A DNA stretch of 36,927 bases from Actinomycetota bacterium (lineage in GTDB: Bacteria; Actinomycetota; Humimicrobiia; Humimicrobiales; Humimicrobiaceae). Location of the stretch: the NCBI GenBank assembly GCA_028698215.1, contig JAQVDY010000012.1:5486-42412 (forward strand), read 5' to 3'. Under the pieces are notes generated by a model, which was given only the letters and a program-made list of their open reading frames with translations, searched no databases and had not been told where the DNA came from. The translations under genes and the position numbers were made by a program. This document shows, piece by piece, positions 1 through 36,927 of this stretch (position 1 is the stretch's first letter; each line of letters starts with the position of its first letter).

Positions 1-1
1 T

Positions 2-460
2 AAAGTTATAGAGGTTATCAGGAAATACAGGCCCCGGCTGGCAGTAATCCCTTACCACCGGGACCGCCATCCCGATCATGAGCATGCTTACCGGCTTCTA
101 AAAGACAGCTTATTTATTGCAGGCCTGGCCAAATTCAAGACTTTGCTCCCTGCCCACCGCCCCCAGGCTGTTATAAGCTATATGATGCATTATGAATTCA
201 AGCCCAGTTTTACGGTGGATATTACCCCCTATTTTGACACAAAAATGGAGGCCATAAAATGTTACCGGTCCCAGTTATACAGTGATTATGAAAAAGAGGC
301 AGAAACCAGGCTTTCTTCCGCTTATTTTATGGAAGTCCTAAATACCCGCAACAAGTGCCATGGTTTAAAAATAAAGGCTGGTTACGGGGAGCCCTTCTAT
401 GCTGAATATCATATGAAGGTAGATGACCCGGTAAGCTTTTTTAATTATATTTCCATATAA
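2..460 (+). CDS. bshB1: Bacillithiol biosynthesis deacetylase BshB1 (PIG-L/LmbE family), 5'-truncated
   Basis: The open frame runs in from the left edge of the window, so the N-terminus is missing; an ATG exists only at 182, inside the conserved domain, so the true start lies outside. The visible part carries the LmbE-type metal motif HPDHEHA and the family's C-terminal pattern (FKPSFTVDITPYF, then KMEAIKCYRSQL, then YGEPFYAEYH and VDDP). The family removes the acetyl group from N-acetylglucosaminyl-malate, the second step of bacillithiol synthesis, in the cytoplasm with a bound zinc. The next gene, 2 nt downstream, encodes the enzyme making this substrate, which supports the specific BshB1 assignment over a generic PIG-L deacetylase. 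About 150 of roughly 230 residues are visible. Confidence 0.88.
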   Translation, partial: KVIEVIRKYRPRLAVIPYHRDRHPDHEHAYRLLKDSLFIAGLAKFKTLLPAHRPQAVISYMMHYEFKPSFTVDITPYFDTKMEAIKCYRSQLYSDYEKEAETRLSSAYFMEVLNTRNKCHGLKIKAGYGEPFYAEYHMKVDDPVSFFNYISI

Positions 461-462
461 AC

Positions 463-1569
463 ATGAAAATTGGAATAACATGTTATCCTACTTACGGGGG
501 CAGCGGAGCTGTAGCTACCGAGCTGGGTATAGAATTGGCCAAGAGGGGCCACACCATACATTTTGTAAGCTATGGCCTTCCCTTTAGGCTGAACCATTAT
601 TATGAAAACATTTTTTTCCATGAAGTGGAAATACTGGAATACCCCCTGTTTAAATATCTGCCCTACAGCCTTTCCTTGAGTGCCAAGATGGCGGAAGTCA
701 TAGATTCAGAACAGCTGGATATACTGCATGTGCATTATGCGATACCTCATGCTGCGTCTGCTTATCTGGCCAAAAAGATTTCCAGCCGCAGTATAAAATA
801 TATTACCACTCTGCATGGAACTGATATTACCATTGTGGGCAACCATGCCTCTTTTTTTGGCATAACCAAGTTCAGCATTGAGCAAAGTGACGGGATAAGC
901 TGTGTTTCCAGCTACTTAAAGGAAGCTACCGACCGGATTTTTAAGGTAAATAAACCCATGAAAGTAATTTATAATTTTGTAGATACTTCCCGGTACCGAA
1001 GAAAGAAAGTTCCCGCAAGTGAATTTACTGATAAGGGGGAGAAAATTTTGGTCCATATCTCTAATTTCCGGCCGGTTAAAAATGTAGAGAATGTGGTTAA
1101 AGTGTTTTTCCAGGTACATAAAAAGGTTCCCTCCAAGCTGTTGATGGTTGGTGATGGACCGGAGATAGGCAACTGCCGCCAGCTGGTAAACCAGCTGGAT
1201 TTAAAAGACTCGGTTTGCTTTATGGGAAGGCAGGATGATGTTGTTCCCCTACTTAGCCAGGCAGATTTGTTTCTTCAGCCCTCCCAAAGTGAGAGCTTTG
1301 GGTTAGCCAGCCTGGAGGCTTTAAGCTGCCAGGTTCCGGTAATAGGCACTTCTATAGGCGGGCTGAAGGAAGTGATAGAAGGTTACGGATGCGGATATGT
1401 ATTTGACCCCTATGATGTACAGGGTATGGCCGAAGCGGCCATACGCATCCTGTCTGTTTCCGGGCTGAGGGAAAAGATGGGCAGGGCAGCCAGAAAGAGG
1501 GCATTGGATTTCGACAGCAATAAGATCGTACCGGAGTACATTGATTTCTATCATCAGGTATTAAAATAA
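463..1569 (+). CDS. bshA: N-acetyl-alpha-D-glucosaminyl L-malate synthase BshA
   Basis: GT4-family glycosyltransferase, 368 residues, close to the usual ~375. It transfers GlcNAc from UDP-GlcNAc to L-malate, the first step of bacillithiol synthesis. The N-terminus has the family glycine motif YGGSGAVATELG (residues 11-22) and HVHYAIPHA (89-97); the C-terminal Rossmann half has ISNFRPVKN (199-207) and the GT4 EX7E motif in SESFGLASLEAL (276-287, E277 and E285). The ATG lies 2 nt after the bshB1 stop with no clear Shine-Dalgarno, so translation is probably coupled to bshB1. bshC, the cysteine ligase, is not in the window. The full-length resemblance to BshA is strong. Confidence 0.93.
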   Translation: MKIGITCYPTYGGSGAVATELGIELAKRGHTIHFVSYGLPFRLNHYYENIFFHEVEILEYPLFKYLPYSLSLSAKMAEVIDSEQLDILHVHYAIPHAASAYLAKKISSRSIKYITTLHGTDITIVGNHASFFGITKFSIEQSDGISCVSSYLKEATDRIFKVNKPMKVIYNFVDTSRYRRKKVPASEFTDKGEKILVHISNFRPVKNVENVVKVFFQVHKKVPSKLLMVGDGPEIGNCRQLVNQLDLKDSVCFMGRQDDVVPLLSQADLFLQPSQSESFGLASLEALSCQVPVIGTSIGGLKEVIEGYGCGYVFDPYDVQGMAEAAIRILSVSGLREKMGRAARKRALDFDSNKIVPEYIDFYHQVLK

Positions 1570-1583
1570 AAAAGGGAGGTAGT

Positions 1584-2657
1584 ATGAAGGTTTTTGGGCA
1601 GGAATTGACCAAAAAACAGGTAACTGACAGGATAGGTGATATTACCCAGTGGGGAGGAATTAAAAACTATGAATTTTCAGAGGGGCAGCAAAGAGGCATA
1701 AGGGCCATAGATATAAAGAATGCCTGTGGACTGGATATGACCGTTACTGCAGACAGGGGCATGGACATTTCTTACCTTTCCTATAATTCCGTACCCATAA
1801 GCTGGCGCTCAGCGGTAAGGGAAACTTCACCTGTCTATTACGAGAGCAGGGGCTTGGAATGGCTAAGGACTTTCTTTGGAGGGCTACTCACTACCTGTGG
1901 GCTGACCCACATAGGGCCTCCGGGAGAAGACCAGGGCCAAACCCTGGGCCAGCACGGGCGTATTTCCAATCTACCTGCCTATAATGTATGCACAGATGGA
2001 GATTGGGTAGAAGACAATTACCGTATGGCGGTACAGGGTAAAGTGAGGGAAGCCAGTGTATTTGGGGATAAGCTGGAGCTTACCAGAAAAATAACTGTTT
2101 GGATGGATTCGCCTGTAATTGTTCTAGAGGATACTGTAGAAAACATTGGCAGCCAGGTTTCTCCTTTAATGGTGCTTTATCACATAAACATTGGTTATCC
2201 TGTAGTTGATACCGGCACCGAGCTGGTAGAGGATAGCGCTAAAGTAAGTCCAAGGGACCAGGAAGCTAAAAAAAACATCAACAGCTACCATCGTTTCGAG
2301 GCTCCTGCCAATGATTACCAGGAGCAGGTGTTTTTCCATGATATTGAAGCAGATAACCAAGGTTTTTGCCGGGTAGGACTGGTTAACACCGCTTTTGATG
2401 GGGGTAGGGGTATAGGTATAGGAATCAAATACCATAGCGGTAACTTGCCCTACTTTATCCAGTGGAAAATGATGGGATGCGGGGAGTATGTTTGCGGCTT
2501 GGAGCCTGCCAACAGCCTGATTAGGGGAAGGGCTGTAGAGAGAGAAAAAGGCAATTTAAAATTTATAGAGCCAGGCCAGAAGATAGGCTATCATATTGAA
2601 TTTCAGCTTCTGGGATCTATAGAGGAAATTGATAATTTCAAAAAAGTGTTAAGATAA
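1584..2657 (+). CDS. DUF4432 / aldose 1-epimerase-like protein
   Basis: A 357-residue cytoplasmic protein of the DUF4432 family, which shares the galactose-mutarotase beta-sandwich fold. Visible family features are MTVTADRGMDISYLSY near residues 52-67, the segment GGLLTTCGLTHIGPP, HGRISNLPA, and FIQWKMMGCGEYVCGLEPAN near the C-terminus. The ATG is preceded by a good ribosome site (gggagg, 1574-1579) and follows bshA by 14 nt, so it is probably cotranscribed with the bsh genes. Members are thought to act on sugars or sugar phosphates, but the substrate cannot be read from the sequence. A role in bacillithiol metabolism would be only a guess from position. Confidence 0.85.
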   Translation: MKVFGQELTKKQVTDRIGDITQWGGIKNYEFSEGQQRGIRAIDIKNACGLDMTVTADRGMDISYLSYNSVPISWRSAVRETSPVYYESRGLEWLRTFFGGLLTTCGLTHIGPPGEDQGQTLGQHGRISNLPAYNVCTDGDWVEDNYRMAVQGKVREASVFGDKLELTRKITVWMDSPVIVLEDTVENIGSQVSPLMVLYHINIGYPVVDTGTELVEDSAKVSPRDQEAKKNINSYHRFEAPANDYQEQVFFHDIEADNQGFCRVGLVNTAFDGGRGIGIGIKYHSGNLPYFIQWKMMGCGEYVCGLEPANSLIRGRAVEREKGNLKFIEPGQKIGYHIEFQLLGSIEEIDNFKKVLR

Positions 2658-2662
2658 ATATT

Positions 2663-2680
2663 AATATTAATTATAATATT
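2663..2680 (+). terminator. Weak AT-only hairpin after the DUF4432 gene
   Basis: Perfect 7-bp inverted repeat AATATTA/TAATATT with a 4-nt loop, followed by TTTATT. All pairs are A-T, so a terminator role is doubtful. It sits just upstream of the -35 box of the next gene. Confidence 0.25.
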
Positions 2681-2683
2681 TTA

Positions 2684-2711
2684 TTGACTTCAATGGTTAA
2701 AAACATATAAT
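2684..2711 (+). promoter_or_regulatory. Sigma-70-type promoter of the protease gene
   Basis: TTGACT (2684-2689), 16-nt spacer, TATAAT (2706-2711). It lies in the only gap before the protease gene, about 30 nt upstream of its start. Confidence 0.6.
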
Positions 2712-2742
2712 TAAATTACAATAATTTAACTAGGAGCAAAAG

Positions 2743-4251
2743 ATGGCTAAAAAAATATTAAAGGGGTTGATTTTTGGTTTCATCCTGATGTTGGTGTGGG
2801 GACTATCTACCAGTTTATTTGCTCAGGAGGCGGAAGATTATGAGTTTACAGCAAAAGACAAACTGATATTGACACAACCCAGCATCTGCTATGTTACCAC
2901 TATTTATTATGGGTATATCTATGATCCCAATTTTGAAGAATGGTCTGTGCAATACATGTACGGTCCTATGGGGGGCACTGGCTTTTGTGTTAATCCCGAA
3001 ACAGGGCATTTAGTTACAGCGGCACATGTGATAGAAGATGATTATGTAAACATTAAGTGGTCTATACTGGATGCTTATATTTTTGATACCTATCCCGATG
3101 ATTATTATAATCTTACCGATAATGACTGGAACTGGATTTATGATAACTACAAAGTGGAAGGGGAGACTACCACTGAGCTGGATCGTGAGGTTTGGATACA
3201 GTTCAATACTGCCACTGCGGGGCTGCCGGATAATCCGGATACCACCTATATCAGGGCAGAGGTAATAGATTCCAGCCCCTGGAATCAAAGAGATATAGCC
3301 ATCTTAAAAATACAGCCGGTTACCGGCAGGGCATTATCTTCTGTGATGATTGGTGATTCATCCATGGTAGAGATCCAGGATTCTTTAACTATTATAGGCT
3401 ATCCCTGGAATGCAGATATAAGCTTGGAATCCATTATGACTCCTACCATAACTTCCGGCATGATAAGTGCTAAAAAGATGCTGGAGGGGACTGAAGTTCT
3501 CCAGGTAGATGGTACGGCAGCTGCTGGTAACAGCGGAGGCCCGGTATTAAACGAAAAAGGCGAGGTAATAGGCATACTTACCATGGGTACCTCTGAAAAT
3601 ATTAATTACCTGAGGCCTTCCAATGATATAAAAGAAATGCTTAACCGCAATGGAGTGGTAAACAAACTGGGCCAGGTAGATGAAAACTTTGCTAAGGGTT
3701 TGGCTATGTACAGGCAGAGCCATTATGCTGAAGCAATGAAGTACTTTGATGCGGTTCTAAATTCCAGCCAGGGCCATTTGCAGGCACAGGAATACAAGGC
3801 TAACAGCCAGGCAGCTATTGACAGGGGAGAAGATACCCCCCTGGTTGCGCTTACAGAACCGGCAGAAACTGCTGAAGAAACCGCAGAAACCCCTTCCCCT
3901 GTAGCAGAAGAGCCGGTTCAGGCAGCAGAAGCAGAAGCAGAAGCAGAAGAAGCTGAAACATGGGGGCCGGTAGCAGAAGAAACGGGAACAGGGTCATTTG
4001 CTTTAGGCTTAGGCCTTATAATTTTGCTGTTTGTAGTTATACCCCTGGTGATTTTAGCAGCAGTGATAATAATTATAGTCTGGCTGGTAAAAAGGAAAAA
4101 CAAAGCAGCTGCAGCTCCCGTGACTCCGGCAGCTCCTGCAGGAGAAGTAAAGAAAGAAACCAAACCCCAGGCTAAATTCTGTCCTTCCTGTGGGAAAGAA
4201 GTAAAAGAAGACCAAAAATTCTGCGCCAATTGCGGGGAGAAGATAGAATAG
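2743..4251 (+). CDS. Secreted, membrane-tethered trypsin-like serine protease with C-terminal zinc ribbon
   Basis: A 502-residue protein. Residues 1-27 form a signal peptide (KK, hydrophobic stretch, SLFA cleavage site before QE). A chymotrypsin-fold protease domain follows, with apparent triad H95 (VTAAHV), D184 (QRDIAILKI) and S264 (AAGNSGGPV), resembling S1C/HtrA or colicin-V-type proteases; no PDZ domain is evident. Residues 314-360 resemble one TPR unit. A Glu/Ala-rich linker (about 370-416) leads to a transmembrane helix (418-449), a basic stop-transfer RKNK, an Ala/Pro linker and a four-Cys zinc ribbon (C480, C483, C494, C497). Predicted topology puts the protease outside and the ribbon in the cytoplasm. 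Its own promoter and the terminator behind it make it a single-gene unit. The substrate is unknown. Confidence 0.85.
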   Translation: MAKKILKGLIFGFILMLVWGLSTSLFAQEAEDYEFTAKDKLILTQPSICYVTTIYYGYIYDPNFEEWSVQYMYGPMGGTGFCVNPETGHLVTAAHVIEDDYVNIKWSILDAYIFDTYPDDYYNLTDNDWNWIYDNYKVEGETTTELDREVWIQFNTATAGLPDNPDTTYIRAEVIDSSPWNQRDIAILKIQPVTGRALSSVMIGDSSMVEIQDSLTIIGYPWNADISLESIMTPTITSGMISAKKMLEGTEVLQVDGTAAAGNSGGPVLNEKGEVIGILTMGTSENINYLRPSNDIKEMLNRNGVVNKLGQVDENFAKGLAMYRQSHYAEAMKYFDAVLNSSQGHLQAQEYKANSQAAIDRGEDTPLVALTEPAETAEETAETPSPVAEEPVQAAEAEAEAEEAETWGPVAEETGTGSFALGLGLIILLFVVIPLVILAAVIIIIVWLVKRKNKAAAAPVTPAAPAGEVKKETKPQAKFCPSCGKEVKEDQKFCANCGEKIE

Positions 4252-4270
4252 CAAACTTTTAACATGCTAA

Positions 4271-4301
4271 AAAGGGGCCGGCTTGGGCCGGCCCCTTTTT
4301 T
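4271..4301 (+). terminator. Rho-independent terminator after the protease gene
   Basis: GC-rich 9-bp perfect stem GGGGCCGGC/GCCGGCCCC (4274-4282 with 4287-4295), loop TTGG, flanked by AAA on the left and a T6 run on the right (4296-4301). The A-tract means it may also work for the opposite strand. Confidence 0.93.
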
Positions 4302-4302
4302 A

Positions 4303-4331
4303 TTGAATTTTTATTGTTATAATAATACAAT
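4303..4331 (+). promoter_or_regulatory. Promoter of the ilvD leader
   Basis: TTGAAT (4303-4308), 17-nt spacer, TACAAT (4326-4331), placed directly behind the upstream terminator. A start near 4338 would give a leader of about 275 nt before ilvD. Confidence 0.6.
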
Positions 4332-4372
4332 TATGATAGTATTAATGCCTAATTAAAATTCCTTTATTAGTT

Positions 4373-4498
4373 ATGGGAAATAGAGTCAAAAAAGACAAGT
4401 TAAATGTATTTTTTAGAACCAACGGTTCTTCTATATGCGTGCCTTCATTAGCTGTTATTTCCCTAGTCTGTCTATTACTAGTCGGTATTCTATCTTAA
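4373..4498 (+). CDS. Putative branched-chain amino acid leader peptide (41 codons)
   Basis: A short ORF in the ilvD 5' leader: ATG at 4373, TAA at 4496-4498. Residues 24-40 read PSLAVISLVCLLLVGIL, so 11 of the last 16 residues before the final Ser are Leu, Val or Ile. Four of the six Leu codons here are CTA, which looks uncommon in the neighbouring genes. This is the classic composition of leader peptides that sense charged tRNA in ilv/leu attenuation. The upstream half is ordinary, and no clear Shine-Dalgarno precedes the ATG; an in-frame GTG at 4439 would give a 20-codon version starting MPSLAV. It must be separated from a second overlapping ORF (4433-4541). The peptide probably has no function beyond being translated. 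Confidence 0.55.
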   Translation: MGNRVKKDKLNVFFRTNGSSICVPSLAVISLVCLLLVGILS

Positions 4499-4554
4499 AC
4501 CTTAGGGTTGACGATAGTTACTTACTATTCAATCCTATTTAAACCGGAGGTTTA
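4415..4554 (+). promoter_or_regulatory. ilvD leader region with alternative hairpins
   Basis: Three small hairpins share an AACC...GGTT core: AGAACC/GGTTCT (4415-4429), AACC/GGTT (4498-4509) and TAAACC/GGTTTA (4540-4554). TAAACC at 4496-4501, overlapping the stop of the 41-codon ORF, is identical to 4540-4545, so both can pair with GGTTTA at 4549-4554. The third hairpin also holds a ribosome-site-like GGAGG (4546-4550). I see no strong GC hairpin with a U-run, so control may act on translation rather than by a terminator. No T-box motif is present. The rest of the gene-free stretch 4302-4614 is AT-rich and shows nothing else. Confidence 0.4.
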
Positions 4555-4561
4555 CCTATTT

Positions 4562-4618
4562 ATGTTTTTGCATATAGATTTATTAGAAGAATATTTAAAA
4601 TCTGAGGAGGAAAATTGA
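4562..4618 (+). CDS. Putative 18-codon upstream ORF overlapping the ilvD start
   Basis: ATG at 4562, TGA at 4616-4618, encoding 18 residues of which five are Leu or Ile (MFLHIDLL at its start). A GGAGG lies 11 nt upstream of the ATG, inside the loop and right arm of the leader hairpin. The stop overlaps the ilvD TTG codon (4615-4617), the geometry expected for translational coupling. It may equally be a chance ORF in an AT-rich leader; the overlap and the ribosome site are the arguments for it. Confidence 0.35.
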
Positions 4619-6273
4619 GAAGTGATGATATGAAAAAGGGCATTGAAAGAATGTCCCATCGCTCACTGCTTAAAGCTACAGGATTGACTGATCAGGAGCT
4701 TTCCAGGCCTATAATAGGAGTTGTTAATTCAGTAAATGAATTAGTTCCAGGACATATAAACCTGGATAAAATTGCAGAAGCAGTTAAAGCGGGAATAAGG
4801 GCAGCCGGCGCTACTCCCTTGGAGTTTAGCACCATTGGCGTTTGTGACGGTATAGCTATGAATCATAAGGGTATGAAATACTCGCTGGCTACCAGGGAGA
4901 TTATAGCTGACAGCATTGAAGCTACAGCTATGGCCCATCCTTTTGACGGTCTGGTGCTAATTCCCAATTGTGACAAAATTGTGCCGGGCATGCTTATGGC
5001 AGCCTTAAGGCTTAATATTCCTTCCGTGCTCATCAGCGGAGGCCCCATGCTGGCCGGCAGCATGGATTCCGGGGTGGTAGACCTTAGCAGTTGTTTTGAA
5101 GCGGTAGGTAAATACAAGAAAGGTTTATATAATGACCAGGACATATTGGATTTGGAGGAAGAGGCCTGTCCCACCTGTGGAAGCTGTTCCGGTATGTTTA
5201 CCGCTAATTCCATGAATTGCCTCTCTGAAGCCATAGGCCTTGCTTTACCTGGTAACGGAACCATCCCTGCGGTTTTAGCTAAAAGGATAAGATTAGCCAA
5301 GCAGGCTGGTTTTAAGATAGTGGAAATGGTAGAAAAGGATATCAAGCCCAGGGATATCGTAACCCTGGACACTATAAAAAATGCACTTACCGTAGACATG
5401 GCTTTAGGGTGCTCCACCAATACCGTGCTCCACCTTCCGGCCATAGCCCATGAAGCCAAGGTAGATTTTTCGCTGGAGCTGGTAAACCAGGTTAGCCAGG
5501 GTACTCCAAACCTTTGCCGCCTGAGCCCGGCAGGAGAGTATCATATAGAAGATTTGTATGCAGCAGGGGGAGTACAGGCGGTTATGAAAGAGCTTTTTGA
5601 CCACCAGTTAATAAATGGAGAGTTGATGACAGTAACCGGCCAAAAGGTAAAAGATAATATTAAGGATGCTAATATTAAAAATAATGAAGTTATAAGGACT
5701 GTAACTGATCCTTATTCCAAGGATGGGGGGATAGCTATACTCTGGGGCAACCTGGCACCAGAGGGATGTGTAGTCAAGAGGTCTGCAGTGGATGCGAAAA
5801 TGATGCAGTATAGGGGCAGGGCCAAAACCTTTAACAGCGAAGAGGATGCCATGAAGGCCATATGGGAAAATAAGGTTGAAAGGGGAGACGTGGTGGTTAT
5901 ACGCTACGAGGGTCCCCAGGGAGGCCCCGGCATGAGGGAAATGCTTTCACCAACCTCTGCCATAGCAGGGATTGGCCTGGATAAAGAAGTTGCTTTAATT
6001 ACTGATGGAAGATTTTCTGGAGCTACCAAAGGCGCGTCTATTGGACATATTTCTCCTGAAGCTCAAGCTGGCGGCCCTATATGCATAGTGGAAGATGGAG
6101 ATGAGATTGAAATTAATATTCCATCCAACAGTATAAACCTGTTAGTGGATGAAGAGGTTATAAAACAAAGGCTGGCTAAATGGAGCCCTCCCCCGCCTAA
6201 AATTACCGAGGGTTATCTGGCCAGGTATTCAAAACTGGTAACCTCCGCCCACAGGGGAGCTATACTGGAATAG
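4615..6273 (+). CDS. ilvD: Dihydroxy-acid dehydratase IlvD (first copy)
   Basis: A 552-residue IlvD/Edd-family dehydratase converting 2,3-dihydroxy-isovalerate and dihydroxy-methylvalerate to the keto acids of valine/leucine and isoleucine. The TTG start is chosen because it gives the canonical MRSDxxKKGxER-type N-terminus and follows a GAGGAGG site by 4 nt; the next ATG at 4630 is too far. The iron-sulfur region shows PNCDK (C119) and [18 protein letters not shown] (C191 the likely ligand). The early segment reads NELVPGH without the extra Cys of [2Fe-2S] types, as in E. coli-type enzymes. The C-terminus has [14 protein letters not shown] and [20 protein letters not shown]. It is probably controlled by the leader upstream. 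Confidence 0.95.
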
Positions 6274-6297
6274 GGGAATTTTTGATAATTTAATTAA

Positions 6298-6325
6298 TTG
6301 AAATTGTAACAGAAAATGATATAAT
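6298..6325 (+). promoter_or_regulatory. Promoter of the ilvB operon
   Basis: TTGAAA (6298-6303), 16-nt spacer, extended -10 TGA-TATAAT (TATAAT at 6320-6325). It lies in the 102-nt gap between ilvD and ilvB, so the ilvB group can be transcribed independently of the ilvD leader. Confidence 0.65.
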
Positions 6326-6375
6326 CATTCAAACTGTTATAAAGTTGTTACTAACTCAATTTTTTAGGAGTTGAT

Positions 6376-8073
6376 ATGAGTAAAATATCTGGAGCGCAGA
6401 TGACTATAAATTGCCTGAAGCAAGAGGGCGTAGAGGTTATCTTTGGATACCAGGGAGGCAAGGTTATTCCCTTTTATGACTGTCTTTTTGATTCGGACAT
6501 AAAACACATACTGGTAAGGCACGAGCAGGGAGCAGCCCATGCTGCTGACGGTTATGCCAGGGTTACCGGCAAAACAGGGGTTTGTGTTGCTACTTCCGGA
6601 CCGGGAGCTACCAATTTGGTTACCGGTATCGCCAATGCTTATATGGATTCGGTTCCCATGGTAGCCATTACTGGCCAGGTGTCCACTGCTGAAATAGGCA
6701 CTGATGCCTTCCAGGAGGCAGATATAACCGGGATTACTGCTCCCATAACCAAACATAATTATTTGGTTAAGGATATAAAAATGCTGCCTTCCATTATTAA
6801 GGAAGCTTTCTATATTGCTTCCACCGGCAGGCAGGGGCCGGTACTTATAGATATACCTATAGATATATCCCAGGGAATGATAGATGAGGATATGCTGGGA
6901 GAGATTGACCTGCCGGGTTACAAACCCACTTACAAGGGCAATCAAAAACAAATAAAAGAAGCAGCTAAGAAAATATTTGACAGTAAAAAACCGGTAATCT
7001 TTTCTGGAGGGGGAGTTGTAGCTTCGGGAGCAAGCCAGATACTTACCCAATTTGCAGCCAAGGCGCAGATCCCGGTTATTACTTCCATGTTGGGCAAGGG
7101 TTCTTTTCCTGAAGATCACAAACTCTCGCTGAATATGGCAGGAATGCATGGTACCAAGTATGCCAATATAGCTTTTACTGAAGCCGACCTAATAATTGCG
7201 GTAGGGGCCAGGTTCGATGACCGGGTAACCGGAAAGGTGTCCGGTTTTGCCCCTCATGCCGATATCATACACATAGATATAGATCCGGCTGAAATTGGCA
7301 AGATTGTAAAGACCGTACTGCCCATAGTGGGCAATGCCAAGGATGTTATGGCTGACCTTAGCCAGAGGTACTTTGAGCTGGATAATAAAAAGAGCATAGC
7401 TAAAAAGAAGCCATGGATTGACTTTTTGATGGATATCAAACAAAAACATGGCTTAAGATATGATACCAAGTCCCCAAACCTTAAACCTGGCTATATAATT
7501 GAAAAGATTTATAAGGCTACCAAAGGCGATGCTATTATATGCACCGAAGTAGGCCAGAACCAAATGTGGGCTGCACAGTTTTATACCTATACCCAGCCCA
7601 GAACCTTTATTTCTTCCGGGGGGCTGGGAACTATGGGTTTTGGTTTGCCTGCAGCCATAGGGGCCAAAGTTGGCAGGCCGGACAAAATAGTAATAGATAT
7701 TGCTGGAGACGGAAGCCTTCAGATGGTTTCACAGGAGCTGGCTACTGCAGTCAGCCATGATATTCCGATAAAGATTATGTTGCTCAATAACGGTTATCTG
7801 GGGATGGTAAGACAGTGGCAAGAACTGTTTTTTGACAAGCGTTATTCCAATACCTGCATCAAGGAATGTGTAGATTTTGTAAAGCTGGTTGAAGCGTATG
7901 GCGGTGTGGGGATTAGGGTTACTGATAAAAAAGAGGTTGAGCCGGCAATTAACAAAGCCTTGAAACTGGATAAGGTGGTACTGGTAGATTTTTGCATTGA
8001 GGCTGAGGAAAACGTATATCCCATGGTTCCGCCGGGAGCGCCTATTAATAAAATGCTAGAATGGAATATTTAA
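6376..8073 (+). CDS. ilvB: Acetolactate synthase large (catalytic) subunit
   Basis: 565 residues, normal for the biosynthetic enzyme. It uses ThDP to condense pyruvate with pyruvate or 2-oxobutyrate. The catalytic Glu is E50 in RHEQGAAHAADGYAR; the FAD-binding middle domain shows GARFDDRVTGK; the ThDP motif starts at GDGS (444-447) and ends at NNG (471-473); MVRQWQELFF is typical of biosynthetic acetohydroxy acid synthases, as opposed to the catabolic FAD-free type. A strong site (aggag) precedes the ATG. It is followed by its regulatory subunit after 13 nt. Confidence 0.96.
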   Translation: MSKISGAQMTINCLKQEGVEVIFGYQGGKVIPFYDCLFDSDIKHILVRHEQGAAHAADGYARVTGKTGVCVATSGPGATNLVTGIANAYMDSVPMVAITGQVSTAEIGTDAFQEADITGITAPITKHNYLVKDIKMLPSIIKEAFYIASTGRQGPVLIDIPIDISQGMIDEDMLGEIDLPGYKPTYKGNQKQIKEAAKKIFDSKKPVIFSGGGVVASGASQILTQFAAKAQIPVITSMLGKGSFPEDHKLSLNMAGMHGTKYANIAFTEADLIIAVGARFDDRVTGKVSGFAPHADIIHIDIDPAEIGKIVKTVLPIVGNAKDVMADLSQRYFELDNKKSIAKKKPWIDFLMDIKQKHGLRYDTKSPNLKPGYIIEKIYKATKGDAIICTEVGQNQMWAAQFYTYTQPRTFISSGGLGTMGFGLPAAIGAKVGRPDKIVIDIAGDGSLQMVSQELATAVSHDIPIKIMLLNNGYLGMVRQWQELFFDKRYSNTCIKECVDFVKLVEAYGGVGIRVTDKKEVEPAINKALKLDKVVLVDFCIEAEENVYPMVPPGAPINKMLEWNI

Positions 8074-8086
8074 GCAGGTGGTATAA

Positions 8087-8572
8087 ATGAATCATATAAT
8101 TTCAGTATTGGTAGAGAATAAGGCGGGCGTGCTGGCCAAGATAGCAGGTCTTTTTGGCAGAAGGGGATTTAATATTGACAGCTTGGTGGTAGGACCCACA
8201 GAAGATGACCGTATCTCCAGGATCACCATTGTCGTTTCTGCAGATACCCAGGGCATCGAGCAGGTTATCAAACAGCTTTATAAGTTAATAAATGTGTTGA
8301 AAATCCAGGAACTGGACCCCAAGAATATTGTAGAAAGGGAACTGGTGCTGATAAAGGTTTCTACTGATTCCAAGAACCGGGCAGAGATTTTAGAAATTGT
8401 AAATATATTCAGGGCTAATATAGTAGATGTTGCGAAAAAGTCCCTGCTTATTGAGATTACGGGAACTTCCAGCAAGGTCAATGCCTTAAAGGAGCTATTG
8501 GAACCTTTTGGAATTTTGGAATTAACCCGTACCGGCAAGATTGCTTGTAGCCGGGGGAGTAAAAAAATTTGA
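8087..8572 (+). CDS. ilvN: Acetolactate synthase small (regulatory) subunit
   Basis: 161 residues. An N-terminal ACT domain (ISVLVENKAGVLAKIAGLFGRRGFNIDSL, residues 4-32 in outline) is followed by the ALS small-subunit C-terminal domain (ERELVLIKV to the end). It binds valine and activates and feedback-inhibits IlvB. The ribosome site aggtgg lies before the ATG. In many bacteria ilvC follows here; in this window a class V aminotransferase follows instead. Confidence 0.95.
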   Translation: MNHIISVLVENKAGVLAKIAGLFGRRGFNIDSLVVGPTEDDRISRITIVVSADTQGIEQVIKQLYKLINVLKIQELDPKNIVERELVLIKVSTDSKNRAEILEIVNIFRANIVDVAKKSLLIEITGTSSKVNALKELLEPFGILELTRTGKIACSRGSKKI

Positions 8573-8605
8573 TTTTTATAAACAAATGCTGACCAAGGAG
8601 GCAAA

Positions 8606-9766
8606 ATGATTAAGAAATATATTATGACACCAGGCCCCACGCCAATATCTGAAGAGGTTTTACTAGAGCATGCCAGGCCGCTAATGCATCATAGATCCCC
8701 TGAATTTTCTGAGATTTTTACTCAGATGACTGATAAGTTAAAGAAGCTGTTAAGAACTGAAAATGATGTGTTTTTCCTAACATCTTCAGGTACCGGAGCC
8801 ATGGAAGCTGCAGTAGTAAATGCTTTTTCCCCTAATGATAAGGTCCTGGTAGCTAGCGTAGGTAATTTTGGGGAACGATTTAAAAAGTTAAGCAAGATGT
8901 ATGGGCTGGATTTGATTTCCATTGATTATGAATGGGGTGAGGCTATAAATCCCCAGGATATAAAGGAAGCTTTGGAAAAAGATAAGGATATCAAAGGGGT
9001 TATGTTCCAGTTTAGTGAAACTTCTACCGGTATTTTAAATGATGCAGAAGCTATTGCTAAAATAGTAAATGAATATGATGCTATTACCATAGTGGATGCC
9101 ATAAGCGGCTTGGGGGCTTCCAGGTTGGAAACAGACCAATGGGGACTGGATATAGTAATAGGCGGTTCCCAGAAAGCTTTAAGCGCCCCTACCGGAGGAG
9201 CTTTCATCAGTGTTAGCCCAAAGGCCTGGGAGCTTATTGAAAAATCTACTAACCCCAGGTTCTATTTTAATCTGCTAAATGCCAGGGAAGCTGCCCGAAG
9301 AAACCCACCCCAGACTCCCTGGACTCCGGGCATTTCTATAATAGTGGCCATGAACAAGGCTTTGGATATGCTGCTGGAAGAGGGTTTGGAAAATGTATTT
9401 AAAAGGCACCATGTGCTGGCTATGGCTACCCAGACTGCAGTGGAAAAATTAGGTTTAAAGCTATTGGTTGCCAACCCTGAAAACAGGGGAGACTCTGTAA
9501 CTTCCATTGAGATTCCCGAAGGGATTGACGGCAAAAAGCTTACCACCATCATGCGGACCAAATATGGGGTAACCGTAGCTGGAGGCCAGGGCAAATTAAA
9601 AGGGAAAATCTTTAGGATTGGCCATTTGGGATGGTTTGGAATGTTTGATACTATTATTGCAATTTCAGCACTTGAATTAGCGCTGGCTGAGCAGGGCTAT
9701 GAACTGGAAATAGGTTCTGGCGTAGCTGCTGCCCAGAAAGTATTTTTTGAAAATAATTATCTTTAA
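8606..9766 (+). CDS. Class V PLP aminotransferase (serine-pyruvate/alanine-glyoxylate type), probable partner of SerA
   Basis: 386 residues of the AGXT/serine-glyoxylate aminotransferase family. The N-terminus MTPGPTPISEEVL and LMHHRSPEF bind substrate and cofactor in this family; SSGTGAMEAAV holds the phosphate; D164 (IVDAISGLG) and K190 (GGSQKALSAPTGG) are the expected PLP Asp and Schiff-base Lys. The C-terminus has RIGHLGWF. It lies 20 nt upstream of serA and no SerC-type gene is seen, so it may act as the phosphoserine or serine transaminase of the serine pathway. Substrate specificity cannot be settled by sequence; alanine-glyoxylate or serine-pyruvate activity is also possible. It has a strong ribosome site (aaggagg). 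Confidence 0.85.
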   Translation: MIKKYIMTPGPTPISEEVLLEHARPLMHHRSPEFSEIFTQMTDKLKKLLRTENDVFFLTSSGTGAMEAAVVNAFSPNDKVLVASVGNFGERFKKLSKMYGLDLISIDYEWGEAINPQDIKEALEKDKDIKGVMFQFSETSTGILNDAEAIAKIVNEYDAITIVDAISGLGASRLETDQWGLDIVIGGSQKALSAPTGGAFISVSPKAWELIEKSTNPRFYFNLLNAREAARRNPPQTPWTPGISIIVAMNKALDMLLEEGLENVFKRHHVLAMATQTAVEKLGLKLLVANPENRGDSVTSIEIPEGIDGKKLTTIMRTKYGVTVAGGQGKLKGKIFRIGHLGWFGMFDTIIAISALELALAEQGYELEIGSGVAAAQKVFFENNYL

Positions 9767-9786
9767 AAATTAGAAAGAGAATAGCT

Positions 9787-11376
9787 ATGAAAAAAAAGGT
9801 ATTAATAACCGATGGTATTTCACCTCAGCCCAAGGAATATTTGGAACAGTATTTTATTGTGGATGATAAGAAAGGCATTAGTCCTGAAGAACTAAAAAAA
9901 ATAATAGGCGACTATAATGCAATCATAATCAGGAGTGCCACCAAGCTGACTGCAGACATAATTGAAAAAGCGGATACTATGGAGATTATCGGGCGGGCAG
10001 GTATAGGAGTGGATAATGTAGATCTGGATATGGCTACCCAGAAAGGAATTGTAGTGGTTAATGCTCCCACCAGCAATGCGGTCACCGTAGCCGAGCATAC
10101 TATAGGCCTACTATTGGCCGTAGCCAGGAAGATACCTTCTGCTGACACTTCCCTTAAGGGGGGAAAGTGGGAGAAATCAAAGTTTAAAGGCATAGAAATT
10201 GAAGGGAAAACCCTGGGCATAGTAGGCTTTGGGCAAATAGGGGGGCTGGTAGCTAAAAAAGCTATGGGACTGGGCATGGATATAATGGCCTTCGATCCTT
10301 TTGTTTCTGAAGACAGGTTCAAGCAATTGGGCATAAAGAAGGCTGATACCCTGGATGACATTTACCAGGCAGCTGACTTTATAACCATACATCTCCCCAA
10401 AAACAAGGATACCCTGGGAATGTTTAAGGCTGAGGAATTTAAAAAGATGAAAAAGGGTACCATAATACTTAATGTAGCCAGGGGCGGAATTGTAGTGGAA
10501 GAAGATCTGGCCCAGGCTATCAGGGAAGGACAGATCGGGGGAGCGGCAGTAGATGTGTATTCTAAGGAACCCTGCACAGACTCTCCTTTGTTTGATTTGG
10601 AAACAGTGGTATGTACGCCCCACTTGGGAGCCTCTACTACTGAAGCCCAGGACCGGGCAGGCAGTATAATAGCGGAACAGGTGGTATCTGTACTCCAAGG
10701 CGGAACTCCTGCCTTTCCAGTTAATGCTCCATCCGTAGCTAAAGAAGTAATGGAAGCCCTCTCCCCCTATTTTGAGCTTTGCGACAATATGGGTATGCTG
10801 TTTAGCGGTCTGTTTGACGGAAACCTGGAGAATATTAAAATTATCTTCAGCGGAAAAGTAGCTGAATATGATACCAGCATATTGAAATCCAGGATACTGG
10901 TAAAGATACTTGGCAAATATTCCATGCATGATGTAAACATGGTAAACGTGGGCTTGATAGCTGATGAAAACGGGCTAAAGGTTGAAGAAGTAAAAACCAG
11001 CAAGTCCAGTGATTTTGTTAATCTAATTACCCTGGAAGGTTCTGGCAAGGACGGCAACCTTTCTATTTCGGGCACTATTACCGGCAAGAAGAACAAGCCC
11101 AGGTTTATAGGAGTGGATGAATTTGAGCTGGATATGGTTCCCTCACCCCATATGGCCTTTATCAGGTATGAAGATGTACCGGGCCAGATTGGCAAGATAG
11201 GAACTGCTTTTGGAGAACTGGGTGTAAACATAGCGGCTATGCATGTCGGCAGGAAGAAGAAAAGCGGCGACGCCGTAATGGGCCTAAACCTGGATGCGGA
11301 AGTTACTCCGGAAATGCTGGAGCAGTTTAAACAAATTTCCAGTTTTGAAAACATTAAAATTGTAAATATGGTTTAA
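9787..11376 (+). CDS. serA: D-3-phosphoglycerate dehydrogenase
   Basis: 529 residues, the long SerA type. It oxidises 3-phosphoglycerate to 3-phosphohydroxypyruvate with NAD, the first step of serine synthesis. The NAD motif is GFGQIG (147-152); catalytic residues are R232 (NVARGGIV), E261 (SKEP) and H279 (CTPHLGAST). An intervening ASB-type domain spans about 320-445, and a C-terminal ACT domain begins at MAFIRYEDVPGQIGKIG (456-472), which suggests serine feedback control. It follows the class V aminotransferase and precedes leuA by 18 nt within one run of genes. Serine genes in the middle of a branched-chain operon point to common demand for amino acids. Confidence 0.95.
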   Translation: MKKKVLITDGISPQPKEYLEQYFIVDDKKGISPEELKKIIGDYNAIIIRSATKLTADIIEKADTMEIIGRAGIGVDNVDLDMATQKGIVVVNAPTSNAVTVAEHTIGLLLAVARKIPSADTSLKGGKWEKSKFKGIEIEGKTLGIVGFGQIGGLVAKKAMGLGMDIMAFDPFVSEDRFKQLGIKKADTLDDIYQAADFITIHLPKNKDTLGMFKAEEFKKMKKGTIILNVARGGIVVEEDLAQAIREGQIGGAAVDVYSKEPCTDSPLFDLETVVCTPHLGASTTEAQDRAGSIIAEQVVSVLQGGTPAFPVNAPSVAKEVMEALSPYFELCDNMGMLFSGLFDGNLENIKIIFSGKVAEYDTSILKSRILVKILGKYSMHDVNMVNVGLIADENGLKVEEVKTSKSSDFVNLITLEGSGKDGNLSISGTITGKKNKPRFIGVDEFELDMVPSPHMAFIRYEDVPGQIGKIGTAFGELGVNIAAMHVGRKKKSGDAVMGLNLDAEVTPEMLEQFKQISSFENIKIVNMV

Positions 11377-11394
11377 GGTTTAGGTAGGTATTAT

Positions 11395-12906
11395 ATGTCT
11401 AGAAAAATATATATTTTTGACACTACGTTAAGGGATGGCGAACAGGCCCCGGGCATACATTTAAATGTAAAGGAAAAACTGGAAGTTGCCCAACAGCTGG
11501 AAAAATTAAATGTAGATATTATTGAAGCCGGCTTTCCCATATCTTCCCTGGGTGATTTTGAGTCAGTTAGGGAGGTGTCCAAAACTATCAAGGACAAGGC
11601 AGTGGCGGCACTGGCCAGGGCTATAATCAAGGATATTGATGCAGCAGGCGAGGCTTTAAAGCCAGCCCGTAACCCGGTCATACATACCTTTGTGTCTTCT
11701 TCGGACATTCATTTAAAGTACCAGTTTAATAAAACCAGGGAACAGGCCTTAGAAATGGCAGCGGAAGCAGTAAAAAGGTCCAGAAAATATACGGATATAG
11801 TGGAGTTTTCAGCTATGGATGCCACCCGGAGTGACTGGGATTTTTTGTGCAGGCTGTATGAGGCTGCAATTTCTAATGGAGCTACCATTATTAATGTACC
11901 CGATACGGTAGGCTACGCCCTGCCTGACGAGTATGCCAGGCTGATTGAGTATCTTAAAACCAATGTAAAAGGCATTGAAGATGTAGTTATAAGTGTGCAC
12001 TGCCATGATGACCTGGGTTTGGCCGTAGCTAATTCTATCCTGGCTATAGAAAAAGGGGCAGGCCAGGTAGAATGTGCTGTAAATGGGATCGGTGAGAGAG
12101 CGGGCAATGCTTCTTTGGAAGAAGTAGCCATGATTATTGACACCAGGAAAAAAGACCTGGATGTATATACCGATATAAATATATCGGAAATAATGAGGAC
12201 CAGCAGCCTGGTTCGTCATCTTACCGGCTATGCGGTGGCTCCCAATAAGGCTATTGTAGGTAAAAATGCTTTCATGCATGAAGCGGGCATACACCAGGAT
12301 GGAATGCTTAAGGAGCGCAGTACCTATGAGATTATAAAGCCGGAGGATATAGGGGTTAAATCTTCAAAACTGGTATTAGGGAAGCACTCGGGACGCCATG
12401 CTTTTGTCAATAAACTGGCCGAGTTGGGATTAAAACTTAATGAAGAAGACCTGGAAAAAGCTTTCACCAGGTTCAAGGGTCTAGCAGAGAAGAAGGGCCA
12501 TATTAATGATAAGGACCTTAAAGCTATAGTTGAAGATGAAATAAGGGAAGCATCCGAGTATTTTAAATTGAACTATTACCAGGTTATAAGTGGTACCAAT
12601 GTAAAAGCTACCGCTACTATAGGCATAAATGCAGGGAACGGCCTCCAGGAGGGGGCAGCTTGGGGTGACGGCCCAATTGATGCCTCGTTTAAGGCTATTG
12701 ACAGTATATTGGGATTAAATGCCCAGCTGGTTGACTACAATATAGAAGCGGTGTCTGAAGGAAAAGATGCTATTGGTTCAGTAAGGATCATAGTTAGTTC
12801 AGAAGGCACTGAGGTTATGGGCAGCGGTATAAGTACCGATATAATTGAAGCTAGTATTAAGGCTTATGTTGATGCCATGAACAGGATAAAGGAAAGTATA
12901 GAATAA
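11395..12906 (+). CDS. leuA: 2-isopropylmalate synthase
   Basis: 503 residues. It condenses acetyl-CoA with 2-oxoisovalerate, the first step committed to leucine. The HMGL-like TIM barrel begins [13 protein letters not shown] (8-20); the metal-binding pair is H202 and H204 in [14 protein letters not shown], followed by [14 protein letters not shown]; the C-terminal LeuA allosteric domain runs from about 365 to the end and ends [26 protein letters not shown] and the [15 protein letters not shown] segment fit isopropylmalate synthase over citramalate synthase, and the separate cimA gene downstream supports this. Confidence 0.94.
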
Positions 12907-12917
12907 AGGAGGATAAT

Positions 12918-14192
12918 TTGTCACAGGATAAACCTCAAACTATGGCCCAAAAAATATTGGCGGCCCATTGTGACCAGGAGTTTGTAAGCGAGGGGGAAAT
13001 AGTTAATGCCCGGGTAGATATTGTACTGGGCAATGATATTACTATGCCCCTGGCCATTAAAGAATTTAAAAAAATAGGGGCAAAATCTGTATTTGATCCG
13101 GAAAGGGTAGTAATAGTGCCGGATCATTTTACTCCTAACAAGGATATAAAGTCTGCCCAGCAATGCAAGGTGGTGAGAGGTTTTGCCTCAGACCAGGATA
13201 TCAGCAACTATTTTGAGGTAGGCAGGATGGGAATAGAGCATGCCTTACTGCCTGAACAGGGCCTGGTAGTAGCTGGAGACCTTATTGTGGGCGCTGATTC
13301 CCATACCTGTACCTATGGAGCCCTGGGAGCAGCTGCTACCGGGGTAGGAAGCACTGACCTTGCTGTAGCTATGGCTACCGGCAAGCTATGGTTCAGGGTT
13401 CCTGAAAGCATGAAATTTGTATATAGCGGAGAGCTTAAACCATGGGTAACCGGAAAGGATTTAATACTTTATACCATTGGCTTAATTGGGGTAGAGGGGG
13501 CGCTGTATAGGTCAATGGAATTTTCAGGGCCAGTGATAGAAAAACTTTCCATGGATTCACGGTTTACCATGTCTAATATGGCTATAGAAGCGGGCGGCAA
13601 ATTTGGTATCATTGAGGCGGACAATACTACTGAGCAGTATTTAAAGCAGAGAGCTAAAAGGCCTTACCGTATATACACCAGTGATGCTGATGCTAATTAT
13701 TATAAGGAATATGATATTGATTGTTCACAGATAGAGCTCCAGGTTTCCACTCCCCACCTGCCGTCCAATGCTAAACCTGCTGTCCAGCTTAAAGGCCAGT
13801 CTATTGACCAGGTAGTAATCGGTTCCTGCACTAATGGCAGGATGGAGGATTTACAGGTAGCATCAAAAATACTGGAAGGCAAAAGGGTCAAGCCAGGCTT
13901 GAGGGTAATCATTATACCGGCTACCCAGAATATTTATCTGGAAGCCATGCGCAAGGGCTACCTGGAGACTTTTGTGCAGGCAGGATGTGTGGTCAGCACT
14001 CCTACTTGCGGCCCCTGCCTGGGTGGCCATATGGGTATACTGGCCGAAGGAGAAAGGGCCTTGTCTACTACTAACCGTAATTTTGTAGGCAGGATGGGGC
14101 ATCCTGGGAGCGAAGTTTACCTTTGCGGCCCCGCTGTAGCGGCCGCTTCAGCTGTAACTGGAACAATTTCTACACCTGAGGAGGTTTTATGA
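12918..14192 (+). CDS. leuC: 3-isopropylmalate dehydratase large subunit
   Basis: 424 residues, the shorter LeuC2/archaeal-type subunit (the E. coli type is about 465). With LeuD it isomerises 2- to 3-isopropylmalate, and in the citramalate route also citramalate to 3-methylmalate. The [4Fe-4S] ligands are C304 (IGSCTNGR), C364 and C367 ([13 protein letters not shown]). The start is TTG at 12918, 5 nt after AAAGGAGG; no nearby ATG offers a better site. Its last bases overlap leuD by 4 nt (ATGA), indicating coupled translation of the two subunits. Confidence 0.94.
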
Positions 14193-14683
14193 TAATCAGG
14201 GATAAGGCATTAAAGTATGGCCATAATGTGGATACAGATGTAATTATACCGGCCAGGTATCTGAATACCAGTGATCCGGACGAGTTGGCTTCACATTGTT
14301 TTGAAGACCTGGACCAGGACTTTGGCTATAAACTAGCGGATAAAAAAATAGTAGTAGCCGGGCAGAATTTTGGCTGCGGTTCCTCCCGTGAGCATGCCCC
14401 TCTGGCTATCAAGGGAAGTGGAGTAAAGTTGGTTATTGCCGCTTCTTTTGCCCGTATTTTTTTCAGGAATGCCATAAATATAGGCCTTCCGGTAATACAA
14501 AGCAAAGAGGCATCCACCCAGATAAGGGAAGGAGATGAGCTGGAAGTAGATTTGGGCCAGGGGACTATAAACAATATAACCCAGGGAAAATCATATGAGG
14601 TTAAGCCCCTTCCGGATTTCATACAGAAGGTTATTGCCAGCGGTGGCTATATCAATTTTATAAAACAGCAATTAGATAGTTAG
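14189..14683 (+). CDS. leuD: 3-isopropylmalate dehydratase small subunit
   Basis: 164 residues, the short LeuD2-type swivel domain matching the short LeuC. Visible motifs are [14 protein letters not shown] (13-26), [17 protein letters not shown] (62-78) and [18 protein letters not shown]. It begins in an ATGA overlap with leuC and has a ribosome site (gaggagg) inside the leuC end. It forms the LeuCD complex and may serve both leucine and the citramalate branch, since only one LeuCD pair is present here. Confidence 0.95.
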
Positions 14684-14692
14684 GAATGGTTT

Positions 14693-15772
14693 ATGAGTAA
14701 GATAATGGTTTTGCCCGGTGACGGCATAGGCCCGGATATAACCAGGGAAGCAATTAGGGTTTTAGATTTTTTAAAGGAGCAATTCGACCTGGAAATTGAA
14801 TACCAGTATGGTTTGGTAGGGGGAGCCAGCATCGATGAATGCGGCTTGCCTATTACCGATTATTTGCTGGAACAATGCAAACAGTCTGATGCGGTATTGC
14901 TGGGGGCGGTCGGCGGCCCTAAATGGGACACCACCGAACCGGGAAAACCCAGGCCGGAGGAGGCCTTGCTAAAATTAAGGAAGGAGCTGGGCCTGTTTGC
15001 CAACCTAAGGCCGGTAAAGATTTTTGAGCCCCTGATATCGGCTTCAGCGTTAAAATCTTCATTGCTTAAAGGGGTGGATATACTGGTAATGAGGGAGCTT
15101 ACCGGAGGTATTTATTTCGGTCCCCGGGACAGGGTAACCAAAGAAGGGCACCTGGAAGCATATGATACCATGGTCTATGCTGATTATGAGATTGAAAGAA
15201 TTGCCCGGCTTGCCTTTGAATTTGCCGGCCAGCGGAAGGGAAAAGTTACCTCCATTGATAAGGCCAATATACTGGATAGTTCCAGGCTGTGGAGGGAAAT
15301 AGTAGTAAAAACTGCTGCTGGTTATCCTAAGGTAGAACTTAACCATATGTATATTGATAATGCCACCATGCAGCTTATTAGAAATCCCCTACAGTTTGAC
15401 GTAATACTGGCTTCCAATATGTTTGGCGATATATTAAGTGATGAGGCAGCTATGATCTCAGGCTCCATTGGGCTTCTGCCCTCTGCCTCTTTGGGACAGG
15501 ATATGAGCGGTATGTATGAACCCATACATGGAAGCGCTCCCGATATAGCGGGGCAGGATAAAGCTAACCCGGTGGCCACTATTCTTTCCCTGGCCTTGAT
15601 GCTAAGGTATACTTTTAACCGTGAAGATATATACAGCCTGGTAGAAAAATCTACCAGCCAGGTATTAGCCCAGGGATACAGGACACAGGATATATACGGA
15701 CAGGGCTGTCAACAGGTAGGTACAGAACAAATGGGCCAGCTTATTATTAAGCAGATAAGGAAAAATGTGTAA
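14693..15772 (+). CDS. leuB: 3-isopropylmalate dehydrogenase
   Basis: 359 residues of the isocitrate/isopropylmalate dehydrogenase family. It oxidatively decarboxylates 3-isopropylmalate and, in the citramalate route, 3-methylmalate to 2-oxobutyrate. Motifs: LPGDGIGPDI (7-16), GAVGGPKWD, LRKELGLFANLRPVK (typical LeuB), RELTGGIYFGPRD, and the NAD region EPIHGSAPDIAGQDKANPVA. The LeuB-type GGPKWD and LFANLRP argue against isocitrate or tartrate dehydrogenase. It is separated from leuD by 9 nt. Confidence 0.95.
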   Translation: MSKIMVLPGDGIGPDITREAIRVLDFLKEQFDLEIEYQYGLVGGASIDECGLPITDYLLEQCKQSDAVLLGAVGGPKWDTTEPGKPRPEEALLKLRKELGLFANLRPVKIFEPLISASALKSSLLKGVDILVMRELTGGIYFGPRDRVTKEGHLEAYDTMVYADYEIERIARLAFEFAGQRKGKVTSIDKANILDSSRLWREIVVKTAAGYPKVELNHMYIDNATMQLIRNPLQFDVILASNMFGDILSDEAAMISGSIGLLPSASLGQDMSGMYEPIHGSAPDIAGQDKANPVATILSLALMLRYTFNREDIYSLVEKSTSQVLAQGYRTQDIYGQGCQQVGTEQMGQLIIKQIRKNV

Positions 15773-15783
15773 GGGAGACCATT

Positions 15784-17376
15784 ATGCTAGAAAAAAAAGT
15801 CTACACCTTTGATACTACTTTAAGGGACGGGACCCAAAGCGCAGATATTTCCCTAACCGTCAGGGATAAGCTTGCTATTGTGGATAAGCTGGACCAGATT
15901 GGCATTGACTACATCGAGGTGGGCTTTCCGGCTTCCAATCCCAAGGATGAAGAGTTGTTCGGACAGCTTAAAAAAAGAAAATATGAGTATTCCAAGATTG
16001 TGGCTTTCGGCAGGACCAGATATAAGGACGCTAAGGCTGAAGAAGATAAAAACTTAAGGTTGTTAATTGAAGCTGGTACTGACAGTGTCTGTATTTTTGG
16101 AAAATCTTCTTCCCTGCATGTCCAAAAGGTTATCGAGACTTCTTTGGATAATAATTTGGCCATGATCTTTGAGTCCATAAAATATTTAAAAAATTATTTT
16201 TCTGAAGTCATCTTTGATGGTGAGCATTTTTTTGACGGCTACCAGCAGAATGCCTCCTATGCCCTGGATACTCTTAAGGCGGCAGAGGAGGCGGGAGCGG
16301 ATTTTCTGGTATTATGTGATACCAATGGTGGATTTTTGCCTAAAAAGGCCCTGGAAGTGGTACAAGCTGCCGCTAAAGAGGTCAATGCCCCTCTAGGGGT
16401 CCATTTCCATAATGACAGCGGCTGTGCTGTAGCCAATAGTGTTTATGCCATAGAAATGGTGGACCAGGTAAAGATGGTGCAGGGAACCATAAACGGCTAT
16501 GGGGAGCGCTGCGGCAATGCGGATTTATGCCAGATAATACCCAGCCTGGAAATAAAGCTGGGAAAGCAATGTTTAAAGGATGGAAACTTAAAACATATTA
16601 CCAGTCTGTCCCGTTTTGTAAGCGAGATTGCCAATCAAACCCATAACAGCCACCAGCCCTTCGTGGGCCAGAGTGCATTTGCCCACAAGGGAGGCATGCA
16701 TGTAAGCGGGGTAAGCAAGATTTCGGAAGCTTTTGAGCATATTGAACCTGAACTGGTAGGAAATACCAGGCGAATACTTATTTCAGAGCTTTCAGGCAAG
16801 AAATCCATCATACTTAAAGCCAGGGAATTTGGCATAAACCTGGAAAATGATTTGGAAAAAGTATCGGAAATATTGAACCGGGTACAAAACATGGAACACA
16901 AGGGCTATCAATTCGAGGCCGCTGACGGGAGCTTTGAGCTGCTGGTACGGGATGTGGCCGGAGTAAAAAAGAAGTTCTTTAACCTGGAAAGCTTCAGGGT
17001 GCTTAACGAGAAGAGGGCAGATGGCGAAATGCTTTCTGAAGCAACGGTAAAAGTATATATTGAAGGCAACCGGATAATAGAGACTGCAGAAGGAAACGGG
17101 CCGGTAAACGCCTTGGATAAGGCCTTGAGAAAAGCCATAGTAAACTGCTATCCGCAGATTGAAAAAATTGAACTTTCCGATTTTAAGGTAAGGGTATTAA
17201 ACGAAAAAATGGGTACAGCGGCCATGGTAAGAGTGCTCATAGAATCTACTGACGGGGAGAAGAGCTGGGGCACCATTGGAGTATCGGTTAATATTATCGA
17301 GGCCAGCTGGGAAGCCCTGGAAAATAGTATCATCTACGGCCTGATGCATGTGGAAAACAAAGAAAACCAAAAATAG
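15784..17376 (+). CDS. cimA: (R)-citramalate synthase
   Basis: 530 residues. It condenses acetyl-CoA and pyruvate to citramalate, opening a threonine-independent route to 2-oxobutyrate and isoleucine. The barrel starts [16 protein letters not shown] (9-24), where GTQSADIS is the CimA/CimA-like signature as opposed to GEQAPG in LeuA; other features are IFGKSSSLHV (104-113), EHFFDGY (147-153), H207 and H209 (GVHFHNDSGCAVANS), and a LeuA-type C-terminal regulatory domain (about 390-520). It follows leuB by 11 nt, so the LeuBCD enzymes that process citramalate are made from the same run. No threonine deaminase is in the window. Confidence 0.93.
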   Translation: MLEKKVYTFDTTLRDGTQSADISLTVRDKLAIVDKLDQIGIDYIEVGFPASNPKDEELFGQLKKRKYEYSKIVAFGRTRYKDAKAEEDKNLRLLIEAGTDSVCIFGKSSSLHVQKVIETSLDNNLAMIFESIKYLKNYFSEVIFDGEHFFDGYQQNASYALDTLKAAEEAGADFLVLCDTNGGFLPKKALEVVQAAAKEVNAPLGVHFHNDSGCAVANSVYAIEMVDQVKMVQGTINGYGERCGNADLCQIIPSLEIKLGKQCLKDGNLKHITSLSRFVSEIANQTHNSHQPFVGQSAFAHKGGMHVSGVSKISEAFEHIEPELVGNTRRILISELSGKKSIILKAREFGINLENDLEKVSEILNRVQNMEHKGYQFEAADGSFELLVRDVAGVKKKFFNLESFRVLNEKRADGEMLSEATVKVYIEGNRIIETAEGNGPVNALDKALRKAIVNCYPQIEKIELSDFKVRVLNEKMGTAAMVRVLIESTDGEKSWGTIGVSVNIIEASWEALENSIIYGLMHVENKENQK

Positions 17377-17385
17377 TTTCCCCTG

Positions 17386-17415
17386 TTGACGGCTGGCTTT
17401 TTGGTTAAATAAATA
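17386..17415 (+). promoter_or_regulatory. Possible internal promoter before the second ilvD
   Basis: TTGACG (17386-17391), 18-nt spacer, TAAATA (17410-17415), in the 57-nt gap after cimA. CCCCTG (17380-17385) can pair with CAGGGG (17421-17426), which covers part of the ilvD2 ribosome site. Both signals are weak. Confidence 0.3.
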
Positions 17416-17433
17416 CTAGTCAGGGGAGAATAA

Positions 17434-19110
17434 ATGTTTTGGAGAAGCAAAGAAATACTATCCGGACCAGAAAATTCCATCAAAAGGTCCTTGTACAAAT
17501 CCATGGGATTTACCCAGTCTGACCTGGAGAAACCCATAATAGCTATCGCTAATTCCTATAATAATATCTGCACCGGGCATTTTGGTTTAAAAGCTATTGC
17601 TGAAAAGGTAAAGGAAGGCATAAGGGCAGGTGGCGGAACCCCTGTGGAATTTGGTACCATTGCTGCTTGTGACGGCATCGCTCAGGCGGACCGGGGAATG
17701 AAATATATCCTGCCTACCAGGGAGGTAATTGCTGCCAGTATCGAAACCATGGTGGAAGCACATCATCTTGATGGGGTAGTGCTGTTGGGATCCTGCGATA
17801 AAATAGTTCCGGGTATGCTGATGGCTGCCGCCAGAATGGACCTGCCGGCTATACTGTTTAACAGCGGCCCTATGATGCCGGGAATAATTTCCAGGGAGAA
17901 TCCTTACGGGGGAAAAGAGATTGACGGTTCGGCTTTGGTTATGTATGCGGAGAAGGTCAAAAAGAACCTTTTTAGCCAGGAGGAGTTCGAACAGCTGGAA
18001 GAGCAGGCCCAACCTACGCACGGATCCTGTTCCATGCTGGGAACAGCAAATACCATGTGCTGTATTTCTGAGGCCCTGGGCCTTTCATTGCCAGGAAGTG
18101 CCATGGTACCTGCAGTAAGTTCGCACAGGCTTCAGTTGGCTATGGAAGCTGGACAGCAAATCATGGAGATGGTGAAACAGTCCATAACCACCAAGCAGAT
18201 ACTGGGCAGGGAGGCTTTAGAGAATGCAGTAATGCTTAATTCAGCTATAGGAGGCTCCACTAACTCCGTGCTGCACTTGCTGGCTATAGCTTATGAGGCA
18301 GGTATTGACTTGGATATAGAACAGTTTAGCCGGATCAGCCAGATGGTGCCTTACATAGCCCGGATTATGCCAGCGGGGCCCCATAGCGTGATTGAATTTT
18401 ACCGGGACGGGGGAGTACCGGCGGTAATGAACCAGATTAGGGATCATCTTAATTTAAGTGCGGTTACAGTGACCGGTAAAAGTATAGGCCAAAATATTGA
18501 GGGTGCCAGGATTATAACCGGCAAGGTAATTACCACTATTGATAAGCCTCATGGCAAATTTGGCGGAATTAAAGCCCTAAAAGGTAACCTGGCTCCGCAG
18601 GGAGCTATCTGCAGGCCTTCTGCCATTGACCCCCAACTTCATTACTTTAAGGGTCCGGCCAGGGTATTTGACAGCGAGGCTGAGGCTAATAAAGCGGTGT
18701 CTTCAGGGGAGATTTTGCCGGGCCAGGTAGTGGTAATACGGTATGAGGGTCCCAAGGGCTCGCCCGGTATGCCTGAGATGTGGAAAACATTAAAGCTTAT
18801 GGATGGCCAGGGCTTGGGCAAGAAAGCAGCCTTGGTTACAGATGGCAGGTTTTCCGGCTCCAATAACGGCTGTTTTGTGGGCCATATAAGCCCGGAAGCG
18901 GCCTCAGGAGGGCCTTTGGCAGCGGTAGAGGATGGGGACCTTATAATCATAGATATTGCGTCGGGACAGGTATCAGTAGAACTTACTGATGATGTTTTAA
19001 AGAAAAGGATGGCTAACCTTAAATTTATTCCAAAAGATGGGCTTAAGGGCTACCTGGCCTTTTACCGACGTCACGTGGGTTCTGCCTCTGAAGGAGCAAT
19101 ACTAAAATAA
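17434..19110 (+). CDS. Second IlvD/Edd-family dehydratase (dihydroxy-acid dehydratase paralogue)
   Basis: 558 residues, clearly paralogous to the first IlvD but divergent. The cluster region reads [10 protein letters not shown] (C121) and QPTHGSCSMLGTANTMCC (C199): the C-P-T-C of the first copy becomes Q-P-T-H, keeping the Cys usually taken as ligand. An extra Cys lies in YNNICTGHFG (C46), where [2Fe-2S] members carry a nearby ligand. The C-terminus has RYEGPKGSPGMPEM and DGRFSGSNNGCFVGHISPEA. Its place after cimA suggests dihydroxy-acid dehydratase duty with a different cluster or a preference for the isoleucine intermediate. Dehydration of a sugar acid is an alternative, since that activity is common in this family. 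Confidence 0.85.
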   Translation: MFWRSKEILSGPENSIKRSLYKSMGFTQSDLEKPIIAIANSYNNICTGHFGLKAIAEKVKEGIRAGGGTPVEFGTIAACDGIAQADRGMKYILPTREVIAASIETMVEAHHLDGVVLLGSCDKIVPGMLMAAARMDLPAILFNSGPMMPGIISRENPYGGKEIDGSALVMYAEKVKKNLFSQEEFEQLEEQAQPTHGSCSMLGTANTMCCISEALGLSLPGSAMVPAVSSHRLQLAMEAGQQIMEMVKQSITTKQILGREALENAVMLNSAIGGSTNSVLHLLAIAYEAGIDLDIEQFSRISQMVPYIARIMPAGPHSVIEFYRDGGVPAVMNQIRDHLNLSAVTVTGKSIGQNIEGARIITGKVITTIDKPHGKFGGIKALKGNLAPQGAICRPSAIDPQLHYFKGPARVFDSEAEANKAVSSGEILPGQVVVIRYEGPKGSPGMPEMWKTLKLMDGQGLGKKAALVTDGRFSGSNNGCFVGHISPEAASGGPLAAVEDGDLIIIDIASGQVSVELTDDVLKKRMANLKFIPKDGLKGYLAFYRRHVGSASEGAILK

Positions 19111-19120
19111 TTAAAAAAAA

Positions 19121-19149
19121 TTGATTGTTTGAACTTTTTCTTATACAAT
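19121..19149 (+). promoter_or_regulatory. Promoter of hppA
   Basis: TTGATT (19121-19126), 17-nt spacer, TACAAT (19144-19149), in the gap between ilvD2 and hppA. GATTGT and ACAATC within it form an inverted repeat (19123-19128 with 19145-19150) that could be an operator or coincidence. Confidence 0.6.
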
Positions 19150-19206
19150 CTTCAATAGCTTATCGGCTTTTCAAATTAATTATTGGTTTTACTTTAGGAG
19201 GTATTG

Positions 19207-21327
19207 GTGTTATTTATTAGAATTTTACCATTTATAGGATCACTTATCTCCCTGGTGCTGGCAATAATTTTTGCAAGATTGGTTAGCAGGCAAAGCAGGG
19301 GAAACCAAAGAATGAGAGAGATCTCTGATGCTATTTTTATGGGCAGTAGGGCTTACTTAAATCAACAACTTAAAGTTATTTCCATTTTCTTTGTAGTGAT
19401 CATTGCATTACTAGGAGTAATGGTAAAATTTGGTTATTTGCAGTTTGCTTCCATACCTGCTTTTGCAACGGGGATGGGTTTTAGTCTTTTAATTGGCTAT
19501 ATTGGCATGTGGATTTCTACCACTGCTAATTCCAGGGTTACTCATGCAGCTCAAGAAAAGGGGCTGGGCCAGGCAATGAATATTGCTTTTACTGCTGCTT
19601 CCGCTTCTGGTATGCTTCTGGCTGCTGTAGCCCTTTTCGATACTGCTTTCTGGTTTAATCTGCTTTACTGGTGGTACGGCAGGTCTAGCTTAGACCAGTT
19701 AGTAAACTTGGATAATGTGGTAAACATACTTATAACTTTTACTATCGGTGCCAGTTTTGCAGCCTTTTTTATGAGGACCGGCGGAGGAATTTTTACCAAA
19801 GCTGCAGATATGGGGGCTGATTATGTAGGTAAGGTAGAGTCGGGGTTAAAGGAAGATGACTACCGAAACCCAGCTACTATAGCGGATAATGTAGGGGATA
19901 ATGTAGGTGATGTGGGAGGCATGAAGGCCGATGCACTGGAATCATGGGTGGGTTCCATTATTGCTGCAGAGTTTCTTGGCTTTCTTGCTTTTAAGAATTC
20001 TCCTCTTATTTTAAACAGTATACTGCTGCCCATGATTATAGCAACCGCAGGAGCTATTGCTTCAATTATTGCCATATTCATCATTAAGTATATAGTAAGC
20101 CGGTATAGGGATTCAGCAACTGTTAGCATACTTACCGGGACTACTATGTCCGGAATACTTATTACTGTTGTAATAATTATGGTTATTGCCTTCTTTATAA
20201 TAAGAGCCCTTATGGGTCCCGAATATAATTTCTTATTTTATGCCTCCATAGGTGGCCTGATGGCAGGATTCTTAATAGGGTTGTTCACCTTAATTTATAC
20301 TGATGCCAGATACAGGCCTACCCGCAATATAGCGGAAAGCGCTAACAGCGGAGCTGCCACCCTGGTGGTAAATGGATTGGCTTATGGTATGGAGAGCACT
20401 ATTCTTCCTGCCCTTACTGTAATTGTAATTATGCTGGCAAGTTTCTTTATGTCAGGGGGAGCGGCCAACTACCAGATGGGCCTTTACGGAGTGGCTATTT
20501 CAGCGGTAGCCATGCTTTCTACTTCCCCTTTTGTTGTGGCCATAGATGTCTACGGCCCCATTGCTGACAACGCCGGCGGTATCTCTGAAATGGCGGAGCT
20601 GCCTTCCAGCGTCAGGAAGACTACAGATAAGCTGGATGCAGTGGGAAACACCACTGCTGCCATTGGCAAGGGGCTGCTGATAGGAAGTGCTGCTATTACC
20701 GCCCTGGCCCTGGGACAGGCTTATTTTTCCAAGATAGAGATGCTGGGTGTGACCATGGTGCTTGATTTTATGAAAGATCCTAAAATTTTGGCCGGACTGT
20801 TTATAGGGGTAATTATGCCTTTCCTGTTTACCTCTATGCTGATAGGGGCAGTGGGCAAAGCTGCCAATAAGGTAGTGATTGAAGCCAGGAAGCAGATAAA
20901 ACAAATTATGGCCAAAGAAAGCAAGGGGGATCCCAAGGCTTTTATCACTATAGTTACCAGGGCAGCGCAGAGGGGAATTATAGCTCCCGGCATACTGATT
21001 TTTGTAATACCTATAGCAGTAGGTATTCTTTTAGGCCCAGGAGGAGTGGTAGCCCTGCTGATAGGTACCCTGCTGTCCGGATTTGCCCAAGCTATATTTA
21101 TGGCCAATGCCGGAGGGGCCATGGATAATGCCAAGAAAAAAATTGAAGAAGAGGGACGGTCGGGAACTCCCGAGCACTCAGCTTCAGTGGTGGGGGATAC
21201 AGTAGGCGATCCCCTTAAGGATACCGCTGGACCTTCTATGAACATTTTGATTAAGCTCATCAGCGTGGTAGCTATTGAAACTGCAGTGCTGGTGGTTGAC
21301 CTTTCGGGCAAGCTGTTTCATTTTTAA
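19207..21327 (+). CDS. hppA: K+-dependent membrane-bound ion-translocating pyrophosphatase
   Basis: About 706 residues with some 15-16 transmembrane helices. It hydrolyses pyrophosphate in the membrane and pumps H+ or Na+. Motifs: GADYVGKVESG, EDDYRNPATIADNVGDNVGD, ADNAGGISEMAELP, ANAGGAMDNAKKKIE and SVVGDTVGDPLKDTAGPSMNILIKL. GNTTAAIGKG has Ala where K+-independent enzymes have Lys, so it is the K+-dependent class. H+ versus Na+ cannot be decided. The DVGGMKADALESW segment departs from the usual D(V/C)AGMxADLFE(S/T)Y. The GTG at 19207 is preferred: AGGAGG ends at 19201, giving a 5-nt gap; the in-frame TTG at 19204 would leave only 2 nt. Confidence 0.93.
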   Translation: MLFIRILPFIGSLISLVLAIIFARLVSRQSRGNQRMREISDAIFMGSRAYLNQQLKVISIFFVVIIALLGVMVKFGYLQFASIPAFATGMGFSLLIGYIGMWISTTANSRVTHAAQEKGLGQAMNIAFTAASASGMLLAAVALFDTAFWFNLLYWWYGRSSLDQLVNLDNVVNILITFTIGASFAAFFMRTGGGIFTKAADMGADYVGKVESGLKEDDYRNPATIADNVGDNVGDVGGMKADALESWVGSIIAAEFLGFLAFKNSPLILNSILLPMIIATAGAIASIIAIFIIKYIVSRYRDSATVSILTGTTMSGILITVVIIMVIAFFIIRALMGPEYNFLFYASIGGLMAGFLIGLFTLIYTDARYRPTRNIAESANSGAATLVVNGLAYGMESTILPALTVIVIMLASFFMSGGAANYQMGLYGVAISAVAMLSTSPFVVAIDVYGPIADNAGGISEMAELPSSVRKTTDKLDAVGNTTAAIGKGLLIGSAAITALALGQAYFSKIEMLGVTMVLDFMKDPKILAGLFIGVIMPFLFTSMLIGAVGKAANKVVIEARKQIKQIMAKESKGDPKAFITIVTRAAQRGIIAPGILIFVIPIAVGILLGPGGVVALLIGTLLSGFAQAIFMANAGGAMDNAKKKIEEEGRSGTPEHSASVVGDTVGDPLKDTAGPSMNILIKLISVVAIETAVLVVDLSGKLFHF

Positions 21328-21342
21328 TAAAAATTAGTTATT

Positions 21343-21396
21343 AAATAAAGTGCATATGTGTTATAAATAAGAGGAACTTATGCACTTTATTTTTTT
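21343..21396 (+). terminator. Long hairpin with T-run after hppA
   Basis: Perfect 14-bp inverted repeat AAATAAAGTGCATA (21343-21356) and TATGCACTTTATTT (21379-21392), loop of 22 nt, followed by T4. It resembles a terminator for hppA, but the loop is large, carries a ribosome-site-like GAGGAA, and the T-run ends only 5 nt before the larB ATG, so it may also control larB. Confidence 0.7.
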
Positions 21397-21401
21397 CTGG
21401 C

Positions 21402-22172
21402 ATGGATCAACAACTAAACAAAATAATAGAAAAACTACTGAGTGATTACCAGCAGGGTAAAATAGATCAATTAAAGGTTATTTCCAAAATAAAGGATATA
21501 TATTTCGAAGATATTGGTTTTGCCAAGGTGGATCATCACCGTACCATGCGAAGAGGTTTTCCGGAAGTAGTTTTTGGGCAGAATAAAACAGATGAGCAGG
21601 TGATAGAAATTGCCTGCAAGATAAGGGAGTATTCAGGGCTGCTGCTTATTACCCGTACCTGTAAGAGGGTATATAAAAAGCTGTCAGCAGAAATACCCGA
21701 CCTTAAGTTTAGCCCGGAGGCCAATATAATTTACACCCCCCTGGGTAAAGAATTGGATTTGACGGAAGGAATTACCGTAATTTGTGCTGGTACCTCTGAT
21801 ATCCCGGTGGCAGAGGAGGCAGCTATAACTTCTTATCTAATGGGCAATAAAGTGGAAAAGATTTATGATGTGGGAATTGCCGGCATGCACCGGCTGATGC
21901 ACTACCGCCAGCAGCTTCAAAAATCCAGGGTGATTATATGTGTAGCAGGCATGGAAGGAGCCCTGCCCGGTGTAGTGGGAGCTATGGTAGGCTGCCCTGT
22001 TATAGGGGTGCCCACCAGCGTGGGTTATGGAGCCAGCCTGGGAGGGATTTCTGCTTTGCTCACCATGCTTAATACCTGCAGCCCGGGAGTAGTGGTGACC
22101 AATATTGACAATGGTTTTGGAGCAGGTTATACCGCAGGTATTATAAACAGGGGAACTGATATTAAAAGTTGA
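21402..22172 (+). CDS. larB: Nickel-pincer cofactor biosynthesis protein LarB
   Basis: 256 residues. LarB carboxylates nicotinic acid adenine dinucleotide and releases AMP, giving the dicarboxylated nucleotide that LarE and LarC turn into the nickel-pincer cofactor of lactate racemase and LarA-like enzymes. The N-terminal part has FAKVDHHRTMRRGFPEVVFG (40-59); the C-terminal PurE-like domain has AGTSDIPVAEEA (129-140) and GMEGALPGVVGAMVGCP. C226 in NTCSPGVV is the likely catalytic Cys. No larA, larC or larE is in the window. The ATG has no ribosome site, because the preceding 20 nt are the terminator arm and T-run; translation may depend on that structure or on another start. Confidence 0.92.
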   Translation: MDQQLNKIIEKLLSDYQQGKIDQLKVISKIKDIYFEDIGFAKVDHHRTMRRGFPEVVFGQNKTDEQVIEIACKIREYSGLLLITRTCKRVYKKLSAEIPDLKFSPEANIIYTPLGKELDLTEGITVICAGTSDIPVAEEAAITSYLMGNKVEKIYDVGIAGMHRLMHYRQQLQKSRVIICVAGMEGALPGVVGAMVGCPVIGVPTSVGYGASLGGISALLTMLNTCSPGVVVTNIDNGFGAGYTAGIINRGTDIKS

Positions 22173-22177
22173 TTTCT

Positions 22178-22206
22178 TTGTTACCTCTATCAACTTATAT
22201 TATAAT
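22178..22206 (+). promoter_or_regulatory. Promoter of the GspE/PilB-dnaE group
   Basis: TTGTTA (22178-22183), 17-nt spacer, TATAAT (22201-22206). GTTGAT (22168-22173) and ATCAAC (22189-22194) form an inverted repeat across the -35 region, beginning inside the larB stop; it may be an operator or a weak terminator. Confidence 0.6.
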
Positions 22207-22247
22207 TAGTTCCATAATATTAACCCTTATATGGAAAGGCATAACAG

Positions 22248-23915
22248 GTGGACAGGGAAAGACTAGGCCAGATTCTTTTAAGAAAAAACCTCATAAACGA
22301 AGAACAGCTTAAAAATGCTTTAAAAACCCAGGAAAGAAGCGGAGAAAGGCTGGGTAATATACTGATAGATAAAAATTATATTACCCCGGAAGAGTTGGTG
22401 GATGTGCTGTCTTACCAGAAAGGTTTTGATACTGTGGACCTGGCAAAAGTCCAGGACATTATTGAGCCAGGAGTGGTTAATTTAATACCCCGGGATTTTG
22501 CCTCCAAGAGAAAAGTGTTTTCTTTCAAGCTGAGTAATAACAATTTGTCCGTGGCCATGTTTGATCCTTTGGATATTAACCTCATAGACGAGATCAGGTT
22601 AATTACTGGCTATAATATCCAGCCCTTTATTGCTACCCGGGACAGCATCGATAGCGCTATTAAGCTATTCATGACTGATGACTACAGCCTTCAGGAAATA
22701 AAAGAGATAATAGATGACCGGGATTTTATCATTACCGAAAAGTTTGAAGATGAGGTGGTAGAAGGCAATCCCCTGGTTAGGCTGGCCAATAGGATTATAC
22801 TTAAGGCGGTATCTATGGGAGCCAGTGATATACATATAGAACCCCAGGAGAAAAATTGTGCTATCCGGTTCAGGATTGACGGGGTAATGCAGAAGATCAA
22901 GGAAGTACCCAAAACAGTACAGCGTTTGCTGATATCCAGGTATAAGATTATGGGGGGCATGGATATAACTGAAAACAGGCTTTCCCAGGACGGCAGAAGT
23001 TCTTTTAATTACCATGGCAATACCATAGATTTAAGGTTTGCCTCTATTCCTACTGTGTTTGGGGAGAATATTACCATAAGGCTTCTCAATGTAAGTGAGA
23101 ACCTGTTTTACATCAAGAATTTGGGCATGGATCCTGAGGATGAGGCTAAATTTAAAAAAATGATACACCAACCTCATGGATCCATTATTATTACCGGACC
23201 CACCGGCTCGGGAAAGACCACCACCCTTTATGCCAGCTTGAACCAGATTTCCAGCCCCGATAAAAAGATTTTTACTATCGAAGACCCAGTAGAATACAGG
23301 CTTGGCTCTATTATGCAGGTCCAGGTTAATTCCAGAGTGGGAATGGATTTTTCCAGGGGGCTTAGAGCTATGCTGCGCAGTGACCCTGACATAATTATGG
23401 TAGGGGAGATAAGGGACCTGGAAACGGCCAAGATAGTTATGCAGGCTTCGGTAACCGGGCATTTGGTTCTTACTACCCTGCATACTAACGATGCCCCTTC
23501 TACCCTGGCCAGACTACTGCAGATGGGTGTAGAATCTTATATGATTAGCTCTGCTACCAGCGGCATAGTAGCCCAGAGGCTGGTAAGGTTATTGTGTCCC
23601 GAATGCAAACAGGAAACCGATTTAGGCGATTACACTATTGACCAAGATATCATGGATATTTTAAAAGGCCATAAAATCTATAAACCTGTAGGCTGCAGCA
23701 AGTGTAATAATCTGGGCTATAAAGGACGTACCGGCATATTCTCGGTGCTGGTAGTATCCAGGAAAATAAGGGAAATGCTGCTGGAAAAGAGAAGCGCTGA
23801 TGATATAGCGGAAGTAGCTAAAACCGAAGGGATGAAAACCCTGACCCTGAGAGCGGCAGAAAAGGTAGCGGAAGGAGTTACTTCCCTGGAAGAAATGTAT
23901 AGGGTGGTTTATTAA
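22248..23915 (+). CDS. GspE/PilB-type secretion or type IV pilus assembly ATPase
   Basis: 555 residues, start GTG. The N-terminal MshEN/T2SSE_N domain (about 1-150) begins LGQILLRKNLINEEQL, a fold that binds c-di-GMP in several homologues. The ATPase core has Walker A GPTGSGKT (317-324, K323), Asp box EDPVEYR, Walker B MVGEIRD and His box LTTLHTNDAP. A four-Cys zinc site is C450, C453, C483 and C486. These features mark an assembly ATPase (PilB or GspE) rather than the retraction ATPase PilT. No pilC, pilT, pilM or pilin gene adjoins it; it lies 3 nt from dnaE, so its partner machine must be elsewhere. PilB versus GspE cannot be decided. Confidence 0.9.
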   Translation: MDRERLGQILLRKNLINEEQLKNALKTQERSGERLGNILIDKNYITPEELVDVLSYQKGFDTVDLAKVQDIIEPGVVNLIPRDFASKRKVFSFKLSNNNLSVAMFDPLDINLIDEIRLITGYNIQPFIATRDSIDSAIKLFMTDDYSLQEIKEIIDDRDFIITEKFEDEVVEGNPLVRLANRIILKAVSMGASDIHIEPQEKNCAIRFRIDGVMQKIKEVPKTVQRLLISRYKIMGGMDITENRLSQDGRSSFNYHGNTIDLRFASIPTVFGENITIRLLNVSENLFYIKNLGMDPEDEAKFKKMIHQPHGSIIITGPTGSGKTTTLYASLNQISSPDKKIFTIEDPVEYRLGSIMQVQVNSRVGMDFSRGLRAMLRSDPDIIMVGEIRDLETAKIVMQASVTGHLVLTTLHTNDAPSTLARLLQMGVESYMISSATSGIVAQRLVRLLCPECKQETDLGDYTIDQDIMDILKGHKIYKPVGCSKCNNLGYKGRTGIFSVLVVSRKIREMLLEKRSADDIAEVAKTEGMKTLTLRAAEKVAEGVTSLEEMYRVVY

Positions 23916-23918
23916 GAT

Positions 23919-26900
23919 ATGGATTCAAGAAAGAATTTTGTTCACTTACATGTGCATAGCGAATATTCACTGCTGGATGGGGCAGTAAGAATAAAGGATT
24001 TGGTGGAAAAGGCTAAGCAGCTGAACATGCCGGCAGTGGCGTTAACCGACCATGGTGTAATGTACGGTATTATTGACTTTTACAAACAGGCAGTCAGCCG
24101 GGGCATCAAACCCATCCTGGGCTGTGAGGTTTACCAGGCTCCCGGAAGCCGTCTTAATAAACAGGCCAGCGGCAGTAATTTAAAGGACTCAGCCCCCTAT
24201 CACCTTACTTTACTGGCTAAAAATATTACCGGATATAAGAATCTGATGAAGCTGGTAAGTTTTAGTTTTTTGGAGGGTTTTTACTATAAGCCCAGAATAG
24301 ATGAAGAACTGTTACGCCAGTATAGCGATGGTATACTGGCTTTAAGCGGCTGCATATCGGGTAAGATTCCCAAAATGTTCCAGGCAGGCAGGGAGGATTT
24401 GGCCAAAAAGGCATTGGATACCTATTTGGATATTTTTGGCAGTGATAATTTTTATCTGGAAATACAGGATTCTGGTGTACCTGAGCAGGCAGAGGTGAAT
24501 CGCCTGCTGGTAGAATTTTCCAGCAAATACGGGGTTCCCCTGGCAGCCACCAATGATGTCCATTACCTGGAGCAGGACCATTATAAAGCACATGATGTAC
24601 TGTTATGCATACAGACCGGGTCTACCATAAACCAAACCGACAGGCTTAAATTTTCCTCCAATGAATTCTATTTCAAAACCTATGAGCAGATGTCTAATAA
24701 ATTGGGCCATTTCCCCCAGGCTATTGAAAATACTTTGGATATTGCGGAAAAGTGTAATGTAGAGCTGGAATTTGGGCTAAGCCTGATACCACCTTTCCAG
24801 GTACCTGTATCTTTTAGCCCCGATTCCTATCTTAAGAAGATATGTTACGAAGGAGCAAAACAGAGGTATGGGCAGCTGACCACGGAAATCGGGCAAAGGT
24901 TGGAAAAAGAGCTTTCTGTTATAGAAAAAATGGGCTTTTCAGAATATTTTTTAATTGTCTGGGATTTTGTGCAGTTTGCCAAAAAGAACAATATCCGGGT
25001 AGGGCCTGGCCGGGGATCGGCAGCAGGAAGTATTGTGTCTTATGTTTTAAACATTACGGATATAGAACCATTAAAATATGGGCTTCTGTTCGAAAGATTC
25101 CTAAACGAAGAAAGAAAGAGCATGCCTGATATTGATATAGATTTCTGCTATGAGAAAAGAGGGGAAGTTATAAAGTATGTTACCCAAAAATATGGTACCA
25201 ACAGGGTTGCGCAGCTTATAACCTTTGGTACCATGGCAGCCAGGCAGGCCATAAGGGACGCGGGCAGGGTACTGGAAGTGACCTATGCAGATGTAGACAA
25301 GATAGCCAAAATGATTCCTATGGAGCTTAATGTCACCATTCAAAATTCTTTGGATCAGGTTCCCGATCTAATGGAGCTCTACCAACAGGACAGCAAGGTA
25401 AAAGAGGTTATTGACACTGCAATTTCTCTGGAGGGCATATCACGGCAGGATTCCATACATGCAGCCGGAGTGGTCATTTCCGCCCAGGACCTTTACAACT
25501 ATACCCCTATTCAGAGGGAGGGCAATGAAGATATAGTAACCCAGTACAAAATGGAGGATGTTCAGGAAATAGGGTTGCTTAAAATGGACTTTCTGGGACT
25601 GAAGACCCTTTCCTTGATAGACAAGGCTCTTTTCTTCATAAGCAAGACTAAAAATATAGAAATAGATACCGGCACTTTGAATCTGGATGATGAAAAAACA
25701 TTTAAAATGCTGAGCGATGGAGAATGCCTGGGAGTTTTTCAACTGGAAAGCTCGGGGATGAGGGAATTGGTTATAAACCTTAAGCCTACCCGGTTTGAAG
25801 ACCTTATAGCCTTGCTGGCCCTTTATAGGCCCGGGCCCCTGCAGAGCGGTATGGTTTCTGATTTTGTAGAAGCCAAGAATGGGCGCAAGAAAATTAATTA
25901 CCCTCATGCCAGCCTTAAGCCCATACTGGAGAGCACGTACGGTATCATACTGTACCAGGAGCAGGTAATGGCTATAGCCAGCGAGCTGGCCGGGTTTACC
26001 ATGTCTGAAGCAGATATCCTGCGTAGTGCCATCAGTAAGAAGAAGCGGAAGCTTTTGGCCAGGCAGAAGACCAAGTTCATGCAGGGGGCAAAAAAGAAAG
26101 GCATTGGTGAAAGTACCGCCCAGAAAGTGTTTGAGCTGATTAATCATTTTGCCGAATACGGATTTAATAAGTCCCATAGCACTGCTTATGCCATGATTTC
26201 TTACCAGACTGCCTACCTGAAAGCCAACTACCCGGTAGAATTCATGGCTGCCCTGCTCAGCATCAGGATGGGAAGCCAGGAAAAAGTGGCCCAATATGTA
26301 AATGAAACCAGAAGACTGGGCATAGAGGTACTTCCTCCGGATATAAATGAAAGTTATTCTGATTTTACAGTGGTAGTGGATTCTATTAGGTTTGGGTTGT
26401 CTGCTATAAAGAATGTGGGTTCCAATGTAATAGATGAGATTGAAAAGGAAAGGAAAAAAGGGGGAAAATTTGTAGATTTTATCGATTTTTGCCAGAGGAT
26501 AATTTCTGCAGCTTTAAATAAGAAGACCCTAGAGAGCCTGATAAAAAGCGGTACCTTTGATTCCCTGGGGCACAGCCGTAAATTTTTGCTGGACCATTTT
26601 GAGAAGATAGTAGAGGAAACGCTTAAGGTAAGAAGGGACCGGGAAGCGGGACAGTTTTCCTTATTTGATACCCAGGAAGGTTCTCAGGATCCCGTAGTGC
26701 TGGGGGGTATTTTAGAGAAAGCGTCCAGCTATGGCGAGTTTGCCCAGAAAGAAATGCTTAATTTTGAAAAAGAAATGCTGGGACTATATATTAGCGGGCA
26801 CCCTTTAATGGAGTACCAGAGAACCTTGGAGAGCCTGGTGCCTCTTAATCAGCTTTCACAGCTTAAGGATAAGAGCAATGTAGAAGTGGGCGGCGTTATG

Positions 26901-27452
26901 GCCAATATTAAATCCATTATTACCAAAAACAGTAAACAAATGTTGTTTGTTACCTTGGAGGATTTAAGCGAAAGTGTGGAAGTGATAGTTTTTCCAGCGG
27001 TGCTGGATCAGTTTAAAGAAGTTCTTCAGGAAGATAAAATAGTTAAAATAGCAGGAAGGCTGGATAAAAAGGAGGATCAGTTTAAAATCATAGCTTCCCG
27101 GATAAGCTTACTGGAAAAAGCTGTTCCCAATCCCGGCGTCCCTTCCAAAAAGCAAAAAGGTAAAAACACTGTTAATGACCGGGAGGAAAAAGTACTGCTG
27201 ACCATTGAAGAGGAGTCTTTGTGCCATGACCTGGTAGACAGCCTTTACCAGCTGTTTAAGGAGAATAAGGGGCAGACCAGGGTAGAGCTAAGGATAAAAG
27301 GCAATAATGGGAACGGGGTTAAGGAATTTGATTTGCCCCTGGACTTCTGTATTGATTTTAACCAGGGTTTTGTAGAGAAACTGGAAAGCCAGTTTAAGCA
27401 ATGCATTCACTGGCAGAAAATACCAATAGAGGAAAGGAGCAATTTTGCATGA
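23919..27452 (+). CDS. dnaE: DNA polymerase III alpha subunit (replicative polymerase)
   Basis: 1177 residues, full length. The N-terminal PHP domain (VHLHVHSEYSLLDGA, TDHGVMYGIIDFYKQA, GCEVY, TNDVHYL) appears to keep its metal-binding His and Asp residues, as in DnaE1 types with a possible PHP exonuclease. The polymerase core has PGRGSAAGS, catalytic PDIDIDF (D404 and D406) and SRQDSIHAAGVV. The finger and HhH region includes NHFAEYGFNKSHSTAYA. An OB fold near 990-1070 (VGGVMANIKSI, MLFVTLEDLSESVEVIVFP) binds single-stranded DNA. It is preceded by the assembly ATPase and overlaps the oxidoreductase gene by 8 nt, so these unrelated functions share a transcript. Confidence 0.96.
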   Translation: MDSRKNFVHLHVHSEYSLLDGAVRIKDLVEKAKQLNMPAVALTDHGVMYGIIDFYKQAVSRGIKPILGCEVYQAPGSRLNKQASGSNLKDSAPYHLTLLAKNITGYKNLMKLVSFSFLEGFYYKPRIDEELLRQYSDGILALSGCISGKIPKMFQAGREDLAKKALDTYLDIFGSDNFYLEIQDSGVPEQAEVNRLLVEFSSKYGVPLAATNDVHYLEQDHYKAHDVLLCIQTGSTINQTDRLKFSSNEFYFKTYEQMSNKLGHFPQAIENTLDIAEKCNVELEFGLSLIPPFQVPVSFSPDSYLKKICYEGAKQRYGQLTTEIGQRLEKELSVIEKMGFSEYFLIVWDFVQFAKKNNIRVGPGRGSAAGSIVSYVLNITDIEPLKYGLLFERFLNEERKSMPDIDIDFCYEKRGEVIKYVTQKYGTNRVAQLITFGTMAARQAIRDAGRVLEVTYADVDKIAKMIPMELNVTIQNSLDQVPDLMELYQQDSKVKEVIDTAISLEGISRQDSIHAAGVVISAQDLYNYTPIQREGNEDIVTQYKMEDVQEIGLLKMDFLGLKTLSLIDKALFFISKTKNIEIDTGTLNLDDEKTFKMLSDGECLGVFQLESSGMRELVINLKPTRFEDLIALLALYRPGPLQSGMVSDFVEAKNGRKKINYPHASLKPILESTYGIILYQEQVMAIASELAGFTMSEADILRSAISKKKRKLLARQKTKFMQGAKKKGIGESTAQKVFELINHFAEYGFNKSHSTAYAMISYQTAYLKANYPVEFMAALLSIRMGSQEKVAQYVNETRRLGIEVLPPDINESYSDFTVVVDSIRFGLSAIKNVGSNVIDEIEKERKKGGKFVDFIDFCQRIISAALNKKTLESLIKSGTFDSLGHSRKFLLDHFEKIVEETLKVRRDREAGQFSLFDTQEGSQDPVVLGGILEKASSYGEFAQKEMLNFEKEMLGLYISGHPLMEYQRTLESLVPLNQLSQLKDKSNVEVGGVMANIKSIITKNSKQMLFVTLEDLSESVEVIVFPAVLDQFKEVLQEDKIVKIAGRLDKKEDQFKIIASRISLLEKAVPNPGVPSKKQKGKNTVNDREEKVLLTIEEESLCHDLVDSLYQLFKENKGQTRVELRIKGNNGNGVKEFDLPLDFCIDFNQGFVEKLESQFKQCIHWQKIPIEERSNFA

Positions 27453-28545
27453 CCTCAAATTTGCAGTTATAGGGGCAGGACATGGAGGTAAGGCTATTGC
27501 TGCCCATTTAGCTATTAAGGGTTTTGATGTCAGCCTTTATAACCGTACCCTGATGCGAATAAAACCCATTATTAAACTTAAGGGCATAGAGCTGGAAGGG
27601 GAAGTTAGCGGTTTTGGCAAGCTTAAATTATGCTCCAATAATATAGGCAAGGTTATTAAGGGGGCGGATGTTATTATGGTGGTGGTTCCCGCCAATGCCC
27701 ATGGCCCTATCGCAGAAAGATGCGCCCCTTACCTGGAAGATGGCCAGATGGTTGTTCTTAATCCCGGAAGGACCTGTGGAGCCTTGGAATTCCTAAATGC
27801 CTTACGGGCTCATGGCAACCAAAAGCAGGTCACGGTAGCGGAAGCCCAGACCTTTATTTATGCCAGCAGGGGCATGGGGCCGGCCACAGCCAGAATATTC
27901 AGGATTAAACAGGCTATTCCAGTGGCAGCCATACCAGCCAGCTCTACCGGCAAGGTATTAAAAAAATTAAATCAGGCCTTTAAGGAATTTATCCCTGGAA
28001 GCAATGTGGTAGAAACCTCTTTTAACAATATGGGAGCGGTTTTCCATCCGGCTATTACTATCTTAAATGCTTCCCGCATTGAATCCACCCTGGGAAATTT
28101 CCAATTCTATATAGAAGGAGTGACCCAGTCGGTAGCTTCAATTTTGGAGGCGGTGGATGAGGAAAGGGTAAAGGTAGCCCATAAACTTAATTGCACTAAT
28201 GTATACTCTGCCATTGATTGGCTGTCCATGGCCTATAATGTGGTAGAGGACAATCTGTTTGATGCCATACACAGCAATCCTGGATATGTAGGGATAATGG
28301 CTCCCCGGACTACCAATGTCCGTTATATTACAGAAGATATCCCCATGAGCCTGGTCCCAATTTCTGAGTTTGGCAAAATTTTAGGGGTAAAAACACCAGT
28401 TATTGATTCCCTGATTAATATAGCAGATTCTATATTTGATAGGGATTTTAGAAAAATTGGAAGAAACCTTGCCTCCCTGGGGCTGGAGGGTTTAAACATA
28501 GCACAGATTAAGGAAATACTAATAAAGGGAAAGATACAGGAGTAG
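27445..28545 (+). CDS. Opine (octopine/nopaline) dehydrogenase-family NAD(P) oxidoreductase
   Basis: 366 residues. An N-terminal Rossmann domain begins AVIGAGHGGKAIAAHLA (GAGHGG 10-15); the C-terminal half is the alpha-helical octopine-dehydrogenase domain with the conserved NNMGAVFHPA, whose His is the probable catalytic residue. Known members reductively condense an amino acid with a 2-oxo acid, or the reverse. The start is TTG at 27445, 5 nt after AAGGAG, overlapping the dnaE end by 8 nt; the ATG at 27449 is out of frame. The B12-domain gene follows after 3 nt, so the two are almost certainly translated from one message and may share a pathway. The true substrate is unknown. Confidence 0.85.
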   Translation: MHDLKFAVIGAGHGGKAIAAHLAIKGFDVSLYNRTLMRIKPIIKLKGIELEGEVSGFGKLKLCSNNIGKVIKGADVIMVVVPANAHGPIAERCAPYLEDGQMVVLNPGRTCGALEFLNALRAHGNQKQVTVAEAQTFIYASRGMGPATARIFRIKQAIPVAAIPASSTGKVLKKLNQAFKEFIPGSNVVETSFNNMGAVFHPAITILNASRIESTLGNFQFYIEGVTQSVASILEAVDEERVKVAHKLNCTNVYSAIDWLSMAYNVVEDNLFDAIHSNPGYVGIMAPRTTNVRYITEDIPMSLVPISEFGKILGVKTPVIDSLINIADSIFDRDFRKIGRNLASLGLEGLNIAQIKEILIKGKIQE

Positions 28546-28548
28546 TAT

Positions 28549-30171
28549 ATGAAGAGAATATTAGGGGCCAGCATAGGCAGCTGCGTACATGTAGCGGGAG
28601 TGATAAATTTTTTGAACCTGGCCCAGCAGCATGGATACCAGACTAAATTTTTAGGCTCTGCTTGTGGTTATGGGCAGATAGTGGAAGCCATTGAAGCCTA
28701 TCAGCCGGATATAGTAGCCATAAGTTACCGGCTTTCTCCTGATAATGCCCGTTCTTTATTCAAGCAGTTTAAGAAAGAAGTGGCAGACAAATACAAGGGC
28801 AGGGTCTCTTTTATCCTGGGGGGAACCAAGCCGGTAGCTGAAGCGGCTAAAGGGCTGGATCTGTTTGAGGCCATGTTTACCGGGGAGGAAACCAAAGACC
28901 AGGTAGTTTCCTATTTAAAACAGGGGAAAATAATCCAGGAAAACATACCACCTCCCCAAAATTTAGGGGACAGGGTAAAGTTCAAGTATCCCTATCCGGT
29001 TATCAGGCATCATTTTGGACAGCCAACCCTGGAAAGCACTATAGAAGGCATTGGCCGCCTGGCCCAGAGTGAATTAATAGACGTGGTTTCCATAGGACCT
29101 GATCAAAACACGCAGGAATATTTTTTTCACCCGGAAAAAATGGACCATAGCCAGGATGGGGCGGGAGGAGTGCCTCTCAGGTCCGAGGATGATTTCAGGA
29201 GTTTATACCAGGCTACCCGCAAAGGCAATTACCCTATAATGAGGTGCTACAGCGGTACCAATGATATATTGAGGATGGCCCGGGTCCTGGCGGATACTAT
29301 AAATAATGCCTGGTGTGCAGTTCCTTTATGCTGGTACAATGAGCTGGATAATAGGAGCCACCGCAAGCTGAAAGAGGCTATTGCAGAAAATCAACAGGTA
29401 ATGGCCTGGCATGGGCAAAGAAATATACCGGTAGAGGTTAATGAATCCCATCACTGGAGTTTAAGGTACTCTCCGGATTCAATAGCGGTGGCTGCTGCCT
29501 ATCTTGCTGCCTACAATGCTAAAAGGATGGGGGTAAAGGTATATGTGTCCCAATACATGTTTAATACTCCTGCCGAAACCTCATTTACTATGGATCTAGC
29601 CAAAATGATGGCCAAGGTGGAATTGATTGAGGGCCTGCATGATGATAGTTTTACCAGTTTAAGGCAAACCCGGACCGGGCTATATAGTTATCCCACCAAT
29701 TATCATCAGGGCAAGGCCCAGCTGGCTACTTCTACTATGCTGCAGATGCAGCTGGAACCGCATATAGTCCATGTGGTAGCTTATTGCGAAGCTGATCATG
29801 CCGCTACCCCGGAGGATATCATTGAATCTGCCCATATAGCCCATAAAGCCATTTCCAATTGCCTGGCCGGGTGTCCCAATATGAAAGATGATGAAAGGGT
29901 ACAGGCCAGAAAAAGGCAACTTATGGCTGAGGCTAAACTTATAATAGGGGCTATACGGAAGCTGGATTTAAATAATATCCATGAAGATCCCTTAACCAGT
30001 CCCCAAATAATTGCAGAGGCTATTGGCAGGGGCATACTGGATGCTCCCCATTTGCAGGGGTTAGAGGCGGCCAGCGGCCAGGTAAGGACCATGTTTATAG
30101 ACGGTGCCAATATGGCAGTAGGTCCTGATGGGGAAATTTTAACCGAGGAGCAGCGTTTAGCCTCCCTATAA
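28549..30171 (+). CDS. Predicted B12-dependent mutase-like protein: B12-binding domain fused to a glutamate mutase E-like domain
   Basis: 540 residues. Residues 1-125 look like a B12-binding Rossmann domain: GSCVHVAG (10-17) takes the place of the DxHxxG motif with H14 and G17 kept but Asp replaced by C12; LGGTKP (90-95) matches the GG motif. Residues about 200-535 recall the GlmE/MutE barrel: R232 with GTND (236-239) against RHGTPD of GlmE, AVPLCWYNE (257-265), IPVEVNESHHWSLRYSPDS (293-311), then GILDAP (495-500) against GVMDIP. The comparison is from memory. Glutamate mutase proper uses separate S and E subunits, so this would be a fused, divergent relative, perhaps rearranging another amino acid. 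It pairs with the opine-dehydrogenase gene upstream. Confidence 0.65.
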   Translation: MKRILGASIGSCVHVAGVINFLNLAQQHGYQTKFLGSACGYGQIVEAIEAYQPDIVAISYRLSPDNARSLFKQFKKEVADKYKGRVSFILGGTKPVAEAAKGLDLFEAMFTGEETKDQVVSYLKQGKIIQENIPPPQNLGDRVKFKYPYPVIRHHFGQPTLESTIEGIGRLAQSELIDVVSIGPDQNTQEYFFHPEKMDHSQDGAGGVPLRSEDDFRSLYQATRKGNYPIMRCYSGTNDILRMARVLADTINNAWCAVPLCWYNELDNRSHRKLKEAIAENQQVMAWHGQRNIPVEVNESHHWSLRYSPDSIAVAAAYLAAYNAKRMGVKVYVSQYMFNTPAETSFTMDLAKMMAKVELIEGLHDDSFTSLRQTRTGLYSYPTNYHQGKAQLATSTMLQMQLEPHIVHVVAYCEADHAATPEDIIESAHIAHKAISNCLAGCPNMKDDERVQARKRQLMAEAKLIIGAIRKLDLNNIHEDPLTSPQIIAEAIGRGILDAPHLQGLEAASGQVRTMFIDGANMAVGPDGEILTEEQRLASL

Positions 30172-30235
30172 TTTTACTTTTAAGGTAAAATATAATATTA
30201 TTCAAAACTTATATTAAATATTTACAGGGTAGACT

Positions 30236-31519
30236 ATGTTTGAATCTGACCAGGAAAATTTAATAGTCAAGCTGCCTTACGGTTTCAGGGATGTTTTTCC
30301 TACAGAATGCCGGGAGCGCAAGGTTATAGTAGATATTATAGGCCAGCAATTCAGGCAATGGGGCTATGGAGAGGTAAAAACCCCTGCTGTGGAATATACC
30401 AAGAATATATCTACCGGGGCGGGCGACAGCTGGTCACATAAGCTAATAAATTTTTTTGATATTGACGGCAGCCTGGTTTCGCTAAGGGCTGACATGACCA
30501 TACCCATAGCCAGGTTAGTAGGAATGAGGATAAAAAGACCTCAATTGCCGGTAAGATTTTGCTATTTTGCCAATTCGTTCAGGCAATCAGCCCTTCAGGA
30601 GGGAGTAAAAAGGGTATACAGCCAGGCTGGCCTGGAGCTCATAGGTACCGATAGTTTTACTGCTGATGTAGAGATCCTTACTATCTTAAACAAGGTGCTA
30701 AGGGTCCTGGGCTTCAAGCAGTACAAGATAGGATTGGGACAGCTTCAGATAATTGAAGGATTGTGTGAGTGGCTGGGGCTGGGGCCTAAGGACAGCCGCT
30801 TTTTAAAAGAGAGCCTGGTTAAAAAGAATTTTGTACTAATCAGTGAGTTTTTAGAAGGGGTTGATAAAAGTAAAACCGATTTGTTTATGTCCCTGATAAA
30901 ACCCCAGCAGGACTTAAATTTTTTAAAAAAGGTCCTGGCCCGCATCAACATTAGCAGAGCGGATAAAGGGTTGGCCTACCTGGAAAGGGTATACCGGGTT
31001 TTAGAAGAACTGGGCTTTGGCCCTAATTTACTTATAGATTTAAGCATCCTGAGGGAATTTGACTATTACTCTGGCCTTTTGTTTGAAGTTTATTCCGCCC
31101 TTACCACTGACCTTATAGGTAATGGGGGACGCTATGACGGTTTGATAAGAAAATTTGGCATGGGGGTAGCGGCAACCGGGTTTGCCCTGGATTTGGATAT
31201 GCTGCATAAATCCATGGACAGCAGCATCCTGGCTCCCTTTATGAAAGACTTCAAGCTGCTGCTGGGAGGCAGTAGGTCTGATTATGCCGCTTTTGTGAAG
31301 CTATCAGAAAAGGTGAGGGAAAAAGGTATAAACGTGGAATTATATGAAGGTAAAATAGAAGATATAGGGCCGCAGGCCCAGCTAAGGGAAGCAGGCCTGG
31401 CGGCTGTAATGTCTGGGGACCTGTCCCGGGTAACAGTAATACAGGCCCAGGACGGAAACCGCACTGAAATGACAACCCAAGATTTTTTAAAATATTTAGA
31501 TGGAACCAACAAGACTTAA
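30236..31519 (+). CDS. hisZ: ATP phosphoribosyltransferase regulatory subunit HisZ
   Basis: 427 residues resembling histidyl-tRNA synthetase but lacking catalysis-competent features. Visible are PYGFRDVFPTECR (residues 14-26), SLRADMTIPIARLVG (motif-2 region), RFCYFANSFRQS, and GNGGRYDGLIRKFG near the motif 3 region. It pairs with the short HisG encoded next, which requires HisZ for activity and histidine feedback; this pairing favours HisZ over a true HisS. Its ATG follows a weak site (cagggt). The gap of 64 nt before it holds an AT-rich hairpin but no convincing promoter, so it may be read from upstream. The hisG gene overlaps its end by 20 nt. Confidence 0.9.
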   Translation: MFESDQENLIVKLPYGFRDVFPTECRERKVIVDIIGQQFRQWGYGEVKTPAVEYTKNISTGAGDSWSHKLINFFDIDGSLVSLRADMTIPIARLVGMRIKRPQLPVRFCYFANSFRQSALQEGVKRVYSQAGLELIGTDSFTADVEILTILNKVLRVLGFKQYKIGLGQLQIIEGLCEWLGLGPKDSRFLKESLVKKNFVLISEFLEGVDKSKTDLFMSLIKPQQDLNFLKKVLARINISRADKGLAYLERVYRVLEELGFGPNLLIDLSILREFDYYSGLLFEVYSALTTDLIGNGGRYDGLIRKFGMGVAATGFALDLDMLHKSMDSSILAPFMKDFKLLLGGSRSDYAAFVKLSEKVREKGINVELYEGKIEDIGPQAQLREAGLAAVMSGDLSRVTVIQAQDGNRTEMTTQDFLKYLDGTNKT

Positions 31520-32168
31520 TATAGCCATACCTAAAGGGTATTTAAAGCAGGAGTGCATTGAGCTTATGGGCGCAGCCGGTTATGATATGGACAACCTGTC
31601 CCAGGATAACCGCAAGCTGTTTGTGTATTCCCCCCGCAAGGATATAAAGTATGTTATTGCCAGGCCCATGGATGTGCCGGTTTACGTGCAATACGGGGCT
31701 TGCGATTTGGGCTTTGTGGGCAAGGATGTACTGGCAGAGCGGGAAAGCAAGGTATATGAACTGCTGGATGTGGGTACGGGAACCTGCCGGCTTATTGTGG
31801 CTACCCGCAAGGATTGCGTGCAGACGGTAAAAAGCCATTATGAGCATTTTGGATCCATAAGGATTGCCACTAAATATCCTAATCTTACCAAGAAATATTT
31901 TGACCGTAAGGGAATGCAGGTAGAAATAATTAAACTTCATGGGTCAGTTGAGCTGGGGCCCATATTGGGAATTGCTGAAGAAATAGTAGATATTACTGCT
32001 ACCGGGGAAACTTTAAAGGAAAATGATTTGGTAGAGATGGAGACTATCCTTACTTCAACTACCCGCCTGGTAGCCAATATGGTAAGTTACCGGGTCAAAC
32101 ATGAAGCAATTAATGAGTTTACACAAAGAATAGGTAAGGTAATCAATGGAAAAACAAAGCCGAAGTAG
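31500..32168 (+). CDS. hisG: ATP phosphoribosyltransferase catalytic subunit, short form
   Basis: 222 residues, the short HisG lacking the C-terminal regulatory domain. It joins ATP and PRPP in the first step of histidine synthesis. Motifs: LNIAIPKGYL (6-15), ARPMDVPVYVQYGACDLGFVGKD (near 54-76, quoted in part), IATKYPNLTKKYF and the PRPP loop EEIVDITATGETLKEN. The ATG is inside the hisZ end and lacks its own ribosome site, so coupling to hisZ translation is likely, which would balance the two subunits. hisB begins within its 3' end (23-nt overlap). Confidence 0.94.
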   Translation: MEPTRLNIAIPKGYLKQECIELMGAAGYDMDNLSQDNRKLFVYSPRKDIKYVIARPMDVPVYVQYGACDLGFVGKDVLAERESKVYELLDVGTGTCRLIVATRKDCVQTVKSHYEHFGSIRIATKYPNLTKKYFDRKGMQVEIIKLHGSVELGPILGIAEEIVDITATGETLKENDLVEMETILTSTTRLVANMVSYRVKHEAINEFTQRIGKVINGKTKPK

Positions 32169-32736
32169 CCAGATAAACAGGAAAACCCTGGAGACTAATA
32201 TACTGCTTAAACTGGATCTGGATTCTGCCAGCCAGGCAGATATAGATACCGGGCTGCCATTTTTTGACCACATGTTGGCCAGCTTTAGCAGGCATGGGGC
32301 TTTTGGCCTGCAGGTTAAGGCCAGAGGGGACCTGGAAGTTGATTCCCATCATTTAGTAGAAGATGTGGGAATATGCCTGGGGCTGGCTTTAAAGGAATGC
32401 CTGGCCCTAAAGCAAACTATCCGCCGGTTTGCCCATAGCATGATATGCATGGATGATGCCTTGGTAACAGTAGCAGTGGATTTAGGGGGAAGGTCTTATC
32501 TGAAGTTTAAGGTTGATATGGCAGTTGAAGATATTAAGGGTTTTAATACTGCCGTCACTGAAGACTTTTTTAGGGCCCTGAGTGCCAATGGCTGTTTTAA
32601 CCTCCATATAGACAAAAATTCCGGTATTAATTCCCACCATATAATAGAGGCCATGTTTAAGGCAGTGGGCATAGCTTTGCACCAGGCTACCCGGATAGAA
32701 GGAAATAGCATACCTTCTACTAAAGGGACGCTGTAG
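32146..32736 (+). CDS. hisB: Imidazoleglycerol-phosphate dehydratase
   Basis: 196 residues, the single-domain dehydratase without the histidinol-phosphatase half found in E. coli HisB. It dehydrates imidazole glycerol phosphate to imidazole acetol phosphate using two manganese ions. Metal motifs are FFDHML (39-44), DSHHLVEDVG (66-75) and NSHHIIEAMFKA toward the C-terminus. It overlaps hisG by 23 nt with no gene between them; hisD and hisC, often found here, are missing. Confidence 0.95.
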   Translation: MEKQSRSSQINRKTLETNILLKLDLDSASQADIDTGLPFFDHMLASFSRHGAFGLQVKARGDLEVDSHHLVEDVGICLGLALKECLALKQTIRRFAHSMICMDDALVTVAVDLGGRSYLKFKVDMAVEDIKGFNTAVTEDFFRALSANGCFNLHIDKNSGINSHHIIEAMFKAVGIALHQATRIEGNSIPSTKGTL

Positions 32737-32753
32737 CTGTTACCCCGGGGACT

Positions 32754-33371
32754 ATGATGTATATAGCAGTTATAAATTACAATATGGGTAATATAAGCAG
32801 TGTAGAAAATGCCTTAAAAAGCCAGGGAGCTAAAGTCAGGGTTACCTCTGATGCTGGTGTAATCAGGGGAGCAGCGGGAGTAGTCCTTCCGGGGGTAGGG
32901 GCATTTTCTGATGCTATGGCTAACCTCGGCATCCTGGGTCTTGAAGATACAATCAGGCAAGCAACCCGTAATCAGCCATTCCTGGGTATATGCCTGGGAA
33001 TGCAGCTGTTGTTTGACTATAGCTTCGAGGATGGAAAAACAAAGGGCTTGGGAGTGTTTGCCGGAACCGTGGAAAGGATTCCGGCGGTAGTCAAGGTGCC
33101 TCATATGGGTTGGAATAATATTAATATGGTAAAACCTGATCCCTTATTGGAAAACCTGGATTTAAACCAGTACTTTTATTTTGTACATTCCTATCATGTG
33201 GTGCCTGAAGACAAATCGCTGATAGCCAGCACTACCGGCCATGGGATAGAAATGGTGGCTGGCATATACCGGGAAAAGGTGCATGCATTCCAGTTCCACC
33301 CGGAAAAAAGTTCGGTTTGCGGGCTTAAGGTATTAAAAAACTTTATAAATTTAACCCGGAAGGATAAATGA
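32754..33371 (+). CDS. hisH: Imidazole glycerol phosphate synthase, glutamine amidotransferase subunit
   Basis: 205 residues, class I amidotransferase. It releases ammonia from glutamine and passes it to HisF. The triad is C80 (FLGICLGMQLLF), H182 and E184 (FQFHPEKSS); YNMGNISSV (9-17) and PGVGAF (46-51) are typical. The start may be either of two consecutive ATGs (32754 or 32757). It ends in an ATGA overlap with hisA. Confidence 0.94.
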   Translation: MMYIAVINYNMGNISSVENALKSQGAKVRVTSDAGVIRGAAGVVLPGVGAFSDAMANLGILGLEDTIRQATRNQPFLGICLGMQLLFDYSFEDGKTKGLGVFAGTVERIPAVVKVPHMGWNNINMVKPDPLLENLDLNQYFYFVHSYHVVPEDKSLIASTTGHGIEMVAGIYREKVHAFQFHPEKSSVCGLKVLKNFINLTRKDK

Positions 33372-34090
33372 TGCTGCTTATACCGGCCATAGATCTCATG
33401 GGGGGAGCCTGTGTAAGGCTGCATAAAGGTAAATTTGATACTAAAAAGGTATACCACCAAAATCCGGTGGAGGCAGCCTTAAGGTGGAAACAGGCAGGAG
33501 CAACCTGGATCCATATAATTGACCTGGACGGAGCCAAGACCGGTAAGCTGGAGAACCTTAAAGCGGCGGTAAAGATTAAGGAAAGCACCGGGGTCTCGGT
33601 ACAAATGGGCGGGGGCATAAGGGATTTACAGAGCCTCAGCCAGGTCCTTGATGCAGGAATAGACCGGGCCATACTGGGCACCAGGGCTATAGAGGATTCT
33701 GGTTTTTTGCAGCAAGCCAGCTTGCTGTTTGCAGAAAGGATTTGCCTTAGCCTGGACTATGACCGGAAAGGCAGGATTTTAAAAAAGGGCTGGCAGCAGG
33801 ATTCGGGCCTGGATATCTTTAGGTTTGGGCGCAGTTTGCATGACCTGGGGCTGGAGTATGTCATAGTAACAGATATCAGCAGGGACGGTACCTTAACAGG
33901 GGTTAACAGCCCTATGATCAAGTCCATTATGGAAGCAACTTCCCTGAAGCTGATAGTGGCGGGAGGCATATCCAGCATGGAAGATATAAGGGTATTAAAA
34001 AAGCTGGGAGTGGCGGGAGCCATAACCGGCAAAGCTATTTATGAAGGAACCATAGATCTAAAACAGGCAATTAGGGAGGCTGCAGAATGA
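33368..34090 (+). CDS. hisA: ProFAR isomerase (phosphoribosylformimino-AICAR-P isomerase)
   Basis: 240 residues, a beta/alpha-barrel that opens the sugar of ProFAR by an Amadori rearrangement. The catalytic Asp is in IPAIDLMGG (residues 5-13, D8); the second is in [12 protein letters not shown]. Phosphate-binding turns are QMGGGIRD and VAGGISS. The actinobacterial bifunctional PriA form cannot be excluded by eye but nothing suggests it. It overlaps hisH and hisF by 4 nt on each side. Confidence 0.93.
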
Positions 34091-34842
34091 TAACCAAAAG
34101 GATAATACCCTGTCTGGACGTCAAGCAGGGCAGGGTAGTTAAGGGAGTAGGATTTGTAGATTTAAAAGATGCCGGTGACCCGGTAGAACTGGCGGCTTTT
34201 TATGACCGTGAAGGGGCAGATGAGGTGGTTTTTTTGGATATAACGGCCTCTCATGAAAGCCGGAAAACAGTAGTAGACCTGGCCGCCAAGGCAGCTAAAA
34301 AAGTATTTATCCCCTATATTATCGGAGGGGGCATTAATGAGATAGAGGATATCAGGGAATTGCTGAAAAAAGGGGCGGACAAGGTTTCCATTAACACTGC
34401 CGCTGTAAATGACAGCTCTCTGGTCAGCAGGGCGGCCAGGATTTTTGGCAGCCAGTGCATAGTAGTGGCTATAGATGCCAAGGCAAAAGGAGACAGTTGG
34501 GAGGTATACACCCACGGGGGCAGGACCCCTACCGGAATGGATGCAGTGGAATGGGCGCGTAAAGTAGAAAGCCTGGGGGCAGGTGAGATACTGCTGACCA
34601 GTATGGATAAGGACGGAACAAAGGATGGTTACGATATCCCCCTTACTGCCGCAGTTACTTCTGCAGTTAACATTCCGGTAATAGCTTCAGGGGGAGCAGG
34701 CAATCTCGAGCACTTAAGAGATGTTATCCTGCAGGCGGATGCTGATGCGGTACTGGTAGCTTCCATATTCCACTACGGGCAGCATACGGTAAGGGAAGCC
34801 AAACAATATTTAAAATCTCAGGGAATTAATGTAAGGATTTAA
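34087..34842 (+). CDS. hisF: Imidazole glycerol phosphate synthase, cyclase subunit
   Basis: 251 residues, the barrel partner of HisH. It uses ammonia to cyclise PRFAR into imidazole glycerol phosphate and AICAR. Catalytic D11 ([14 protein letters not shown]) and D130 ([10 protein letters not shown]) are both present, as are YIIGGGI and the HTHGG-like [17 protein letters not shown]. It overlaps hisA by ATGA. Confidence 0.96.
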
Positions 34843-34843
34843 C

Positions 34844-35458
34844 ATGGCAAACAAAACAAAACTTATACCGGCAATAGTTCAGGACTATAAAACCAAGCAG
34901 GTGCTTATGCTGGCTTATGTCAGTCAAGAATCTTTAGAAAAAAGCCTCCAGACCGGTACTACCTGGTTCTGGAGCAGGAGCAGGAACCGGTTATGGAACA
35001 AAGGGGAAACTTCTGGAAACTACCAGACCATAAAGGAGATAAGGTATGACTGTGACCAGGATGCTTTATTGTTTTTGGTGGAGCAAAAGGGACAGGCTTG
35101 CCATACCGGTAACTTTAGCTGTTTTTACCGCCGGCTGGAAGATGGCGGTGCCGGCCTTAAGTTCAAGCCGGATACTGAACCGGATATAGTAAAGGAACTG
35201 CATCAGGTAATTTTAGACAGGATTGCTGAAAAACCAGCTGATTCCTATACCTATTCTTTGCACCAGAAGGGCCTGGACCAGATACTCAAAAAAGTGGGGG
35301 AAGAGTGCATTGAGGTAATACTGGCTGCTAAACACCAGCAAAAGACGGATGTAGTATATGAAATAGCTGATTTAGCCTACCACCTGCTGGTGCTTATGGC
35401 TGAAAAAGGTATCCAGGTGGAAGATATTTATCAGCAGCTGGAGCAAAGGAGGAGGTAG
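34844..35458 (+). CDS. hisI: Bifunctional phosphoribosyl-AMP cyclohydrolase / phosphoribosyl-ATP pyrophosphatase
   Basis: 204 residues, a HisI-HisE fusion (HisIE). The N-terminal cyclohydrolase domain (about 1-110) has [29 protein letters not shown] and the metal site YDCDQDALL with [11 protein letters not shown]. The C-terminal helical domain (about 117-204) has [16 protein letters not shown] and [17 protein letters not shown], the MazG-like metal pattern of HisE. It catalyses the second and third steps of histidine synthesis and starts 1 nt after hisF. Confidence 0.95.
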
Positions 35459-35466
35459 ATTTAATC

Positions 35467-36429
35467 TTGGCAAAGAAAAGAATAGCGCTATTGACCAGCG
35501 GGGGAGATGCCAGCGGGATGAATGCAGCTATCAGGGCTGTAACCAGGTATGCTATTTACAGAGGGCATGAGGTGCTGGGTTTTTATGAAGGCTATAAGGG
35601 CCTTATAGAGAATAATTATATCAAGCTGGATTCCAATAACGTAGGGGGTATTATTGACCGGGGCGGTACCTTTCTGTATTCGGCCCGTTCCAGCGAGTTC
35701 AAGACCGAAAAGGGGCTGCAGAAAGCAAAGGACAACCTGAAAGAAGATGGAATAGAAGCATTGATTGTTATGGGGGGAGACGGGACTTTCAAAGGAGCTC
35801 ACGATCTGCACCAGAGAGAAGTACAGGTAGTGGGTATACCTGCTACCATAGATAATGATATAGCAGGTACTGACTACAGCATAGGTTTTGACACCGCCCT
35901 AAATGTGATCATAGATCTTATTTCCAAGATCCGGGATACTGCTTCATCCCATGACCGGTTGTTTGTAATAGAGGTAATGGGCAGAAATTCAGGCATGATT
36001 GCCATTAATGCCGGGGTGGCCTGTGCGGCGGATTATGTGCTTATACCGGAAATGGAATTTGACCTGGTACAAATTTCTGATGAAATTAAACATCACCGAC
36101 GGGCCAAGAGGCATACACTGCTGGTAGTAGCGGAGGGGGTAGGCAATGCCCATGATATTGCTGCTTCCATAAAACTATTGGTGGGGCATGAAGTTAGGGT
36201 ATCAGTGCTGGGCCATATTCAGAGGGGAGGCTCTCCCACCCTGTTGGACCGGGTACTGGCAGCCCAGTTTGGGCAAAAGGCAGTAGAAGCCATAGAAGCG
36301 GGCAAAAGTGATTGCATGGTGGCTTACCATGGCCGGGAAGTAAAATTAGTAGACCTTAGCTATGTGTTTGACCATAAAAGGGAAATAGATAAAAACCTTT
36401 ATAATTTGGCCTTGATTCTATCTAGATAA
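35467..36429 (+). CDS. pfkA: ATP-dependent 6-phosphofructokinase
   Basis: 320 residues, bacterial PfkA size. It phosphorylates fructose 6-phosphate in glycolysis. GGDGTFKGA (103-111) carries the Gly of ATP-dependent enzymes, and PATIDND (125-131) has Ala where PPi-dependent enzymes have Lys; D129 is the catalytic base. Others: VEVMGRNSG, AEGVG and HIQRGGSPTLLDR. The first loop reads TSGGDASGMNAA, with Ser in place of the common Pro. The start is TTG at 35467, the only start giving the standard N-terminus, preceded by ggaggt (35450-35455). Eight nucleotides separate it from hisIE, so glycolysis and histidine genes share a transcript; a regulatory reason is not visible. Confidence 0.94.
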   Translation: MAKKRIALLTSGGDASGMNAAIRAVTRYAIYRGHEVLGFYEGYKGLIENNYIKLDSNNVGGIIDRGGTFLYSARSSEFKTEKGLQKAKDNLKEDGIEALIVMGGDGTFKGAHDLHQREVQVVGIPATIDNDIAGTDYSIGFDTALNVIIDLISKIRDTASSHDRLFVIEVMGRNSGMIAINAGVACAADYVLIPEMEFDLVQISDEIKHHRRAKRHTLLVVAEGVGNAHDIAASIKLLVGHEVRVSVLGHIQRGGSPTLLDRVLAAQFGQKAVEAIEAGKSDCMVAYHGREVKLVDLSYVFDHKREIDKNLYNLALILSR

Positions 36430-36430
36430 A

Positions 36431-36519
36431 TGGTGCCGAAGGTCGGGGTCGAACCGACACGGACCTCGCGGCCCACTGGATTTTGAGTCCAGCGCGTCTG
36501 CCAATTCCGCCACTTCGGC
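36431..36519 (-). tRNA. tRNA-Leu, anticodon CAA
   Basis: On the minus strand: acceptor GCCGAAG pairs with CTTCGGC, and the CCA end is encoded (ACCA at 36434-36431). The anticodon stem CTGGA/TCCAG encloses CTCAAAA, giving anticodon CAA for the codon TTG. A long variable arm marks a class II tRNA (Leu), and the T-arm is GTCGG-TTCGACC-CCGAC. Its 3' end is 1 nt from the pfkA stop on the other strand, so the two are convergent. Length 89 nt. Confidence 0.96.
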
Positions 36520-36527
36520 CAGCTAAA

Positions 36528-36556
36528 ATCATACTATCATTCCTGATTATAATCAA
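36528..36556 (-). promoter_or_regulatory. Promoter of tRNA-Leu
   Basis: Read on the minus strand: TTGATT (36556-36551), 17-nt spacer, TATGAT (36533-36528), ending 8 nt before the mature tRNA 5' end, so transcription would begin almost at the tRNA. Confidence 0.6.
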
Positions 36557-36614
36557 GGCGGGATTATATAAAAATTTGACAATTTTCAATAAAAAGATTA
36601 TATTTTTTTCACAG

Positions 36615-36647
36615 ACGCCATTAAGTTTTTATGAAACTTAGTGGCGT
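36615..36647 (+). terminator. Hairpin downstream of pfkA and the tRNA
   Basis: 14-bp stem ACGCCATTAAGTTT/AAACTTAGTGGCGT with one T-G pair and a 5-nt loop, followed by TTATTGTTT. It is a probable terminator for + strand transcription from the his-pfkA operon reading across the tRNA, although the T-run is interrupted. Confidence 0.5.
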
Positions 36648-36927
36648 TTATTGTTTAAAGAAAAAAAATAGGCATAAATTGCCATCTTTTTAATCTTTAG
36701 TTTTGCACTCCGGCTTATTAGTAAATTTAATAAACCATGCTGGTATGCCTTATTGTAAATAATTCTATTTTTTCCAAAGAAATAGAATTATAATTATCTG
36801 CATTTATTATAATTCCGGCACCTGTTACAAATCTATTTATCTTTATCTTTTACCGCTGCCGGGAATAACAGGAACCTAAAAAAATTTTACCCAGATTACA
36901 AAATTTGGGCAGGGAAGGATACTAGTA
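36648..36927 (+). other. AT-rich non-coding stretch with inverted repeats
   Basis: No convincing ORF, tRNA or known riboswitch is seen on either strand. It holds a perfect 12-bp AT-rich hairpin (36759-36770 with 36780-36791) and two interleaved inverted repeats: CCGGCA/TGCCGG (36815-36820, 36857-36862) and CCTGTTA/TAACAGG (36821-36827, 36866-36872). It could be the 5' region of a gene beyond the window or a small RNA; the sequence alone does not decide. Confidence 0.3.

Follow-up and report, generated by a model that had tools for sequence, protein, structure and literature searches.

Evidence for probable leader-peptide attenuation of an ilv-leu operon, mostly without a canonical terminator, across one bacterial family

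Introduction

A short open reading frame (ORF) ending in a run of leucine, valine and isoleucine codons precedes ilvD in the window, i.e., the whole stretch of 36,927 nucleotides analyzed here. Does this ORF encode a leader peptide which senses charged tRNA and controls the ilv-leu operon, as an earlier note on this DNA had proposed, and by which output step would the control be exerted?

The ilv-leu operon and its neighbors

The operon was arranged in the order ilvD-ilvB-ilvN-class V aminotransferase-serA-leuA-leuC-leuD-leuB-cimA-ilvD2. The genes and the signals around the first of them were as follows.

4269..4300, + strand: intrinsic terminator of the preceding gene (2743-4251), 14-bp stem, -26.3 kcal/mol, T-tail
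4604..4610, + strand: Shine-Dalgarno of ilvD, conserved GGAGG just upstream of the start
4615..6273, + strand: ilvD, dihydroxy-acid dehydratase, first structural gene, TTG start (TIGR00110, 787.8 bits)
6376-8073, + strand: ilvB, acetolactate synthase (TIGR00118 and TIGR00119 matches for ilvB/ilvN)
8087-8572, + strand: ilvN, acetolactate synthase (same pair of matches)
8606-9766, + strand: class V aminotransferase
9787-11376, + strand: serA
11395..19110, + strand: leuA, leuC, leuD, leuB, cimA and the second ilvD paralogue

The start of ilvD was conserved in relatives as GGAGG followed by TTG, GTG, or ATG-AGAAGTGAT, and the start in the window was the TTG at 4615. The U-tailed terminator at 4269-4300 indicates that the clade uses ordinary U-tailed terminators.

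The second ilvD-family gene (17434-19110) immediately followed cimA as part of this operon and showed 47% identity to the first. A similar paralogue was found in only a few relatives, i.e., G001, G002, and G026, and was frame-broken in G007. By eye, the gap between ilvD and ilvB (6274-6375) contains a promoter-like TTGAAA-16-TATAAT, from which the operon might also be transcribed internally. Elsewhere in the window, a homologue of BshA, related to bacillithiol synthesis, was found at 463-1569 (511.8 bits), which is noteworthy if the host is an actinomycete.

The leader ORF and its likely promoter

The following features were assigned between the upstream terminator and the leader stop.

4314..4342, + strand: likely leader promoter, TTGTTA (4314-4319), 17 nt, extended -10 TG-A-TAGTAT (4334-4342), assigned by eye
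4373..4498, + strand: leader ORF, ATG to TAA, 41 codons, no clear Shine-Dalgarno, counterpart found in 31/31 family genomes
4415..4429, + strand: hairpin P0, within the leader ORF just upstream of the control codons
4448..4495, + strand: control codons, last 16 codons of the leader, 11 of them Leu/Val/Ile

The leader ORF was translated as MGNRVKKDKLNVFFRTNGSSICVPSLAVISLVCLLLVGILS. Translation confirmed what the earlier note had read here, i.e., an ORF of 41 codons ending with 11 branched-chain residues in 16, with CTA accounting for four of that run's six Leu codons. The same note held that a missing ribosome site weakened the case. No Shine-Dalgarno was visible for the leader in the window; it was also absent in several relatives which carry clear leaders, so the objection loses its weight, and AGGG or AAGGGA was present in others.

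The likely promoter of the window leader scored under the threshold of a consensus promoter scan. At the equivalent place in relatives, the motifs TTGTTnT and TATGnTATnAT recurred. The 3' arm of P0 ended 44-88 nt (mostly 53-70) before the leader stop in relatives. The combined signal of P0 across relatives gave a Fisher chi2 of 134 on 56 df, and the window alone gave p = 0.19. That P0 serves as a pause hairpin is a guess.

Conservation of the leader

The family sample comprised 35 genomes, and the region upstream of ilvD was readable in 31. A short ORF rich in branched-chain amino acid (BCAA) codons was found before ilvD in all 31, three of these ORFs being cut by contig ends. The leaders were 34-55 aa long, carried 9-13 Leu, Ile, or Val among their last 16 residues, and lay 97-368 nt from ilvD. 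These are incomplete metagenome assemblies of one family, and genomes of one genus are not independent. The earlier suggestion to look in relatives for a conserved Leu/Val/Ile-rich ORF with variable flanks thus had a clear outcome, i.e., the run recurred in every readable genome and the N-terminal part drifted, the changed codons between close relatives being mostly nonsynonymous.

Outside the family, such an ORF was found at one of 66 ilvD loci (L089). This locus belongs to an unrelated unclassified bacterium, and its BCAA-rich leader ORF (MAHAAIAKINAATILSSTTLLLTVTVLLVGLVRLTVVL) lies approximately 229 nt upstream of ilvD. In the neighboring family f2 (G035), no leader was seen by eye upstream of ilvD. 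In the family of the window, Trp-rich leaders before trpE were not found. The hisG gene of the window sits within an operon.

AT-rich DNA often contains short ORFs, and B. subtilis controls its ilv-leu operon by a T-box (PMC5794164). A chance ORF within a region governed by a riboswitch or T-box was therefore considered. The sequences upstream of ilvD in the family were shuffled by a first-order Markov model, and the best ORF from start to stop was taken from each 420-nt region; it had at least 11/16 Leu/Ile/Val in 0.4% of cases and at least 13 in 0/6200. Against this rate, the window leader by itself is suggestive; the decisive point that the ORF did not arise by chance is its recurrence in 31/31 family genomes. 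In the leader region of the window and in the loci of 20 relatives, no Rfam family, be it a T-box or another riboswitch, was detected at gathering threshold. This explanation is scarcely credible. Weak Rfam matches at 4200-4400 were rejected, as all scored below gathering and were caused by the upstream terminator.

Residue and codon usage of the run

Among the last 16 residues of the 31 leaders, Leu, Ile, and Val made up 74%, whereas Phe (0.4%), Ala (1%), and Met (0.4%) were nearly missing and no Trp was found. This near absence of Phe, Ala, Met, and Trp points to selection on codon identity, not on hydrophobicity.

Codons of the family leader runs were compared with those of the genes of the window. 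CTA was used for 51 of 161 Leu codons in the runs (32%) vs 54 of 829 in genes (7%, p 1e-16), GTC for 52 of 83 Val codons (63%) vs 42 of 658 (6%, p 2e-32), and CTC for 19% vs 3% (p 5e-13). By contrast, GTA (4% in the runs vs 46% in genes), ATA (9% vs 47%), and the Leu codon TTG (4% vs 17%) were avoided. The only tRNA gene of the window, tRNA-Leu(CAA) at 36431-36519 on the minus strand, reads TTG. The Ser codon preceding the leader stop was TCC in 18 of 20 genomes vs 24% in genes; this codon is non-regulatory and has no sensing role. The leu attenuator of Salmonella uses CUA codons, and their replacement by CUG reduced its sensitivity (PMC1183508). In agreement with those experiments, the regulatory codons of the family are again picked for rarity, i.e., CTA, GTC, and CTC.

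A small single-pass membrane protein which happens to precede ilvD would carry basic residues at the N-terminus and, toward the C-terminus, a hydrophobic segment long enough for a helix, and the leader has both. However, this segment nearly lacks the Phe, Ala, Met, and Trp of membrane helices, the N-terminal part of the leader drifts, and rare codons are enriched in the run; neither a conserved sequence nor an ordinary helix composition was found. In addition, the synonymous sites of the run are constrained by RNA pairing, and its position is fixed relative to the hairpin after the stop. A membrane protein is very improbable.

Hairpins after the leader stop

Two alternative hairpins were predicted around the leader stop.

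4479..4527, + strand: hairpin A:B, -14.7 kcal/mol, last control codons and stop paired with post-stop sequence
4503..4511, + strand: segment B (UAGGGUUGA), beginning 5 nt past the leader stop
4529..4537, + strand: segment C (UCAAUCCUA), partner of B, p = 0.003 vs shuffles, covariation across the family
4503..4537, + strand: hairpin B:C, -12.6 kcal/mol, mutually exclusive with A:B

For B:C, the best helix starting at most 12 nt from the leader stop was chosen per sequence and compared with shuffles. Across the family the helix started 0-7 nt past the stop, and it was detected at p<=0.07 in 29/31 genomes; G004 gave p = 0.11 and G013 none. In G008 the helix found was an odd long-loop form. With 29 genomes anchored on the GG core (G008 and G013 left out), six core positions were paired in 92% of cells vs 34-48% when slid by 1-3 nt, a count in which the choice of a helix per sequence favors pairing. 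Outer positions showed CG/UA/AU/GC exchanges, i.e., covariation. The hairpin right after the leader stop is thus, from these alignments, kept by compensatory change across the whole family, mostly without a canonical terminator.

A:B rests mainly on a synonymous-codon test, because RNAalifold, run on genus g10 alone, predicted the hairpin without both-sided compensatory change. In that test the peptide was held constant and the codons were redrawn in the 31 genomes. Natural codons folded A:B better than this null (Fisher chi2 131 with gene usage and 147 with leader usage, 62 df), with 9-11 genomes at p<0.05, although related genomes do not count as independent. The strong preference for TCC at the Ser codon before the stop, described above, also speaks for A:B. 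The signal was absent in several genomes, i.e., G016, G019, G005, and those of genus g2. A:B is less firmly supported than the conserved ORF, the codon bias and the covarying B:C, which are seen directly in the compared sequences. A spacing rule between the last control codon and B is suggestive only. At locus L076 (G013), a perfect 21-bp hairpin of leader codons and post-stop sequence (-28.4 kcal/mol) was found in place of A:B and B:C.

Ribosome position and the proposed switch

In a scan of 30 genomes, the ribosome footprint was masked as far as position +12 relative to the A-site codon (textbook value) and the remainder was folded. With one of the codons -8 to -4 in the A site, B:C formed with a mean probability of 0.93-0.94; this value was 0.90 for codon -3, fell to 0.26 for codon -1, and was 0.02 when the stop was reached. 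In the window, it stayed at 0.95-0.96 from codon -8 to codon -2 and was 0.11 at the stop. Such modeled behavior is expected of any hairpin placed there; the weight lies in the conserved position. The free-RNA fold of the window already favored B:C (P 0.95), so an untranslated leader would share its state with a starved one. Mutually exclusive hairpins switched by ribosome position were thus found computationally, by covariation, the A:B test and the scan.

In genus g2 (G004, G025, and G018), an intrinsic terminator, AAACAGCAG...CTGCTGTTTTTTT, was found downstream. With the modeled ribosome halted anywhere from codon -12 to codon -6, B:C extended over the 5' arm of this terminator (P 0.80-0.91) before the 3' arm appeared. 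With the ribosome at the stop, the terminator formed with P 0.99-1.0. In G018, the antiterminator prevailed even at equilibrium in the model. In these foldings, the sister genus g2 is a complete classical attenuator with the full 1:2, 2:3, and 3:4 set. Since B:C is the antiterminator in g2, B:C is suggested to be the starvation or ON state.

A short ORF rich in codons for the products of the pathway was found upstream of a biosynthetic operon, as in attenuators. On the sequence comparison and the folding model, it is quite probable that the ilv-leu operon is under a ribosome-mediated, leader-peptide attenuator, and the earlier reading of the ORF as a charged-tRNA-sensing leader gains support from the 31/31 relatives with the run. 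The leader ORF would be translated while being transcribed, and its last approximately 16 codons, with many rare Leu/Val/Ile codons among them, would gauge the charging of branched-chain tRNAs. Under good charging, the ribosome would reach the stop and cover B, blocking B:C; A:B could re-form after release. Under poor charging, the ribosome would stall on the control codons, A would be masked, B would be free and B:C would form. By analogy with the antiterminator of g2, B:C would be the ON state and the C-free state OFF. Here the dependence of B:C on ribosome position is modeled, and we infer leader translation, the direction of control and, in the window's genome, the way in which the C-free state would lower expression.

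The missing terminator and the output step

Between the leader and ilvD, no canonical intrinsic terminator was found in the window's genome or in most relatives, whereas the three g2 species carry one, as is usual in leader-peptide attenuators. Pairing of C with a downstream segment D showed no excess over shuffles except in g2. Neither A:B nor B:C has a proper U-tail in the window. In the sister species G002, seven T follow B:C directly; this tail would suit the opposite sign there, not B:C as ON.

Two sub-hypotheses on the output step were weighed within the attenuator explanation. In the first, which is compatible with that explanation, the leader and switch are the same and the output is Rho-dependent termination, polymerase pausing or mRNA decay, gated by B:C vs A:B. 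The attenuator would then be terminator-less, and the ribosome-gated hairpin after the stop would itself control pausing, Rho access or mRNA fate. In its favor, the terminator was not found, rho was above the family cut-off in 30/35 genomes including that of the window, and actinobacterial cys leaders without a terminator have been reported, with Rho suggested (PMC1262725). However, the interval from C to ilvD is C-depleted (2-11% C) and no rut-like stretch was found in it, so Rho loading between C and ilvD was rejected, and nothing points to a pause or cleavage site. It is reasonable to consider this output a possibility, at somewhat less than even chance.

In the second, a two-state attenuator, termination would occur at A:B itself, whose 5' arm is formed by the control codons, and a stalled ribosome would block termination directly. 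A:B of -11 to -20 kcal/mol followed by a T-rich tract was found in genera g10, g13, g9, and g12 and in G003, where A:B itself may terminate. The U:A ratio was 1.84 between B and C vs 0.89 past C. However, the sequence after A:B in the window is TTCAATCC, with no U-tract, and C is located past the U-tract, which would leave the conserved B:C without a role. This form is rather doubtful, and less likely than the output without an intrinsic terminator.

Other candidates were rejected. Translational coupling through 4508-4618 was set aside, as the frame is kept only in the nearest relatives. This open frame begins with TTG at 4508 and its TGA overlaps the TTG start of ilvD; it is long in G000 and G002 and shorter in G007. 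CsrA binding at the GGA motif of B was rejected, as CsrA was found in 5/35 family genomes, with the window's genome among them.

Comparison with known attenuators

The earlier note called the exact arrangement new to its author. Listeria (Rli60, PMC5864092) and Staphylococcus (PMC5794164) are published cases of a BCAA-rich leader placed just before ilvD, and in this part the claim has to be qualified. The attenuation principle is textbook, and the missing terminator in most of these species is the difference. The leaders are set apart from plain leader-peptide attenuators because an intrinsic terminator was sought here and not found.

The Rli60 attenuator of Listeria monocytogenes responds to BCAA limitation (PMC5864092), and the same response is proposed for the window leader. 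Both have a BCAA-rich leader, ilvD as the first gene of the ilv-leu operon and alternative hairpins after the ORF. However, the Rli60 peptide has 13 aa and a clear terminator (PMC5864092), whereas the leaders here have 34-55 aa and mostly no canonical terminator. Listeria belongs to a different phylum from the family of the window, and the likeness noted here is one of arrangement. In Staphylococcus aureus, a Leu/Ile-rich peptide of 26 aa also precedes ilvD, with a ribosome binding site and a terminator hairpin 52 nt past the stop (PMC5794164). Here the switching hairpin is 0-7 nt past the stop, and the canonical terminator is missing.

The leu, ilv, and trp attenuators of E. coli and Salmonella, as modeled (PMC1183508), share the control codons at the leader end, the rare CUA Leu codons and the mutually exclusive 1:2 and 2:3 hairpins. 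Their 3:4 terminator is absent in the window's genome, and the likeness noted is again one of arrangement. Actinobacterial ilvB leaders of Corynebacterium, Mycobacterium, and Streptomyces share the phylum, the pathway and a peptide rich in regulatory codons, but they precede ilvB and have candidate terminators (PMC1262725), whereas the window leader precedes ilvD. Actinobacterial cys leaders are likewise rich in regulatory codons and have no evident intrinsic terminator. Their codons are those of cysteine and no conserved hairpin was reported for them (PMC1262725), whereas a covarying hairpin lies past the stop here.

The family appears to hold both a classical attenuator, in g2, and terminator-less versions. 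It would thus offer a natural series for the gain or loss of the output step.
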